Positions 1 through 64,000 of a DNA stretch of 64,000 nucleotides are shown in pieces (the first letter of the stretch is position 1; each line of letters begins with the position of its first letter). The notes beneath the pieces were generated by a model. That model ran no database searches. It was not told the DNA's origin and saw only the letters and a list, made by a program, of their open reading frames with translations. A program made the position numbers and the translations under genes. This stretch comes from Streptomyces sp. TLI_171 (GTDB lineage Bacteria > Actinomycetota > Actinomycetes > Streptomycetales > Streptomycetaceae): positions 3,906,001-3,970,000 of the forward strand of contig NZ_RAPS01000001.1 of the NCBI RefSeq assembly GCF_003610255.1, written 5' to 3'.

Positions 1-489
1 CTTGACGACGCCCTTGGTGGACACCATCACGTTCGCCGGCTTGATGTCGCGGTGCACCAGCCCCTGGTCGTGCGAGGCCTCCAGCGCCGACAGCACCGCC
101 GCGGTGATCTTCAGGGCCTGCTCGTTGGGCATCGCCCCACGGGTCGTCACCTGCTCGTCCAGCACGTCCTTCAGCGAACGGCCCTCGACGAACTCCATCA
201 CGATGTACGGCGTGGTCGACCCGTCCGGCGCGACGTCCTCGCCGGAGTCGAACACCGAGACGATGTTGGTGTGCTGGAGCCGCGCCACGGCCTGCGCCTC
301 GCGCCGGAACCGCTCCTTGAACGAGGCCTCCCGGCCCAGTTCGGTGTGCAGCGTCTTCACCGCCACCTGACGGTCCAGCACCGTGTCGTAGGCGAGATGG
401 ACCGACGCCATGCCGCCCTGCCCGAGCAACCGCTGCAGCACGTACCTGCCGTGGCCGAGCGAGTGCCCCCCGGTGCTGCCCTCTGTCAT
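1..489 (-). CDS. Ser/Thr protein kinase, N-terminal 163 residues only (runs off the left edge)
   Basis: Reading leftwards from an ATG at 489 there is an open frame to the window edge that encodes the front of a Hanks-type (PknB-like) serine/threonine kinase. Visible motifs are the glycine-rich loop GQGGMASV near residue 24, the ATP-anchoring lysine in VAVKTL near 45, and the catalytic loop HRDIKPAN near 148. The frame is uninterrupted. A purine-rich GGGGGAG lies just upstream of the ATG. The activation segment and any transmembrane or sensor domain lie outside the window, so the subfamily and ligand cannot be named. The Bpa gene is upstream on the same strand, but a hairpin separates the two. 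Confidence 0.88.
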   Translation of the reverse strand, partial: MTEGSTGGHSLGHGRYVLQRLLGQGGMASVHLAYDTVLDRQVAVKTLHTELGREASFKERFRREAQAVARLQHTNIVSVFDSGEDVAPDGSTTPYIVMEFVEGRSLKDVLDEQVTTRGAMPNEQALKITAAVLSALEASHDQGLVHRDIKPANVMVSTKGVVK

Positions 490-543
490 GGTCCCAGCTC
501 CCCCTCGGCACGCGGCACTTCCGGACAGGGGTCAGGGTAGCGG

Positions 544-574
544 TTCGGGGCCGCGCCGAAGCGCGGCCCCCGAA
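544..574 (-). terminator. GC-rich hairpin after the Bpa gene
   Basis: A 9-bp perfect stem (547-555 with 562-570) with a 6-nt loop lies in the 103-bp gap between the Bpa stop and the kinase start. TTC and GAA flanks could lengthen it with a bulge. No T tract follows, which is common for actinomycete terminators. Confidence 0.5.
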
Positions 575-592
575 AGGCCACCGACGGTGCGG

Positions 593-1201
593 CTACAGGT
601 ACGGACCGGAGCGGATCCCGCGACCCGGTCCGGAGTCGTCCGGATCGCCCTCCGCCCCGTGCAGACCGGGCGGCAACGCCCGCCGCATCTGCTCCAACTG
701 GGCCCGGGCCGCCATCTGCTGGGCGAACAGCGCGGTCTGGATGCCGTGGAACAGGCCCTCCAGCCAGCCCACCAACTGGGCCTGGGCGATGCGCAGTTCG
801 GCCTCGGTCGGAATCACGTCGTCGGCGAACGGCAGCGACAGCCGCTCCAGCTCCTCGACCAGCTCCGGCGCGAGGCCCAGCTCCAGCTCCTTGATCGAGC
901 TGGCGTGGATGTCCTTCAACCGCGCCCGGCTCGCCTCGTCCAGGGGCGCCGCCCGCACTTCCTCCAGCAGTTGCTTGATCATGCTGCCGATCCGCATCAC
1001 CTTGGCCGGCTGCTCGACCATCTCGGTCACCGGGAGTTCGCGCGGCTCGTCGTCGTCGCCCCGCCCGAGACCGGAGACCGGCGCGGTGCCCACCGCCATC
1101 CCGTCCGGACCGACGATCAGCACCTTCGGGCTGTCGTCGGGGTTCCCGCCCGCCGCCTGGTACGGCTCCTGCTGCGACCGCTCGTTCATCGGGTTGGTCA
1201 T
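593..1201 (-). CDS. bpa: Bacterial proteasome activator Bpa/PafE family protein
   Basis: The 202-residue product matches the actinobacterial Bpa (PafE) family: a helical core (conserved stretch EQPAKVMRIGSMIKQLLEEV) flanked by polar tails. Bpa forms a dodecameric ring that opens the 20S proteasome gate without ATP, docking through a C-terminal HbYX-like motif (GQYL in Mycobacterium). This protein ends in GPYL, which keeps the penultimate Tyr and final Leu. The ATG at 1201 was preferred to one 12 codons upstream because AAGGAG sits directly before it. Streptomycetes generally encode a 20S proteasome, so the role is plausible; it is inferred from the family. Confidence 0.85.
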   Translation of the reverse strand: MTNPMNERSQQEPYQAAGGNPDDSPKVLIVGPDGMAVGTAPVSGLGRGDDDEPRELPVTEMVEQPAKVMRIGSMIKQLLEEVRAAPLDEASRARLKDIHASSIKELELGLAPELVEELERLSLPFADDVIPTEAELRIAQAQLVGWLEGLFHGIQTALFAQQMAARAQLEQMRRALPPGLHGAEGDPDDSGPGRGIRSGPYL

Positions 1202-1292
1202 AGCTCCTTCATATGCTTCGTCCACCACGAAGGTCAACGAAGCTGCCCCCGGGAAAGTCCCGGACGGCGCCCTCCGGCGTCCCGGACCGGGC

Positions 1293-2234
1293 TCACCTGC
1301 GGCGCAGCTTCAGACCCACGAGCCCGAAGCCGAGCCCCATCAGCCCCAGGCCGACGCCCAGCGGCAGCTGGAGCGCCGAGGGGTCGTTCCAGTGCACCGG
1401 GCCCACCGCCCGGGCCGGCCCCGCCGCCAGCGCCCCGCCCGCCAGCGGCGGCTGCTCCGCCGCGGCGGGACTCGCCGGGATCTCGGCCGCATCCGCGTCC
1501 TGGCCCCAGCCCAGCGCCGGTGCCTGCGCCGTGGGCACCGCCCGCGGCTCCGGCAGCGCCGGCTGCCCGCTGTCCTCCGGCGCCGGCGCGGTCCCGTCCG
1601 CCGACGGCGCCGGCTGCGGCCCTACCGGAACGGCCGGAACCACCGGCTGCTGGTGCCGCCCGTGCTCGTGGGCCCCGGGCGCTTCCGGCGCCGCGCTCGG
1701 CGAAGGCGAGGGCGAGGGCGAAGGGGAGGGCGAGGGTGACCCGGAGGGCGAGGGCGAAGCGGAGGGGGCGGACGGGGGCGATGCGTCGGGCGAGGGCAGC
1801 GCGGAAGCCGGGGCGGAGGGCCCCGCCGGGCCGTCCTCCGAGGCCGGCGCGGACGGTTCCGCGGGAGCGTCCGGCGAGGCCGCCGTCCGGGTCGCCGTGG
1901 CGCTGGTGCCGGGCACCGCCGGGACCGGCACGGATATCGCGCCGTCGATCGGGCCGACCGGATCCCCGGCCCCGGGCAGCGGACTGCTCGCCGTGGTCGC
2001 CCCGGCCAGTTGCTGCAGGGCCGCGTCCAGCTGGGCCTGCGTCTGCTGCCGCGTGGCGTCCAGCTGCGCCTGGGCCTGTTGCCTGGCCCCGGCCGCGGGG
2101 TCGGCGGCGAGCGCGGGGACGGCCAGCAGCAGCGGCAGAGCCACGCCGGTCAGCGCCGCCCAGCGGCGCAGCGGGGTCGAGCAGGCGGTGGCCCGGGACG
2201 GAGCCGAGGATGCGACGGAGCGGCGAGCAGGCAT
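1293..2234 (-). CDS. Secreted, C-terminally membrane-anchored Pro/Ser/Ala-rich protein of unknown function
   Basis: The 313-residue product has a basic N-terminus and a hydrophobic segment (VALPLLLAVPALA) typical of a Sec signal peptide with cleavage near residue 43. A short Gln/Ala-rich repeat follows (QAQLDATRQQTQAQLDAALQ, coiled-coil-like). A long low-complexity stalk includes a run of PS dipeptides (about residues 165-185). Near the end a Gly/Leu-rich hydrophobic segment is followed by KLRRR, so it looks like a cell-surface protein held in the membrane by its C-terminus. There is no LPXTG or LAXTG motif. No enzymatic domain is recognised. GGAGGA lies upstream of the ATG at 2234. Confidence 0.7.
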   Translation of the reverse strand: MPARRSVASSAPSRATACSTPLRRWAALTGVALPLLLAVPALAADPAAGARQQAQAQLDATRQQTQAQLDAALQQLAGATTASSPLPGAGDPVGPIDGAISVPVPAVPGTSATATRTAASPDAPAEPSAPASEDGPAGPSAPASALPSPDASPPSAPSASPSPSGSPSPSPSPSPSPSPSAAPEAPGAHEHGRHQQPVVPAVPVGPQPAPSADGTAPAPEDSGQPALPEPRAVPTAQAPALGWGQDADAAEIPASPAAAEQPPLAGGALAAGPARAVGPVHWNDPSALQLPLGVGLGLMGLGFGLVGLKLRRR

Positions 2235-2373
2235 CGAAGCAGGTCCTCCCGACGGCCGCCCGCACCGAGGTGCGGGCGGAGGCGGAACAGCTTGTGACCA
2301 GACTCACATACTCGGACACTCCGGGCATTTCCACCGCCACACCCACGGGTGAACGGGGCCCTCGCGGAGCTCG

Positions 2374-3342
2374 CTAGAGCGCCAGGACGACCTTGCCGAC
2401 CTGGGTGCCCGCCTCGACCACCCGGTGGGCCTCCGGGGCGTCGGTGATCGGCAGGACACGGTCGACGACGGGCCGGACCACCCCGGCCTCGACCAGCGGC
2501 CAGACGTGCTCCCGGACGGCGGCGACGATGGCGGCCTTCTCGCCGAGCGGACGGCCGCGCAGGTTGGTGGCGACCAGGGCGGCGCGCTTGGCGAGCAGGG
2601 TGGAGAGGTTGACCTCGGCCTTGATGCCGCCCTGCAGCCCGATCACCACCAGGCGACCGTTGACGGCCAGGGCGTCGATGTTCCGCTGCAGGTACTTGGC
2701 GCCGATGATGTCGAGGATGACGTCGGCGCCGCCGAGCGCGGCGAGTTCGGCGGTGAAGTCCTGCCGGTGGTAGTCGATCAGCACGTCGGCGCCGAGCTCG
2801 GCGCAGCGGGCGAGCTTCTCGGGGCTGCCCGCGGTGACCGCCACCCGGGCCCCGACCGCCTTGGCGAGCTGGATCGCCATGGTGCCGATGCCGCTGGCCC
2901 CGCCGTGTAGCAGGACGGTCTCGCCGGGGCGCAGGTGGGCGACCTGGAAGACGTTCGACCAGACCGTGCAGGCGACCTCCGGCAGGGCCGCGGCCTGCTC
3001 GGCCGTCAGGCCCTTCGGGACGGGCAGCAGTTGCCCGGCCGGGACGGCCACCTGCTGGGCGTAGCCGCCGCCCGCGAGCAGCGCGCACACCTCGTCACCG
3101 ACCGCCCAGCCCGCCACGCCGGGGCCGAGCGCGGCGATCCGGCCCGCGCACTCCAGGCCGGGGTAGGGCGAGCTGCCCGGCGGCGGGTCGTAGAAGCCCT
3201 GGCGCTGCAGCAGGTCGGCGCGGTTGACCGCGGTGGCGGCGACCTCGACCAGCACTTCGCCGGCCGCCGGAACGGGATCGGGAACCTCGGCCCAGACCAG
3301 CCGCTCGGGTCCGCCGGGCTCGGGAATCGTGATGGCTCGCAT
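2374..3342 (-). CDS. NAD(P)H:quinone oxidoreductase (zinc-independent MDR superfamily, QOR/PIG3-like)
   Basis: The 322-residue protein has the medium-chain dehydrogenase/reductase layout: an N-terminal GroES-like domain (RADLLQRQGFYDPPPG, then YPGLECAG) and a Rossmann cofactor domain with HGGASGIGTMAIQLAKA near residue 148. The structural and catalytic zinc cysteines of alcohol dehydrogenases are absent, as in quinone oxidoreductases of the PIG3 type. It probably reduces quinones with NADPH in the cytoplasm. The start at 3342 (MRAITIPEPGG) fits the family; a longer reading frame upstream has no support. No strong ribosome-binding site is visible. Confidence 0.88.
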   Translation of the reverse strand: MRAITIPEPGGPERLVWAEVPDPVPAAGEVLVEVAATAVNRADLLQRQGFYDPPPGSSPYPGLECAGRIAALGPGVAGWAVGDEVCALLAGGGYAQQVAVPAGQLLPVPKGLTAEQAAALPEVACTVWSNVFQVAHLRPGETVLLHGGASGIGTMAIQLAKAVGARVAVTAGSPEKLARCAELGADVLIDYHRQDFTAELAALGGADVILDIIGAKYLQRNIDALAVNGRLVVIGLQGGIKAEVNLSTLLAKRAALVATNLRGRPLGEKAAIVAAVREHVWPLVEAGVVRPVVDRVLPITDAPEAHRVVEAGTQVGKVVLAL

Positions 3343-3487
3343 GGCCGCCACGCTACGCCCCCGGCCGCTCCACACCCCTTCCCCCCGCCGTCAACTGTCA
3401 GCCCGTCAGGGCGTGCGCTCCCGGGCCGACAGGGTGGCGACACTCCGGCCCCGGGGTGGGTCGGGGGCGTTCGCACCCCGCATCCTT

Positions 3488-4600
3488 GTGCCTGTGCCGA
3501 ACTCCATCCCGCCCACCGACCAGGGTGCCCGGCCGTCCCGTCTGACGCTCAGTCGCTTCCGGGACAGCGGCACCGACACCACCGACCCCATCCGCCGGAT
3601 CGCGCTGCCCGCCCGGCCGACCCGCCCGCCGCTGCGACAGGTCGGCAGCCGGCTGCTGCTGGCGCTGGGCGTGCTGATCGCCACCACGCTGATCGTGTAC
3701 CTGGACCGCGACGGCTACAACGACAACGCGGACAGCTCGGTCAGCTTCCTGGACGCGGCGTACTACGCCACCGTGACCCTCTCCACCACCGGCTACGGCG
3801 ACATCACCCCGGTGAGCGACGGCGCGCGGCTGATCAACATCTTCGTGATCACGCCGATGCGCGTGGTCTTCCTGATCATCCTGGTCGGCACGACTCTCGA
3901 AGTGCTCACCGAACGCACCCGCCTGCAGTGGCGGATCGAACGCTGGAGGAACACCGTGCGGGACCACACCGTCGTCATCGGCTACGGCACCAAGGGCCGC
4001 AGCGCGGTCGACACCCTGCTCGGGCAGGGCGTCCTGAAGGACTCGATCGTGGTGGTCGACCCGCAGGCCAAGGCGATCGAGCAGGCCACCCACGACGGCC
4101 TGGTCGGCGTGCTCGGCGACGCCACCCGCGCCGCCACCCTGCTACGGGCCGAACTGCCGCGCGCCGCGCAGGTGGTGGTCGCCCCGCAGCGCGACGACAC
4201 CGCCGCGCTGATCACCCTGACGGCCCGTCAGCTGAACAAGGGCGCCACCGTGGTCGCGGCCGTCCGCGAGGACGAGAACGCCCCACTGCTGCGGCAGAGC
4301 GGCGCGGACGTGGTGGTCACCTCCTCCAGCTCCGCGGGCCGGCTGCTCGGCATGTCGATGCTCAGCCCGAACGCCGGCTCGGTGATGGAGGACCTGCTCA
4401 CCTACGGCAACGGGCTGGACGTCGTCGAACGGCCGGTGACCAAGGCGGAGGCCGGGCTCAGCCCGCGCGAGCTGCCCGATCTGGTGGTGGCGGTGGTCCG
4501 CGGCCGCCGGGTGCTGAACTACACCGAGCCCGAGGCGGCGGTGCTGCAGCTCACCGACCGGCTGATCGTCATCAAGCCGGCCGTGCCCGTCGCGCACTGA
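3488..4600 (+). CDS. Potassium channel, two transmembrane segments plus cytoplasmic RCK/TrkA-N domain
   Basis: From a GTG at 3488 the product is about 370 residues. A first hydrophobic segment (about residues 55-72) is followed by a pore loop carrying the selectivity filter TTGYGD (about 100-105), then a second hydrophobic segment (about 115-135). The C-terminal half begins with the Rossmann signature VVIGYGTKGRS and continues as a TrkA-N/RCK domain (DPQAKAIEQATHDGLVGVLGDA). This is the MthK-like architecture of a ligand-gated potassium channel. The exact start is uncertain: GTG codons at 3488 and 3494 are both possible and neither has a clear Shine-Dalgarno sequence. Confidence 0.85.
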   Translation: MPVPNSIPPTDQGARPSRLTLSRFRDSGTDTTDPIRRIALPARPTRPPLRQVGSRLLLALGVLIATTLIVYLDRDGYNDNADSSVSFLDAAYYATVTLSTTGYGDITPVSDGARLINIFVITPMRVVFLIILVGTTLEVLTERTRLQWRIERWRNTVRDHTVVIGYGTKGRSAVDTLLGQGVLKDSIVVVDPQAKAIEQATHDGLVGVLGDATRAATLLRAELPRAAQVVVAPQRDDTAALITLTARQLNKGATVVAAVREDENAPLLRQSGADVVVTSSSSAGRLLGMSMLSPNAGSVMEDLLTYGNGLDVVERPVTKAEAGLSPRELPDLVVAVVRGRRVLNYTEPEAAVLQLTDRLIVIKPAVPVAH

Positions 4601-4636
4601 CCTACGGCTGCCGACCGGGGCGGGCCGGAGCGGTCG

Positions 4637-4650
4637 GTTCCACGTGGAAC
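4637..4650. other. parS: parS site (ParB-binding), perfect palindrome
   Basis: GTTCCACGTGGAAC, a 14-bp perfect palindrome, lies in the gap between the convergent channel and moeA genes. It matches the streptomycete parS form GTTYCACGTGRAAC. Confidence 0.9.
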
Positions 4651-4668
4651 ATCGCCCGGCCGCGGCGG

Positions 4669-5904
4669 TCAGGGCAGCGGCAGCAGCTCGGCGCACTCTC
4701 CCGCCGCCAGGCCGCCGGGCGGGACGACCGCCAGCGCCTCCGCGCGGGCCAGGCCGCGCAGCATGGCCGGGCCGTCGTGCGGCAGCGGGGTCGGCCCCGC
4801 CGCGGTGCGGCGCACCGGGTGCAGCCGGGTGTCGACCGGGTGGCCGGGCAGCGCCTCGGCCAGCGGCTCCAGCGGGCCGGTGACGGGAACCGCGCGGCCG
4901 GACAGCGCGTGCAGCAGCGGCAGCGCCAGCGTGAGCGCGCCTGCCACGGCGGCCAGCGGGTTGCCGGGCAGGCCCACCAGGTGCCGGCCGCCGGGCAGCG
5001 CCGCCAGCAGCATCGGGTGGCCGGGCCGCACCGCGACACCGTCCACCAGCGGGTGCCCGCCGGTGGCCTCCAGCGCCGCGTGCAGGAAGTCCACCGGCCC
5101 GGAGGCGGTCCCGCCGGTGGTCAGCACCAGATCCGCGGGCGAGTGCCGGATGGCGTCCCGGAGCAGCCCGAAGTCGTCCCGGACGTAACGGCTGCCGATC
5201 AGTTCGGCCCCCGCTGCGGCCAGCCAGGGCGGCAGCAGCGGGCCCAGCGCGTCCCGCACCCGGCCCGGGCCCGGCAGCCCGGAGGTCAGCAACTCGTCGC
5301 CCAACACCAGCAGTTCGACGGTCGGACGACGGTGCACGGCGAGCAGGTCGTGCCCCGCCGCGGCGGCCAGCCCGAGCACCGCCGGGGTCACCGCCACCCC
5401 GGCGGGCAGCAGCTCCTCGCCCCGCCCGCACTCCTGGCCGCGCGGCCTGACGTCCTGACCGGGGCCGACCTCGCCGTGCAACACGGCGGTGCCGCCCGGG
5501 AGTTCGGTGAGCGTCCCGTGCTCGCGGCGGAGCACGCCGGTGGCCCCCGGCGGCAGCTGGGCACCGGTGGCGATCTCCACCGCCGCGCCGTCCGCGAGCG
5601 GGGCGCACCGCTGGCCCGCCAGCACCCGGCCGGACAGGCGCCACGGGCCCGGACCGGCCACCGCCCAGCCGTCCATCGCCGAGGTGTCGAAGGCGGGCAG
5701 GTCGGTCAGCGCCGCCAGCGGCTCGGCCAGGGTGCGCCCGGCCGCCGCGTCCAGCGGCGCGCGCTCCACCGGCAGTGGTCCGGCCGCCGCCCGGGCGGTG
5801 CGCCGGGCCAGCGGCCACGGGCAGCCGCGCAGCGTGGGCGCCGCGGAGGTCAGCCGCACCTCGCCGGTCGGGTCCGCCGTTCCCATCCCCGCCGCGCCGC
5901 TCAC
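4669..5904 (-). CDS. moeA: Molybdopterin molybdenumtransferase MoeA
   Basis: MoeA inserts molybdate into adenylylated molybdopterin to form the active molybdenum cofactor in the cytoplasm. The 411-residue product shows the family landmarks in order: DLPAFDTSAMDGWAV near the N-terminus, a domain with VEIATGAQLPPGATGV, the MogA-like catalytic domain with LVLGDELL and TTGGTASG, and GLPGNPLAAV near the end. A GTG at 5904 was chosen because it overlaps the stop of the upstream DUF6457 gene in a GTGA arrangement, which implies translational coupling; an ATG at 5886 is the alternative. A mobA-like gene follows the same strand upstream. Confidence 0.88.
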   Translation of the reverse strand: MSGAAGMGTADPTGEVRLTSAAPTLRGCPWPLARRTARAAAGPLPVERAPLDAAAGRTLAEPLAALTDLPAFDTSAMDGWAVAGPGPWRLSGRVLAGQRCAPLADGAAVEIATGAQLPPGATGVLRREHGTLTELPGGTAVLHGEVGPGQDVRPRGQECGRGEELLPAGVAVTPAVLGLAAAAGHDLLAVHRRPTVELLVLGDELLTSGLPGPGRVRDALGPLLPPWLAAAGAELIGSRYVRDDFGLLRDAIRHSPADLVLTTGGTASGPVDFLHAALEATGGHPLVDGVAVRPGHPMLLAALPGGRHLVGLPGNPLAAVAGALTLALPLLHALSGRAVPVTGPLEPLAEALPGHPVDTRLHPVRRTAAGPTPLPHDGPAMLRGLARAEALAVVPPGGLAAGECAELLPLP

Positions 5905-6221
5905 CGCTGGGCCGGGCCGTCCGCCGCGCCTGCCGGCGCACCGTCCGTCCCGCCGTCCGTCCCGCCGTCCGCGGCGGCCCAGCGCTCGGCCAGCGCGGTC
6001 ACCTTGGCGTTGGCCTCGGCCACCGCCGCCGCCCCACCGCCGTGCCGGGCCGCCGCGTAGCCGACCAGGAACGCCGTCAGCGGCGCGGCCGGGCGCTCCA
6101 CGCCGTGCGCCACCACCCGCGTCATGTCCAGCAGACCCCGGACGTCCACCGCCAGGTCGAGGCCCAGTTCGGCGCCCGCCGCAGCCATCCACTCGTCCAA
6201 TGTGCGCTCCATGACGCCCAT
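5901..6221 (-). CDS. DUF6457 family protein, small molybdenum-cofactor-associated protein
   Basis: A small helical protein of about 106 residues with the pattern LDEWMAAAGAELGLD, then VAHGVERPAAPLTAFLVGYA, which I recognise as DUF6457. In actinomycetes this family sits beside moeA and MobA-like genes, as it does here, so a role in molybdenum cofactor supply is inferred from neighbours only. The C-terminus is a Gly/Asp/Thr-rich tail. ATG codons at 6221 and 6212 are both possible; neither has a strong ribosome-binding site. The stop overlaps the moeA start by four bases. Confidence 0.68.
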   Translation of the reverse strand: MGVMERTLDEWMAAAGAELGLDLAVDVRGLLDMTRVVAHGVERPAAPLTAFLVGYAAARHGGGAAAVAEANAKVTALAERWAAADGGTDGGTDGAPAGAADGPAQR

Positions 6222-6308
6222 GCTGCCCGATCCCGGTCGCCGCGGACCGCTTACCCCGTGAGCGCCGCGGTTCGTTTCGCTCACCGCACGCCGAGCACGG
6301 CCGTGAGA

Positions 6309-6884
6309 TCAGCCGTCGCCCGCCCGGCGGCGGGCCGCCGCCAGCTCCGCCCAGGTGTCGCAGTCGAAGGACGCACCCGCCGGATCGGGCACCGCAGCCA
6401 GCCGCAGGCCGTCGGTCAGCCCGCGCAGCGGGCGGCCCGCCGGATCACCCAGCTCGGCCAGCGCCCCGCGCAGCGCGGCGGTGCGGTAGACCGCGGCCAG
6501 CGGCTGGGCGCGGCCCCCGGCGTCCACCAGCTGCGCGCCGTCGTCCGCCGCCCCGACCGCGGCCAGCAGGCGGCCCACCGCCGAGGCGTCCAGGAACGGC
6601 AGGTCGGCGGCCAGCAGCAGCACCAGCGGTGCGGACACCGCGGGCAGCGCGGCCGCCACCGCGGCGACCGGCCCGCCGCCCGGCGGCTCCTCCCGCAGCC
6701 AGCACACCCCGGCCCGCTCGGTCGGCCGCTCGGGACCCACCACCAGCACCTGGCGCGCCCCCGCGCAGGCCGCCAGCACCCGGTCCAGCAGCGGACGCCC
6801 GCCGACCGTCAGCGCCGCCTTGTCCACCCCGCCCAGCCGGCGCCCCGACCCACCGGCGGCCACCACCGCGTCGTACTCCGTCAT
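6309..6884 (-). CDS. mobA: Molybdenum cofactor guanylyltransferase-like NTP transferase (MobA family)
   Basis: The 191-residue protein begins with the nucleotidyltransferase signature AAGGSGRRLGGVDKAAL (GG-x-G-x-R-x-GG-x-DK type), which binds GTP. It continues with ADLPFLDASAVG, the metal-binding region of the MobA-like NTP transferase fold. MobA attaches GMP to molybdopterin to make the guanine dinucleotide cofactor. DUF6457 and moeA follow on the same strand within 90 bp, so the three probably form a molybdenum-cofactor operon. The protein could also act on another nucleotide, because MobA-like and CTP-type enzymes share this fold. Confidence 0.8.
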   Translation of the reverse strand: MTEYDAVVAAGGSGRRLGGVDKAALTVGGRPLLDRVLAACAGARQVLVVGPERPTERAGVCWLREEPPGGGPVAAVAAALPAVSAPLVLLLAADLPFLDASAVGRLLAAVGAADDGAQLVDAGGRAQPLAAVYRTAALRGALAELGDPAGRPLRGLTDGLRLAAVPDPAGASFDCDTWAELAAARRRAGDG

Positions 6885-6905
6885 CCCGGCAGTATCACCG
6901 GTCGA

Positions 6906-7814
6906 TCACTGGTCGCCCTCGACGATCTCGGCGTCGATGATCCCGTTGTCCTCGTGCGGCACCTCGGCGCGGCGGACGTTCGCGGCGGCGCCGAGCTCCA
7001 GGATGGCCGGCAGGGTCAGCCCGCCGTAGCGCTCGTTCATCGCGGCGGCCAGCGCCTCCGCGTCCTCGGGGTGGTCGTGCAGCGCCTCGTCGAAGTCCCG
7101 TAGGTAGCCGGCGGTGAAGACCAGCACCCGGTGCGCCGCGTCGTCCGCGCCGGGCGCCCGGTGCCCGGCGATCACCCGGTCCACGCCCAGGTCGGCGATC
7201 CGGCCCAGGTTGTGCGACCACTGGTCACGGGCCGCCGGATCGGTGTCGGCCGTCCACACGTGGGTGCCGTTGTAGACGAAGTCGCCCGCCACCACGGTGC
7301 GGATGCTCGGCAGGTGGGTGATGGTCGAACCGGCGCAGTCGCCCTGGCCCAGCTGCAGCACCCGGATCAGCTGACCGTCGATCATCAGCGGCTGCGGCAG
7401 CAGCGGCGCCGGGAGCAGCGGCAGGTCCGGGATGTCGTCGCCGTACACCGGCTTCCACTGCGCGACCTTCGCGGCCGCGGTCTGCCCGATCCCCTCCACC
7501 ACGGACGGTGCGGCCAGCAGCTGCGCGGCCGGGAACAGCCGCAGCACCTCCTCCGCGCCGAAGTAGTGGTCGGGGTGCTGGTGGCTGACCACGATCGCCA
7601 GCAGCTGACGGCCCTTGCCAGCGATCCACTCCGCCAGCTCCCGGCCCGCGCTGCGGGTCAGCTGGGCGTCGACCAGGATCGCCGTCCGCTCGCCCATGAT
7701 CAGGCTGGAGGTCGCGAAGAACGCGCTCTCCGGGCCGGTGAACACCTCCACCTCCAGCGGGCGGAAGGCCGGCGCATCGTCCGCGCCGCCGCGGTGGGCG
7801 CTCTGGTCGGTCAC
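6906..7814 (-). CDS. MBL-fold metallohydrolase
   Basis: The 302-residue product carries the metallo-beta-lactamase-fold metal motif HQHPDHYFG (HxHxDH) near residue 80, further histidines (TITHLPSIRTVVAGDFVYNG) and RVIAGHRAPG, so a dinuclear metal hydrolase is likely. It resembles the broad group of MBL enzymes annotated as hydrolases or quorum-quenching-like proteins; the substrate cannot be inferred. The start is a GTG at 7814, placed by GGGGAG eight to twelve bases upstream; in-frame codons further upstream overlap the manA promoter region. It ends 21 bp before the mobA-like start. Confidence 0.82.
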   Translation of the reverse strand: MTDQSAHRGGADDAPAFRPLEVEVFTGPESAFFATSSLIMGERTAILVDAQLTRSAGRELAEWIAGKGRQLLAIVVSHQHPDHYFGAEEVLRLFPAAQLLAAPSVVEGIGQTAAAKVAQWKPVYGDDIPDLPLLPAPLLPQPLMIDGQLIRVLQLGQGDCAGSTITHLPSIRTVVAGDFVYNGTHVWTADTDPAARDQWSHNLGRIADLGVDRVIAGHRAPGADDAAHRVLVFTAGYLRDFDEALHDHPEDAEALAAAMNERYGGLTLPAILELGAAANVRRAEVPHEDNGIIDAEIVEGDQ

Positions 7815-8025
7815 GGCTGCTCCCCTGGTCGGTGCGGTGGCAGGCCCGGCTCGGCCCGTACCGACCAGCCTGGCCGGTGGACCCCGGCGGTGCCGGGTGT
7901 GCGCGCCCAGGAGGGTGATCAACGGCCGCCCCGGAGCGGCCACCCGGGTCAGCTATTGTCGGGTGGCCCGCGCACCGGCCGACACGGCGCACACACACCT
8001 GCACCCACGCATTCGGGAGTACCTG

Positions 8026-9219
8026 ATGGACCGGCTCGACAACACCGTCCGCGACTACGCCTGGGGCTCGGCCACCGCCATCCCCGAGCTGCTCGGCCGG
8101 CCCGCCGACGGGACCCCGCAGGCCGAACTGTGGATGGGCGCACACCCCGGCGCGCCGTCCCTGGTCGACCGCGGCGACGGCCCGGTCCCGCTCGACCGGG
8201 TGATCGCCGCGGACCCCGCCGCCGAGCTCGGCGCGGCCGCCGTCGCACAGTTCGGGCCCGCGCTGCCGTTCCTGGTCAAGGTGCTGGCCGCCGCCACCCC
8301 GCTCTCCCTGCAGGCCCACCCGACCCGCGAGCAGGCCCGCGCCGGGTACGCCGACGAGGAGACCCGCGGCGTCCCGGTCGACGCGCCGCACCGCAACTAC
8401 AAGGACGACAACCACAAGCCCGAACTGATCTGCGCGCTCAGCGAGTTCGAGGGCCTGTGCGGCTTCCGCACGCCCGCCGCCGCGGCCGACCTGATGGCCT
8501 CGCTGGAGGTGCCGCAGCTCGACCCGTTGATCGAGCTGCTGCGCACCAAGCCCGAGCCGGAGGCGCTCGCCGGCGCCCTCGCCGAGGCGCTGCGGCTGAC
8601 CGGCGAGCACGGCCGGGAGACCGTCGAAGCCGTCGCCCGCGCCGTCACCGCCGCCGCCCCGTCCGACCCCACCGGCGCGCTGGCCGGCTACGCCTTCGCC
8701 GCCGCCGAGTACCCCGGCGACCCCGGCCTGGTCGCCGCGCTGCTGTTCAACCACGTCCGGTTGCAGCCCGGCGAGGCCCTGTACCTGGGCGCCGGCCTGC
8801 CGCACGCCTACCTGCGCGGCACCGGCGTGGAGATCATGGCCAACTCCGACAACGTGCTGCGCTGCGGGTTCACCCCCAAGCACGTGGACGTCCCCGAGCT
8901 GGTCAAGGTGGTCGAGTTCCGCAGCGGCCGCCCCGAGATCCTCCGCCCCGAGGCCGGCCCGGACGGCGAGCGGCTCTACCCCGTGCCGATCGACGAGTTC
9001 CGGCTCTCCCGTTACGACCTCGCCGACCGCCCCGCCGTCCTGCCCGGCGACGCACCGCAGATCCTGCTCTGCACCGCGGGGACGGTCGAACTAGCCGCTG
9101 CCGGACAGACCCTGACGCTCGCCCGGGGCCAGTCCGCGTTCCTGCCGGCGGACGGCGCCGAGACGGTGCTCACCGGCTCCGGCGCCACCGTCTTCCGCAG
9201 CACGGTCACCCTGTCCTAG
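8026..9219 (+). CDS. manA: Mannose-6-phosphate isomerase, class I
   Basis: ManA interconverts fructose-6-phosphate and mannose-6-phosphate, feeding GDP-mannose and glycan synthesis. The 397-residue protein opens with the family start (MDRLDNTVRDYAWGS). It has the zinc/substrate region LSLQAHPTREQA, the conserved KDDNHKPELICALSEFEGLCGFR, and LGAGLPHAYLRGTGVEIMANSDN in the cupin domain. The ATG at 8026 matches the typical family N-terminus. The gene is divergent from the MBL hydrolase across 211 bp and converges on the HD gene, sharing the bases CTAG at their ends. Confidence 0.93.
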   Translation: MDRLDNTVRDYAWGSATAIPELLGRPADGTPQAELWMGAHPGAPSLVDRGDGPVPLDRVIAADPAAELGAAAVAQFGPALPFLVKVLAAATPLSLQAHPTREQARAGYADEETRGVPVDAPHRNYKDDNHKPELICALSEFEGLCGFRTPAAAADLMASLEVPQLDPLIELLRTKPEPEALAGALAEALRLTGEHGRETVEAVARAVTAAAPSDPTGALAGYAFAAAEYPGDPGLVAALLFNHVRLQPGEALYLGAGLPHAYLRGTGVEIMANSDNVLRCGFTPKHVDVPELVKVVEFRSGRPEILRPEAGPDGERLYPVPIDEFRLSRYDLADRPAVLPGDAPQILLCTAGTVELAAAGQTLTLARGQSAFLPADGAETVLTGSGATVFRSTVTLS

Positions 9220-9785
9220 CCGAGCCGCCCCACGTCGACCGGGAAGCGCGCCTGGTACGCCAGGCGCGCCTCCGCGCCGTCCCCGAGATCGGTCAACTCC
9301 TCGTCCAGGGCCAGGAACTCGGCCCAGCGCTCACCGCCGCCGGCCCGCACCAGGGCGTCGACCAGCAGGTCCTCCAGCTCCGGCAGCCGCTTGTTCTTCC
9401 ACACCTTGTCGGCCAGGCTCACCAGCAGGTCCTCCACCCCGGAGGACGGCCCCCAGCAGGCGTGACCGGCCGCGAACCGGGCCAGCCGCGGCTCCACGCC
9501 CGCCGCCAGCAGCAGCTCCCGCCCGGCGGGCTCGTGCGCCGAACCCGGGCCGGACAGCTCCGCCCGGTGCACCGCCTTGCCGATGTCGTGGGTCGCCGCA
9601 CCGAACAGCACCGCCGCCCGGTCGAAGGACAGGCCCGGACAGCGGGCCGCCGTCCAGTCGGCCAACCGGACCGCCACGTCGTGCACCAGTCGCAGGTGCG
9701 CCACCAGCCGCGGCGGAGCCGCCGCCCCGGCCAGCAGCAGCGTCACGTCGTCCGGCAACGGATGCAGGGTCAGGTCGTCGTCCAC
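9216..9785 (-). CDS. HD-domain phosphohydrolase-like protein
   Basis: A 189-residue cytoplasmic protein with HD-superfamily features: an early histidine in LVHDVAVRLADW, the paired His-Asp in THDIGKAVHR near residue 65, later histidines (SAHEPAG, GHACWG) and an aspartate in LADKVWKNKRLPE. These are the metal ligands expected of a phosphohydrolase. The substrate is unknown. The start is a GTG at 9785 (VDDDLTLHPLPDD) with only a weak ribosome-binding site, so it may be off by a few codons. Its stop codon overlaps the manA stop on the other strand. Confidence 0.72.
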   Translation of the reverse strand: MDDDLTLHPLPDDVTLLLAGAAAPPRLVAHLRLVHDVAVRLADWTAARCPGLSFDRAAVLFGAATHDIGKAVHRAELSGPGSAHEPAGRELLLAAGVEPRLARFAAGHACWGPSSGVEDLLVSLADKVWKNKRLPELEDLLVDALVRAGGGERWAEFLALDEELTDLGDGAEARLAYQARFPVDVGRLG

Positions 9786-9885
9786 GGCGGGCGACGCTAT
9801 CCCGCCGGTAAATCGCTTGACCACACCCCGGTGCCCGGCTGCACTGAAGCCGGACAGCGCACGGCACCGCGGGGAGGCAGCGGCA

Positions 9886-11100
9886 GTGATCGAGATCCGT
9901 CCGACCACCGACGAGGACTTCGACGTCTTCGTGGACACCATGCACGCCGCGTTCGCGCTGTTCCGCGAGGAGACGGACGAGGGCCGCACCGGTGCCTGGT
10001 GGTCGGCGTTCGAACTGGACCGCGGCCTGCTCGCGGTGGCGGACGGGCGGCCGGTGGGCACCGCCGGCGCGTACACCCTCGAACTGACCCTGCCCGGCGG
10101 CGCGATCGTCCCGGTCTCCGGGGTGACGGCCGTCGGCGTGCTGCCCTCGCACCGACGGCGCGGCGTGCTCACCGCGATGATGCGCCGTCAACTCGCCGAA
10201 CTGCGCGCCCGCGGCGAGGCCGTCGCCGTGCTGCTCGCCTCCGAGGCGCTGATCTACCGCCGCTTCGGCTACGGCCCCGCCACCTACACCCAGCGCTACA
10301 CGGTCCCCAAGCACCGCGCCGCCCTCACCCCGCCGCGGGCCGGCGCCACCGACCCCGGCACGGTCGAGCTGCTCCGCCGCAGCGACGCCGTCGAACTGCT
10401 GGAACAGGTCTACGACCGGTACCGGCGCACCCAGCCCGGCGCGGTCTCCCGGCCGCACCGCTGGTGGGCGCGCGGCGCCGGCCAGCCCCCGGTCTCCTCC
10501 GCCAAGCCGCGCTACATCGCCCTGCACCGGGACGCCGACGGCGTCCCCGACGGCTACGCCAGCTACTCGGTCGAGGACCCGCGCTCGCTGGTCGTGGACG
10601 AGACCGTCGCCGCCACCGACGCCGCGTACTCCGCGCTCGCCCGCTACCTGCTCCAGCACGACCTGGTCCAGGAAGTCGTGTTCAAGCACTTCCCGCCCGG
10701 GCACCCGCTGCCCTGGCAGCTCGCCGACTACAACGCCGGGCAGCCCGGCAAGCACACCGACTGGCTCTGGGTCCGGGTGCTGGACGTGCCGGGCGCCCTC
10801 ACCTCCCGCGGCTGGTCCGCCGACGGCGAGCTGGTCCTCGACGTCGACGACCCGTTCCTCGGCGAACACCACCGCCACCTGCTGACCGTCCGCGCCGGCC
10901 GGGCCGGGTGCGTTCCCACCGACCGCGAGCCCGACCTCTCGCTCGACATCAGCGACCTGGGCTCGATCCTGCTCGGCGGCACCACCCCCGGCACGCTGGT
11001 CCGGGCCGGCCACATCCGGGCCCACCACCCGGCCGCCGCCGCCCTCGCCGACGCCCTGTTCCGCGCCGAGCGCGCCCCGCACTGCCTGCACTGGTTCTGA
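9886..11100 (+). CDS. GNAT N-acetyltransferase of the Eis type
   Basis: The 404-residue product has an N-terminal GNAT domain (IEIRPTTDEDFDVF, then GVTAVGVLPSHRRRGVLTAMM, the acetyl-CoA-binding R-x-x-G-x-G/A region near residue 90). A second GNAT-like segment and a C-terminal sterol-carrier-protein-like domain (LSLDISDLGSILLGG) follow, ending in CLHWF. This is the three-part architecture and length of Eis enzymes, whose C-terminal carboxylate helps catalysis. Eis proteins acetylate aminoglycosides and other amines, but most environmental homologues have unknown substrates. The GTG start at 9886 follows GGGGAGG with good spacing. Confidence 0.85.
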   Translation: MIEIRPTTDEDFDVFVDTMHAAFALFREETDEGRTGAWWSAFELDRGLLAVADGRPVGTAGAYTLELTLPGGAIVPVSGVTAVGVLPSHRRRGVLTAMMRRQLAELRARGEAVAVLLASEALIYRRFGYGPATYTQRYTVPKHRAALTPPRAGATDPGTVELLRRSDAVELLEQVYDRYRRTQPGAVSRPHRWWARGAGQPPVSSAKPRYIALHRDADGVPDGYASYSVEDPRSLVVDETVAATDAAYSALARYLLQHDLVQEVVFKHFPPGHPLPWQLADYNAGQPGKHTDWLWVRVLDVPGALTSRGWSADGELVLDVDDPFLGEHHRHLLTVRAGRAGCVPTDREPDLSLDISDLGSILLGGTTPGTLVRAGHIRAHHPAAAALADALFRAERAPHCLHWF

Positions 11101-11122
11101 CCGGCCGACAGCTGCCGCACCG

Positions 11123-12739
11123 TCAGGTGACGTCCCGGGTCATGTCGACGAAGCGCGAGTAGTGGCCCTGGAAGGCCACGGTGATGGTCGCGGTGGGACC
11201 GTTTCGGTGCTTGGCGACGATCAGGTCCGCCTCGCCCGCCCGCGGGGACTCCTTCTCGTAGGCGTCCTCGCGGTGCAGCAGGATCACCATGTCGGCGTCC
11301 TGCTCGATCGAGCCGGACTCGCGCAGGTCGGAGACCATCGGCTTCTTGTCGGTGCGCTGCTCCGGACCACGGTTCAGCTGGGACAGCGCGATCACCGGGA
11401 TCTCCAGCTCCTTCGCCAGCAGCTTCAGGTTCCGGGACATGTCCGAGACCTCCTGCTGCCGGCTCTCCGCCCGCCGCGAGCCGCCCGCCTGCATCAGCTG
11501 CAGGTAGTCGATGACCACCAGCCGCAGGTCGTTGCGCTGCTTCAGCCGCCGGCACTTCGCCCGGATCTCCATCATCGACAGGTTCGGCGAGTCGTCGATG
11601 TACAGCGGCGCCGCGCTCACCTCCGGCATCCGCCGGGCCACCCGGGTCCAGTCGTCGTCCGTCATGTTGCCCGACCGCATGTGGTGCAGCGCCACCCGCG
11701 CCTCGGCCGACAGCAGGCGCATGGCGATCTCGTTGCGTCCCATTTCCAGCGAGAAGATCACGCTGGGCAGGTTGTTGTGGATCGAACAGGCCCGCGCGAA
11801 GTCCAGTGCGAGCGTGGACTTGCCCATGGCCGGGCGGGCCGCGATGACGATCATCTGGCCGGGGTGGAGGCCGTTGGTGAGCTGGTCGAAGTCGGCGAAG
11901 CCGGTGGGGACTCCGGACATCTGGCCGGAGCGGGAGCCGATCGCCTCGATCTCGTCGAGGGCGCCCTCCATGATGTCGGCGAGAGGGGCGTAGTCCTCGT
12001 TGGTGCGCTGTTCGGTGACGGCGTAGATCTCCGCCTGGGCGGCGTTGACGATGTCGTCGACGTCGCCCTCGGCGGCGTAGCCCATGCCGGCGATCCGGGT
12101 GCCGGCCTCGACCAGGCGGCGCAGCACGGCGCGCTCGTGGACGATCTCGGCGTAGTACTCGGCGTTGGCCGCGGTGGGAACGGAGTTGACCAGGGTGTGC
12201 AGGTAGGAGGCGCCGCCGACGCGGACCAGTTCGCCGCGCTTGGTGAGCTCGCCGGCCACGGTGATCGGGTCGGCGGGCTCTCCGCGGGCGTAGAGGTCGA
12301 GGATCGCTCCGTGGATCAGCTCGTGGGCGGGCCGGTAGTAGTCGGCGGGCTTGAGCACCTCGACCACGTCGGCGATGGCGTCCTTGGAGAGCAGCATGCC
12401 GCCGAGCACGGACTGTTCGGCCGCGAGGTCCTGCGGGGGGACGCGTTCGAAACCCTCGCCGCCGAAGCCGGACTCGCGGTCGCCGTCCCGGTCCCGGCGC
12501 TCGCCCTTGCCGGGGAACCGGTCGCCGCCCTTGCCGTCGCGGCGCTGGAAGCCCCCGCCACCGCCGCTGCCGCCGCTGGAGCCGTTCGGTCCGGCCGGGG
12601 TGTTCGAACGGCGGGTGACGGGCAGGCGGTCGCCCGGGCCGTCGGGGAAGGCGTCGAGCGGGAAGGCGTCGTCGGACGGCTGCCAGTCGTCCTCCGGGGG
12701 CGGAGGGGCGTCGTGGTCGTCGTACTGGGGGCCGGTCAC
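11123..12739 (-). CDS. dnaB: Replicative DNA helicase DnaB
   Basis: DnaB is the hexameric 5'-3' helicase at the replication fork. The 538-residue protein has a long acidic, Gly-rich N-terminal extension (about 75 residues), then the DnaB N-domain (VPPQDLAAEQSVLGGMLLS). The RecA-like core has Walker A in AARPAMGKSTLALD near residue 306 and Walker B in LRLVVIDYLQLM; the C-terminus includes DLRESGSIEQDADMV. No intein is present. The GTG start at 12739 (VTGPQYDDHD) follows GGGGAA. The upstream 466-bp gap contains a DnaA-box cluster. Confidence 0.95.
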   Translation of the reverse strand: MTGPQYDDHDAPPPPEDDWQPSDDAFPLDAFPDGPGDRLPVTRRSNTPAGPNGSSGGSGGGGGFQRRDGKGGDRFPGKGERRDRDGDRESGFGGEGFERVPPQDLAAEQSVLGGMLLSKDAIADVVEVLKPADYYRPAHELIHGAILDLYARGEPADPITVAGELTKRGELVRVGGASYLHTLVNSVPTAANAEYYAEIVHERAVLRRLVEAGTRIAGMGYAAEGDVDDIVNAAQAEIYAVTEQRTNEDYAPLADIMEGALDEIEAIGSRSGQMSGVPTGFADFDQLTNGLHPGQMIVIAARPAMGKSTLALDFARACSIHNNLPSVIFSLEMGRNEIAMRLLSAEARVALHHMRSGNMTDDDWTRVARRMPEVSAAPLYIDDSPNLSMMEIRAKCRRLKQRNDLRLVVIDYLQLMQAGGSRRAESRQQEVSDMSRNLKLLAKELEIPVIALSQLNRGPEQRTDKKPMVSDLRESGSIEQDADMVILLHREDAYEKESPRAGEADLIVAKHRNGPTATITVAFQGHYSRFVDMTRDVT

Positions 12740-12930
12740 GCGTGTTCCCCGTTCAGCGAGTGGTGCGAGTCGGTGCGGGCCTGTCCGGTGGCGCGCTGTC
12801 CTTCGGCGCACTGTCTTTCTTACGCCACCGAGCCGACAGATCCGGCCGCGTGTGCGGGGCGGTGTCGCGCGGCCACCAGGGTCCGGTCCGGAGCCACGGT
12901 ACGGGGGGCCGGGCGGTTCCTCCAACATGG

Positions 12931-13019
12931 TTATCCACAGGGCATGTGGATAAGTGTCCGAAGGCTGTGGAGAACCCCCGGAAAGCTGTGCACAACCCTG
13001 TGGACACTACTGTGGATAA
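12931..13019. promoter_or_regulatory. DnaA-box cluster upstream of dnaB, outside oriC
   Basis: Within 89 bp there are three perfect TTATCCACA boxes: 12931-12939 forward, 12945-12953 and 13011-13019 reverse. Three near matches also occur: 12966-12974 (TTCTCCACA on the reverse strand), 12987-12995 (one mismatch) and 12999-13007 (one mismatch). This lies between the divergent dnaB and MATE genes, about 47 kb from oriC. A DnaA-binding cluster near oriC that modulates replication has been described in S. coelicolor; whether it is this position was not checked. Confidence 0.8.
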
Positions 13020-13169
13020 CCACACGATCGCCCTGGCGTCAACTCGCTGACCTGCAACTACTTCTTCCGCCGCCTGTGCATGAGAAATTCTTCACACGGC
13101 TGGGGAGGGACCCGTCCAGGTGTTCGATCGGCCGTTCGATCCAGCGTCCAGGTAAGAGCTGAAATGGCT

Positions 13170-13205
13170 TTGCAACACTTACCTGTGGATGAGTACTCTT
13201 GGCCC
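13170..13205 (+). promoter_or_regulatory. Candidate vegetative promoter for a leaderless MATE transcript, with an embedded DnaA-box-like site
   Basis: TTGCAA at 13170-13175, an 18-bp spacer and TACTCT at 13194-13199 place the predicted transcription start at about the A of the MATE ATG (13206), so the message would lack a leader. No Shine-Dalgarno sequence is present. TGTGGATGA (13184-13192), one base from a DnaA box, sits in the spacer directly before the -10 element. Confidence 0.45.
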
Positions 13206-14543
13206 ATGCCCGTCAGATCCACAGCCGCCGCCGAACGCCGCCGACACGACCGGGAGATCCTCGCCCTGGCCGTCCCGGCCTTCGGCGCGCTGGTCGCCGA
13301 ACCGCTGTTCCTGATGGCCGACTCCGCCATCGTCGGGCACCTCGGCACCGCCCAGCTGGCCGGGCTGGGCATCGCCTCCGCCGCGCTCACCACCGTGGTC
13401 GGGGTGTTCGCCTTCCTCGCCTACGCCACCACCGCCGCGGTGGCCCGCCGGATCGGTGCCGGCGACCGCCGGGCCGCCGTCCAGCAGGGCATCGACGGGA
13501 TCTGGCTGGCGCTGCTGCTCTCCGTGGCCATGGTGGTGCTCACCCTGGCCCTCGCCCCGCAGGGCGCCCGGCTGCTGGGCGCCTCCGCCACCGCCGAACC
13601 GTACGCGGTGACCTACCTGCGGATCAGCGCCCTCGGAGTGCCCGCGATGCTGCTGGTGCTGGCCGCCACCGGCGTGCTGCGCGGCTTCCAGGACACCCGC
13701 ACCCCGCTGCTGGTGGCGATCGGCGGGTTCACCGCCAACCTGCTGCTCAACCTGGGCCTGGTGTACGGCGCCGGTCTCGGGGTGGCCGGCTCCGCCTGGG
13801 GCACCGTGATCGCGCAGAACGCGATGGCCGCGGTGTACGTGGCCGTGGTGGTCCGCGGCGCCCGCCGGGAGGGCGCGAGCCTGCGGCCGGACCGGGCCGG
13901 GATCCGGGCCTCCGCCCGGGCGGGCGGTCCGCTGCTGATCCGCACGCTGAGCCTGCGGGCGGTCCTGCTGCTGGCCACCGCGGTGGCCGCGACCCTGGGC
14001 GACGCCGAGGTGGCGGCCCATCAGATCACCATGACCGTCTGGTCCTTCGTGGCCTTCGCCCTGGACGCGGTGGCGATCGCCGGGCAGGCGATCATCGGGC
14101 GCTACCTGGGCGCGGGCGACCTCCCCGGCACCCGCGGGGCGACCCGGCGGATGATCGAGTGGGGCGTGGGCGCGGGCGTGCTGTTCGGCCTGCTGATGGT
14201 GCTGGCCCGACCGCTGTACGTCCCGCTGTTCACCGCCGACCCGACCGTGCAGGCCCAGCTCTCCACCGCGCTGCTGCTGGCCGCGCTGACCCAGCCGGTC
14301 GGCGGCCTGGTGTTCGTGCTGGACGGCGTGCTGATGGGCGCGGGCGACGGCGCCTACCTGGCCTGGGCGATGCTGGCCACCCTGCTGGTGTTCGTCCCGG
14401 CCGCACTGGCGGTCCCCGCGCTGGGCCTCGGCCTGGCCGGCCTCTGGTGGGCGATGAACCTGTTCATGCTGAGCCGGGCCGCCTTCCTGGTCGGCCGGGT
14501 GCGCACCGGCCACTGGATGGTCACCGGCGCCGTCCGGGCGTGA
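13206..14543 (+). CDS. MATE-family efflux transporter (DinF type)
   Basis: The 445-residue protein has about twelve hydrophobic segments and the MATE/DinF N-terminal pattern (REILALAVPAFGALVAEPLFLMADSAIVGHLG). Members exchange drugs or metabolites for Na+ or H+ across the cytoplasmic membrane; the substrate cannot be read from sequence. The chosen ATG at 13206 has no ribosome-binding site but is ideally placed for a leaderless start. An ATG at 13164 is in frame but also lacks a good site. It converges on rplI across a strong hairpin. Confidence 0.85.
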   Translation: MPVRSTAAAERRRHDREILALAVPAFGALVAEPLFLMADSAIVGHLGTAQLAGLGIASAALTTVVGVFAFLAYATTAAVARRIGAGDRRAAVQQGIDGIWLALLLSVAMVVLTLALAPQGARLLGASATAEPYAVTYLRISALGVPAMLLVLAATGVLRGFQDTRTPLLVAIGGFTANLLLNLGLVYGAGLGVAGSAWGTVIAQNAMAAVYVAVVVRGARREGASLRPDRAGIRASARAGGPLLIRTLSLRAVLLLATAVAATLGDAEVAAHQITMTVWSFVAFALDAVAIAGQAIIGRYLGAGDLPGTRGATRRMIEWGVGAGVLFGLLMVLARPLYVPLFTADPTVQAQLSTALLLAALTQPVGGLVFVLDGVLMGAGDGAYLAWAMLATLLVFVPAALAVPALGLGLAGLWWAMNLFMLSRAAFLVGRVRTGHWMVTGAVRA

Positions 14544-14588
14544 GCCGCACCGCCCTGGCGCCCGTCGAAGGGCCCGGACCGCACAAGG

Positions 14589-14628
14589 CCGGAGGGCCGG
14601 ACCCCGCGAACGGGATCCGGCCCTCCGG
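14589..14628. terminator. Bidirectional hairpin between MATE and rplI genes
   Basis: A 13-bp perfect stem (14589-14601 with 14616-14628, CCGGAGGGCCGGA arms) with partly paired inner bases lies between two convergent genes. No T tract is present. Confidence 0.75.
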
Positions 14629-14644
14629 TGCGTTACGGCTGCGC

Positions 14645-15091
14645 TCAGGCGGCGACGACGTTGACGTCGAGGTTGGCCTGGACGTCGGCGTGCAGCTTGA
14701 CCGAGACCTTGTGGGTGCCCACGGTCTTGATCGGCGAGGCGATCGCGACGGCGCGCTTGTCCACGGCCGGGCCGCTGGCGGCCTTGATGGCCTCCACGAC
14801 GTCGGCCTGGGTCACCGAGCCGAACAGGCGGCCGGCGTCGCCGGAGCGGACCGACAGCTTGACCTGCAGGCCCTCGAGCTTGGCCTTGACCTCGTTGGCG
14901 GCCTCGAGGGTCTGGATGGCGTGGATCTTCCGGGCGCGACGGATGGCGTCGACGTCCTTCTGACCGCCCTTGGTCCAGCGGATGGCGAAGCCACGCGGGA
15001 CCAGGAAGTTGCGGGCGTAGCCGTCCTTGACCTCGACGACCTCGCCGGCGCTGCCGAGGCCGGGGACCTCGTGAGTGAGGATGATCTTCAT
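14645..15091 (-). CDS. rplI: 50S ribosomal protein L9
   Basis: A 148-residue protein with the classic L9 N-terminal domain ([32 protein letters not shown]) that binds 23S rRNA, a central helix and the C-terminal domain ([16 protein letters not shown]). Last gene of the rpsF-ssb-rpsR-rplI operon, 17 bp after rpsR. The length is normal for the family. Confidence 0.97.
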
Positions 15092-15108
15092 TCTTCGGTC
15101 ACCCTCTC

Positions 15109-15345
15109 TTAGCGCGTGGTGGAGGTGTAGGGCAGCAGGGCCATCTCACGGCTGTTCTTCACGGCCGTGGCGACGTCACGCTGGTGCTGGGTGCAGTTGC
15201 CGGTGACCCGGCGGGCACGGATCTTGCCGCGGTCGGAAATGAACTTCCGCAGCAGGTTCGTGTCCTTGTAGTCCACGTACGTGGCCTTGTCCTTGCAGAA
15301 GACGCAAACCTTCTTCTTCGGCTTGCGAGCAGGCGGCTTCGCCAT
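15109..15345 (-). CDS. rpsR: 30S ribosomal protein S18
   Basis: A 78-residue S18 with the conserved core ([27 protein letters not shown]). It keeps a CVFC pair near residues 14-17 and a later Cys/His (GNCTQHQR), so it looks like the zinc-binding form; Streptomyces genomes often carry a second, cysteine-free S18 elsewhere. It lies between ssb and rplI in the conserved operon. Confidence 0.96.
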
Positions 15346-15410
15346 TGTGTGCTCCGTTAGGTACGAGATCTGTCAGCGTTGCCGGGCCCACCGGGCCCGG
15401 CCCGCACCGC

Positions 15411-16007
15411 TTAGAACGGGGGCTCTTCCGAGAAGCCGCCACCGGACGGGGCACCCCAGCTGCCGCCCTGGTTGCCGGACGACGGGGCGCTGGACGCCCA
15501 CGGGTCGTCGGACGGACCGGACTGGCCGCCACCGGAGCTGCCGCCCCAGTTGCCGCCACCCTGCTGGCCGCCGCCGCCGTAACCGCCGCCACCCTGCTGG
15601 CCGCCGCCGCCGAAGCCGCCGCCACCGCCCGGACCACCGGTCCGGTTGGCGCGGGTGACCTTGGCGGTCGCCGAACGCAGGCTGGGGCCGACCTCATCGA
15701 CCTCGACCTCGAAGACCGTCCGCTTCTCGCCTTCCTTGGTCTCGTAAGACCGCTGGCGCAGTCGGCCCTGCACGATCACGCGCATGCCGCGCTGCAGGGA
15801 CTCGGCCACGTTCTCCGCGGGCTGACGCCAGACGTTGCACGTGAGGAAGAGGCTCTCGCCGTCCTTCCACTCGTTGGTCTGGCGGTCGAAGGTGCGCGGA
15901 GTGGACGCGATGCGGAACTTGGCCACCGCGGCACCCGAGGGGGTGAAGCGGAGCTCGGGGTCGTCGACGAGGTTGCCGACGAGGGTGATGACGGTCTCGC
16001 CTGCCAT
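15411..16007 (-). CDS. ssb: Single-stranded DNA-binding protein
   Basis: The 198-residue product has an N-terminal OB-fold ([25 protein letters not shown]) of about 110 residues that binds single-stranded DNA as a tetramer. A long Gly/Gln/Ser-rich linker follows, and the acidic tip EEPPF at the C-terminus recruits replication and repair partners. It corresponds to the essential SsbA type encoded with S6 and S18. The gap to rpsF (101 bp) contains a parS site. Confidence 0.96.
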
Positions 16008-16054
16008 GTGGTGATGACCTCTCGGAAAGAAGTTCTGCGGTGCTCGTCAGCGGT

Positions 16055-16068
16055 GTTCCACGTGGAAC
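16055..16068. other. parS: parS site in the rpsF-ssb gap
   Basis: A perfect GTTCCACGTGGAAC palindrome lies between the rpsF stop and the ssb start, inside the ribosomal-protein/ssb operon. Confidence 0.9.
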
Positions 16069-16108
16069 ACCGGACGTGAGCCCTCCGGCGCGGACGCCGG
16101 AAGTGGGC

Positions 16109-16399
16109 TCAGTGGGTGTCCGGGCGCAGGACCTTGGTCCGCAGAACCGACTCGCTCAGGCTGAACTGGCGGTCGAGCTCCTTGACGACCTCGGGCGTGG
16201 CCTTGAGGTCGATGACCGAGTAGATGCCCTCGGACTGCTTGTTGATCTCGTACGCCAGGCGACGACGACCCCAGGTGTCGACCTTCTCAACCTTGCCGCC
16301 GCTGGTGCGGACGACGTTGAGGAAGCTCTCGATCAGGGGAGAGACAGCGCGCTCCTCGACCGAGGGGTCGAGGATGACCATCACCTCGTAGTGACGCAT
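16109..16399 (-). CDS. rpsF: 30S ribosomal protein S6
   Basis: A 96-residue S6 protein ([19 protein letters not shown], then [20 protein letters not shown]) that binds 16S rRNA as a partner of S18. The start at 16399 is fixed by the strong AAAGGAGGTG eight or so bases upstream; the longer in-frame extension has no support. It is the first gene of the rpsF-ssb-rpsR-rplI operon. Confidence 0.97.
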
Positions 16400-16635
16400 G
16401 TGTAACCCACCTCCTTTGGACTCAACGGCCACGGCGTTTCCGTGGCAGGAGGGTTGTGCGCGTCGGCACCGGTGGTTCAGGGCATGCGGGCACGCCTCTA
16501 CACCAGTGCAGAAGGGCCAGCCTACCGGGTGAGCCGACCGGTGGACAAAACAGTTGGCTTCCGGGGTTGTCACTTCGGTCACATCGGTCGCAACCTGGAC
16601 AGACCGAACATTCCCTCCACCTGGAGGTGGGTCCC

Positions 16636-16941
16636 ATGGCGCAGACCGTCCACCGGCCGCAATTCACCCTGAACACCGACGGGCACCCGCACCCGCGGGA
16701 GAACGCCCTGGCCGGGGTGGCTCTCCTGCTCGGCCTGGTCGCCTTCGTCACCTCGTTCTTCCACCAGCTGCACCTGCTGAGCTCCTGGACCGGGCTGATC
16801 GCGGTCGTCACCGGCATGGTCGGCCTGTACATCTCGGCGACCACCGCGGAGCGCTTCCTGGCGGTGATCGGCACCGGGGCCGGCGCGTTCGGCCTGTACC
16901 TGGGGGTGGCGCACGGCGGCCTCTTCGGGGGCGTGTGGTGA
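16636..16941 (+). CDS. Small integral membrane protein of unknown function
   Basis: A 101-residue protein with a polar N-terminus ([20 protein letters not shown]) and three hydrophobic segments covering most of the rest ([36 protein letters not shown], and a Gly-rich third). No functional motif is recognised. The ATG at 16636 follows GGAGGTG. It is transcribed divergently from rpsF; the femX gene follows 186 bp downstream. Confidence 0.75.
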
Positions 16942-17127
16942 CGCCCGCGCGCGGGTCGGGGTGAACCTGCCCCGCACCGCGCAACTTCCGGTGCCCTCCC
17001 GGCGTAATACCTGTGCCAGCAGGTGCGAACGGGGGGGCGCCACCATGTCGGATCGGTTCCCGCCCGAATCGGACCATTCGGGCGATAGGGTCACCCTGGG
17101 TAGATCCGACGAGGAGGAGCACGGAGC

Positions 17128-18246
17128 ATGAGCCTGCGGCTGCGGACGATCACGCGTGAGGAACACCTGGCTTTCGTGCAGAGCCGGCCCTCGGCCAGCC
17201 ACATGCAGGTGCCCTCCTGGGCGGACGTGAAGGCGGAGTGGCGCGCGGAGAGCCTGGGGTGGTTCGACGCGTCCGGCGAGATCGTCGGCGCCGGCCTGGT
17301 GCTCTACCGCCAGCTGCCCAAGGTGAAGCGGTACCTGGCGTACCTGCCGGAGGGTCCGGTGATCGACTGGTTCGACGCCGACCTGGACCGCTGGCTGAAG
17401 CCGATGCTGGCGCACCTGAAGGCGCAGGGCGCGTTCACGGTGAAGATGGGCCCGCCGGTGGTGGTCCGGCGCTGGGAGGCGCCCACCATCAAGGAGGCGA
17501 TCGCCGGCAAGCACGCCAAGCGGCTGCGCGACCTCGAACCCGACTGGTACGAGCCGCGCGCCCTGGAGACCGCCGAGCGGCTGCGCCGGTCCGGCTGGCT
17601 GCAGGGCGAGGACGGCGGCGCCGGCTTCGGCGACGTCCAGCCCCGGTACGTGTTCCAGGTGCCGCTGGGCGGCCGCTCGCTGGACGACGTGCAGCGCGGC
17701 TTCAACCAGCTGTGGCGGCGCAACATCAAGAAGGCCGAGAAGAGCGGCGTCGAGGTGGTCCAGGGCGGCTACGAGGACCTCGCGGTCTTCCACAAGCTGT
17801 ACGTGGTCACCGCGGAGCGCGACCACTTCACCCCGCGCCCGCTCGGCTACTTCCAGCGGATGTGGAAGGCGCTCACCGCCGAGGACCCCAACCGGATGCG
17901 GCTCTACCTCGCCTACCACGAGGGCGAGCCGCTGGCCGCCACCACGATGCTCACGGTCGGCGAGCACGTCTGGTACTCCTACGGCGCCTCCGCCAACCAC
18001 AAGCGCGAGGTCAAGCCGTCCAACGCGATCCAGTGGCGGATGATCCGGGACTCCTACGCGCTCGGCGCGAGCATCTACGACCTGCGCGGCATCAGCGACA
18101 CCCTGGACGAGGACGACCACCTGTTCGGCCTGATCCAGTTCAAGGTCGGCACCGGCGGCCAGGCCGCGGAGTACCTCGGCGAGTGGGACTTCCCGCTCAA
18201 CAAGCTGCTGCACAAGGCGCTCGACCTGTACATGTCGCGCCGTTGA
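17128..18246 (+). CDS. femX: FemX-type lipid II:glycine glycyltransferase (FemABX family)
   Basis: The 372-residue protein belongs to the FemABX peptidyltransferase family: two GNAT-like subdomains, with SHMQVPSWADVK near the start, WRRNIKKAEKSGVEVVQGG in the middle and the coiled-coil-like/GNAT2 segment ending in IYDLRGISDTLDEDDHLFGL and FKVGTGGQAAEYLGEWD. In Streptomyces FemX adds the first glycine to the stem-peptide side chain of lipid II, using glycyl-tRNA. The ATG at 17128 has an AGGAGGAG site upstream. An alanine-racemase-like gene follows 31 bp downstream and is probably co-transcribed. Confidence 0.9.
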   Translation: MSLRLRTITREEHLAFVQSRPSASHMQVPSWADVKAEWRAESLGWFDASGEIVGAGLVLYRQLPKVKRYLAYLPEGPVIDWFDADLDRWLKPMLAHLKAQGAFTVKMGPPVVVRRWEAPTIKEAIAGKHAKRLRDLEPDWYEPRALETAERLRRSGWLQGEDGGAGFGDVQPRYVFQVPLGGRSLDDVQRGFNQLWRRNIKKAEKSGVEVVQGGYEDLAVFHKLYVVTAERDHFTPRPLGYFQRMWKALTAEDPNRMRLYLAYHEGEPLAATTMLTVGEHVWYSYGASANHKREVKPSNAIQWRMIRDSYALGASIYDLRGISDTLDEDDHLFGLIQFKVGTGGQAAEYLGEWDFPLNKLLHKALDLYMSRR

Positions 18247-18277
18247 GCACTGTCAAGAACACCACGGGGAGAGCGCG

Positions 18278-19309
18278 ATGACCTTGACGATGTACGTGGA
18301 CGGCGACCGCTGGCGGGCGCACCAGCGCGGCCTGCTGGCCGAGTTCCCCGGGCTCGTCCCGGTCGCCAAGGGCAACGGCTACGGCTTCGGCAACGCCCGG
18401 CTGGCCGCCGAGGCCGGCCGGCTCGGCGCCCCGATGCTCGCCGTCGGCACCGCCGACGAAGCGGCCGGCCTGGCCGGCGCCTTCCCCGGCGACCTCCTGG
18501 TGCTCACCCCGTACCGCCCCGGCGAGCCCGACGTGGACCTGCCCGCCGCCCGCGTGGTGCGCACCGTGGCGCACGCCGAGGCGCTGGCCGCGCTGCCCGC
18601 CGGGACCCGGGTGGTCGTGGAGTGCATGACGTCCATGCGGCGGCACGGGGTGGCGGTCGGCGAACTGTCCCGGCTGCCGGTGCGGCAGCTGGCGCTGGAG
18701 GGCTTCGCGCTGCACCTGCCGCTGGACCGGCCGGACGGCAGCGACCCGGTCGAGGAGGTGGCGGGCCTGGTCCGGGCGATCGGCGAGGCGGGGCTGCCCA
18801 CCAGCACCGTGTACCTCAGCCACCTGGCCGCCAAGGACCTGCTCCGGCTGGCCGAGCGCTACCCCGACACCGGCTTCCGGTCCCGGATCGGCACCCGGCT
18901 GTGGCTCGGCGACGTGGAGGCGCTGGCCAACCGCGCCACCGTCCTGGACGTCACCCCGGTCGCCCGCGGCGAGCGCTACGGCTACCGGCAGCACAAGGCC
19001 CCCTCCGACGGCCACCTGCTGGTCGCCTCCGGCGGCACCGCGCACGGCGTCGGCCTGGAGGCCCCCAAGTACGTGCACGGGATACTGCCCCGGGCCAAGG
19101 GCCTGGCCCGGGCGGGCCTGGCCACCGTCAACCGGACGCTGTCGCCGTACTCCTGGCAGGGCAAGCAGCTCTGGTTCGCCGAGCCGCCGCACATGCAGGT
19201 GTCCATCCTGTTCCTGCCGAGCGAGCTCAAGCCGCCGGCGATCGGCGACGAGCTCTCGCTGACGGTCCGCCACACCACCACGCACTTCGACCGGGTGGTC
19301 GAGCGCTGA
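18278..19309 (+). CDS. Alanine-racemase-like PLP protein
   Basis: The 343-residue protein has the fold-type III PLP-enzyme start of alanine racemases, with the PLP-binding lysine in VPVAKGNGYGFGN near residue 31. A TIM-barrel follows, then a C-terminal beta domain (VTPVARGERYGYRQHKAPSDG) whose tyrosine is a candidate second catalytic residue. It is shorter and more divergent than the housekeeping Alr. It lies directly after femX and so may serve cell-wall metabolism, but racemase activity is not proven by sequence. The ATG at 18278 follows GGGGAGAG. Confidence 0.78.
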   Translation: MTLTMYVDGDRWRAHQRGLLAEFPGLVPVAKGNGYGFGNARLAAEAGRLGAPMLAVGTADEAAGLAGAFPGDLLVLTPYRPGEPDVDLPAARVVRTVAHAEALAALPAGTRVVVECMTSMRRHGVAVGELSRLPVRQLALEGFALHLPLDRPDGSDPVEEVAGLVRAIGEAGLPTSTVYLSHLAAKDLLRLAERYPDTGFRSRIGTRLWLGDVEALANRATVLDVTPVARGERYGYRQHKAPSDGHLLVASGGTAHGVGLEAPKYVHGILPRAKGLARAGLATVNRTLSPYSWQGKQLWFAEPPHMQVSILFLPSELKPPAIGDELSLTVRHTTTHFDRVVER

Positions 19310-19320
19310 GCGCTCCCCCG

Positions 19321-19371
19321 AACGGGATGTGGGCCTGCCCGCCGTGACGGCGGGCAGGCCCACATCCCGTT
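19321..19371. terminator. 23-bp perfect hairpin between convergent genes
   Basis: Arms at 19321-19343 and 19349-19371 are perfectly complementary, with a 5-nt GTGAC loop. It lies 11 bp after the racemase-like stop and 10 bp before the GT87 stop, so it can terminate both transcripts. No T tract is present. Confidence 0.88.
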
Positions 19372-19381
19372 CGCGCGCGGG

Positions 19382-20926
19382 CTACTCGGCCTTCGGCTCC
19401 GGCCCGGTGTCGGCCTTGGCCAGCCAGTCGGCCCCCGGGGCGTAGTCGGCGTAGCTCTCCTCCTCGCGCAGGCCGCGGGCGGTGCCGAGGACGAACCGGT
19501 CCGGGGCGCCGTCCAGGACGCCGCCCGACGGGTCGTCGCTGCCGTCCCAGCGGACCGGGTCGCGCTCGGGGTGGAGGATGTCGCGGACCACCACGTAGCA
19601 GAGGTAGAGGGTGCCGACCAGGTGCAGCGCGATGGCGAAGTGGTACCAGTCCTGGTCGATGCCGTGGTGCTTGCTGTCGCTGATGTTGGCCAGGTACGAC
19701 CAGACGCCGAGGAAGTACAGCACCTCGCAGGCCTGCCAGATCAGGAAGTCGCGCCAGCGCGGGCGCGCCAGCGCGGCCAGCGGGATCAGCCAGAGCACGT
19801 ACTGCGGCGAGTACACCTTGTTGGTCAGCACGAAGGCGGCGACCACCAGGAAGGCCAGCTGGGCGAAGCGCGGGCGGCGGGCGGCGCTGACGCCGAGCCA
19901 GCCGATCGCCAGGCAGCTGACCACCAGCAGGCCCGCGATCCAGGTGTTCAGGCTCTCCAGGTTCTTGCCCTTGTTGACGCCCTGCATCAGGATCAGCCAG
20001 AAGGAGCCGAAGTCCTCCTTGCGGGTCTGGCTGAAACTGTAGAAGGTCAGCCAGCCCTTCCAGTTGGCCAGCATGATCGGCAGGTCGACCAGCAGCCAGG
20101 CGCCGACCGCGCCGCCGAAGGCCAGCCCGAACTCCCGCCACTTGCCGGCCCGCAGACAGAGGATCAGCAGCGGCCCCAGCAGCAGGGCCGGGTAGAGCTT
20201 GGCGGCGGTGGCCAGACCGATGAACACGCCCGCCCAGACCGGCTTGGAACCCGACCAGTAGGCCATCGCCACGGCGGCCAGAGCCACCGCCAGCAGGTCC
20301 CAGTTGATGGTGGCGTTCAGCGCCAGCGCGGGCGCCAGCGCGAACAGCAGCGCGTCCCACGGGCGGCGGCGCTGGGCGCGGGAGGTGGCGACCACGGCGA
20401 CCACCGCGCAGATCATCAGCATCCCGGCGTTGACCATCCAGAACCACTGCTCGCGGCTCATGATGTCGCCGGTGCGGGTGGTCAGCCAGGCCGCGATCTG
20501 CATGAACAGACCGGTCAGCACCGGGTACTCCAGGAACTGCATGTCCGGCGAGCCCTGCGGGATCGGGTCCAGGTACGGGTGCAGCCCGTCCGCGAAGCCG
20601 CGCCCGGAGAACAGGTGCGGGATGTCGCTGTAACAGGCCTTCGTGTACTGGGTGGTGGCGCCGTGGAACCAGCCGTCCGTGTAGCACGGGGCCTTCTGGA
20701 ACAGGCCCAGCACGTAGGTGACGATCACCGCCAGCGCGAGGAACCTGGCCGGCGTCCACCAGGACACCCCGAGCAGCGCCCGGCGACCGGGCGGACCGCC
20801 GAGCAGCTCGCTGCCGGCCTCCGCGACCGGGTCCTCGTCCGCGGGCACCACCACGGTGTTGGGCAGCGGGCCCGCGGCCTGGGCGGGGCCGGGCGCTGAG
20901 GTCTCGTCACGCAGGCTGGACGTCAT
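19382..20926 (-). CDS. Glycosyltransferase family 87-like (DUF2029) polytopic membrane protein
   Basis: The 514-residue product has a polar N-terminus of about 65 residues, then about ten to eleven hydrophobic segments. It carries the GT87/DUF2029 pattern LDPIPQGSPDMQFLEYPVLTG in the first large loop, ALNATINWDLLAVALAA and ATAAKLYPALLLGPL. Family members are polyprenyl-phosphate-mannose-dependent mannosyltransferases or are uncharacterised, so sugar transfer on the outer membrane face is plausible. The start at 20926 lacks a ribosome-binding site; an ATG three codons earlier is equally possible. Confidence 0.78.
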   Translation of the reverse strand: MTSSLRDETSAPGPAQAAGPLPNTVVVPADEDPVAEAGSELLGGPPGRRALLGVSWWTPARFLALAVIVTYVLGLFQKAPCYTDGWFHGATTQYTKACYSDIPHLFSGRGFADGLHPYLDPIPQGSPDMQFLEYPVLTGLFMQIAAWLTTRTGDIMSREQWFWMVNAGMLMICAVVAVVATSRAQRRRPWDALLFALAPALALNATINWDLLAVALAAVAMAYWSGSKPVWAGVFIGLATAAKLYPALLLGPLLILCLRAGKWREFGLAFGGAVGAWLLVDLPIMLANWKGWLTFYSFSQTRKEDFGSFWLILMQGVNKGKNLESLNTWIAGLLVVSCLAIGWLGVSAARRPRFAQLAFLVVAAFVLTNKVYSPQYVLWLIPLAALARPRWRDFLIWQACEVLYFLGVWSYLANISDSKHHGIDQDWYHFAIALHLVGTLYLCYVVVRDILHPERDPVRWDGSDDPSGGVLDGAPDRFVLGTARGLREEESYADYAPGADWLAKADTGPEPKAE

Positions 20927-20984
20927 GGCGCACATATTGCCGCACGGGTCCGCGCAGGAGCGAGTGTTGTCGCACGAAGGGCGG

Positions 20985-21431
20985 TCACTGCTCCCTCGTC
21001 CAGCCCGGCGGCGGTGCGCAGTCCTGCAGTTCCACCGCGGGCGCCGGTTGCGCGGGCCGCAGCGCCAGCCGGTAGCAACGGGTCTCCTCCGCGGTGCCGA
21101 TGGTGTCCGGCCACTCCTGGTAGCCGGCCACGGCCTGGAACAGCACCATCCGTTCGGCGTCGTGGCGCCAGAGCGAGAACACCCCGACCTGGGCCGCTCC
21201 CCCGTGCTCCGCCCGGACCCGGTCGGACAACTGCCGCAGCTCCGCCGGGGTGACCGGGTGCCGGGCGTCCGCCTCCGCGACCAGGGCCGTGAAGTCCCTC
21301 GCCGCACTCGCGTCGGCCGACCGCGCCGCCTCCCGGCGTCCGTGCTCGCGCTCCAGTTCCACCCCCACCACACCGGCGGCGCCCAGCAGCAGCCCGCCGG
21401 TCAGGACCAGCACCACGGTTCGAGTACGCAT
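20985..21431 (-). CDS. Single-pass membrane protein of unknown function
   Basis: A 148-residue protein with one N-terminal hydrophobic segment (TVVLVLTGGLLLGAAGVVGV) that is either a signal anchor or uncleaved signal peptide, followed by an extracytoplasmic domain of about 115 residues with two cysteines (TRCYRL, QDCAPPP). No family is recognised. GAGGAG precedes the ATG at 21431. It starts 67 bp after the SGNH gene on the same strand and is probably part of the same transcription unit. Confidence 0.7.
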   Translation of the reverse strand: MRTRTVVLVLTGGLLLGAAGVVGVELEREHGRREAARSADASAARDFTALVAEADARHPVTPAELRQLSDRVRAEHGGAAQVGVFSLWRHDAERMVLFQAVAGYQEWPDTIGTAEETRCYRLALRPAQPAPAVELQDCAPPPGWTREQ

Positions 21432-21498
21432 CGTTGGCTCCTCGGGCGCCCCCGGGACGGCGCCGGAGCACCGTCCCGGGGAATCGGACATCGAAGGA

Positions 21499-24400
21499 TC
21501 AGGACATGGCCACCTGGAAGGCCAGCGCGTAGCGGCTGGTACCCAGGCTCTTCGGGTGGTAACTCTCCCGGCTTATGCAACCGGTCGTGCCGTTGGGGCA
21601 CGGGAAGTCACCGGGGCCGCTGCCGGCCGCCACCACGCCGTTGATCCCCTCGTTCGCGTCGCAGAGGCGGTAGCCCTCGAACTCGGTGTTGGCCGAGTAG
21701 TACTCCGCGTAGAAGTGGGAGTTGACGACGTCCGACTCCTTGCTGGTGAAGTAGTCGGCCCAGGTGTTCACCGACGCCTGTTGGGCCGGGGTGAGGACCG
21801 CCGCGCAGGAACTGGTCGAGAACAGTCTCGGGTAGCCGAGCACCACGATCTTGGCGTTCGGCGCCCGGTTGTGGATGTCCGGCAGCACCAGGGCCAAGCG
21901 GTCCATGGCCTTGTCGATGCTGCCCTTCACCTCCGCATCGTCCGGACAGGCCCAGAGGGCACAGGACTGCATGATTCCGGGGAACCCGGCGTCGTTCCCT
22001 CCCACGGTGAAGGCCACCAGGGTGGTGTTCTCGTCCAGGAAGCCGGAATCGGCCTGCGCGATCTCCCTGAACTGGCCGTCCTGGCCCACCTTCGAGGGCA
22101 CCAGACCCACCGCGTCCGGATCCATGTTGTACGTGAGCGCTCCGGAGCACGCCACCGAGTGGGCGTCCACGGTCGCGTTGAAGCCGTCCGCGAGGGCACC
22201 GATGGTGGCCCCTCCGTGGCCGGGCAGGACCGCCTTGCGGAACCAGGAGTTGCTGCTGCGCCGGCAGGCGTTCCAGCTGCGCAGGCCGTAGTCGACGTCC
22301 GTGCCCGTCTCGTAGGCCTGCGCGCCCTCCCCGGACGAGTAGGAGTCGCCCATCTGCACCACGAAGTCGGTCGGTTTGGCCGGCAGCGGCACGAAGGCCA
22401 TCGCGTCCCAGGCGATGTCGTCGGTGCCGTCGCCCTCCCGGGTCAGGTTGTTCAGCTCCACCTTCGGGGCGGCGCTGAACTCGAAGACGCCGAGGTCGAC
22501 CCAGGCGTTCTTCCGCAGGTACTGGTCGGCCTGGATGACCCGGTCCTTCACCGTGGTCCCGGTGTAGATCCGGTAGTGGGCCTGCTGGGTCTGCGAGCCG
22601 AAGCTGGGCAGGTGGACCACCACCCGGACCCAGCCGGACACCGTCGACGGGGCAGTCCAGGTGCCGGTCACGGTCAGCGGGGCGTAGGCCGTCTGACTCT
22701 CGTTCCGGGTGTGGGTGAACCAGTAGTGGCCGCCGAAGCCGCCACCGATCTGGTGGGTGTCGATCTTGCCCGGATAGACGTACTGGCCGTTCTGGCTGTC
22801 GGCGTTGAAGCTGAGCGTGAAGTCGCCCTTACTGGTCCAACTCTTCGGTAGTGGACAGCTGTTGGGACCGGTCGTGCTGTCCGGCACGTCGTCGACGATC
22901 ACCGCTCCGGACGGCAGTCCGCCGGTGCCGCAGTCGGCGGGGTACGGATTGCTGGCCAGCGGGCGGGGGTCGACGGTCGCGTAGGTGATCACCTCTTGGC
23001 CGCAGACGGTGGCGCAGTCCACCCACGAGGCGGGCTGGTGCCACCAGCAACGGAGCGAGGCCAGCAGGCAGGGTGTCTGGCCCGGGGCGTTCCCCGGGGC
23101 ACCGGTGATGCTCGGGTCGCAGTGGTTACCGCTGTTGCAGAAGGTCCCCACCGGGGGCTGGCCGCGCGAGGCCAGGCCGCCCGGCCAGTTGCCCTTGGTG
23201 AAGGCCTGCCGGTACACGTGGTCCACGTAGTCGAGGCGAAGCAGCGGGCTGTTCGCCCAGCCCAGCACCCGCTCCTCGTAGGACCACTTGCCCGGCGTCT
23301 TGGCGTCGTCGTAGCTGGTGAGCAGGAACATCGCGCGGTCGGGCGGGTAGTTCGGGTTCACCGGGTTGTTGCTCCACCCGAGCCCGTACACGGTCGGATC
23401 GGGGTCCTCACCCACCGGGTGGAAGCCGCTGTTGTAGGCCCAGAGCGCGAACCACCAGTTCTCCAGGTACTTGGGGTCGCCGTTGTTGGCGATCACCCCG
23501 GCGGACCGGGTCTGGTTCCACTTGTCCTCGAGGATGCCCAGGCCGGCGGCGATGTTGGCCGCGTAGTCGACCGTGACCGCCTTCTGCTGCAGCGCGGTGA
23601 GCTGGGTGTCGGTGCGGCGCATGCCGTCGGTCACCTGCGAAGCGCCGTACCCGCAGTCCGAGTTGGCCCAGTCGACCTGGTCGATCGAGCCCGAGCGGTT
23701 GTAGTAGCCGCCCTGCTCGAAATTGCCGGCGATGCCGTCCGGCGCGTGCGGGCTGGCCTGCCACATGTTGGTCTCCTGGGCCAGCACGCCCAGCAGGATC
23801 TGGGCCGGCACCCGGCCGCCGCCCGCGAGCGGGTGCTCCGGGAAGAGCGTCTGCGGCGCGTAGGCCGCCAGGCCGTCACCGTTCCAGTTGGCCGCCCTGG
23901 CGGGGAGCATGCCCCGAACGGCGAGGTCGGCGGCCCACTCCATCATCTTCGGAGTGGGCTGGTAGGTCTGGATGCTCGGGTCGTTGCGGGTCACCGCACA
24001 GGTGCGGTCGGGGTCGGACGGGGTGGTGGCCGGGTCGGTGCCGGCCGAGGTCGAGGCCAGCACGAGCGAGCCGCCGGCGCCGGACGCGGACGTCTTCGCG
24101 GCACCCTGGGTCGGCACCGCCGGTGCGACGCCTTCGGCCCCGAGGGCCGGAGAGGCGTCGCCGCCGGAGGAGTTGAGGGCCTCCGGCTGGACGCCGAACG
24201 TCACCTCCTTCCCGGTGGCGACCGCTTTGGCCTCGATGTCGACCGGGACGGCGTCCGTCGGGACCTGTTCGCCGACCGCAGCCCCGGAGGCCTCCCGGCC
24301 GCTGGTGGAACTGCTCACCACCAGGTGCCCCTCGGTGGAGACCTCGGCACCGGCCGTGGTGTCCACGGTCGTCCAGCCGGCCGGCAGCTTACGACCCTTG

Positions 24401-25353
24401 GCCGAGGCGGTGGCGTGCTCTCCGGTGAGCACGATCGACCCGGCGCTGGTCCGGGACAGGGCGAGCGAACCGAGGTCGGCCTGCACGACCGTACTGTCCC
24501 GACCCGCGGCGATCTGGTGGACGTCCACCTTCTTGCCGTTGGGCACCGCGTACGCCAGGGACTCGTCCTGCCCGGGGCGGAGTTGGAACGGGTAGCCCTG
24601 GCCGGGCACGCCCTTGGCGATCGGCGCCGCCGTGCCGTGCGCGTCGATCCGGACCACGTCGGCCCCCAGCGCGGCCGCGATGGCCTTCCGATAGGGCACG
24701 GCCGAGGTGACCTGACCGTGGACCTCGACGCGGGAGGCGATCCGACCCCGGTCCGCATCCACCGTGAGCAGGCTGGTGGTGCCCTGCCCGTCCTCGGACG
24801 CCCGGTAGCGGGCCAGCACGGCCTGCTCCGAGTCGCCACAGCCCGGAGAGTGGTAGGCCAGCGACACCCGCTGGTCCAGCTTGGTCACCTGACCGTTCGT
24901 CAGGTCGACCACGGCTGCGAAGCCACCCGCGTTGAACAGGGCCTCCGAGTTGACGAACTGCCGGGGCGCGTACACCACGACAGCCTTCGTGCCGGAGGCC
25001 GTCACGCAGGACTGGCCGATCCACTGGTCAACGTCGTACCCGGGCTCCGACAGGGTCGCGGCCGTCTTCCAGCCGTAGCCGTCGGACTCGGCCGCAACCA
25101 GCACGTGCAGGCCGGTGGCATCGCCGTCCAGGGTGACCGCCCGGTCACCGGACTGCTGCCAACCCTTCCCGAGCACCGCGTCGGGCTCGGTGAGCTTCGG
25201 CTTCCCGAGCGGTTTCGCCCGGTCATGGGCCTGGGTGTCCTGCTGCACCGCCCCGGACGGACCGGGTGCGGCCGAAGCGGACGGGAGTACGACCGCACCG
25301 GGCACCATCACCAGCGCCCCGAGCAGTGCCGTACTCCATGTTCGGCGTTTCAT
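21499..25353 (-). CDS. Large secreted multidomain protein with C-terminal SGNH (GDSL-like) hydrolase
   Basis: A 1284-residue exported protein. Residues 1-28 form a signal peptide (MKRRTWSTALLG, cleavage near SASAAPG). Residues to about 440 look like beta-propeller-type repeats. A region at about 470-730 resembles a lysozyme-like/transglycosylase fold (LLGVLAQETNMWQAS, GIAGNFEQGGYYN, ALWAYNSGFHPVG). Around 850-985 the sequence resembles a golvesin C-terminal-like domain (SQNGQYVYPGKIDTHQIGGG; WTAPSTVSGWVRVVVHLPS). From about 997 to the end lies an SGNH hydrolase with GDSYSSGEG, a glycine block, GGNDAGF and SYHPKSLG as Ser, Gly, Asn and His blocks. AGAGGGGG precedes the ATG. The substrate is unknown; an extracellular esterase or lipase acting on glycans or lipids is plausible. 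Confidence 0.78.
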   Translation of the reverse strand: MKRRTWSTALLGALVMVPGAVVLPSASAAPGPSGAVQQDTQAHDRAKPLGKPKLTEPDAVLGKGWQQSGDRAVTLDGDATGLHVLVAAESDGYGWKTAATLSEPGYDVDQWIGQSCVTASGTKAVVVYAPRQFVNSEALFNAGGFAAVVDLTNGQVTKLDQRVSLAYHSPGCGDSEQAVLARYRASEDGQGTTSLLTVDADRGRIASRVEVHGQVTSAVPYRKAIAAALGADVVRIDAHGTAAPIAKGVPGQGYPFQLRPGQDESLAYAVPNGKKVDVHQIAAGRDSTVVQADLGSLALSRTSAGSIVLTGEHATASAKGRKLPAGWTTVDTTAGAEVSTEGHLVVSSSTSGREASGAAVGEQVPTDAVPVDIEAKAVATGKEVTFGVQPEALNSSGGDASPALGAEGVAPAVPTQGAAKTSASGAGGSLVLASTSAGTDPATTPSDPDRTCAVTRNDPSIQTYQPTPKMMEWAADLAVRGMLPARAANWNGDGLAAYAPQTLFPEHPLAGGGRVPAQILLGVLAQETNMWQASPHAPDGIAGNFEQGGYYNRSGSIDQVDWANSDCGYGASQVTDGMRRTDTQLTALQQKAVTVDYAANIAAGLGILEDKWNQTRSAGVIANNGDPKYLENWWFALWAYNSGFHPVGEDPDPTVYGLGWSNNPVNPNYPPDRAMFLLTSYDDAKTPGKWSYEERVLGWANSPLLRLDYVDHVYRQAFTKGNWPGGLASRGQPPVGTFCNSGNHCDPSITGAPGNAPGQTPCLLASLRCWWHQPASWVDCATVCGQEVITYATVDPRPLASNPYPADCGTGGLPSGAVIVDDVPDSTTGPNSCPLPKSWTSKGDFTLSFNADSQNGQYVYPGKIDTHQIGGGFGGHYWFTHTRNESQTAYAPLTVTGTWTAPSTVSGWVRVVVHLPSFGSQTQQAHYRIYTGTTVKDRVIQADQYLRKNAWVDLGVFEFSAAPKVELNNLTREGDGTDDIAWDAMAFVPLPAKPTDFVVQMGDSYSSGEGAQAYETGTDVDYGLRSWNACRRSSNSWFRKAVLPGHGGATIGALADGFNATVDAHSVACSGALTYNMDPDAVGLVPSKVGQDGQFREIAQADSGFLDENTTLVAFTVGGNDAGFPGIMQSCALWACPDDAEVKGSIDKAMDRLALVLPDIHNRAPNAKIVVLGYPRLFSTSSCAAVLTPAQQASVNTWADYFTSKESDVVNSHFYAEYYSANTEFEGYRLCDANEGINGVVAAGSGPGDFPCPNGTTGCISRESYHPKSLGTSRYALAFQVAMS

Positions 25354-25379
25354 GTTCCCCCTCTGACAGGTGGAAGCGG

Positions 25380-26324
25380 TCAACGACCGACGACGTCGGC
25401 CGCCTTCTTGACCGCGGCCGAGACCCGGTCGCGGACATCCTTGAGGGCGAGCTGGTTCTGCTCGACTAGTTGGTTCTGGAGGGCCGTCTCGGTCCGGAAC
25501 CAGACCGCGACCAGGTCCACCTGCTGCTTGCAGTCGATGTCGGCGAGGGCGACCGTCACCTCGTCGGCGCTACCGCCACCGAGCGGGGTCAGCTTGTACG
25601 CGTTGTAAGGGGAGTCGACGGTGTAACCCTCGGCAGCCATGCAGGCGGACCAGTCGCGGATCACCTTCTGCACCTCGGGGGCCTGCTGCGAGCGGTCCGC
25701 GGACTCGTGGTCCAGCCGGCTGGCCAGGGACGTGTCGATCCGCGCGCCGAGCTTGTCGAGGCTCTCGCCCTGGCAACCCCCCTTGGGAACGGCGGTACCG
25801 CGGTAGGTGGCGGGGGCGTCCGCCGCACCCGGCCGCATCGCCACCTTGCCGCTGAAAACGACGACCTCGGCATCGGACAGCGCCGGGAACGAGGGAGCGG
25901 GCAGCTTCTCGTCCCCCAGCCCGTAGCCGTGCTCAGCGGCGAGCTCCCGGTCGGTGATGCCGTACCGGCGCGCCATGTTGGTGTCGTCGTAACTCGGGGA
26001 GACGGTGTTCGGCGGCTCCGGGCTGTAGTCGAAGCCGAACCGGGCCATGCAGTCGTGCTCGAGCCGCATCATCGCGGCCTGGATGGCCAGCTGCTCGGGG
26101 TAGTTCTCCATGTAGGCGGAGAGCGGCAGGGACAAGCCCTTGGCCAGCCCGGTCTGCGGGACGGCCTGGGGGATCAGCTCGGTGGGCACAGCGGCGGCCG
26201 GACCGGCCGAAGGGCCGGCGGCCGGGCTTCCCGATCCTGAACAGCCGGCCAGCAGTGCAAAAGCCGCAGTTGCGAGTAGAACCGTCCGCACAGCACCGAT
26301 CGAACGAATTCCGTCAGCAGCCAC
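25380..26324 (-). CDS. Secreted lipoprotein of unknown function
   Basis: A 314-residue product with a lipoprotein signal peptide; the lipobox LLAGC puts the modified cysteine near residue 28, followed by a Ser/Gly/Ala/Pro linker. The mature domain contains four cysteines (EHDCMARFG, GGCQGESL, WSACMAAEG, DIDCKQQ) probably forming disulphides, and a helical C-terminus. No domain was recognised, but the CMARFGF and CMAAEGY pattern is typical of streptomycete lipoproteins of unknown role. The GTG at 26324 is the best start. It ends 26 bp before the SGNH gene, indicating an operon. Confidence 0.72.
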   Translation of the reverse strand: MAADGIRSIGAVRTVLLATAAFALLAGCSGSGSPAAGPSAGPAAAVPTELIPQAVPQTGLAKGLSLPLSAYMENYPEQLAIQAAMMRLEHDCMARFGFDYSPEPPNTVSPSYDDTNMARRYGITDRELAAEHGYGLGDEKLPAPSFPALSDAEVVVFSGKVAMRPGAADAPATYRGTAVPKGGCQGESLDKLGARIDTSLASRLDHESADRSQQAPEVQKVIRDWSACMAAEGYTVDSPYNAYKLTPLGGGSADEVTVALADIDCKQQVDLVAVWFRTETALQNQLVEQNQLALKDVRDRVSAAVKKAADVVGR

Positions 26325-26647
26325 AGCAAATCCCCCAGTCCATAAAACGCACACGAATTCATCGCCACACAAAACCGGACAACCACCCCGCCTCGGAGAA
26401 ATGCACGCGTTCCGCCCCAACCCGTCCCGCTGCGCCCCAGGGCCTGATCAGATCCGATTGAGGACCCTGCCGCCCGTGCTCGTCCACCGTCAAGTGTGAT
26501 GTGCATCACTCACACGTTTCTGAAAAACAATCACTCGGCAACTGTCCGTATGCGTCTATCGTGCTCATGGAGCCCGGCAGGTTATGGCCGGATGCACCCG
26601 TCCGTCGCCGATTTCCGATTCAAATCGGACATTTAGCGAGAGAAGCC
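26325..26647. promoter_or_regulatory. Divergent control region of the secretion cluster (323 bp), comparatively AT-rich
   Basis: This gap separates the lipoprotein and adaptor genes and must hold both promoters. It is visibly richer in A/T than its neighbours (for example around 26320-26380 and 26515-26560). It contains the palindrome listed separately. No -10/-35 pair could be assigned with confidence. Confidence 0.5.
26495..26510. promoter_or_regulatory. CRP-like palindrome in the divergent promoter region
   Basis: TGTGA, six bases, then TCACT matches nine of ten positions of the CRP/FNR-family consensus TGTGA-N6-TCACA; the inner arms GTGATG and CATCAC (26496-26509) pair perfectly. Streptomycetes encode a CRP, so binding is possible but untested. 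Confidence 0.4.
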
Positions 26648-28069
26648 ATGTCAGCCTTGGTTCGTCGACGTTCTCTGGTCGTTTCCACAGCAATTGCCGC
26701 TGTGCTGCTCACCGGATCGGGTGTCGGCGCCGCCCTGCTCATCAAGTCCCCGGCCCAGGCCGCGGCCGACACCCGGCCGCCCGCGGCCGACGTGCTGACC
26801 GCCCCGGTGGAACGCCAGGTGCTGACCTCCACCCTCGTCACCCGGGGCCAGGTGACCGCCGATCAGACGGTGGACATCATCCCCACCGCCTCCGGCGGGA
26901 CGTCCGGGGCCGCGGTGGTGACCAAGCTTCCGCTCAAGGCCGGGGACCAGGTGTCCGCCGGGGTCCCGGTGCTCGAGGTGTCGGGCCGACCCGTCTTCCC
27001 GCTGCAGGGCGACCTGCCGGTGTACCGGGACCTCAAGCCCGGCGCCACCGGCCAGGACGTCGTCCAACTCCAGGGTGCCCTGCGCGCCTTGGGCTTCGGC
27101 ACGGGCCACGACCCGGCGGGGACATTCGGCGAGGGCACCAAGGCGGCGGTCACCGCGCTGTACCGTGCCCACGGCTACGACCCGATGCCGAGCTCGCCGG
27201 ACGGAGCCGCCCAGGTCACGGCCGCCGAGGAGGCGGTGACGTCAAGTCAGCGCGCAGTGGAGGACTCAACGGACGAGCTCGCCGCCATCCGGTCGGCACA
27301 GGCCGCCGGTCCCACCGGAGCCCCGTCGGCCGGAACGGATCGGCCGGACCCCGATGCCGCCGCCCAGAAGAGGGTCGCCCGCGCCACCGAGGACCTTGCC
27401 AGGCTCCGGGCCAGGCTCGACACCGTCCGCGCCGAGACCGGACCGATGGTGCCGACCGGAGAAATCGTCTACCTCTCGGCCTTCCCCGCTCGCGTCGGTG
27501 GTCTCTCCGGCCGGGTCGGCTCCATCGTCAACGGCAAGGTCATGACCATCTCGGCGGGCGCACTGGTGGTCACCGGGAAGCTCGACCAGGCAGACCACGG
27601 CCTGGTCCACCCGGGCCAGCAGGTGGAAGTGCTGTCCGAAATCAGCGGCACCCGGGCCACTGCGACGGTCTCCGCCGTCGGGGACGCCCCGGAGGCCGCC
27701 GACCCGGCGGGCGAGGCCCAGGGGCAGGGGTCCTCGACCTCCGGCCGGCCGCCCGGCTACCGACTGACGGTCCGGCCCGACTCCCCACTGGATCCTCAAC
27801 TGGCCGGACAGGACGTCAGGCTGACCATCGTGGCGGCGTCCTCCGCCGGGCCTGTGCTGGTCGTGCCCGTTACCGCCGTGTCCGCGGACGCCGACGGACG
27901 CACCGTGGTGACCGTCCTCGAGAACTCCCAGCGCCATCGGGTCGAGGTGACGACGGGCACGGTCGGCGGAGGCTCCGTTGAGGTGCAGCCGGTCTCCGCC
28001 GGAACGCTGCACGAGGGCGAACAGGTGGTCGTCGGCATCCGGAGTGGCCGCCCGGGAGGTGACAAGTGA
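26648..28069 (+). CDS. Membrane-fusion/adaptor protein of an ABC exporter, with peptidoglycan-binding domain
   Basis: The 473-residue product has an N-terminal signal anchor (SLVVSTAIAAVLLTGSGVGAALL), a short beta-barrel/lipoyl-like start (APVERQVLTSTLVTRGQV) and a peptidoglycan-binding-1 domain at about residues 129-180 (LKPGATGQDVVQLQGALRAL). A coiled-coil hairpin spans about 195-275, and barrel domains follow to the end. This is the Gram-positive MacA-like adaptor architecture. It lies upstream of, and overlaps by GTGA, the ABC ATPase gene. The ATG at 26648 was chosen because it begins the signal anchor. Confidence 0.83.
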   Translation: MSALVRRRSLVVSTAIAAVLLTGSGVGAALLIKSPAQAAADTRPPAADVLTAPVERQVLTSTLVTRGQVTADQTVDIIPTASGGTSGAAVVTKLPLKAGDQVSAGVPVLEVSGRPVFPLQGDLPVYRDLKPGATGQDVVQLQGALRALGFGTGHDPAGTFGEGTKAAVTALYRAHGYDPMPSSPDGAAQVTAAEEAVTSSQRAVEDSTDELAAIRSAQAAGPTGAPSAGTDRPDPDAAAQKRVARATEDLARLRARLDTVRAETGPMVPTGEIVYLSAFPARVGGLSGRVGSIVNGKVMTISAGALVVTGKLDQADHGLVHPGQQVEVLSEISGTRATATVSAVGDAPEAADPAGEAQGQGSSTSGRPPGYRLTVRPDSPLDPQLAGQDVRLTIVAASSAGPVLVVPVTAVSADADGRTVVTVLENSQRHRVEVTTGTVGGGSVEVQPVSAGTLHEGEQVVVGIRSGRPGGDK

Positions 28070-28761
28070 GCATCCCCGTCCTTGAGTTCGAGAATGTCGG
28101 CCTCACCTATCCGGGGCCCCCTCCGGTCCGTGCCCTGCACTCCTGCGACCTCGTGGTGGAGCACGGGGACTACCTGACCGTGGTGGGACCGTCCGGCTCC
28201 GGCAAGTCCAGCTTCCTCAACCTGGCCGGCCTGCTGGACCGTCCGACCGAGGGCCGGTACCTGCTGGACGGCCTCGACACGGCGACGCTGTCGGACGGCG
28301 AACGGACCGCACTGCGCGGCCGCCGGATCGGCTTCGTCTTCCAGTCCTTCCACCTGCTCCCGCACCGGAGCGCCACCGAGAACGTCGCACTCGCGCTGCT
28401 CTACGCGGGGCTCGGTGGACGCCGCGAAGCGGCGAGGCGACGCGACCTGGCCAGGGAGGCCCTCGACCGGGTCGGCCTCGGCCACCGGCTGGACTCCCTG
28501 CCCAACCGGCTGTCCGGCGGCGAACGCCAGCGGGTGGCCATCGCGCGCGCGCTGGTGGGCGAGCCGAGCCTGCTGCTCTGCGACGAACCGACCGGCAACC
28601 TCGATTCGGCGACCGCGGACTCCGTGCTCACCCTGATCGAGCAACTGAACGGCTCCGGTATGGCGGTCGTCCTGATCACCCACGACCAGCAGGTCGCCGC
28701 GCGGGCCTCCCGCACGGTGGCGATCCGCGACGGTGTGCTGACCGAGGCGGCGGCAGCATGA
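28066..28761 (+). CDS. ABC transporter ATP-binding protein (MacB/LolD type)
   Basis: A 231-residue ATPase with Walker A GPSGSGKSS near residue 42, Q-loop FVFQSFHLLPH, signature LSGGERQR, Walker B LLLCDEPTGNLDS and the switch histidine ITHDQQ. The subgroup with a 'FQSFHLLPHRSATENV' loop works with FtsX-like permeases in MacAB or LolCDE-type mechanotransmission exporters. A GTG start overlaps the adaptor stop, and its own stop overlaps the permease start (ATGA). Confidence 0.93.
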   Translation: MSIPVLEFENVGLTYPGPPPVRALHSCDLVVEHGDYLTVVGPSGSGKSSFLNLAGLLDRPTEGRYLLDGLDTATLSDGERTALRGRRIGFVFQSFHLLPHRSATENVALALLYAGLGGRREAARRRDLAREALDRVGLGHRLDSLPNRLSGGERQRVAIARALVGEPSLLLCDEPTGNLDSATADSVLTLIEQLNGSGMAVVLITHDQQVAARASRTVAIRDGVLTEAAAA

Positions 28762-29993
28762 GCCGACGATCCACCCCGCCCGGGGTCGAACCCTCCCGAC
28801 TGCGCTTCCGCGACCTGTGCTCGGAGGCGCTGGCGGGTGTCCTCCAGCGCCCGGCCCGCTCCGCGCTGACCGCGGTCGGCACCGTGCTGGGCGTGGGCAC
28901 CTTCGTGGCCGTACTCGGTCTCACCGCCACGGCCGAATCGCAGATCGACACCCGGTTCGACCTGCTCACCGCCACCGAGGTGACCGTCGAGGACACCGGC
29001 GGAACCCAACCGGAACTCACCCGGCTGTCCTTCCCCGCAGACGCCGACGAGCGGATCCAGCATCTCCACGGCGTGCAGGCCGCCGGGGTCTACTGGAACG
29101 TCAGGCTGAACGACGCCGGCGTGCGGGCCGCGCCGGTCGGCCGGCCGCGCGGGGACGACCAGGTGGCCGTGGTGGCGGCGTCGCCGGGCGTGCTGGACGC
29201 CGCCGAGCCACACCTGGTCGAGGGACGGCTGTACGACGCCTGGCACGACACCACCGGACAGCAGGTCGCCGTCATCGGTTCGACGCTCGCCGAACGCCTG
29301 GGGCTCGGCGCCTTGGACACCCAGCCTGCAGTGTTCATCGACGACCTGCCGTTCCTGGTGGTGGGCGTGCTGGACGACGTGCACCGGAAACCGGACCTGC
29401 TGATGTCGGTCACCGTCCCGCGCGGCACCGCGCTCAGGCTCTGGGGTGAACCGACCGGTGAGCGCGCCCGGATGCTGATCTCCACCAAGGTCGGCGCCGC
29501 CCGGCAGATCGCCGCCGAGGCCCCGCTCGCGCTCGATCCCGCGCACCCCGAGGCGTTTGACGCGGTACCGCCGCCCGACCCGCGGAGCCTGCGCACCGAC
29601 GTGACCTCGGACCTCGACCAGCTGTTCCTGCTGCTGTCGGCGATCTGCCTGGTCATCGGTTCGATCGGCATCGCCAACACCACCCTGATCGCGGTGCTGG
29701 AGAGGACCGGGGAGATCGGGGTGCGCCGAGCCCTCGGGGCCCGGGGACGCCATGTCACGGCGCAGTTCCTCGCCGAGTCCGCCTCGCTGGGATTCCTGGG
29801 CGGCCTGGTCGGCACCACCCTCGGCGTCTTCACCGTGCTCGGCGTCGCGCTGGCGCGCTCCTGGACCCCGGTGGTCGACCCGGGCACGGTAGCCGCCGCG
29901 CCGGCCATCGGGCTCGTCACCGGGCTGGCAGCCGGCCTCTATCCGGCCTGGCGTGCGGCCCGGATCCAACCCGCCGAGGCGCTCCGGCGCTGA
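28758..29993 (+). CDS. FtsX/MacB-like ABC transporter permease
   Basis: A 411-residue permease with one transmembrane segment near the N-terminus (SALTAVGTVLGVGTFVAVLGLTA), a large extracytoplasmic domain of about 220 residues, and three C-terminal segments ending with LVTGLAAGLYPAWRAARIQPAEALR, the MacB/FtsX signature. Together with the ATPase and adaptor it forms a MacAB-like exporter. The cargo is unknown; candidates are the I36-like protein or a toxic compound. Confidence 0.88.
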   Translation: MSRRSTPPGVEPSRLRFRDLCSEALAGVLQRPARSALTAVGTVLGVGTFVAVLGLTATAESQIDTRFDLLTATEVTVEDTGGTQPELTRLSFPADADERIQHLHGVQAAGVYWNVRLNDAGVRAAPVGRPRGDDQVAVVAASPGVLDAAEPHLVEGRLYDAWHDTTGQQVAVIGSTLAERLGLGALDTQPAVFIDDLPFLVVGVLDDVHRKPDLLMSVTVPRGTALRLWGEPTGERARMLISTKVGAARQIAAEAPLALDPAHPEAFDAVPPPDPRSLRTDVTSDLDQLFLLLSAICLVIGSIGIANTTLIAVLERTGEIGVRRALGARGRHVTAQFLAESASLGFLGGLVGTTLGVFTVLGVALARSWTPVVDPGTVAAAPAIGLVTGLAAGLYPAWRAARIQPAEALRR

Positions 29994-30118
29994 CCCCCGC
30001 GGAGGCCCCGTCACCGGGCCGGGCCGCCGCCCCAGACGTCCGGCCGTCCGGGCCCCGCAGCGGGCCGCCCGGGCCTCCGGAGAAGCGCACAGCCCAGTCA
30101 CACCATTCGGGAGGAACC

Positions 30119-30616
30119 GTGAAGACCACGCTCAGCCGGACCGCGAAGGCGGCCGTCGCGGCGACCGCCGCTCTGGCCGGCGCCCTGGCCGTCCCGGCCG
30201 AGGCACAGGCGACCACGTACACCGTGTACGTGAACAACAACTGCAACACCGACCCGAACCCCGACTGCTACAGCGGCGTCAACAACCTGTACGTCTACTA
30301 CAGCCAGAACGGCACCGGTGCGGGTGCCAGGTTCTTCGGGAACGTGCCCAACTACGACGGCACCACCAGCGGCGGCGACGGCATCATCACGTACTACGCG
30401 TACCGCTACGACAACGACGGTGCCGGTGCCGGCCAAGGCGTCCGCAACAACGCCGCCTCCGTCGTCGCCTGCAGCAGCGCCGCCACCTACCGCGTCTACT
30501 ACAGCCCGTCGTACCAGGGCAGCTCGCAGCTGATCGAGGGCGACTGGGGATGCGACACCCCGGAGAACCTCGCCTCCTGGCTGCGGAACGAGAACGCGTC
30601 CCAGCACTGGGGCTGA
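30119..30616 (+). CDS. Secreted peptidase-inhibitor I36 (SMI/crystallin-fold)-like protein
   Basis: A 165-residue product with a signal peptide (AAVAATAALAGALAVPAEAQA, cleavage near residue 32). The mature domain of about 130 residues contains NLYVYYSQNGTGAGARFFGN, GAGAGQGVRNNAASV and YRVYYSPSYQG, which match the pattern of peptidase inhibitor family I36 (Streptomyces metalloproteinase inhibitor, beta/gamma-crystallin fold). Four cysteines may form two disulphides. Inhibitor activity is not proven. GGGAGG precedes the GTG start at 30119; it follows the exporter operon by 125 bp. Confidence 0.7.
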   Translation: MKTTLSRTAKAAVAATAALAGALAVPAEAQATTYTVYVNNNCNTDPNPDCYSGVNNLYVYYSQNGTGAGARFFGNVPNYDGTTSGGDGIITYYAYRYDNDGAGAGQGVRNNAASVVACSSAATYRVYYSPSYQGSSQLIEGDWGCDTPENLASWLRNENASQHWG

Positions 30617-30627
30617 TGCCGATCCCA

Positions 30628-30675
30628 CCGCAGAGGGGCACCGGACCGCTCTCGCGGTCCGGTGCCCCTCTGCGG
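30628..30675. terminator. 22-bp perfect hairpin between I36-like and PBP genes
   Basis: Arms 30628-30649 and 30654-30675 are perfectly complementary with a 4-nt TCTC loop. It separates the convergent I36-like and PBP genes. Confidence 0.88.
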
Positions 30676-30699
30676 TGATTGCGCCGGGATTCGGGCGGG

Positions 30700-33321
30700 C
30701 TACTGCCCGCCGCCTCCGCCGGCCGCACCCGGGCTGGCGCTCGGGCTCGCCGTGTCGGTCGGGCTCTTGCTGGGCCTCGGCGACTTGGTCGGCGGGCACA
30801 GGCCCAGCAGGCAGCTCGGCGAGCTGCTCGGGCTCGGGTCGGTGCTCGGCTCCGGCGTGGTGCTCGGCGACGGCTCGGCCGGACCGGTGGGCAGCTGCTC
30901 GGTCGGCGACGCCGAGGCGGAGGCCGAGGGGGACGCGGTCACCGGGGCGCCGGAGGAGTCCACCTCCTCGCCCCAAGTGCCGGACGGGGGCGTGAAGTTC
31001 CTCGGGTTGCCCGGGCCGACCACCTTCATGTAGCGGGTGAAGATGTCCGCCGGGTAGTCACCACCGTGGACCTCCTTCTTGCCGCCGGTGCCCTGCAGGT
31101 CGAGCAGGCCCTTGTTGGTGCCCGCCTCCTCGCGCCACATGCCGACCGAGGTGACCAGGCTCGGCGTGTAGCCGACGAACCAGGCCGAGACGCTCTTGTC
31201 GGTGGTGCCGGTCTTGCCGGCCACCGGGAAGCCCAGCTCGTTGGTCTTGCTGCCGGTGCCGTTCTTCGCGGCGTTCTGCAGCACGTCGGTGATGGTGTCG
31301 GCGACCAGCGGGTCCAGCGCCGCCTTCGGCGCCGGCTTGGCGAAGTTCGGCAGGTCCTTGCCGCGGAACTTCACCGAGCTGACCGAGTACGGGTCGGTCT
31401 GCTGGCCGTGCGCCGCGAACACCGAGTACACCGAGGCCAGTCGGATCGCGCTCGGCACCGAGGTGCCCAGCGGCAGGGTCAGCGTGTTGGCTCCCGCCAG
31501 GGTGTCCTCGTGCATGCCGAGCTTCTCCGCCATCGCCCTGACCTTGTCGCCGCCGACGTCCTGGCCGAGCTGCACGAACGGCACGTTGTACGACCACTGC
31601 ATGGCCGTCCGCAGCGTCACGTACCCCTTGTTGCCGGGGTCGCTGTTGCGCTGGTGGTAGGGCTTCCCGTCGTCACCGATCGCCTTGCTGCCGTCGGCGC
31701 GGTAGATCTGCGCGTTGTCGTCGGCCAGGTAGCGGGAGTCGGGGTTGATCTTGGCCGGCGTGCCGTCCTCGCCGTTCTTGGTGAGGACGCCGTCCTCCAT
31801 CGCGGCGGCCAGCACGATGGGCTTGAAGGTCGAACCGACCAGGATCTTGCCGTCGGCGTTGTTGCTGTACTGGCCCTTCTCCGCGCCGGGGCCGCCGTAG
31901 AGGGCCACGATCGCCCCGCCGGGCTCCACCGAGGCGGCGCCGACCTGGACGAACTGGTCCTCCTTCCGGGTGTCCGGCTTCAGGGTGGCCGCCGAGAAGT
32001 CGTCCACGGACTTCTTCAGGGCGTCGACCTTGTCCTTCTGGAAGGTGGTGTGGATCTGGTAGCCGCCGCGGTCCAGGGCCGCCGCCGTGATGCTCGGGTC
32101 CTTGGCCGTGACGTACTTCTTGGCGACGTCGATCAGGTAGGTGATCTCGCCGGTGGTCTTGGTGACCTTCTGCGCGTCGATCGGCTCGGGGAAGTCCTTG
32201 CACTTGGCGCGGTCCTCGGCGGACAGCGCCTTGGTGGTCACCATCCGGTCCAGGATCCAGCTCCAGCGCTCCACCATCCGCTGGTGGTTCTCCTTGCTGA
32301 GGCTCGGGTCGTACAGGCCGGCGCCCTTCAGCAGGCCCGCCAGCATGGCGCCCTGGCAGGCGTCGATCTTGCTGGCGTCCACGCCGTAGTAGGCCTGCGC
32401 GGCGGCCTGGATGCCGGTCGCGCCGCGGCCGTACCAGCTGGTGTTCAGGTAGCCCTGGAGGATCTGGTCCTTGGTCTTCTCACCGTTGACCTTCAGGGTG
32501 ATGAAGAACTCCTTGGCCTTCCGGGAGAGCGTCTGGTCCTGCGACAGGTAGACGTTCTTCACGTACTGCTGGGTGATGGTCGAGCCGCCCTGGGTCTCGC
32601 CGCCGGTGGCCATCTTGTAGACGGCGCGGGCGATGCCCTTGGGGTCGATGCCGGAGTCGGAGCGGAAGGTCTCGTTCTCCGCCGCGATCACCGCGTCCTG
32701 CGCCGGGCGGCTGATCTCCGAGAGCTGGACCAGCTGCTGGTTCTCGTTGCCGGTGCGGGCCATCTCGGTGCCGTCGGCCCAGTAGAAGACGTTGCTCTGG
32801 ATCTCCAGCGCGGCCTTCTCGTTCGGCACCTCGACCAGCGCGTACGCGGTGCCGACCGCGGCCACGCCGCCGCCGAAGAAGATCAGGAACAGGCTCAGCA
32901 CCTGCTTCCAGGACGGCACCCAGCGCTTGAAGCCGTCCCGGCCGAACCGCGGGTAGTCGATCAGCCGCTTCTTGCCCGGCTTGCCGTTCCGCCCCGCGCT
33001 CCGACCGTTCGGCGGGCCGCCCGCGCTGCCGCGGCCGCCGCCACCGCCCTTCTTGGCCTGCTTGCGCATCTCGGCGCGGGTCAGCCGGGGCTGCTCCGCG
33101 GTCTGCCGGGTGGCCCGCCGGGCACCCGGCACCGGCCCCTGGCCGGAGCGTGCCGCACCGGACCGCGGTGCGCCGGGGGCGCCCGGGCCGCCGGTCCGGC
33201 CGGGCCCGTACTCGGGTGCGCCCTCGACCGGGCTGCCGTAGGCATAAGGCCTGCCCGCGTCGGCGCGCCGCGACGGCTGCTCGCCCCCGGGGTTGGCCGA
33301 CCTACGCCGGTGTTCGCTCAT
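30700..33321 (-). CDS. Class A penicillin-binding protein (bifunctional transglycosylase/transpeptidase)
   Basis: The 873-residue protein has a basic cytoplasmic tail (about 140 residues), one transmembrane segment (about 145-168), a GT51 glycosyltransferase domain (catalytic Glu in AENETFRSDSG near 216; GGSTITQQYVKN) and a transpeptidase domain with STFK (about 497), SYN (WSYNVPFVQ) and KTGTT (about 703) motifs. The C-terminus is a long Pro/Ser/Thr-rich extracellular tail. It polymerises and cross-links peptidoglycan. The ATG at 33321 has GAGGAG upstream. The gene is divergent from padR across 293 bp. Confidence 0.95.
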   Translation of the reverse strand: MSEHRRRSANPGGEQPSRRADAGRPYAYGSPVEGAPEYGPGRTGGPGAPGAPRSGAARSGQGPVPGARRATRQTAEQPRLTRAEMRKQAKKGGGGGRGSAGGPPNGRSAGRNGKPGKKRLIDYPRFGRDGFKRWVPSWKQVLSLFLIFFGGGVAAVGTAYALVEVPNEKAALEIQSNVFYWADGTEMARTGNENQQLVQLSEISRPAQDAVIAAENETFRSDSGIDPKGIARAVYKMATGGETQGGSTITQQYVKNVYLSQDQTLSRKAKEFFITLKVNGEKTKDQILQGYLNTSWYGRGATGIQAAAQAYYGVDASKIDACQGAMLAGLLKGAGLYDPSLSKENHQRMVERWSWILDRMVTTKALSAEDRAKCKDFPEPIDAQKVTKTTGEITYLIDVAKKYVTAKDPSITAAALDRGGYQIHTTFQKDKVDALKKSVDDFSAATLKPDTRKEDQFVQVGAASVEPGGAIVALYGGPGAEKGQYSNNADGKILVGSTFKPIVLAAAMEDGVLTKNGEDGTPAKINPDSRYLADDNAQIYRADGSKAIGDDGKPYHQRNSDPGNKGYVTLRTAMQWSYNVPFVQLGQDVGGDKVRAMAEKLGMHEDTLAGANTLTLPLGTSVPSAIRLASVYSVFAAHGQQTDPYSVSSVKFRGKDLPNFAKPAPKAALDPLVADTITDVLQNAAKNGTGSKTNELGFPVAGKTGTTDKSVSAWFVGYTPSLVTSVGMWREEAGTNKGLLDLQGTGGKKEVHGGDYPADIFTRYMKVVGPGNPRNFTPPSGTWGEEVDSSGAPVTASPSASASASPTEQLPTGPAEPSPSTTPEPSTDPSPSSSPSCLLGLCPPTKSPRPSKSPTDTASPSASPGAAGGGGGQ

Positions 33322-33510
33322 CTCTCAGCAGCTCCTCGGTCAGGGTGCACAGGCGAAAGAGTACGGCTCTCTGAAAGGTGTCCAATCGGGCATTGGAAGC
33401 CAACCGGGACGAACCGACCGCGATTCATTACATGCCCGTTGCCCAAAGGCCTTGTGATCGCAGTTACGCGTGCCCCCCTTGCTCCTTCCGTGACCCAGGG
33501 TTACTGTTGC

Positions 33511-33546
33511 CGATATATCGAGCCGATACATCGGCGCGACACATCG
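33511..33546. promoter_or_regulatory. Three phased CGAYAYATCG operator-like repeats upstream of padR
   Basis: CGATATATCG (33511-33520), CGATACATCG (33524-33533) and CGACACATCG (33537-33546) recur with an exact 13-bp period; the first is a perfect palindrome. They lie in the PBP-PadR divergent gap, nearer padR. PadR proteins bind such short palindromes and often autoregulate, so this is the likely operator. Confidence 0.6.
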
Positions 33547-33614
33547 ACCCGGCATCCCCTGCGGGTCGATCGGCATCGGACGAGCAGGAACCCTCACGGA
33601 AGGAGGAAGGCGGT

Positions 33615-34277
33615 ATGAGCCGACGCTCAGGCGTCCTCGAATTCGCCGTCCTCGGCCTGCTCCACGACGCACCCATGCACGGGTACGAGCTGCGCAAGCG
33701 GCTCAACGTGCTGCTGGGCTCGTTCCGCGCCTTCTCGTACGGAACGCTCTACCCCTGCCTGAAGAGCCTGGTCGCCCAGGGTTTCCTGGTCGAGGACAAC
33801 CCGGACGTCGAGTACGTCCCGGCCACCGCGCTCAACGGCAAGCGGTCGAAGATCGTCTACCGGCTCTCCCCGGAAGGCAAGCAGCGCTTCGAGGAGCTGC
33901 TCGCCGAGTCCGGCCCGGACGCGTGGGAGGACGAGCACTTCGGTGTTCGCTTCGCGTTCTTCGGCCAGACCGACCGGGCCGTCCGGATGCGCGTGCTGGA
34001 AGGCCGCCGCAGCCGGCTGGAGGAGCGGCTGGAGCGGATGCGCAGTTCGATCACCCGCACCCGCGAGCGCTTCGACGACTACACCCTCGAACTCCAGCGC
34101 CACGGCCTGGAATCCGTGGAACGCGAGGTCCGCTGGCTCAACGAGCTGATCGAGACCGAGCGGGCCACCAGAACCGGACGCAGCGCCGCGTCCCCCCAAA
34201 CTTCGGACGGCCGTGGCCAGGCCGCCGGGTCCTCGGACCCGCCCGGGCCACCGTACGACCGCCCGGGGCGCTCCTGA
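33615..34277 (+). CDS. PadR-family transcriptional regulator
   Basis: The 220-residue protein begins with the PadR winged-helix domain (LEFAVLGLLHDAPMHGYELRKRL, then SYGTLYPCLKSLVAQGFLVE) and continues with the long C-terminal dimerisation helices (ERLERMRSSITRTRERFDDYTLEL) of the PadR subfamily-1 type, ending in a disordered Ser/Pro tail. The ATG at 33615 follows GGAAGGAGG. It lies 144 bp before inositol-phosphate synthase and is divergent from a PBP gene; it may control either. Three putative operators lie upstream. Confidence 0.88.
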   Translation: MSRRSGVLEFAVLGLLHDAPMHGYELRKRLNVLLGSFRAFSYGTLYPCLKSLVAQGFLVEDNPDVEYVPATALNGKRSKIVYRLSPEGKQRFEELLAESGPDAWEDEHFGVRFAFFGQTDRAVRMRVLEGRRSRLEERLERMRSSITRTRERFDDYTLELQRHGLESVEREVRWLNELIETERATRTGRSAASPQTSDGRGQAAGSSDPPGPPYDRPGRS

Positions 34278-34421
34278 CCGGAGCGCTGCAGCACCGCGCC
34301 GGCCCCGCCGCCCGCGGCGAGGCGTGGGCGCCCCGCGCGCCCGTCAGACAGTCAGAACAGTTGTGGAACGAGGTTCCCCCCACAGCACGGTGGGCCTCAT
34401 GAGATTCAGGGAGCAACCGGA

Positions 34422-35504
34422 ATGGGTTCGGTTCGCGTAGCCATCGTCGGCGTGGGCAACTGCGCCGCCTCGCTGGTGCAGGGTGTCGAGTACTACAAGG
34501 ACGCCGACCCGGCCGGTAAGGTCCCGGGCCTGATGCACGTCCAGTTCGGCGACTACCACGTCAAGGACGTCGAGTTCGTCGCCGCCTTCGACGTGGACGC
34601 CAAGAAGGTCGGCTTCGACCTGGCGGACGCCATCGGCAACAGCGAGAACAACACCATCAAGATCTGCGACGTGCCGCCGTCCGGCGTCACCGTGCAGCGC
34701 GGCCACACCCTCGACGGCCTCGGCAAGTACTACCGCGAGACCATCGAGGAGTCCGACGAGGCTCCGGTCGACGTCGTCCAGGTCCTCAAGGACCGTCAGG
34801 TCGACGTCCTGGTGTGCTACCTGCCCGTCGGCTCCGAGGCCGCGGCCAAGTTCTACGCCCAGTGCGCCATCGACGCCAAGGTCGCCTTCGTGAACGCCCT
34901 CCCGGTGTTCATCGCCGGCACCAAGGAGTGGGCCGACAAGTTCACCGAGGCCGGTGTCCCGATCGTCGGCGACGACATCAAGTCGCAGGTCGGCGCCACC
35001 ATCACGCACCGCGTGATGGCGAAGCTCTTCGAGGACCGCGGTGTCATCCTCGAGCGCACCATGCAGCTGAACGTCGGCGGCAACATGGACTTCAAGAACA
35101 TGCTCGAGCGCGAGCGCCTGGAGTCCAAGAAGATCTCCAAGACCCAGGCCGTCACCTCGCAGATCCGCGACCGTGAGCTGGGCGCCAAGAACGTCCACAT
35201 CGGCCCGTCCGACTACGTCGCGTGGCTCGACGACCGCAAGTGGGCGTACGTCCGCCTCGAGGGCCGCGCGTTCGGCGACGTCCCGCTGAACCTCGAGTAC
35301 AAGCTCGAGGTCTGGGACTCCCCGAACTCGGCCGGTGTCATCATCGACGCCGTGCGCGCCGCGAAGATCGCCAAGGACCGCGGCATCGGCGGCCCGATCC
35401 TCTCCGCGTCCTCGTACTTCATGAAGTCGCCGCCGGTGCAGTACTTCGACGACGAGGCCAAGGAGAACGTCGAGAAGTTCATCCGGGGTGAGGTCGAGCG
35501 CTGA
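34422..35504 (+). CDS. ino1: Inositol-3-phosphate synthase
   Basis: A 360-residue enzyme with the Rossmann start [20 protein letters not shown] and the conserved segments [31 protein letters not shown] and [21 protein letters not shown]. It converts glucose-6-phosphate to inositol-3-phosphate with NAD, supplying mycothiol and phosphatidylinositol synthesis in actinomycetes. The ATG at 34422 follows GGGAGCAACCGGA. The adjacent upstream PadR gene suggests local control. Confidence 0.95.
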
Positions 35505-35567
35505 GCGAAGCGAAGCCTGCTCGCTGTAGTGGGTGGCGCTGAGCGCTCCGACGTTCGTCGGGTCTGA

Positions 35568-35606
35568 CCGGAGGGCCGTTCCGCTGTGTGCGGGGCGGCC
35601 CTCCGG
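35568..35606. terminator. Hairpin between ino1 and the CHAP-like gene
   Basis: An 11-bp perfect stem (35568-35578 with 35596-35606, CCGGAGGGCCG arms) and a 17-nt loop lie between convergent genes. Confidence 0.65.
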
Positions 35607-35617
35607 CGTTGGTCGGT

Positions 35618-36388
35618 TCAGGACCAGGCGGCGTTCCAGGTGACCGGGCCGACCACGCCGTCCACGGCCAGCCGGTGGCGCTGCTGGAACGCCCGGCAGA
35701 GCTGGGCGGACGCCGGCCCGTACCAGCCGTCGGCGGTGATCGACCAGCCGCGCGCGGCCATCCGCCGCTGCCACATCAGCACGTCGTCGCCGTGCAGCAT
35801 CGGCGACTGCACCCGCAGGTACCGGCCCGGCCAGCGCGGGGCCCCGGCCGCCGGCGCGGTCGCCTGCCCGGCCGTCCGCGCGGCCGGCACCCCGCCCAGC
35901 GCCGGGTCCGCCGACACCGTTCCCTCGGGGTACGCGGGCACCCCGTAGCCGTAGGGCGACCCGGGCCCGCGCCGCGGCCGCGAGCGCCGGTAGACGCCGT
36001 CGCCCTCGGGGGAGCCGTCGGAGTTGCTGTTCCCCTCGACGGTCTGGATGGTGTCGGCGTCATAGGCGACCACCACGCCGGTGTGGGTGCCGCCGTCGGG
36101 GCCGAGGTAGAAGGGGCCGCCGAGGACGGGGTAGTCGGTCCAGCGGCCCCGGTCGCGCCACCAGGCGACGGCGGTGAGGCAGGAGGCGGTCATCGGCCAG
36201 AGCGCGTCCATGCCGGTGCGGTGGGCGGCCCAGGCTTCGAAGGTGGCGCACCAGGGTTGGCCGTCGGACCATTCCAGGCCCGGGGTCTCGGTGCTGTAGC
36301 GCTGGCGGTTGTTCCAGTGGCCGTCGGCGGAGCGGCCCTCGTGGGCGCCGACCTGGCCGAGCAGTAGGGCGGTGAACTCGTCCCGCAT
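35618..36388 (-). CDS. CHAP-like peptidoglycan hydrolase with peptidoglycan-binding domain, no signal peptide
   Basis: The 256-residue protein has an N-terminal cysteine-peptidase (CHAP/NlpC-like) region with candidate catalytic Cys in GQPWCATFEAW (about 47), His in GTHTGVVV and acidic/Asn residues in TVEGNSN. A Pro/Ala linker and a C-terminal peptidoglycan-binding-1 domain follow (AFQQRHRLAVDGVVGPVTW). It has no signal peptide, so it may act in the cytoplasm or exit by another route. The ATG at 36388 has GGGAGG upstream. A parS site lies just upstream (36499). Confidence 0.75.
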   Translation of the reverse strand: MRDEFTALLLGQVGAHEGRSADGHWNNRQRYSTETPGLEWSDGQPWCATFEAWAAHRTGMDALWPMTASCLTAVAWWRDRGRWTDYPVLGGPFYLGPDGGTHTGVVVAYDADTIQTVEGNSNSDGSPEGDGVYRRSRPRRGPGSPYGYGVPAYPEGTVSADPALGGVPAARTAGQATAPAAGAPRWPGRYLRVQSPMLHGDDVLMWQRRMAARGWSITADGWYGPASAQLCRAFQQRHRLAVDGVVGPVTWNAAWS

Positions 36389-36498
36389 GGGAGCCTCCCG
36401 TTGTCCGAGGTGGTTCTTCCCTCCCGGACTGGTCAACGACCGTGCGGCGGTGAGGACATCGGTGCGGCGGTGGCGGTTGTCGCCGACTGTTGGCGGAT

Positions 36499-36512
36499 GT
36501 TTCACGTGGAAC
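36499..36512. other. parS: parS site
   Basis: GTTTCACGTGGAAC lies in the 151-bp divergent gap between the CHAP-like and MFS genes; it has one asymmetric pair relative to the perfect palindrome. Confidence 0.88.
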
Positions 36513-36539
36513 GACGCAGCCTCGTGGCACCCTTGGCGG

Positions 36540-37832
36540 GTGATCACCGAACGGCCCCCGCGGGAGGCCACCCTCAGCGGGCTGCTGCGCGGCCACGGCT
36601 TTCGGCAACTGCTGACGGTCCGGCTGCTCTCGCAGCTGTCGGACGGGGTGTTCCAGGCCTCGCTGGCCAAGTACGCGATCTTCTCCCCGGAGCACCAGTC
36701 CTCCCCCACCGAGATCGCCGCCGCGCTGGCGGTGGTGACGCTCCCGTTCTCGGTGATCGGCCCGTTCTCCGGGGTGCTGCTGGACCGCTGGCGCCGCCGC
36801 CAGGTGCTGCTGATGGGCAATCTGGTCCGGTTCGGGCTGGGTCTGCTGACGGCCGGACTGCTGCTCGGCGGGGTGCCGCGCTGGGCGTTCTACGGCGCGG
36901 CGCTGCTGATGATGGGGATCAACCGGTTCATCCTCTCGGGGCTGTCGGCGGCGCTGCCCAGGGTGGTCGCCCCGTCCGAACTGGTCACCGCCAACGCCGT
37001 GTCGCCGACCCTGGGCACGGTCTCGGCGGCCTGCGGCGCCGGCCTCGGCTTCCTGGTGGGCCTGGCGGCGCCGGCCGGAGCGGCCGCGAACGCGTTGACG
37101 GTGGCGCTGTCCGCCCTGCTGTACCTGTCGGCCGCGCTGGCCGCGCAGCGGATCGCGGTGGACCGGCTGGGCCCCGAGCTGCGGGGCGAACTGCCGTCGC
37201 TGCGGCAGGCGTTGGCAGCCACCTGGTTCGACCTGCTGGGCGGCGTGCGGCACCTGGTGCGGGACTGCCGTCCGGCGGTGCACGCGCTGGCCGCGGTCAC
37301 CCTGGCCAGGTTCGGCTACGGGATGCTCACCGTCATGGTGCTGATGCTGTCCCGGTACACCTTCAACGACGCCGCGGACGAGCAGGGCGGCCTGGCCAGC
37401 CTCGGCCTGGCGGTGGGCCTGTCCGCGGTGGGCTTCTTCCTGGCCGCGGTGATCAGCCCGTGGTGCACCCGCAGGCTCGGCCTGTCCGGGTGGATGACGA
37501 CCTGCCTGGCAGGCACCGCGGTGCTGGTGCCGGCGCTCGGCCTGACCTTCCGGGAGGCCCCGGTGATGGCCGCCGCGCTGCTGCTCGGCGTGGCCACCCA
37601 GGGCACCAAGATCTGCGCGGACACGCTGGTCCAGGAGTCGGTGGAGGACGAGTTCCGCGGCCGGGTGTTCGCGATCTACGACGTGCTGGTGAACGTCGCG
37701 TTCGTCGCCGCGGCCGGGGTGACCGCGCTGGTGCTCCCGCTGAACGGCCGCTCGGCGCCGCTGCTGCTCGGCCTGGCCGCGCTCTACGCGGTCGGCGCGC
37801 TGCTCTACCACCGGGCGGCCCGCCGCACCTGA
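36540..37832 (+). CDS. MFS transporter
   Basis: A 430-residue protein with about twelve hydrophobic segments and MFS features: the loop 2-3 basic motif after LLDRWRRRQVLLMGN, the pore helices SGLSAALPRVV and the C-terminal half duplicated pattern GVATQGTKICADTLVQESV. It resembles MFS-1/DHA-type transporters (macrolide-efflux-like); substrate unknown. The GTG at 36540 lacks a ribosome-binding site, and is chosen as the point where the conserved N-terminus begins. Confidence 0.8.
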   Translation: MITERPPREATLSGLLRGHGFRQLLTVRLLSQLSDGVFQASLAKYAIFSPEHQSSPTEIAAALAVVTLPFSVIGPFSGVLLDRWRRRQVLLMGNLVRFGLGLLTAGLLLGGVPRWAFYGAALLMMGINRFILSGLSAALPRVVAPSELVTANAVSPTLGTVSAACGAGLGFLVGLAAPAGAAANALTVALSALLYLSAALAAQRIAVDRLGPELRGELPSLRQALAATWFDLLGGVRHLVRDCRPAVHALAAVTLARFGYGMLTVMVLMLSRYTFNDAADEQGGLASLGLAVGLSAVGFFLAAVISPWCTRRLGLSGWMTTCLAGTAVLVPALGLTFREAPVMAAALLLGVATQGTKICADTLVQESVEDEFRGRVFAIYDVLVNVAFVAAAGVTALVLPLNGRSAPLLLGLAALYAVGALLYHRAARRT

Positions 37833-37901
37833 CGGGGCGAAGGGTCTGGCGCTAGGGTCGTTCGCGCACGGCACCGCCTTCGTCGCATGGGGGAACACCA
37901 G

Positions 37902-38513
37902 ATGAGCACTCCGCCGCCGCCCGGCCCGTACGGCCAGCCCGACCCGTACGGCCAACCCGGCCAGCAGCCGCCGCCGTACGGCCAGCAGCCCTCGGGGTAC
38001 GCGCAGCCCCCGGCGTACGGCCAGCAGCCGTCCGGCTACGCCCACCCCCCCGCGTACGGTCAACCCGCCGGGTACGGCCAGCAGCCCGGCTACGGCCAGC
38101 AGCCGGGGTACGGGGAGCAGCCGCCCGCCTGGGGCCAGAACCCGGCGCCGCAGCCCACCGAGAAGGGCGGGCGCAAGGCAGGCTGCCTGTGGCGGCTCGG
38201 CATCGTGGTGGTGCTGATCGGCGCCCTGTTCGCGCTGTACGCGGTCTTCAAGCCGAACAAGGGCCCCAACGTCGGCGACTGCCTGAACAGCAAGCACGAC
38301 ACGGTGTCCTGCAGCAACAGCGGCGCCACCTGGAAGGTGCTGAACCGCAACAACTACACCACCTCGCTGGGCCGGATCGACTGCGCGAAGACCAACCCGG
38401 GCTCCACCGCGTACGACGGCCGGTACCGCAAGAGCGGCAAGACCAAGAAGTACCGGCTGTGCCTGGGCCCGGTGAACGGCAGCACCCCGAAGCCCGCCAC
38501 CAGCGCGCGCTGA
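37902..38513 (+). CDS. LppU/SCO3897-family membrane protein
   Basis: A 203-residue protein with a Pro/Gly/Tyr/Gln-rich N-terminal tail built of YGQ-type repeats (about 85 residues), one transmembrane segment ([18 protein letters not shown]) and a short extracytoplasmic domain with four cysteines ([34 protein letters not shown]). The Cys pattern and neighbours match the family named after SCO3897. Function unknown. The ATG at 37902 follows GGGGGAA. It converges on the CCA-adding enzyme gene. Confidence 0.83.
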
Positions 38514-38547
38514 GCCCGCGGCCCGGGCCCGGCGCGCCGACGGGGCG

Positions 38548-40041
38548 TCAGTCCTGCGGCTGGGCCGCCCACCACTCGCGCAGGGCGGCCTCCGCCGCCG
38601 CCGGCTCCATCGGGCCGTGCTCCAGGCGCAGTTCGAGCATGTGCTGGTAGGCGCGGCCGACCGCGGGGCCGGGGCGCAGCCCGAGCAGCTGCATGATCTC
38701 GTTGCCGTCCAGCGCGGGCCGGATCGCGTTCAGCTCCTCCTGCGCCCGGAGCGCGGCGATCCGCTCCTCCAGGGAGTCGTAGGTGCGGGCCAGCGCGGCG
38801 GCCTTGCGCTTGTTGCGGGTGGTGCAGTCGGAGCGGGTCAGCTTGTGCAGGCGCTCCAGCAGCGGGCCGGCGTCGGTGACGTAGCGGCGGACCGCGGAGT
38901 CGGTCCACTCGCCGCCGCCGTAGCCGTGGAACCGCAGGTGCAGCTCGACCAGCTTGGACACCTCGTTGACCAGCTCGTTGGAGTACTTGAGCTCGCGCAT
39001 CCGCTTGCGGGTCATCTTCGCGCCCACCACCTCGTGGTGGTGGAAGGACACCCGGCCGTCCGACTCGAAGCGGCGGGTGCGCGGCTTGCCGATGTCGTGC
39101 AGCAGTGCGGCGAGCCGCAGCACCAGGTCGGGGCCCTCGGTCTCCAGCGCGATCGCCTGCTCCAGGACGGTCAGCGAGTGCTCGTAGACGTCCTTGTGCC
39201 GGTGGTGTTCGTCACTCTCCAGGCGCAGCGCCGGGAGCTCGGGCAGCACGTGCTCGGCCAGCCCGGTGTCCACCAGCAGGCGCAGGCCCTTGACCGGGTG
39301 CTCGGCCAGCAGCAGCTTGTTGAGCTCGGCCTGGATCCGCTCGGCGGAGACGATGGTGAGCCGTTCGGCCATCGCGGTCATCGCGGCGACCACCTCGGGC
39401 GCCGGGTCGAAGTCCAGCTGGGCGGCGAACCGGGCGGCGCGCATCATCCGCAGCGGGTCGTCGGAGAAGGACTCCTCCGGGGTGGCCGGGGTGCGCAGCA
39501 CCCGGGCCTCCAGGTCCTCCAGGCCGCGGTGCGGGTCGACGAAGCCGCGGCAGGGCAGGTCGACGGCCATCGCGTTGACGGTGAAGTCGCGACGCACCAG
39601 GTCCTGCTCGATGGAGTCGCCGTAGCTGACCTCGGGCTTGCGCGAGGTGCGGTCGTACGCCTCGCTGCGGTAGGTGGTGATCTCGATCAGGAACGAGCCC
39701 TCGGCGGTGTCCTTGCGCGCGCCGACGGTGCCGAACGCGATGCCCACGTCCCACACCGCGTCGGCCCACCCCTTGACCAGCTTGAGGATCTGCTCCGGGC
39801 GGGCGTCGGTGGTGAAGTCGAGGTCGTTGCCGAGCCGTCCGAGCAGGGCGTCCCGGACCGAGCCGCCGACCAGCGACAGCCGGTGGCCGGCGTCCTGGAA
39901 GCGGCGGGCGATCTCGTCGGCGACCGGGGAGACCCGCAGCAGCTCCTGCAGGCCGCGGGTCTGCGCCTCGGTCAGCCCCGGAAGGGCGACCGGGTCGGCG
40001 GAGCTGGAATGATTGGCGCTGGACGCATTGGCAGTGGACAC
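38548..40041 (-). CDS. cca: CCA tRNA nucleotidyltransferase
   Basis: The 497-residue protein adds or repairs the 3' CCA of tRNAs. It has the class II polymerase-beta-like head: the nucleotidyl site GGSVRDALLGRLGNDLDFTTDA near residue 58, the conserved RRDFTVNAMAVDL, and an HD domain near 300-330 (HHRHKDVYEHSLTVLEQ and LAALLHDIGKP). Length and motifs match actinobacterial HD-containing enzymes. The GTG start at 40041 has little ribosome-binding sequence. Confidence 0.94.
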   Translation of the reverse strand: MSTANASSANHSSSADPVALPGLTEAQTRGLQELLRVSPVADEIARRFQDAGHRLSLVGGSVRDALLGRLGNDLDFTTDARPEQILKLVKGWADAVWDVGIAFGTVGARKDTAEGSFLIEITTYRSEAYDRTSRKPEVSYGDSIEQDLVRRDFTVNAMAVDLPCRGFVDPHRGLEDLEARVLRTPATPEESFSDDPLRMMRAARFAAQLDFDPAPEVVAAMTAMAERLTIVSAERIQAELNKLLLAEHPVKGLRLLVDTGLAEHVLPELPALRLESDEHHRHKDVYEHSLTVLEQAIALETEGPDLVLRLAALLHDIGKPRTRRFESDGRVSFHHHEVVGAKMTRKRMRELKYSNELVNEVSKLVELHLRFHGYGGGEWTDSAVRRYVTDAGPLLERLHKLTRSDCTTRNKRKAAALARTYDSLEERIAALRAQEELNAIRPALDGNEIMQLLGLRPGPAVGRAYQHMLELRLEHGPMEPAAAEAALREWWAAQPQD

Positions 40042-40247
40042 GGCTCACAAGGGTACGTGGCCCGCCTGCTCCGCCGCCTTCCCGTTTCGCGCCCCCGGCC
40101 CGCCCCGCAGCTCCCGGGCCGCAACACTGCGGGCCGGGCAACGTCGTTACCATGCCGGGTGAACGCTCCTTGCCGGAGACCGCGCGGTCGGGTCGGCCGC
40201 GGCGGTGCGTGGAGTGATCGAGTCGATCGGGAACGGCGAGGACGCGC

Positions 40248-42587
40248 GTGGACGAGCGGACCGGACGGGGCACGGCAGGCGCCGGGCGCCGCGGACGGCG
40301 GACGGGCCGGCTGGCCAGGGGCGCCGCCGCCCTGCTGGCGGGCGGACTGGTCGCGGCGGTGTCCGCCGCCCCGGCGGCGGCCGGGCCGACCACGCTGGTG
40401 ACCGCCACGGGCGACTACCCGGCGGTGGTGCGGATCGACACCGTGTCCCCGAAGACCGCGCACGAGAACGACACCGTGTCGGTGACCGTCACGGTCACCA
40501 ACTCCGGTACCGCGAAGCTGAAGTCGCCGACCCTGAAGGTGCGGCAGCCGAACCAGAGCCGGCCGCTGCTCGCCCGCAGCGACCTCGGTCTGCTCGCCTC
40601 CCGCTCCACCCCGAGCACCGCGGACGGCGTCGCGCTGGACAGCCCCTCGCAGGACGTCGGCGACCTGGAACCGGGGCAGAGCAGGACCCTCCCGCCGCTG
40701 CAGCTGCCGGTGTCCGCGCTGCGCGCCAAGGACACCGGCAACTACGAGCTCGCGGTCGACGTCTGGGGCAGTACCGGCGACGAGCGGGCGCACACCCTGG
40801 GCATCGCCCGCACCTACCTGCCGTACCAGGGCAAGACCGTCGCCAAGCCCTCCGAGGTGGCCGTGGTCTGGCCGCTCACCCACGCCCCGGTGCTGGTCGC
40901 CCAGACCATGCCGGACGCCGACCAGACGCCGGTGCTGCGCGACGACAGCCTGGCCGCCGAGCTCACCGGTGACGGCCGGCTGAACCAGCTGGTCGGGATC
41001 GGCGCCACCATGCAGGGGCTGACCTGGGCGATCGACCCGAACCTGCTGGACACCGTGTTCGCGATGACCAAGCCGTACCGGGTGCAGAAGCCCGGCACCG
41101 CCGGCGAGTCCGCGCGCGAGGACAACACCGTCCAGGGCGCCGGCCGCGACGCGGCGACCGCCTGGCTGGCCAAGCTGCGGTCGGCCCTGGCCCAGCAGAA
41201 CACCGAGGTGGTCTCGCTGCCGTACGCGGACCCGGACCTGGCCTCGATCGCGCACAACGGCGCCGGGCTGAACGGAATGGACGCGGCCCTGCGCAAGGCG
41301 GTGACCGCCGGCCAGATCACCACCGAGGCCCGGCTGTCGGTGGACGCCCACTCGAACGTCGCCTGGCCGTACCAGGGCCTGCTGGACCAGCGCACGGCGG
41401 CCACGGCCGCCGCGGCGGGCGGCCAGGTGGTGCTGGTCAACGGCACCGTGATGCCGGAGAGCGACAAGCTGTCCTACACGCCGGGCGCGGCCCGCTCGAT
41501 CGGCAACGGGCAGACCGCGGTGGTCTCCGACGCGACCCTGGCCGCGCTGTTCCAGCGCGACCTGGGCAGCCCGAGCGACCGCACCGCGACCGAGCAGCGC
41601 TTCCTCGCCGAGACCCTGGCGATCGCGCACCAGGAGCCGGAGCACCCGCGCGGGCTGCTGGTGCTGCCCGCCCGGACGCTGACCGTGGGCACCGCGCAGG
41701 CGCTGCACGACGCGATGCAGAGCGCGTCCGGCGGCGGCTGGGTGGCGCCGGCGACGCTGCAGACCGTCGCCGCGGAGAAGTCCGACCCGAGCGCCAACGC
41801 CGCCGTCCCGGAGGGCTACCCGCAGGACGCGGCCGGCTCCGAGCTGTCCACCGCCGAGCTGTCGGCGACCATGCAGCTCCAGGACGGCGTGGACCAGCTG
41901 ATGATGATCCTGACCCAGCCGGAGCGGGTGCGCGGGCCGTTCAGCGCCGCCATGGTGCGCTCGATGTCCACCGAGTGGCGCGACCGCCCGAAGGACGGCC
42001 AGGAGTACCGCACCGGGGTGCAGCACTACCTGAGCAGCCTGAAGGCCGCGGTCCGGGTGCCGACCAAGACCGTGGTGACGCTGCCCGGCGACAACGCGAC
42101 GCTGCTGGTCAGCGTGAAGAACGACCTGACCCAGGCGGTCGGCAACCTGGAACTGCGGATCACCTCCACCCAGCAGAACCGCCTGAAGATCGACTACCCG
42201 ATCCAGCCGGTGGTGCTGGACGCCATCACCAGCCGCACCTTCCGCTTCCCCGCCGAGGCCCAGGTCAACGGCCCGGTCCAGGTGACCGCGCAGCTGTGGA
42301 CCACCGGCCCGAACGCGCAGCCGTACGGCGACCCGGTGGTGTTCACCGTCGACGTCACCTCGGTGGCCAGCGGCGTGACCTACGTGATCGCCTGCGGCAC
42401 CGTGCTGATGGTCCTCGCCGGGGTGCGGTTCTACCTGCAGCGCAAGAAGCGCAAGGCGGCGGGCGAGGTCGACGAGGACCCGGACCGCCCGCTGGACGGC
42501 GCCGCGGGGCCGTCGCCCGACGCGGATCCGTCCTCCGACGCGGATGACACCGATCGGGTCGCCGGTGATGAGAAGGTGGATCACTAG
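40248..42587 (+). CDS. DUF6049 family secreted membrane protein (murJ-adjacent)
   Basis: A 779-residue protein with a signal peptide (residues 20-45, ending APAAAG), an Ig-like extracytoplasmic region (DTVSVTVTVTNSGTAKLKSPTL), a long central domain and a single C-terminal transmembrane segment (YVIACGTVLMVLAGVRFYL) with a charged cytoplasmic tail. I recognise it as the DUF6049 protein encoded next to murJ in streptomycetes. Function unknown; proximity suggests cell-envelope assembly. It starts with GTG at 40248. Confidence 0.78.
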   Translation: MDERTGRGTAGAGRRGRRTGRLARGAAALLAGGLVAAVSAAPAAAGPTTLVTATGDYPAVVRIDTVSPKTAHENDTVSVTVTVTNSGTAKLKSPTLKVRQPNQSRPLLARSDLGLLASRSTPSTADGVALDSPSQDVGDLEPGQSRTLPPLQLPVSALRAKDTGNYELAVDVWGSTGDERAHTLGIARTYLPYQGKTVAKPSEVAVVWPLTHAPVLVAQTMPDADQTPVLRDDSLAAELTGDGRLNQLVGIGATMQGLTWAIDPNLLDTVFAMTKPYRVQKPGTAGESAREDNTVQGAGRDAATAWLAKLRSALAQQNTEVVSLPYADPDLASIAHNGAGLNGMDAALRKAVTAGQITTEARLSVDAHSNVAWPYQGLLDQRTAATAAAAGGQVVLVNGTVMPESDKLSYTPGAARSIGNGQTAVVSDATLAALFQRDLGSPSDRTATEQRFLAETLAIAHQEPEHPRGLLVLPARTLTVGTAQALHDAMQSASGGGWVAPATLQTVAAEKSDPSANAAVPEGYPQDAAGSELSTAELSATMQLQDGVDQLMMILTQPERVRGPFSAAMVRSMSTEWRDRPKDGQEYRTGVQHYLSSLKAAVRVPTKTVVTLPGDNATLLVSVKNDLTQAVGNLELRITSTQQNRLKIDYPIQPVVLDAITSRTFRFPAEAQVNGPVQVTAQLWTTGPNAQPYGDPVVFTVDVTSVASGVTYVIACGTVLMVLAGVRFYLQRKKRKAAGEVDEDPDRPLDGAAGPSPDADPSSDADDTDRVAGDEKVDH

Positions 42588-42636
42588 GCCGTCCCACCCC
42601 CGGGCGTCCACCCCCTCTCTGACGTGGATTGGTGGC

Positions 42637-44985
42637 ATGAACGAGCGGAGCGAGCGAGCAACACAGGACCAGGCCGGCCGGCCCCAGGATCGCGCGGGCG
42701 GCCCCCGGTCCGCCGCCGCCCCCGCGGACCCCACCGCCGACTGGTACGTCGCCGACACCTACGCCCGTGACCCGTACGCCGCCGAGGCGTACGGCAGCGC
42801 GGACCCGTACGGCGCTGTCGACCTGCCGGGCGCCGGCCCCGACGAGACCGACACGCCGGAGGGCTCGGCGGCGGTGCCGGGCCAGCCGAACCGCGAACCC
42901 GACGCCACCGTGCAGCTGACCGCCCCGGCCCCGCGCTGGGCGTCGATCGCCGCCGAGGTCGCCGCCGAGGCCGACGGGACCGTCGAGGCCGAGGACGGTG
43001 CCGAGGACGGTCCACAGGCCCCCGACGGGCACGAGGACCGGGACGAGCGGGACGGCGAGTACGTCGGCGTGGACGCCCTGCTGTCGGAGGCACCCGAGCC
43101 GGCCGCCGAGGAGCCCGAGCCGGAGCCCGCGCCGGACTGGCGGCGCGAGGCGCAGGGCCCGCACCCGTACGTGCCGCCGATCGAGTTCGACCCGCCGCTG
43201 TCCGAGGAGGAGGCGGTGATGCAGGCCAACGCCGCGGTGCTGGAGGCCGACGCCGCCGCCGCGCCGCCCGCCGCACCGACCACGGCCGCCGCGCCCACCG
43301 CCTTCCCGGTGCCCGGGGCGCCGTCCGGCGGAGGCGGTGCGGGCAAGGTCGCGGGCCTGCTCAACTCCAGCGCCGTCATGGCCGCCGGCACCCTGGTCTC
43401 CCGCGGCACCGGATTCCTGCGCACCATGGTGATCGCCGCCGCGATCGGCGTGGCCTCGATGGGCGACTCGTACAACGCCGCCAACACCCTGCCCACCCTG
43501 CTGTACATCCTGATCGGCGGCGGCGCGCTGAACGCGGTGTTCGTGCCGCAGCTGGTGCGCAGCATGAAGAACGACGAGGACGGCGGCACCGCCTACGCCA
43601 ACCGGCTGCTCACCCTGGTGGTGACCGGCCTGGCGGGCGTGGTGTTCGTCGCCGTGCTGGCGGCGCCGGTGCTGGTGCAGCTGATCTCGCACGCGCTGAT
43701 GCGCGATCAGGCGAGCGCCGACACCACGGTGGCGCTGGCCCGGTACTGCCTGCCGACCATCTTCTTCATGGGCGTGCACGTGGTGATGGGTCAGATCCTG
43801 AACGCCCGCGGCCGGTTCGGCGCGATGATGTGGACGCCCGTCCTGAACAACGTCGTGGTGATCTTCACCTTCGCGATGTACATCGGGGTGTACGGCACCT
43901 TCCAGCACAGCGAGGTCACCCCGGAGACCGTCTCCCCCGAGGGCGTCCGGCTGCTCGGCATCGGCACCATGCTCGGCCTGGCCGTGCAGGCGCTGTCGAT
44001 GATCCCGTACCTGCGGGCGGCGGGCTTCAGGTTCCGGCCCCGGTTCGACTGGCGCGGCCACGGCCTGGGCAAGGCCGCCCGGCTGGCCAAGTGGACCTTC
44101 CTGTTCGTGCTGGCCAACCAGGCGGGCTTCCTGGTGGTCACCCAGCTGGCCACCTCGGCCGGCCGGGCCGCCGAGGGCGACGGCTACCTGGGCGTCGGCC
44201 TCGCCGCGTACTCCAACGCGCTGCTGATCTGGCAGCTGCCGATGGCGGTGATCACCGTCTCGGTGATGAGCGCGGTGCTCCCCCGGCTGTCCCGGGCGGC
44301 CGCCGACCACGATGCCGGCGCGGTCCGCGACGACCTCTCCTACGGCCTGCGCACCTCCGCGGTGGCCATCGTCCCGGCCGCGTTCCTGTTCCTGTCGCTG
44401 GGCCCGGTGATCGGCTCCTCGATCTACGGCCTGGGCAACGGCGGCGCGGTCGCCCACGGCACCACCGCGGTCGGCTACATGCTCTCCGCGTTCGCCCTCG
44501 GCCTGATCCCGTACTCCGTGCAGTACGTGCTGCTGCGCGGCTTCTACGCCTACGAGGACACCAGGACCCCGTTCTCCAACACCGTCTGGGTGGCGCTCAC
44601 CCAGGCCGGCACCGCGGTGCTGTGCTGGCTCGTGCTGCCCGCGCAGTGGGCGGTCACCGGCATGGCGCTCGGCTACGGCCTGTCCTACGCGGTCGGCGTG
44701 TTCGTCGCCCTGCCCAAGCTGAAGGCCAAGGTCGGCGGCCTGGACACCGCCCGGATCACCAAGACCTACGTCCGGCTGGCGATCGCCTCGCTGCCCGCCG
44801 CGGTGGTCGGCCTGGGCCTGGAGGTGCTCGCCCTGCAGGTGCTGGACGGGTGGATCGGCAACGTCCTGACCCTGCTGGTGGCGGCCGGGGCGCAGCTCGC
44901 GGTGTTCCTGGTGATGGCCCGCAAGATGCGGATCGAGGAGCTCAACGCCCTCACCGGAATGGTCCGAAGGAGGCTCGGCCGCTGA
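42637..44985 (+). CDS. murJ: Lipid II flippase MurJ (MviN) with long cytoplasmic N-terminal extension
   Basis: The 782-residue protein has an acidic, low-complexity N-terminal tail of about 245 residues, then the MurJ transmembrane domain beginning VAGLLNSSAVMAAGTLVSRGTGFLR, with many hydrophobic segments and MviN-type motifs (NVVVIFTFAM; TRTPFSNT). MurJ flips lipid II across the membrane. The tail is longer than in most families and may be a regulatory target. The ATG at 42637 has only a weak site. The DUF6049 gene ends 49 bp upstream; a pseudokinase gene follows 286 bp downstream. Confidence 0.93.
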   Translation: MNERSERATQDQAGRPQDRAGGPRSAAAPADPTADWYVADTYARDPYAAEAYGSADPYGAVDLPGAGPDETDTPEGSAAVPGQPNREPDATVQLTAPAPRWASIAAEVAAEADGTVEAEDGAEDGPQAPDGHEDRDERDGEYVGVDALLSEAPEPAAEEPEPEPAPDWRREAQGPHPYVPPIEFDPPLSEEEAVMQANAAVLEADAAAAPPAAPTTAAAPTAFPVPGAPSGGGGAGKVAGLLNSSAVMAAGTLVSRGTGFLRTMVIAAAIGVASMGDSYNAANTLPTLLYILIGGGALNAVFVPQLVRSMKNDEDGGTAYANRLLTLVVTGLAGVVFVAVLAAPVLVQLISHALMRDQASADTTVALARYCLPTIFFMGVHVVMGQILNARGRFGAMMWTPVLNNVVVIFTFAMYIGVYGTFQHSEVTPETVSPEGVRLLGIGTMLGLAVQALSMIPYLRAAGFRFRPRFDWRGHGLGKAARLAKWTFLFVLANQAGFLVVTQLATSAGRAAEGDGYLGVGLAAYSNALLIWQLPMAVITVSVMSAVLPRLSRAAADHDAGAVRDDLSYGLRTSAVAIVPAAFLFLSLGPVIGSSIYGLGNGGAVAHGTTAVGYMLSAFALGLIPYSVQYVLLRGFYAYEDTRTPFSNTVWVALTQAGTAVLCWLVLPAQWAVTGMALGYGLSYAVGVFVALPKLKAKVGGLDTARITKTYVRLAIASLPAAVVGLGLEVLALQVLDGWIGNVLTLLVAAGAQLAVFLVMARKMRIEELNALTGMVRRRLGR

Positions 44986-45271
44986 GTCGACCACGGCCCC
45001 CCGGTTGACGCCGCGTCAATCCGGTGACGCCGATCCGTCGGACCCTCAGTCCGCTTTCCATGGGCCGGAGTCGGGATGAGCCCCCGATTCCGGCCCATTC
45101 GTCCGCCGTTCCACCGGATGTGGGTAATCGGGCAACCTCCCGGCACTCTCAGAGGTCGTACGAAGAGCCCCGAAGTGGGCACAATTGACCTTGCACGGCC
45201 GACCACTCCGGCAGCGGGGCGTCGACCGTCCCGGGATGAACCGGGGCGACACAAGGGGAGGCAGGACCACG

Positions 45272-47491
45272 GTGGCTGACGGCACCAAGGCGATCGTCGA
45301 CACGTCCGGGACGGACGGGGCGGCGACCGAGGCCGAGCCCGGAACTCCGGAGCGCGAGGCCGGCTCCGACCGCGGCCGGGGCGCCACGGGTTCTGCGAAC
45401 GGCGCATCGCCCGGCTCCGCGAACGGAGCGGCGAACGGCACGGCGAAGGACGCGGCGAAGGCCACGGCCAAGAGCACAACGAAGGACGCCGCGAAGGACG
45501 CGGCGAAGGCCACGACCAGGAGCACGACGAAGGCGGGCGCGAACGGCACGGGCAAGGGCACCGCCGCGAAGACCCCCGTCACCAAGTCCGCCGCGGCGAA
45601 GGGCGGCCGGCCGAGGCCGACCCCCGAAGCGGCTCCCGAGGCGGCTGCCGCGCCGACCGGCGGCCCCGCCGACGCTCCCGGCGCCGCCGCCCCGGAGGCG
45701 GCCCCGCAGGCCGCTGCAGAGGCCCCGCAGGCGTCCTCCGGGGCGAGCCTGCCCCCCGAAGCCACCGCCCCGCTCTCGGCCCAGGAGATCGACGCCGAAC
45801 TCGCCGCCAAGGGCGCCCGCCCCGACCGCCCCTCGCGCACCCGCGGGGTGCGCCGTCCGCTGCCGCCGATGGAACCCGCCGAACCCGCCCCCGCCACCAG
45901 CACCGAGACCCTCGACGCCGACACCGGCACCCTGCCCGCCGTGCTGCCCGCCCCGCAGCGGCACAGCGGTGACAAGATCGGCGGCCGCTACCGGCTGGAG
46001 GAGTGCATCTCCGAGTCGGAGACCTTCACCAGCTGGCGCGCCGTCGACGAGAAGCTCCGCCGCGCCGTCGGCGTCCACCTGCTGGCGGCCGGCCACCGCC
46101 GCGCCAAGTCGGTGCTCACCTCCGCGCGCAGCGCCGCCCTGCTCGGCGACCCACGCTTCGTCCAGGTGCTGGACGCGGTCCAGGAGGGCGAGCTGGTCTA
46201 CGTCATCCGCGAGTGGCTGCCCGGCGCCCGCGACCTCGGCGAGCTGCTGGCGAGCGGCCCGATGGAGCCCTTCGACGCCTACCAGATGGTCCGTCAGGTC
46301 ACCGACGCGATCGCCGCAGCCCACGAGCGCGGCCAGGCGCACCTGCGGCTCACCCCCAAGTGCGTGCTGCGCACCGACGGCGGCCAGTACCGGATCAACG
46401 GCATCGCGGTCGACGCCGCGCTGCGCGGACTGCCCACCGAGGACGCCGAACTGACCGACGTCCGAGCGATCGGCGCACTGCTGTACGCGGCCCTCACCCA
46501 CCGCTGGCCGTACCCCGAGGACCGGTACGACCTCCAGGGGCTGCCCAAGGACCTGGGCTGCGTACCGCCGGACCAGGTGCGGGCCGGCGTCCACAAGGGG
46601 CTCGCGGAGCTCGCCGCGCGCGTCCTGTGCGACCAGCCGCCGCACCACAAGGAGCCGATCACCAGCCCCGCCGAACTGGCCGCGGCGATCGCCGGGATGC
46701 CCAAGGTCCGGCCGCCCGAGCAGCCGGCCCCGCCGGCGCTGCGCGCGCTGCCCGCGGCCCGCCCGCGCTACGCCTCCGGCGCGCCCACCCAGGTGCTCCC
46801 GCCGGTGGCGGACCCCGCGCCCGCACAGCCGCCCACCGGCCCCAGGCCCGCCCCGCGCCGCCGCCGCGGCCTGCGCCGAGTGGCCCGGTGGACCGCCTCG
46901 CTGGTGGCGCTGTCCGCCGTCACGGTCGGCTCCTGGCAGCTGGTGGAGTACGTCAACGAGCAGGGGAAGGCGAGCAGCAGCCGCACCGAGCCCGCGCCCA
47001 CCCCGTCGGCCTCCGGGCCCGCGCCCACCGGCCAGAAGCTCACCCTCGCCGGGATCAGCCCGTTCAACGCCTACGGCGACACCAAGGACGAGCACGGCGT
47101 CGAGATCCCGAACGCCACCGACGGGAACCCCGCCACCGCCTGGACCACCCAGCGCTACAACGACCAGTTCGGCGCCTGGCGGGCCGGCACCGGCCTGCTG
47201 ATCGACCTCGGGTCGGCCCGTCAGGTCGGTTCGGTGGAGGTCCAGTTCCTCGGTGACACCAAGGTCGAGCTGAAGGCCGCCCCGGCCGGCGCCGGCAGCG
47301 CCCCGTCCGACGACGACAGCGGCTTCCGCGCCCTCGGCCCCTCGATCGCCACCGGCTCCGGCTCCAAGGTCACCCTGAAGCCGAGCACCCCGGTCACCAC
47401 CCGGTACCTGGTGCTCTGGCTCACCGGCCTGCCCACCGCCGACGAAGGCGGCTTCCGCGGCAAGGTCGCCGAGATCCAGGTCCACGGCTGA
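45272..47491 (+). CDS. Membrane-anchored pseudokinase with discoidin-like extracellular domain
   Basis: The 739-residue protein starts with a low-complexity Ala/Lys/Thr/Pro-rich tail (to about 230), followed by a kinase-like domain (about 232-480, GGRYRLEECISESETFTSWRAV). The catalytic motifs are missing: the VAIK lysine is replaced (GVHLLAAG), HRD reads HLRLTPKC and no DFG is visible, so it is a pseudokinase. A transmembrane segment near 541 and an extracellular F5/8-type-C-like domain follow (NATDGNPATAWTTQRYND). In mycobacteria MviN fuses flippase, pseudokinase and such a domain; here they are separate genes. Confidence 0.85.
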   Translation: MADGTKAIVDTSGTDGAATEAEPGTPEREAGSDRGRGATGSANGASPGSANGAANGTAKDAAKATAKSTTKDAAKDAAKATTRSTTKAGANGTGKGTAAKTPVTKSAAAKGGRPRPTPEAAPEAAAAPTGGPADAPGAAAPEAAPQAAAEAPQASSGASLPPEATAPLSAQEIDAELAAKGARPDRPSRTRGVRRPLPPMEPAEPAPATSTETLDADTGTLPAVLPAPQRHSGDKIGGRYRLEECISESETFTSWRAVDEKLRRAVGVHLLAAGHRRAKSVLTSARSAALLGDPRFVQVLDAVQEGELVYVIREWLPGARDLGELLASGPMEPFDAYQMVRQVTDAIAAAHERGQAHLRLTPKCVLRTDGGQYRINGIAVDAALRGLPTEDAELTDVRAIGALLYAALTHRWPYPEDRYDLQGLPKDLGCVPPDQVRAGVHKGLAELAARVLCDQPPHHKEPITSPAELAAAIAGMPKVRPPEQPAPPALRALPAARPRYASGAPTQVLPPVADPAPAQPPTGPRPAPRRRRGLRRVARWTASLVALSAVTVGSWQLVEYVNEQGKASSSRTEPAPTPSASGPAPTGQKLTLAGISPFNAYGDTKDEHGVEIPNATDGNPATAWTTQRYNDQFGAWRAGTGLLIDLGSARQVGSVEVQFLGDTKVELKAAPAGAGSAPSDDDSGFRALGPSIATGSGSKVTLKPSTPVTTRYLVLWLTGLPTADEGGFRGKVAEIQVHG

Positions 47492-47583
47492 CCGGGCGTC
47501 AACCCCTTGATCCGCTCCCCCGCATCCCCAACGATGTGACCGTGGCCGTCCGAGCGGACGGCCGGAGCGCGAGGAGGGGGCGG

Positions 47584-48387
47584 ATGGCCGAGGAGCCCAC
47601 CGACGCCGAACTGCTCGCCCGTCACACGGCGGGCGACCCGGACGCTTTCGGGCTGCTGGTGCACCGGCACCGCGACCGCCTGTGGGCCGTCGCGGTGCGC
47701 ACCCTCGGCGACCGCGAGGAGGCCGCCGACGCGCTCCAGGACGCCCTGGTCTCCGCGTTCCGCGCGGCCGCCGGGTTCCAGAACCGCTCCGCGGTCACCA
47801 CCTGGCTGCACCGGATCGTGGTGAACGCCTGCCTCGACCGGGCCCGGCGCCGCGCCGTCCGCCGGGCCGAGTCGCTCGACCGGGACCCGGCCCCGCTGGA
47901 CAGCGCGCTCGGCACCAGCGAGGGCGCCGAGAGCCACGCGGTGCGCGCCGAGACCCGCCGCGAGGTGGCCGAGGCGCTCGCCCTGCTGCCCGCCGAACAG
48001 CGCGCCGCACTGGTGCTGGTCGACCTGCAGGGCTACCCGGTCGCCGAGGCGGCCGAGGTGCTCGGCGTCGCGGTCGGCACCGTGAAGAGCCGCTGCGCCC
48101 GCGGCCGGGCCCGGCTGCTGCCGTTGCTGCGCCACCTCGGTCCGGCCGGTGTTCCACGTGAAACACCCGCCCCCTCCGACCCGGGACCGGCGTCCGCCCG
48201 AAGCGATGTTCCACGTGGAACGCGCGCCCCGGCCGGCTCCGGACCGGTCCCCCGCCCCGGCGATGTTCCACGTGGAACCGGGCCGAGCGCCCCGCCCGGG
48301 CCGCGGGACGGGAACCCGAACCGGACCGCCCCCGTCACACCCTCGGACTCCGCACCCGCCCTGGAAGGAGATGCGACCCCGCGATGA
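47584..48387 (+). CDS. sigM: ECF sigma factor SigM with repetitive C-terminal extension
   Basis: A 267-residue ECF sigma factor. Region 2 contains DPDAFGLLVHRHRDRLWAVAVRTL and FRNRSA-like FQNRSAVTTWLHRIVVNACLD near residue 80; region 4 has LALLPAEQRAALVLVDLQGYPVAEAAEVLGVAVGTVKSRCARGRAR. The last ~80 residues are Pro/Ala-rich and contain three VPRGT or VPRET repeats translated from parS sites. ATG at 47584 follows AGGAGGGGG. It overlaps the anti-sigma gene by four bases (ATGA). Confidence 0.9.
   Translation: MAEEPTDAELLARHTAGDPDAFGLLVHRHRDRLWAVAVRTLGDREEAADALQDALVSAFRAAAGFQNRSAVTTWLHRIVVNACLDRARRRAVRRAESLDRDPAPLDSALGTSEGAESHAVRAETRREVAEALALLPAEQRAALVLVDLQGYPVAEAAEVLGVAVGTVKSRCARGRARLLPLLRHLGPAGVPRETPAPSDPGPASARSDVPRGTRAPAGSGPVPRPGDVPRGTGPSAPPGPRDGNPNRTAPVTPSDSAPALEGDATPR
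48151..48164. other. parS: parS site 1 of 3 within sigM
   Basis: GTTCCACGTGAAAC at the start of the first 57-bp unit. Confidence 0.88.
48208..48221. other. parS: parS site 2 of 3 within sigM
   Basis: A perfect GTTCCACGTGGAAC palindrome, 57 bp after the previous site. Confidence 0.9.
48265..48278. other. parS: parS site 3 of 3 within sigM
   Basis: A perfect GTTCCACGTGGAAC palindrome, 57 bp after the second site. Confidence 0.9.
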
Positions 48388-49328
48388 CGCCGCACCCGCC
48401 TTCCGACCACCCCGACCTGGACGCGCTCGCCGACCTCGCCGAGGAGCTGCTGCCGCCCGAGCAGGCCGAACCGCTGCACCGGCACCTGGCCGGCTGCCCC
48501 GCCTGCGCCGAGGACTACGCCGCGCTGCGCGGCCTGCCCGAGCTGCTGGCCGCCGCCCCCGCCCCGCCGCTGCCGCAGGAGGTCGCCGACCGCCTCACCG
48601 CAGCCCTCGCCGCCGAGTCCGCCGCCCGCGCCGAGGCCCGCCCCGACGTGCCGCCCGCCGACCGTCCGCAGGTCGCTCCGGGAGCGCCCACCGGCCCGTC
48701 CCGCAGCGGTGCACCGGCGGGCTCCCCCGGCGCAGCCACCGGCCCCGGACGTCCCGCCCGCCGTCGGCGGCGCGGCGCCCTCCTCCTGCTCGCCGGCGGG
48801 GCTGCCGCCCTCGTCGCGGCCGTCGGCGGCGTTCTGCTCAGCCTCGGGGACCGTCACCACGCCGACGTCACGGCCTCCTCCGCCCAGGACGCCAGGGCCA
48901 CGCACCAGGCGCTCAGCGGCGGAACCCCCGCCGCGGGCGGCACCGGTGGCCCGCACGCCCAGCCGAACGCGGGTGCCGCCGAGTCCTCCGGCACGCAGAG
49001 CGGGTCCGGCAGCGGCGACGCCGGCGGGCCCGACTTCACGGCCGATCAACTCCCGGCGCAGATCGACCGGTTGCTGGGTTCCACGGGCGCCCCGCAGCTC
49101 GGCCCCGCCACCGCTGCCGCCCCGGTCGTTCCTGCCTGCCTGACGGCGGCCGCCGGGCACCCCGGCGAGGCCCCGCTGGCCGCCGGTACCGGCCGCTACG
49201 CGGGCCGGCCGGTGGTGGCGCTGGTCTACCGCCCGGCGGGCGACGGCGGCCCGCTGGAGGTCTACCTGGCCACCCCGGACTGCCCGGGTTCGACGATCCT
49301 GCTGCACAGCACCGTCGCGGCCCCCTGA
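48384..49328 (+). CDS. Membrane anti-sigma factor (ZAS-like) for the upstream ECF sigma factor
   Basis: A 314-residue protein with an N-terminal zinc-finger anti-sigma motif (LHRHLAGCPACAED, H-x3-C-x2-C) near residue 35, a Pro/Ala linker, one transmembrane segment (GALLLLAGGAAALVAAVGGVLL) near 145 and an extracytoplasmic domain of about 140 residues with two cysteines (VVPACLTAAAG and TPDCPGS). It overlaps sigM by ATGA, so it is probably its cognate negative regulator, with the external domain as sensor. Confidence 0.85.
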   Translation: MTPHPPSDHPDLDALADLAEELLPPEQAEPLHRHLAGCPACAEDYAALRGLPELLAAAPAPPLPQEVADRLTAALAAESAARAEARPDVPPADRPQVAPGAPTGPSRSGAPAGSPGAATGPGRPARRRRRGALLLLAGGAAALVAAVGGVLLSLGDRHHADVTASSAQDARATHQALSGGTPAAGGTGGPHAQPNAGAAESSGTQSGSGSGDAGGPDFTADQLPAQIDRLLGSTGAPQLGPATAAAPVVPACLTAAAGHPGEAPLAAGTGRYAGRPVVALVYRPAGDGGPLEVYLATPDCPGSTILLHSTVAAP

Positions 49329-49387
49329 TTCCTCATCGCTCCGGGCCTCCAGCGCCCGGAGTGCGGGCGGTTGGTGCGGTCGGGCCT

Positions 49388-49414
49388 GGGAATGCGGGAG
49401 ACTGGTGAGTCGTT
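49388..49414 (+). promoter_or_regulatory. Sigma-R-type promoter of trxBA
   Basis: GGGAAT at 49388-49393, exactly 18 bases, then GTT at 49412-49414 matches the consensus for the thiol-oxidative-stress sigma factor SigR of streptomycetes. It lies about 70 bp upstream of the trxB start; the S. coelicolor trxBA operon is a known SigR target. Confidence 0.75.
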
Positions 49415-49481
49415 GTCCGGGGCGGCGGAGCAGACCGCCCTCCCCCGCGCGAGCGGGACGCCAGGCGAACCAGGAGATGCA

Positions 49482-50450
49482 GTGAGCGACGTCCGTAACG
49501 TGATCATCATCGGTTCCGGCCCGTCCGGATACACCGCTGCGCTTTACACCGCGCGTGCTTCCCTCCAGCCGCTGGTGTTCGAGGGCGCGGTCACGGCCGG
49601 CGGCGCGCTGATGAACACCACCGAGGTGGAGAACTTCCCGGGCTTCCGCGACGGCATCATGGGCCCCGAGCTGATGGACAACATGCGCGCCCAGGCCGAG
49701 CGCTTCGGCGCCGAGCTGGTGCCGGACGACATCGTCGCGGTCGACCTGACCGGCGAGATCAAGACCGTCACCGACTCCGAGGGCAAGGTGCACCGCGCCC
49801 GCGCCGTGATCGTCACCACCGGCTCGCAGCACCGCAAGCTCGACCTCCCGAACGAGGACAAGCTCTCCGGCCGCGGCGTCTCCTGGTGCGCGACCTGCGA
49901 CGGCTTCTTCTTCCGCGACCAGGACATCGCGGTGGTCGGCGGCGGCGACACCGCCCTGGAGGAGGCCACCTTCCTGTCCCGCTTCGCCCGCAGCGTGACG
50001 GTCGTGCACCGCCGCAACACCCTGCGCGCGTCCAAGGCGATGCAGGAGCGCGCCTTCGCCGACCCGAAGATCTCCTTCGCCTGGGACAGCGCGGTCGAGG
50101 AGATCCACGGCGACCCGAAGCTGACCGGCCTGACCCTGCGCGACACCAACACCGGGGACCTGCGCGAGCTGCCGGTCACCGGCCTGTTCATCGCGATCGG
50201 CCACGACCCGCGCACCGAGCTCTTCAAGGGCCAGCTCGACCTGGACGCCGAGGGCTACCTCAAGGTCGAGGCCCCCTCCACCCGCACCAACGTCCCGGGC
50301 GTGTTCGCCGCCGGCGACGTGGTCGACCACACCTACCGCCAGGCGATCACCGCGGCCGGCACCGGCTGCTCCGCCGCGCTGGACGCCGAGCGCTACCTCG
50401 CCGCGCTGACGGACGCCAACGAGGCCGAGACCGCCGCCGTCGCGGTCTGA
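49482..50450 (+). CDS. trxB: Thioredoxin reductase
   Basis: The 322-residue flavoenzyme reduces thioredoxin with NADPH. It has the FAD-binding start [20 protein letters not shown], the redox-active [10 protein letters not shown] near residue 142, the NADPH-binding [10 protein letters not shown] near 162 and the C-terminal FAD motif [14 protein letters not shown] precedes the GTG start; 37 upstream in-frame codons are not conserved. It is followed by trxA and is preceded by a SigR-type promoter. Confidence 0.95.
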
Positions 50451-50576
50451 CGCACCACCACCCGGGCCGAGCAGCCCTCAGGACGGGGGCGGTCCCGTTC
50501 GGACCACACCAGAAACAGAACCGCCCCCGCCGTTGTTATCCCTGACGCATCTCTCCTCCGACCCCAAGGAGTCCCC

Positions 50577-50903
50577 GTGGCCGGCGCCACCAAGGAAGTT
50601 ACCGACGCCACCTTCGATGCCGAGGTGCTCAAGAGCGACAAGCCCGTCCTGGTCGACTTCTGGGCCACCTGGTGCGGCCCGTGCCGCCAGGTCGCCCCGG
50701 TCCTCGAGGACATCGCGGCCGAGCACAGCGACAAGCTGACCATCGTGAAGCTCGACGTGGACGCCAACCAGGAGACCGCCGCGGCGTACAACGTGATCTC
50801 CATCCCGACGCTGAACGTCTACAAGGACGGCGAGCTGGTGAAGACCATCACCGGCGCCCGCCCGAAGGCCGCGCTGCTGCGCGAGCTGGCCGAGTACCTG
50901 TAG
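50577..50903 (+). CDS. trxA: Thioredoxin
   Basis: A 108-residue thioredoxin with the active site WCGPC (FWATWCGPCRQ) near residue 33 and the cis-proline VISIPTLNVYKDGE near 76. It reduces cytoplasmic disulphides with electrons from the adjacent TrxB. The GTG start follows AAGGAG. It is probably co-transcribed with trxB (126-bp gap). Confidence 0.97.
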   Translation: MAGATKEVTDATFDAEVLKSDKPVLVDFWATWCGPCRQVAPVLEDIAAEHSDKLTIVKLDVDANQETAAAYNVISIPTLNVYKDGELVKTITGARPKAALLRELAEYL

Positions 50904-50912
50904 CCGTTCGTC

Positions 50913-50955
50913 GCCGAGGCGGCCCCGCGGGAACCCCCGCTCGGGCCGCCTCGGC
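50913..50955 (+). terminator. Terminator after trxA
   Basis: A 13-bp perfect stem (50913-50925 with 50943-50955, GCCGAGGCGGCCC arms) 9 bp after the trxA stop, followed by GTTTCC. Confidence 0.78.
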
Positions 50956-51069
50956 GTTTCCGGACGCCTTCCGAGGCTTCGTCAGGAAGCCCTGAGAGCA
51001 GCGGGGCACTCGGCCGGGCCGTTCCGGTCCGAGCGGAGAATCGCTCTCACAGAACGTCCCTGGGGCGGC

Positions 51070-51687
51070 TCAGAACGGCCGCAGCACCGGTTCCTTGCGC
51101 CGGCCGCCGAGCAACCGCTCCAACGCGCCCTCCATGTCGCCCTTCCAGGAGAGCGTGGTGCGCGCCTCCAGCCGCAGCCGCGGGAACCGGTGGTGCGGAC
51201 GGACGGTCTTGAAGCCGACCGCGAGCAGGTGCTCGGCGGGCAGCACGCAGCTCGGGATCTCCCGCCCCTGGGCGCCGAACGCCTCGATCGCCCGGGAGCC
51301 CCGCCGGATCAGGTCCTTGGCCACCGACTGCACCAGCACCCTTCCCAGGCCCTGCCCCTGAAACCCCGGCAGCACCCGGGAGACCATCAGCTGCACCGCG
51401 TCCGGCGAGATCGGGCTGGTCGGGAAGGACTGCCCGCGCGGCACGTAGGCCGGCGGTGCGTACAGCACGAACCCGGCCGGGCGGTCGTCCACGTAGGCGA
51501 CCCGCCCGCAGGACCCCCACTCCAGCAGCACCGCGGAGATCCAGCCCTCCTTCTCCAACTCCCCCTTGCCGGCCTCCTGGGCGTCCCGCCCGCTGACCGG
51601 GTCGAGCTCCCAGAAGACGCAGGAGCGGCAGGTGTTCGGCAGATCCGCGAGGTTGTCCAGCGTCAGCGGAACGACCCTCCGTCCCAC
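51070..51687 (-). CDS. GNAT-family N-acetyltransferase next to parB
   Basis: A 205-residue acetyltransferase with the acetyl-CoA-binding motif PGFQGQGLGRVLVQSVAKDL near residue 118 (Q-x2-G-x-G/A). Its N-terminus is unusual, with CRSCVFWELDP. The position between trxA and parB is conserved in Streptomyces (SCO3888 in S. coelicolor). Its substrate is unknown. The GTG at 51687 has GGAGGAGGAGGT upstream and was preferred to a longer frame. Confidence 0.82.
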   Translation of the reverse strand: MGRRVVPLTLDNLADLPNTCRSCVFWELDPVSGRDAQEAGKGELEKEGWISAVLLEWGSCGRVAYVDDRPAGFVLYAPPAYVPRGQSFPTSPISPDAVQLMVSRVLPGFQGQGLGRVLVQSVAKDLIRRGSRAIEAFGAQGREIPSCVLPAEHLLAVGFKTVRPHHRFPRLRLEARTTLSWKGDMEGALERLLGGRRKEPVLRPF

Positions 51688-51759
51688 GCCCGCACCTCCT
51701 CCTCCACACGGCAAGCGGCCCTGGACTCCAGTCTGCTCCGCCCAGCGAAACGGGTGCAC

Positions 51760-51773
51760 GTTTCACGTGAAAC
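51760..51773. other. parS: parS site between the GNAT gene and parB
   Basis: GTTTCACGTGAAAC, a perfect palindrome, 14 bp. Confidence 0.92.
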
Positions 51774-51808
51774 ATGCACCCGTTGTTCGCCGTTCGAGAC
51801 CTTCGGCG

Positions 51809-52885
51809 TCAGGACAGCCGCAGTCCCTGCTCACCCGGTGCCAGGCTGTCCAGGATCCGGTTCAGGTCCTCGACCGAGCCGAACTCCAGCACCACCTTGC
51901 CCTTGCCCAGCCGGCCGTCACGCTGCTGCGCGACCTCCACCTTGACCCGGGTCTCGAAGCGGTCGGAGAGCCGCCCGGCCAGTTCGTCGAACGCCGGGGA
52001 GTTCAGCCGGCCGGCCCGCGGGGTGGCCTTCTTCGCCTTCGGCTTCTCGCCGGACATCAGCTTGGCGATCTCCTCGGTGGCCCGCACCGTCAGCTGCTCG
52101 GCCACCACCCGGTCGGCCAGGCGCTCCTGGCGCTCGGCGTCCGGCACCATCAGGATCGCCTTGGCACAGCCGGCGCTGAGCGTCCCCGCCGCCACCTTCA
52201 GCTGTACCGAGACCGGCAGCTTCATCAGCCGCAGGGTGTTGGACACGTGCGGGCGGGACTTGCCGACCCGGTCCGCCAACTGGTCGTGCGTGCAGCCGAA
52301 GTCGCGCAGCAGCTGGTCGTAGGCGGCGGCCTCCTCCAGGGCGTTCAGCTCGGCCCGGTGCAGGTTCTCCAGCAGCGCGTCCAGCAGCAGCTTGTCGTCC
52401 TCGGTGGCCCGGACGATCGCCGGGATCGCCTCCAGCCCGGCCTCCCGGGAGGCCCGCCAACGGCGCTCACCCATGATCAGCTCGTAGCGGTCCGGGCCGG
52501 TCTGACGGACCACCACGGGCTGCAGCAGGCCGACCTCCTTGATGGAGGCGACCAGTTCGGCGAGCTTCTCCTCGTCGAACACCTCGCGCGGCTGGCGCGG
52601 GTTGGGGCTGATCGAGTCCAGCGGCAGCTCGGCGAACCGGGCGCCGTTCACCGGGGCCAGCGCCGACTCCAGCACGCTGCGCCGCTGGTCACCGGCCAGC
52701 TCCCGCAGGCTCTCGGCGGCGGCCTTGGCGGCCACCGTGCCACGGTCGGTCGGCACCGCGGGAGCCGCCGCGACCGGCGGGGCCTCGACCGGCGCGGGCG
52801 CCGCTCCGCCGGCGGCCGCAGCCGGCTGGGCCGCCGGGATCAGCGCCCCCAGACCCTTGCCCAGACCCCTGCGCATGCCACTCAC
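51809..52885 (-). CDS. parB: Chromosome segregation protein ParB
   Basis: ParB binds parS, hydrolyses CTP and spreads to form the segregation complex. The 358-residue protein has the N-terminal ParA-interacting segment ([16 protein letters not shown]), the ParB/Srx CTPase core ([35 protein letters not shown]), the helix-turn-helix DNA-binding region ([25 protein letters not shown]) and a C-terminal dimerisation domain. GTG at 52885 overlaps the parA stop (GTGA); ATG at 52876 is the alternative. Confidence 0.96.
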
Positions 52886-53874
52886 CGGTTGCCCTCCATC
52901 GAACTGTGCTGTGCCGTCGGCGCGGACGACTCCTCGCCGTTGCGCGGCGGCACGACCGCCGCCGCACCCGCCCGGTGCCGCCCCTCGCCGACCTTGACGA
53001 CCGCCCGCAGCGCCACCTCGCGCGCCGCCTCCAGGTAGGAGAGCGCACCGCTGGAATTGGGATCGTAGGTCAGCACGGTCTGCCCGTAGCTGGGGGCCTC
53101 CGAGATGCGCACCGAACGCGGGATGGCGGTGGCCAGCACCTCGTTCTCGAAGTGGGTCCGCACCTCCTCGGCGACCTGCGAGGCCAGCCTGGTCCGGGCG
53201 TCGTACATGGTGAGCAGGATGGTCGACACGTGCAGCGCCGGGTTCAGGTGCGCCCGCACCAGCTCCACGTTGCGCAGCAGCTGACCGAGGCCCTCCAGCG
53301 CGTAGTACTCGCACTGGATCGGGATCAGCACCTCCTGGCCGGCCACCAGGGCGTTGACGGTCAGCAGGCCGAGCGAGGGCGGGCAGTCGATCAGCACGTA
53401 GTCCAGCGGCTGCTCGTAGGCCGCGATGGCGCGCTGCAGGCGGCTCTCCCGGGCGACCAGCGAGACCAGCTCGATCTCGGCGCCGGCCAGGTCGATGGTG
53501 GCGGGGCAGCAGAACAGGCCCTCCACGTCGACCACCGGCTGCACCACGTCGGCCAGCGGCTTGCCCTCGACCAGCACGTCGTAGATCGACGGCACCTCGG
53601 CGTGGTGGTCGATGCCCAGCGCGGTCGAGGCATTGCCCTGCGGGTCGAGGTCGATGACCAGCACCCGCAGGCCGTGCATGGCGAGCGAGGCGGCCAGGTT
53701 GACGGTGGTGGTGGTCTTCCCCACCCCGCCCTTCTGGTTGGCGACCACCATCACCCGGGTCGCGGCGGGTCGGGGAAGCCCCTCCCCGGCACGCGCGACG
53801 ACCTGGACGGCGGCGTGCGCGGCACGTGCGACGGGGGTCTCATCCACCTGATCGACGATCTCCGACTCCTGCAT
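52882..53874 (-). CDS. parA: Chromosome segregation ATPase ParA
   Basis: The 330-residue ParA has the deviant Walker A motif KGGVGKTT near residue 52 ([18 protein letters not shown]), Walker A' [14 protein letters not shown] and Walker [13 protein letters not shown]. It drives ParB-bound origins to hyphal tips. The start is uncertain: ATG at 53874 has no Shine-Dalgarno sequence, and in-frame upstream codons read through a parS site (APVSRETLTP) to GGAGGTGA about 40 bp further, so a longer product is possible. Two parS sites lie directly upstream. Confidence 0.93.
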
Positions 53875-53884
53875 GGGGGTCAGT

Positions 53885-53898
53885 GTTTCACGTGAAAC
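53885..53898. other. parS: parS site upstream of parA (1)
   Basis: GTTTCACGTGAAAC, a perfect palindrome, 11 bp upstream of the chosen parA start. Confidence 0.93.
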
Positions 53899-53981
53899 CG
53901 GGGCCGCGACAGTCACCTCCGGGTGACGGTCTCGCGTCCGATTCAGTCCTTGATCAAGTACGCCGGTAAGCAGGAAGCGAC

Positions 53982-53995
53982 GTTTCACGTGAAAC
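53982..53995. other. parS: parS site upstream of parA (2)
   Basis: GTTTCACGTGAAAC, a perfect palindrome, 97 bp from the previous site. The pair could allow ParB to control parAB transcription. Confidence 0.93.
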
Positions 53996-54082
53996 ACGAT
54001 GCCCGGAATGTCACGATCCGACGGCCCGACACTCCGGCCGCGGGCCAGCGAACAGCGAACAGCGACCTGTCCCCGGAAGGAC

Positions 54083-54124
54083 GGACGGGGGGCGGACGGT
54101 CGACCGACCGTCCGCCCCCCGTCC
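54083..54124. terminator. Long hairpin after rsmG
   Basis: A 20-bp perfect stem (54083-54102 with 54105-54124) with a minimal 2-nt centre, GC-rich, 26 bp beyond the rsmG stop. It separates the rpmH-rsmG operon from parAB. Confidence 0.8.
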
Positions 54125-54149
54125 GGGAACCCTCCAGGATCGGCGCGGC

Positions 54150-54926
54150 TCAGCGCCGCCCGCGACCGCCGGCCCGCCGGCCCGCGCCCTCGCCGCCCTT
54201 GCCACCGCGCCCGGCCCGGGCCGCCTTGGCCCGCCGGGTGGCGGCCCGCACCCCGCCGGGGCTCTCCCCCGCCTCCACCCGGACCACCCGGGTCGGTGTC
54301 TCCAGCACGCCCTCGCCGACCCCGATCACCGACCACTTCACCGCGCCCAGCCGGGTCAGCGCCGCCCGCGACTCGGTCAGCTCCTGCTCGGCGGTGTCGC
54401 CCTTCAGCGCCAGCATCTGCCCGTACGGCCGCAGCAACGGCATGCCCCAGCCCGCCAGCCGGTCCAGCGGCGCCACCGCGCGGGCCGTCACCACGTCCAC
54501 CGCCAGCTTGCCGACCGTCTCCTCGGCCCGGCCGCGCAGCACGGTGACGTTGTCCAGGCCGAGCTCGCGGACCACCTCCTCCAGGAAGGTGGTCCGGCGC
54601 AGCAGCGGCTCCAGCAGCGTCACCGAGACGTCCGGCCGGGCCAACGCCACCGGGATGCCGGGCAGCCCGGCCCCCGAGCCGACGTCGCACAGCGAGACCT
54701 CGGCGGGCAGCAGCTCGGCCAGCACCGCGCAGTTGAGCACGTGCCGGTCCCACAGCCGGGGCACCTCGCGCGGGCCGATCAGCCCGCGCTGCACCCCGGC
54801 GGTCGCCAGCAGCTCGGTGTACCGCACGGCCAGCGGCAGTCGATCGCCGAAGATCCGTCCCGCTGCCTCCGGAGCCTCCGTCGGCCCCTCCAGCGACGCC
54901 TCGGACGCCGTGCCGTCCCTGTCCAT
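54150..54926 (-). CDS. rsmG: 16S rRNA (guanine-527-N7) methyltransferase RsmG
   Basis: The 258-residue protein has the SAM-binding motif [20 protein letters not shown] near residue 75 and the rest of the RsmG/GidB methyltransferase fold ([20 protein letters not shown]). It methylates 16S rRNA; loss gives low-level streptomycin resistance. The Arg/Gly/Ala-rich C-terminal tail (about 40 residues) is long. ATG at 54926 follows GGAGAGG; GTG at 54944 is an alternative. Confidence 0.94.
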
Positions 54927-54981
54927 CTCTGCCTCTCCGCTCACCGTCGTGTCCACCCGCCGTACCGGCCCTACAAGCACT

Positions 54982-54995
54982 GTTCCACGTGAAAC
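54982..54995. other. parS: parS site upstream of rsmG
   Basis: GTTCCACGTGAAAC, one asymmetric pair from the perfect palindrome, between jag and rsmG. Confidence 0.88.
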
Positions 54996-55074
54996 ATCCA
55001 TCCGCCGCAAAGGCGACGACCCCGCCCGCGAGAGGCGGGCGGGGTCGGACGCCGGATCGGCGGCACCACCGGCG

Positions 55075-55596
55075 TCAAGCCGGCAGCACGACCACGCAGC
55101 GCTGGGGCTCCTCGCCCTCCGACTCGCTGCGCAGCCCCGCTGCGGCCACCGCGTCGTGCACCACCTTGCGCTCGAACGGGGTCATCGGCCGCAGCTTGAC
55201 CTGCTCGCCGGAGCTCTTGACCTGCTCGGCCGCCTCCGCGCCCAGTTCCGCCAACTCGGCCCGCTTGCGCGCCCGGAAGCCCGCAACGTCCAGCATCAGG
55301 CGGCTGCGCTCCCCGGTCTCCCGGTGGACGGCCAGCCGGGTCAGCTCCTGGAGCGCCTCCAGCACCTCGCCGTCCTGCCCCACCAGCCGCTGCAGCGTCC
55401 GGTCGTCGCCCTCGCTGACGATGGAGACCAGCGCCCGGTCCCCCTCGACGTCCATGTCGATGTCGCCGTCCAGGTCGGCGATGTCCAGCAGACCCTCCAG
55501 GTAGTCGGCGGCGATGTCACCCTCGTGCTCCAGACGCGAGAGGACGCTCTCACCGGCCGGCGCGGTGTCGACGGCGGAGGTGGTGCCATCGGTCAC
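55075..55596 (-). CDS. jag: Jag/KhpB-type RNA-binding protein (KH-R3H)
   Basis: A 173-residue protein with a KH-like domain ([50 protein letters not shown]) and a C-terminal R3H domain ([16 protein letters not shown]). KhpB proteins bind RNA and influence cell elongation and division. It lacks the long N-terminal Jag-N domain, as in other actinobacteria. The GTG start at 55596 has AAGGAG upstream. It lies between yidC and rsmG. Confidence 0.93.
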
Positions 55597-55653
55597 AGGT
55601 GGACTCCTTCGGAGTACGGGGCCCTCGGGTGGGGCCGGGAGAGAGGGTCGGGA

Positions 55654-56808
55654 CTACTTCTTCTTCGGCCGCTGACCGGCCTGGCCGCCGCGCCGGGGCT
55701 GCTGGCGCTGGCCCGGCCTGGCCGCCGGCTTCGCCCCGCCCGGCTTCGCACCGGACTGCCCGGCCCCGGCCGGCTCGGCCTCGGCCACGTCCTGGGAGGC
55801 CGCGTCCGGCGCTTCGCCGTGCTCCGTGGCGTGCGCCTGGTGGGTCGCCGTGGCCTGCCGCTGCGCCTTGGACTGCTTGCGCGGCTGCTGCCGGCGCACC
55901 TGCACGCTGTCCTCGACGGCCGCCTGGGCCTCCGCCGCGGCGCTGCCCTTGGAGCCGGTGATGGACGCCAGCAGGCCGACCTTCTTGATCGAACCGTCCG
56001 GGTTGATCCGGCCCTGCTTCTTCAGCCGGGCCTGGCGCTCGTTCCAGGCCTGGCTGCCGGGCGTCGGGTTGTTGCGGATGACGATCAGCTGCTGGCCCAT
56101 CGACCAGACGTTGGTGGTGAGCCAGTAGACCAGCACACCGACCGGGAAGTTGATGCCCATCACGGCGAACATGACCGGGAAGACGTACATCAGCATCTTC
56201 TGCTGCTGCATGAACGGCGTCTTGACCGTCAGGTCCATGTTCTTGGTCATCAGCTGGCGCTGCGTGATGAACTGCGACAGCGACATCAGCACGATCATGA
56301 CCGCGCAGACGATCTGGATGTGGATGCTGTCGGCACCCACGAACTTCGCCGACAGCGGGGCGCCGAAGATGTGCGCCTGCTTGGCGCTCTCCAGCAGCGG
56401 CCGGTCGATCACGCCGATGGTCTTGTCGTTGGCGATCGAGGCCAGCACACCGTAGAGAGCGGTGAAGAACGGCGCCTGCACGAGGATCGGAAGGCACGAG
56501 GAGAACGGGTTGGTGCCCGCCTCCTTGTACAGCTTCATCATCTCTTCGGACTGGCGCTGCTTGTCGTTCTTGTAGCGCTCCTGGATGGCCTTCATCTTCG
56601 GCTGGATCGCCTGCATGGCCCGGGTCGACTTGATCTGCTTCACGAAGAGCGGGATCAGGCAGATCCGGATGACCACCACCATCATCACGATGGACAGGCC
56701 CCACGCCAGGCCGCCGTCCGGATCGAAGACGTGGCTGAACAGCGAGTGGAACTGGACGATGATCCAGGACACCGCTGTGTAGAGGGGACTCAGAAAACCG
56801 AAGGTCAC
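55654..56808 (-). CDS. yidC: Membrane protein insertase YidC
   Basis: The 384-residue YidC has N-terminal transmembrane segments, the conserved positively charged core ([21 protein letters not shown]), the cytoplasmic hairpin ([20 protein letters not shown]), segment [19 protein letters not shown] and a Lys/Gln/Ala-rich cytoplasmic tail. It inserts and folds membrane proteins with or without SecYEG. GTG at 56808 follows AAGGAG and starts 4 bp after the yidD stop. Confidence 0.95.
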
Positions 56809-56811
56809 CGG

Positions 56812-57126
56812 TCAGACTCCTTGGACATCGGGCTTCGCCACCGGCTCCGGCTCGGCGGTCCCGCTCGTGGGGCTCAGCAGATTGCGCAGCCGGCGGTGCC
56901 ACACCGGGTGCTTTCGCGGCGGCACATGGTCGACCCCGCCGGGAGACCAAGGGTTGCAGCGCAGAATGCGCCAGGCGGTCAGCCCGCTGCCCTTGATCGC
57001 TCCGTGCACATGGATCGCCTCGTACCCGTAGCGGGAGCACGAGGGGTAATAACGGCACACCGGGCCCAGCAGCGGACTGATCGTCCACTGGTAGAGCCTG
57101 ATCAGGCCCATCAGCAGGTACTTCAT
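56812..57126 (-). CDS. yidD: Membrane protein insertion efficiency factor YidD
   Basis: A 104-residue protein with the conserved YidD core ([27 protein letters not shown] and [15 protein letters not shown]). It assists YidC-dependent insertion at the inner membrane. The ATG overlaps the rnpA stop (ATGA), and yidC follows 4 bp later. Confidence 0.96.
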
Positions 57127-57551
57127 CGCCCTGTTCCCGTCGGGGCACTGCCGGTCGGTTCCGACCTGAGCAAGCGGCGCAGTGCCGCGTCCAGGTCGTG
57201 CCCGAGGTCTGGGTACGAGGCCGTCGCCGCGGCGGGCAGCGCCCGTACCACTATCAGGCTACCTGCGGGCAACCGGGACAGGCGCTCGTGGACGAGGTGA
57301 CGCAGCCGACGCTTCACGAGGTTGCGGACCACTGCTGGCCCCACGGCCTTGCTCACGACGAAACCCGCACGCGCCGAAGGAAGCCCCTCGGCGACGTGCG
57401 GGTGGGAGTCGCTGTTCCGGTCGGCACCCGCCTCGGGCGCGCCCTCTCTGTGGAGGTGCACCACCAGCAGGGGCCGACCGGCGCGGCGACCGCGTTTCAC
57501 CGCGGTCGCGAAGTCCTGGCGCCGCCGCAGCCGATTCTCGGTGGGCAGCAC
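57123..57551 (-). CDS. rnpA: Ribonuclease P protein component
   Basis: The 142-residue protein has RnpA features: [20 protein letters not shown] at the start, [26 protein letters not shown] with the RNR motif (KRRLR) near residue 80. It binds RNase P RNA and helps process tRNA 5' ends. GTG at 57551 was preferred; an upstream in-frame extension is Pro/Arg-rich and unlikely. It overlaps yidD by four bases and follows rpmH. Confidence 0.94.
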
Positions 57552-57570
57552 TGCAGACCCTTGGCGCGGA

Positions 57571-57708
57571 TCAGGCGGACAGGGCGCTGCGGCCCTTGGC
57601 GCGACGCGACGCCAGGATGGCGCGGCCGGCACGGGTACGCATGCGCAGCCGGAAGCCGTGGGTCTTGGCGCGACGACGGTTGTTCGGCTGGAAGGTGCGC
57701 TTGCTCAC
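57571..57708 (-). CDS. rpmH: 50S ribosomal protein L34
   Basis: A 45-residue L34 ([20 protein letters not shown], ending [20 protein letters not shown]) with a GTG start preceded by GGAG. First gene of the rpmH-rnpA-yidD-yidC-jag-rsmG operon, divergent from dnaA. Confidence 0.97.
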
Positions 57709-57966
57709 TCGGGGGCTCCTGGGGTGAATCGTAGGATGACGTGCAGTCGCTTGGCCGTCACCGTGCGTCCGCGCGATCTCCCCTTGCACTGGGAAATCCG
57801 GTACCCGGTCCCAGATCTGCTGGGACGGGACCACCACGGCGCCCGTGCTGCGCGCGTCATGGAAGCGGGCGGACCCGCGGACATGCGGCAGCGGCCATCG
57901 ACAACTCGACCTGGTTACGGTACGCGGGACGGGGTCGGAGGGTCAAACCAGGTGGCCGCCGGGCCG

Positions 57967-57987
57967 TTGCCCACAGCCTGTGGACAA
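57967..57987. promoter_or_regulatory. DnaA boxes in the dnaA-rpmH control region
   Basis: TTGCCCACA (57967-57975, one mismatch to TTGTCCACA) and the perfect inverted box TGTGGACAA (57979-57987) lie 3 bp apart in the 426-bp gap between rpmH and dnaA. Such boxes permit DnaA autoregulation. The rest of this gap should hold the dnaA and rpmH promoters; I cannot assign their -35/-10 elements. Confidence 0.75.
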
Positions 57988-58134
57988 CGACTTGAATCAG
58001 CTCTGCGCGCTGACTACCGTTGCAGGACTTGTCTCTTTTGTTCTGTGCTCGTGGTCGCACCGTGACGCGCCACCTCAACCGCCCTCCTGACCTTGCCTGA
58101 CTCCCCCGCTCGGGGAACGAGAAAGCGTGTACCA

Positions 58135-59970
58135 GTGGCTGATGTCAACAGCGATCTCGTCCTGATGTGGTCGAGGGTCGTCGAGCGACTGGTCAACGAC
58201 AGCGACGTCGTGGAGAAGGACAAGAACTGGGTGCGGCGCACCCAGCCGATGTGGATGATGCACGACACCGCCCTGCTGGCGGCGCCGAACGAGTTCGCCA
58301 AGCAGGTGCTGGAGGGCCGGCTGCTGCCGCAGCTGACCGAGGCCATCTCGCAGGAGTTCGGCCGCCAGGTGCGGATCGCCGTGATGGTGGACGCCAACGC
58401 CGCCGCCTCGGCCGAGGTCGAGCCGGAGCCGGAACCCGAGGCGGACCCGGAGCCGGAGTCCGTGGAGTGGCCGCACCCGCACGACCAGGGCTACCAGGGC
58501 GGTCCGGGCTACCCGCAGCAGCAGCAGCCCCCGCCCGGCAGCTGGCCGGGCCGCTCCGGCGAGGACTACCAGCGCCAGCCGTACCAGCAGGACTACCCGC
58601 CGGCCGAGCCCTACGGGGTGGGCGCGCAGGATCCGTACGGTGACAGGAGCGGTGCGGGCGGCGGCAGTTGGGAGCCGACCGCGATGCCCGAGCGGCGGCC
58701 GGACCCGGCCCCCCGGCGGTCCAGCCGGCCGACCGCGGACTCCGCGCAGGGCGACCTGTTCGGCGGGGCGCTCGGCTCCCCCGACGAGGACCGCCCGCGC
58801 CCGGGAGCCGCCCGCCGGGCCGCTCCCCGACCCCCGGCCGCCGCGCAGCCGCCGGCCCGGCTGGAGCGCACCCCCGCGCCCGGGGTCCCGGCCCCGCCCG
58901 GCGCTCCCCCGGCGGGCGGCTCCCGCAAGGACGAGCCGAACGCCCGGCTGAACCCCAAGTACCTGTTCGACACCTTCGTCATCGGCGCCAGCAACCGCTT
59001 CGCGCACGCGGCGGCGGTGGCGGTCGCCGAGGCCCCGGCCAAGGCGTACAACCCGCTCTTCGTCTACGGGGAGTCCGGGCTCGGCAAGACCCACCTGCTG
59101 CACGCCATCGGGCACTACTCGCGCAGCCTGTTCCCGGGCACCCGGGTGCGCTACGTGAGCTCGGAGGAGTTCACCAACGAGTTCATCAACTCGATCCGGG
59201 ACGGCAAGGCGGACGCGTTCCGCAAGCGCTACCGGGACATCGACATCCTGCTGGTCGACGACATCCAGTTCCTGGCCAGCAAGGAGTCGACGCAGGAGGA
59301 GTTCTTCCACACCTTCAACACCCTGCACAACGCCAACAAGCAGATCGTGCTCTCCTCGGACCGGCCGCCCAAGCAGCTGATCACGCTGGAGGACCGGCTC
59401 CGCAACCGCTTCGAGTGGGGGCTGATCACCGACGTCACCCCGCCGGAGCTGGAGACCCGGATCGCGATCCTGCGGAAGAAGGCGATCCAGGAGCAACTCA
59501 ACGCCCCGCCGGACGTGTTGGAGTTCATCGCGTCCCGGATCACCCGCAACATCCGGGAGTTGGAGGGCGCGCTGATCCGGGTCACGGCGTTCGCCAACCT
59601 GAACCGGGCGCCGGTGGACCTGGAGCTGGCCGGCATCGTCCTCAAGGACCTGATCCCCGGCGGGGACGAGGACGCCGGGCCGGAGATCACCGCGCAGGTG
59701 ATCATGCAGCAGACCGCTGCCTACTTCGGGCTGGGCGTGGAGGATCTGTGCGGGTCCTCGCGCAGCCGGGTGCTGGTGACGGCCCGGCAGATCGCGATGT
59801 ACCTGTGCCGGGAGCTGACCGACCTGTCGCTGCCGAAGATCGGCGCGCAGTTCGGCGGCCGGGATCACACCACGGTGATGCACGCGGACCGCAAGATCCG
59901 CTCGTTGATGGCCGAGCGGCGGTCCATCTACAACCAGGTCACCGAGCTGACCAACCGGATCAAGAGCTAG
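58135..59970 (+). CDS. dnaA: Chromosomal replication initiator protein DnaA
   Basis: The 611-residue DnaA has domain I ([19 protein letters not shown]), a long Glu/Pro/Gly-rich domain II (about 100-270), the AAA+ domain III with Walker [16 protein letters not shown] near 311 and Walker [14 protein letters not shown] near 374, and the box-binding domain IV with [15 protein letters not shown] near 577. It unwinds oriC by binding DnaA boxes. The GTG at 58135 matches family N-termini; weak GAGAAAG upstream. Confidence 0.97.
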
Positions 59971-59993
59971 CCGCAGCAAGGCGGTTGACGCTG

Positions 59994-60032
59994 CGGAGGG
60001 GAGTCGGGCCGAGCGGGCCCGGCTCCCCTCCG
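59994..60032 (+). terminator. Terminator after dnaA
   Basis: A stem of about 16 Watson-Crick pairs plus one G-T pair (59994-60010 with 60016-60032) with a 5-nt loop begins 24 bp after the dnaA stop. Confidence 0.75.
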
Positions 60033-60225
60033 GCGTTCCGGGGCCCGCCGGGCGGCGGTGCGGCCGTCCGGGCACCGCGGTGCGGCGGCCGGGCGGATCG
60101 GGGTGGGGAACAGGTGTGGCGGGGCGGTCGGCGGGGCAGGAACCGTTCGACCGGCACCCGCGGCGAACCGGCCGCCCGAACGAACGCTTGTGCAGCAATT
60201 CGAACGGTTCGGGTGCGTACCGGAG

Positions 60226-60798
60226 TTGTCCACAGGAACGGGTGGGTTTTCCCCGTCCACAGGCATCCGAAGCCGAAGTTATCCAGAGGTTCCTCCACAG
60301 GGTGATCCCCGCTACGCTCTTCGGCGCAGGTCAACCCCCTGTGGACTTGTGCACAACGGTTATCCACAGCCTGTGGAGAACTGAGGGCCCGTCAGCCGGT
60401 CCACAGAGTTGTCCACCGGCCGTCCACAGGAAAAGGGGAGTTATCCCCAGGTTGTCCACAGGCCTGTCCACAGTTCGGCAACATCAACTCCCTTGTCAGG
60501 CTTGGGTGTGAAAGGCGTCACGTGATGTTGATCGACGACTGGGGATAACCCCGACGATTTCTGTGGATGAACCTGGGGATAACCTGTGGATACTCAGCGT
60601 GCCCTGTGGATTACGCTCCGTTGTCCACAGTCGGCCTAGGTTTTCCACAGTCGCCGTCCACAGGTCCTGTGGACAAAATATGGCCGCTGACCTGCGAAAA
60701 CGGGGTTATCCACGGTATCCACAGGCCCTACTACTACTGCTACACCTAGAGACCTCGTGACTTGATCAACAGTGGGGGTGGGCCGAATCTGTGGACAA
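60226..60798. other. oriC: Chromosomal replication origin oriC
   Basis: In this 1-kb gap between dnaA and dnaN, about 20 DnaA boxes cluster within 573 bp in both orientations. Perfect TTRTCCACA matches are at 60226, 60360, 60452 and 60621 (forward) and 60668 and 60790 (inverted). TTYTCCACA variants are at 60641 and 60372 (inverted), and many sites with one mismatch are at 60279, 60347, 60409, 60441, 60464, 60540, 60562, 60574, 60585, 60605, 60706 and 60715. This fits the streptomycete origin, which has about 19 boxes. Confidence 0.96.
60706..60742 (+). other. Candidate DnaA-trio/unwinding element at the end of oriC
   Basis: Two tandem DnaA-box variants (TTATCCACG 60706-60714, GTATCCACA 60715-60723), a short GGCC-type spacer and five trinucleotides CTA CTA CTA CTG CTA (60728-60742) match the order box, GC cluster, DnaA-trio known from basal unwinding systems. 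The function is inferred by analogy. Confidence 0.6.
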
Positions 60799-60990
60799 CC
60801 GGGCCCCGACATCTGTTCGGTCCGGTTGCGCCCATCTGCCCCGACTGTCGGCCGAGTAGGACAGACTGTCCTTCGGCAACCGGAGGGCAGGCGGAGTGGT
60901 CCGCCCGGTCCGGTGGCCGGAAGACGATCAACAGCGCCGGGCGGCGGTACGGCCGCCGGTGCGGCAACAGCAGCCAGGAGGCGGTTACCG

Positions 60991-62121
60991 GTGAAGTTCC
61001 GGGTGGAGCGTGATGTCCTCGCGGAGGCGGTGGCCTGGGCTGCCCGCAGCCTCCCCGCGCGGCCGCCGGTGCCGGTGCTGGCCGGCCTGCTGCTGACGGC
61101 GCAGGAGGGCACCCTGGCGCTCTCCGGGTTCGACTACGAGGTCTCGGCCCGGGTCGAGCTGGAGGCGGACGTCGAGGAGGCCGGCACCGTGCTGGTCTCC
61201 GGCCGGCTGCTGAACGACATCTCGCGCAACCTGCCGAACCGTCCGGTGGAGATCTCCACCGACGGCATGCGGGTCAGCGTGGTCTGCGGCAGCTCGCGCT
61301 TCACGCTGCCGACCCTGCCGGTCGACGAGTACCCGGCGCTGCCGCAGATGCCGACCGCCACCGGCACCGTCCCGGGCGACGTGTTCGCCTCGGCGGTCAG
61401 CCAGGCCGCGGTCGCCGCCGGCCGGGACGACACCCTGCCGGTGCTCACCGGCGTCCGGGTCGAGATCAACGGCAGCGGGATCACCCTGGCCGCCACCGAC
61501 CGGTACCGGTTCGCCGTCCGCGAGCTGCTCTGGAAGCCCGAGCAGGACGACATCAACGCCGTCGCGCTGGTGCCCGCCAAGACCCTCCAGGACATCGCGA
61601 AGTCCCTGGGCAGCGGCGACCACGTCTCGATCGCGCTCTCCACCGGCGGGGCCGGCGAGGGCCTGATCGGCTTCGAGGGGGCCGGCCGGCGGACCACCAC
61701 CCGCCTGCTGGAGGGCGAGTTCCCGAAGTTCCGGTCGATCTTCCCGACCGAGTTCTCGGCGGTCGCCGCGGTGCAGACCCAGCCCTTCCTGGAGGCGCTC
61801 AAGCGCGTCTCGCTGGTGGCCGAGCGCAACACCCCCGTCCGCCTCAACTTCGAGCAGGGCGTGCTCACCCTGGAGGCCGGCTCGGGCGACGACGCGCAGG
61901 CCTCCGAGCGGGTCGAGGCCGACCTCGAGGGCGACGACATCTCGATCGCCTTCAACCCCGGCTACCTGGAGGAGGGGCTCAAGGCGATCGACGCCGCGTA
62001 CGCGCAGCTGAGCTTCACCACGCCGACCAAGCCGGCCCTGCTCACCGGCAAGCCCGCGGTGGACGCGGAGCCGGACGGCGCCTACCAGTACCTGATCATG
62101 CCGGTGCGACTCTCCGGCTGA
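60991..62121 (+). CDS. dnaN: DNA polymerase III beta sliding clamp
   Basis: The 376-residue clamp shows three similar domains, beginning MKFRVERDVLAEAVAWAARSLP with a GTG start, and DKR-like YRFAVRELLW. It ends with the conserved YQYLIMPVRLSG. It tethers the replicative polymerase to DNA. AGGAGG lies upstream of the GTG. The gene is downstream of oriC and before gnd, as usual. Confidence 0.97.
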   Translation: MKFRVERDVLAEAVAWAARSLPARPPVPVLAGLLLTAQEGTLALSGFDYEVSARVELEADVEEAGTVLVSGRLLNDISRNLPNRPVEISTDGMRVSVVCGSSRFTLPTLPVDEYPALPQMPTATGTVPGDVFASAVSQAAVAAGRDDTLPVLTGVRVEINGSGITLAATDRYRFAVRELLWKPEQDDINAVALVPAKTLQDIAKSLGSGDHVSIALSTGGAGEGLIGFEGAGRRTTTRLLEGEFPKFRSIFPTEFSAVAAVQTQPFLEALKRVSLVAERNTPVRLNFEQGVLTLEAGSGDDAQASERVEADLEGDDISIAFNPGYLEEGLKAIDAAYAQLSFTTPTKPALLTGKPAVDAEPDGAYQYLIMPVRLSG

Positions 62122-62137
62122 CGCGACGTCAATCACC

Positions 62138-62170
62138 AGGGGCGCGAGGGGCGAAAGCCTCCGCGCCCCT
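62138..62170 (+). terminator. Hairpin after dnaN
   Basis: A 9-bp perfect stem (62138-62146 with 62162-62170, AGGGGCGCG arms) plus three more pairs across a bulge lies 17 bp after the dnaN stop. Confidence 0.65.
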
Positions 62171-62266
62171 GTGGCTGCCCGGCGAGCCCTCGTCGTCGGC
62201 GTAGGCTCAGGGATTGTGCGGCAACGGCGCCGTCATCAGGCACGACACCACAGTGAAGGACTTGTC

Positions 62267-63142
62267 ATGGAGCTCGGCCTCATCGGTCTCGGCAAGATGG
62301 GCGGCAACATGCGCGAGCGCATCCGCCGCGCCGGCCACACCGTCATCGGCTACGACCGCAACCCGGACCTCGCCGACGTCGACAGCATCGAGCAGCTGGT
62401 CACCAAGCTGGAGGCCCCCCGCGTGGTGTGGGTGATGGTCCCGGCAGGCGGCCCGACCCAGGAGACCGTCGAGCACCTGGCCGAGCTGCTCGCCCCCGGC
62501 GACGTGGTGGTGGACGGCGGCAACTCCCGTTGGACCGATGACATCAAGCACGCCGAGCTGCTCGCCGCCAAGGGCATCGGCTTCGTCGACTGCGGCGTCT
62601 CCGGCGGCGTCTGGGGCCTGGAGAACGGCTACGCGCTGATGTACGGCGGCGAGGCCGCCCACGTGGCGAAGGTCCAGCCGATCTTCGACGCGCTGAAGCC
62701 CGAGGGCGACTTCGGCTCGGTGCACGCCGGCAAGGTCGGCGCCGGCCACTTCGCCAAGATGGTCCACAACGGCATCGAGTACGCGATGATGCAGGCCTTC
62801 GCCGAGGGCTGGGAGCTGCTGGAGGCCGCCCCCGAGGTCACCGACGTGCGCGAGGTGTTCCGCAGCTGGCAGGAGGGCACGGTGATCCGCTCCTGGCTGC
62901 TCGACCTGGCCGTCCGGGCGCTGGACGACGACGAGCACCTGGCCAAGCTCAAGGGCTGGGCCGCCGACTCCGGCGAGGGCCGCTGGACGGTCGAGGCCGC
63001 CATCGACCACGCGGTGCCGCTGCCGGCGATCACCGCCTCGCTGTTCGCCCGGTTCGCCTCGCGCCAGGACGACTCCCCGCAGATGAAGATGATCGCCGCG
63101 CTGCGCAACCAGTTCGGCGGCCACGCGGTCGAGTCCAAGTAA
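62267..63142 (+). CDS. gnd: 6-phosphogluconate dehydrogenase, decarboxylating (short type)
   Basis: A 291-residue enzyme of the short, bacterial GndA-like class. It has the Rossmann start MELGLIGLGKMGGNMRERI, the substrate motif DGGNSRWTDD near residue 85, CGVSGGVWGLENGY near 108 and KMVHNGIEYAMMQAFAEGWEL near 162. It oxidises 6-phosphogluconate to ribulose-5-phosphate with NAD(P). ATG at 62267 follows GAAGGA. gnd between dnaN and recF is a streptomycete hallmark. Confidence 0.95.
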   Translation: MELGLIGLGKMGGNMRERIRRAGHTVIGYDRNPDLADVDSIEQLVTKLEAPRVVWVMVPAGGPTQETVEHLAELLAPGDVVVDGGNSRWTDDIKHAELLAAKGIGFVDCGVSGGVWGLENGYALMYGGEAAHVAKVQPIFDALKPEGDFGSVHAGKVGAGHFAKMVHNGIEYAMMQAFAEGWELLEAAPEVTDVREVFRSWQEGTVIRSWLLDLAVRALDDDEHLAKLKGWAADSGEGRWTVEAAIDHAVPLPAITASLFARFASRQDDSPQMKMIAALRNQFGGHAVESK

Positions 63143-63178
63143 GTCCCACCAGCGAGAAGGCGAGCGCAGTCCACAGCC

Positions 63179-64000
63179 ATGCACGTCGCGCACCTGTCGC
63201 TCGCCGACTTCCGCTCCTACGCCCGGGTCGAGGTTCCGCTCGACCCGGGCGTCACCGCGTTCGTCGGACCCAACGGGCAGGGCAAGACCAACCTGGTCGA
63301 GGCGATCGGCTACGTCGCCACCCTGGGCAGCCACCGGGTGGCCACCGACGCGCCGCTGGTCCGGCTCGGCGCCGAGCGGGCGGTGATCCGGGCCAGCGTG
63401 GTCGCCCAGGGCGGCCGGACCACCCTGGTGGAACTGGAACTGACCCCCGGCAAGGCCAACCGGGCCCGGCTGAACCGTTCCGACAACATCCGCCCGCGCG
63501 ACGTGCTGGGCGTGCTGCGCACCGTGCTGTTCGCCCCCGAGGACCTCTCGCTGGTCAAGGGCGACCCGGGCGAGCGCCGCCGCTTCCTGGACGAGCTGCT
63601 GACCTACCGCGCCCCCCGGCTGGCCGGCGTGCGGTCCGACTACGAGCGGGTGCTCAAGCAGCGCAACGCGCTGCTGAAGACCGCCGCGATGGCCCGCCGG
63701 GCCGGCGGCGGCAAGTCCGCGGACCTCACCACCCTGGAGGTCTGGGACGGCCATCTGGCGCGCACCGGGGCGGAGTTGACCGCCTTTCGGATCCAACTGG
63801 TGGCCGCCCTGCAGCCGTTGGTGGCGGAGGCCTACCGCCAGCTGGCCCCCGGCGCCGGAGACACCGTGCTGGAGTACCGCTCCTCCTTCGAGGGCGAGCT
63901 GCCCACCAGCCGCGAGCAGGCCGAGCAGCAGCTGCTGGAGGCCCTGCAGGCGACCCGGAAGCAGGAGATCGAGCGCGGCCTGACCCTGGTCGGCCCGCAC
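63179..64000 (+). CDS. recF: DNA replication/repair protein RecF, N-terminal 274 residues (runs off the right edge)
   Basis: The open frame from the ATG at 63179 continues to the window end. RecF features are the start [20 protein letters not shown], Walker [19 protein letters not shown] near residue 32, [25 protein letters not shown] near 120 and the following coiled coil. RecF binds ATP and helps load RecA at gaps. The C-terminal signature and Walker B are outside the window. Confidence 0.95.

Follow-up and report, generated by a model that had tools for sequence, protein, structure and literature searches.

The parS site is the DNA signal bound by ParB for chromosome segregation. Comparable described examples are the ParABS systems of Streptomyces coelicolor and S. 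venezuelae, where parS is a 14-bp palindrome that forms a cluster near oriC and, in S. venezuelae, is bound by ParB in vivo (PMC4852455, PMC12511625). Streptomycete parS sites are numerous, and parS are biased to one side of oriC (PMC8743542). In S. venezuelae all 17 sites are occupied by ParB, which spreads over 2.5–3 kb (PMC12511625) inside a complex that covers approximately 40 kb near oriC (PMC4852455). Two further systems bear on the position of parS relative to genes. In Mycobacterium bovis BCG, a single parS lies within the coding sequence of parA near oriC, and neither in-frame multiplication nor a change of host gene is described there (PMC2346475). In Pseudomonas aeruginosa, parS3 and parS4 are also close to oriC and ParB can alter local expression, these sites being intergenic and promoter-proximal (PMC5521831; PMC7022226).

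The locus considered here combines the Streptomyces palindrome and its near-oriC clustering with a different arrangement. Whereas the operon copy in Streptomyces resides in an anti-sigma gene and appears usually to be single, judging from 71 Streptomyces-type genomes, here three tandem copies, mostly of the CC/GG form, occupy the upstream sigma factor gene, sigM. In contrast to the P. aeruginosa sites, they lie 0.57–0.68 kb inside the gene. The host operon is of the SigM type, with an extracytoplasmic function (ECF) sigma factor containing sigma-70 regions 2 and 4 and an ATGA-coupled downstream gene for a probable membrane anti-sigma factor, and differs from other such operons in a C-terminal tail lengthened by the parS array. 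Intragenic parS are already known; the in-frame, expanding, and relocating array appears new, and a search of mostly open-access literature returned no report of in-frame sigM or anti-sigma parS or of a VSRET signature.

The array and its host gene

The window, that is, the whole stretch of 64,000 nucleotides that was analysed, derives from Streptomyces sp. TLI_171, a genome assigned to Kitasatospora by its relatives. Its relevant features are as follows.

47584–48387, + strand: gene for a 267-aa ECF sigma factor, named sigM from synteny; approximately residues 1–185 form the folded core
48142–48384, + strand: Pro/Gly-rich C-terminal tail, predicted disordered (alignment, AlphaFold2), hosting the parS array
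48151–48164, unstranded: parS 1, GTTCCACGTGAAAC, frame 0 of sigM, VPRET
48208–48221, unstranded: parS 2, GTTCCACGTGGAAC, frame 0 of sigM, VPRGT
48265–48278, unstranded: parS 3, GTTCCACGTGGAAC, frame 0 of sigM, VPRGT
48151–48207, + strand: 57-bp unit 1, identical to unit 2 at 41/57 positions
48208–48264, + strand: 57-bp unit 2, identical to unit 1 at 41/57 positions
48363–48370, + strand: GGAAGGAG, within the final sigM codons; probable ribosome-binding sequence for translation of the anti-sigma gene
48384–49328, + strand: probable membrane anti-sigma factor gene, without parS here; the Streptomyces homologue has one
51760–51773, unstranded: parS, GTTTCACGTGAAAC, downstream of the parB 3′ end
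51812–52885, − strand: parB, start codon approximate; Pfam ParB_N 5e-35, HTH_ParB 9e-32
53885–53898, unstranded: parS, parA 5′ end; would be read as VSRET in frame with parA, given a translation start upstream of it
53982–53995, unstranded: parS upstream of parA, not in the parA frame (FHVK)
54982–54995, unstranded: parS, GTTCCACGTGAAAC, near the gidB start

Sequence matching and reading of the open reading frame bear out the initial annotation, which had placed three parS sites in the 3′ part of sigM: perfect palindromes of the form GTTYCACGTGRAAC begin at 48151, 48208, and 48265, exactly 57 bp apart from start to start, and are read in frame as VPRET, VPRGT, and VPRGT. With up to two mismatches allowed, the window contains 10 parS matches, against a mean of 0.01 in dinucleotide shuffles. 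Genome-wide, 13 perfect sites occur in 8.46 Mb, all inside 255 kb (contig 1, 3,862,623–4,117,181), and a reversed control pattern has no match across the same 8.46-Mb genome. The cluster is oriC-proximal, with dnaN at window position 60772; the sigM array lies approximately 12 kb from oriC, and parA and parB are encoded 3.5–6 kb from it (Pfam ParB_N, HTH_ParB, AAA_31). When the parS at 53885–53898 is read in the parA frame, its peptide is kept across Kitasatospora, and this stretch may be coding or leader.

The names sigM and anti-sigma follow synteny, with trxB, trxA, parB, parA, and gidB downstream, and for sigM also the Pfam content of its product, which comprises sigma-70 regions 2 and 4 only (Sigma70_r2, 5e-16; Sigma70_r4_2, 6e-16). 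These two regions are followed, as in SigM-type operons, by an anti-sigma gene whose start overlaps the sigM stop as ATGA (48384–48387); its identity is given by synteny and homologue architecture, a Pfam search with the anti-sigma protein of the window having returned no match. AlphaFold2 models most of the SigM core confidently, whereas block means fall to 43–58 from residue 181 onward. The disordered tail is a plausible permissive place for parS in this predicted structure, because pLDDT is below 50 at most of residues 189–248. Alignment with Streptomyces SigM shows the array as extra sequence inserted in the tail after a conserved HLR and before an equally conserved (G)N....V segment. Conservation also extends to the final sigM codons, which include GGAAGGAG, near-identical in most Kitasatospora, and ATGA.

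Relocation within the operon and the proposed role of the array

Where the Streptomycetaceae have an operon site, it is found in one of two genes. In the Streptomyces-type genera, the sigM tail is without parS and the downstream anti-sigma gene carries it instead, in a linker, in frame 0, and read as VSRET. Among genes from named records, 71 of 77 anti-sigma genes contain the site, and the six without it belong to Kitasatospora, Streptacidiphilus, and Wenjunlia. The valine of the anti-sigma VSRET motifs is encoded by GTT in 81 of 81 cases. Linker sites number one or two and follow the N-terminal domain (L040, L042–L114). In a wider set, all sigM sites (46/46) and all anti-sigma sites (101/101) are in frame 0, and the two hosts never occur together in one genome. 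The sigM tail is the host in Kitasatospora, part of Streptacidiphilus (g3), and genera g4 and g12; on the sigM tree, a fast tree in which one "none" state is a contig edge, the host gene changed six times. The position of parS differs by approximately 400 bp between genera. Four genera (g2, g5, g9, and g15; genomes G070, G073, G077, and G083) have no parS in either sigM or the anti-sigma gene and carry canonical parS elsewhere, and no canonical parS was found in sigM or the anti-sigma gene of 20 genomes of the class outside the Streptomycetaceae.

From these comparisons of sequence, we consider it highly probable that the sigM-tail palindromes are chromosomal parS, that is, ParB–CTP loading sites of the oriC-proximal centromere, kept as DNA in a tolerant disordered tail and multiplied by in-frame 57-bp duplication. 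The disordered tail would tolerate VSRET or VPRGT and in-frame changes in length, while the reading frame would be fixed by the downstream ATGA overlap and the ribosome-binding sequence. A 57-bp in-frame tandem duplication adjoining an existing parS would then yield three copies, each of which, if bound by ParB as we infer, would add loading capacity and redundancy approximately 12 kb from oriC.

A regulatory function in addition to loading is unlikely, although several observations are in keeping with one. Once loaded in the stretch that separates the sigma core from the anti-sigma gene, ParB could spread or block RNA polymerase and so lower the expression of sigM, the anti-sigma gene, or both. 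Sites lie inside this two-gene operon in most of the family; spreading over 2.5–3 kb, as in S. venezuelae, would cover the sigM start 0.57 kb upstream; and P. aeruginosa ParB represses genes adjoining the promoter-proximal parS3/4 (PMC7022226). However, at native ParB levels repression in that organism is limited to genes whose promoter adjoins a parS, and in Bacillus subtilis loss of Spo0J left parS-adjacent genes unchanged (PMC7022226). The host position that shifts by some 400 bp between genera and the copy number that varies from one to four argue against a conserved regulatory arrangement, and some genera (g2, g5, g9, and g15) have no operon site at all. Repression of sigM by ParB, as suggested in the initial annotation, would be possible within the spreading range seen in S. 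venezuelae but is unlikely.

Copy number and the 57-bp repeat

Turning from the location of the sites to their number, we obtained sigM from 69 of 70 Kitasatospora genomes, the remaining genome giving no match. All 69 tails contain perfect parS, for a total of 114 sites, every one in frame 0, a count that overstates independence, the sites being related by descent. One site is present in 41 genomes, two in 17, three in five, and four in six. On a tree of the sigM core, a quick tree with many weak forks, the state of one versus multiple sites changed at least 8 times and the copy number at least 14 times. Genomes with more parS copies in sigM have more parS genome-wide, and their remaining parS average approximately 8.5–10. 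Between sister species, tail spacers are often near random while the parS sites are intact. The initial account of the array, confined to this one locus, proves too narrow, given that tail parS are genus-wide (69/69) and that the one/multiple state changed repeatedly; the in-frame retention that had been proposed extends to all 114 sites. Judged from this tree, copies elsewhere in Kitasatospora have been gained and lost repeatedly.

Within the window, the initial annotation read the 57-bp spacing as a tandem duplication with likeness along the full unit. This holds for units 1 and 2, which outside parS match at 28 of 43 positions where 16.5 are expected, a likeness greater than that produced by shuffling letters (p = 5e-5) or codons (p = 6.5e-4), or by a gapped comparison with shuffled codons (p = 0.002). 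It does not hold for a third unit: the sequence after site 3 matches the spacers at 16/43 positions, which is the chance level, and only the parS itself is alike. This is the pattern that duplication of a single 57-bp unit beside an existing site would leave, and such an event would by itself explain the present array. No other member of the window clade has a significant tandem-duplication signal, because their spacers are too diverged.

It is improbable that the three sites were instead gained independently with a coincidental 57-bp spacing. Spacings between sites in relatives do vary, from 27 to 114 bp, and significant spacer likeness is confined to the adjacent spacers of the window, with unit 3 having just the site in common; against this stand the matches between units 1 and 2 beyond the site, which withstand codon shuffling, the equality of both steps of the array, and relative G037, which also has two sites 57 bp apart, though in a spacer that is not clearly homologous. 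A conserved helical phasing between sites was likewise considered and rejected, since spacings span 27–114 bp, with multiples of three as the sole constraint found. The spacings of close parS pairs elsewhere in apparently noncoding sequence include 73, 97, 31, 29, and 62 bp, none of them a multiple of three. The window clade has further close parS clusters 30–44 kb from sigM (G028:C1:4317329–4317433, G014:C9:26207–26277), in which some spacings (29 and 62 bp) are not divisible by three.

Selection on DNA and lineage-specific changes of parS

Motifs chosen by peptide alone, namely, V[SP]R[EG]T in Kitasatospora tails (n = 118), are perfect parS in 114 cases. Their valine is GTT in 118 of 118 and their arginine CGT in 117, and the third base of the Ser/Pro codon is A in 115. 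GTT accounts for only 1.3% of valine codons in the genes of the window and for 10 of 187 in the tails beyond the motif, and no such constancy is seen at the first silent base past the 14-mer, which is A in 71 motifs, C in 26, and G in 21. Variation within the motif is found at letter 4, which is T or C, and letter 11, which is A or G (Y4/R11), changes that are non-silent and common, as from VSRET to VPRGT. They alter amino acids yet leave the ParB consensus intact, and therefore point to selection on the DNA. Four motifs keep the peptide without a perfect parS, decayed PRET-type copies retain part of it, and the tail motif may have weak protein-level effects. The constancy of frame is partly due to inheritance, and the TGA stop that the canonical site holds in frame 2, together with the FHVK that it would encode in frame 1, helps to explain it.

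That selection in SigM acts instead on the amino acids V(S/P)R(E/G)T, for binding or processing, with the likeness to parS merely following, is very improbable and was rejected on the codon evidence: the invariable frame 0 and the copies with retained peptide and broken palindrome would fit it, but valine is always GTT and silent changes are almost absent, amino acids vary at precisely the two degenerate parS letters, the identical peptide recurs in the unrelated anti-sigma protein, and the tail reads VTRVT where parS changed. Selection thus acts on parS as DNA, the tail amino acids being mostly a by-product with, we infer, no dedicated role.

Lineage-specific changes of parS are consistent with this DNA-level reading. 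In the clade of the window (12 genomes), GTTCCACGTGGAAC occurs in 6–9 copies per genome, as compared with none in most of Kitasatospora, and 35 of the 41 sigM sites of the clade are of this type. In the ParB of this clade (L214–L224), the position corresponding to Caulobacter ParB K171, a residue that contacts parS (PMC7383237), is invariably Lys, as against Arg in the other Streptomycetaceae ParBs compared. This change is not necessary as a cause of the CC/GG sites, as G033, G041, and g7 have C/G sites with Arg.

A larger departure is seen in one Streptacidiphilus subclade with almost no canonical parS. Genome G134 has four copies of GTCACACGTGTGAC (L234:901, 4945, 5801, and 8424), one of which lies in the sigM tail and is read as VTRVT; the other three correspond in position to the parS that relatives carry following trxA, next to parB, and upstream of parA. 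The variants of G103 are GCTTCACGTGAAGC/AAAC, hybrid parS occur in G107, G110, G116, G122, and G128, and the sister lineages of the changed Streptacidiphilus (L234, L235–L240) keep GTTTCACGTGAAAC. On sequence comparison, the GTCACACGTGTGAC lineage seems to have switched its centromere sequence, and in it the sigM-tail site changed similarly to the other parS of the same genomes. The ParB of the changed lineage also differs within its HTH domain. In both the C/G and the GTCACACGTGTGAC lineages, the sigM sites are conserved as DNA and co-vary with the other parS. Tails that keep their amino acids after losing the parS core, which the initial annotation had regarded as counting against its reading, exist in Streptacidiphilus (VTRE(T/A)V); the DNA reading stands there as well, because the other parS positions of these genomes changed similarly. 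The codon test, the relocation between two genes, and this tracking of lineage-specific changes together uphold the earlier view that the encoded tail is a by-product of the parS DNA.

A broader proposal, which we put forward tentatively and as slightly short of even in probability, is that the parS of Streptomycetaceae acts as a centromere unit that tolerates being coding sequence and can relocate. It would settle in frame in disordered regions of oriC-proximal proteins (the SigM tail, the anti-sigma linker, and possibly the ParA N-terminus), multiply by in-frame duplication, and evolve with ParB. Each lineage's parS could then be read from short peptides such as VSRET, VPRGT, and VTRVT, and the strength of the array, set by in-frame copy number, would tune ParB loading. 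The operon offers a clean natural case of a centromere element that shapes protein sequence, and one in which parS evolution can be followed simply through coding sequence. Natural strains with one to four copies at a single locus allow a test of whether ParB loading is determined by the number of parS copies, and the lineage with a seemingly changed parS provides a direct test of ParB–parS co-evolution.
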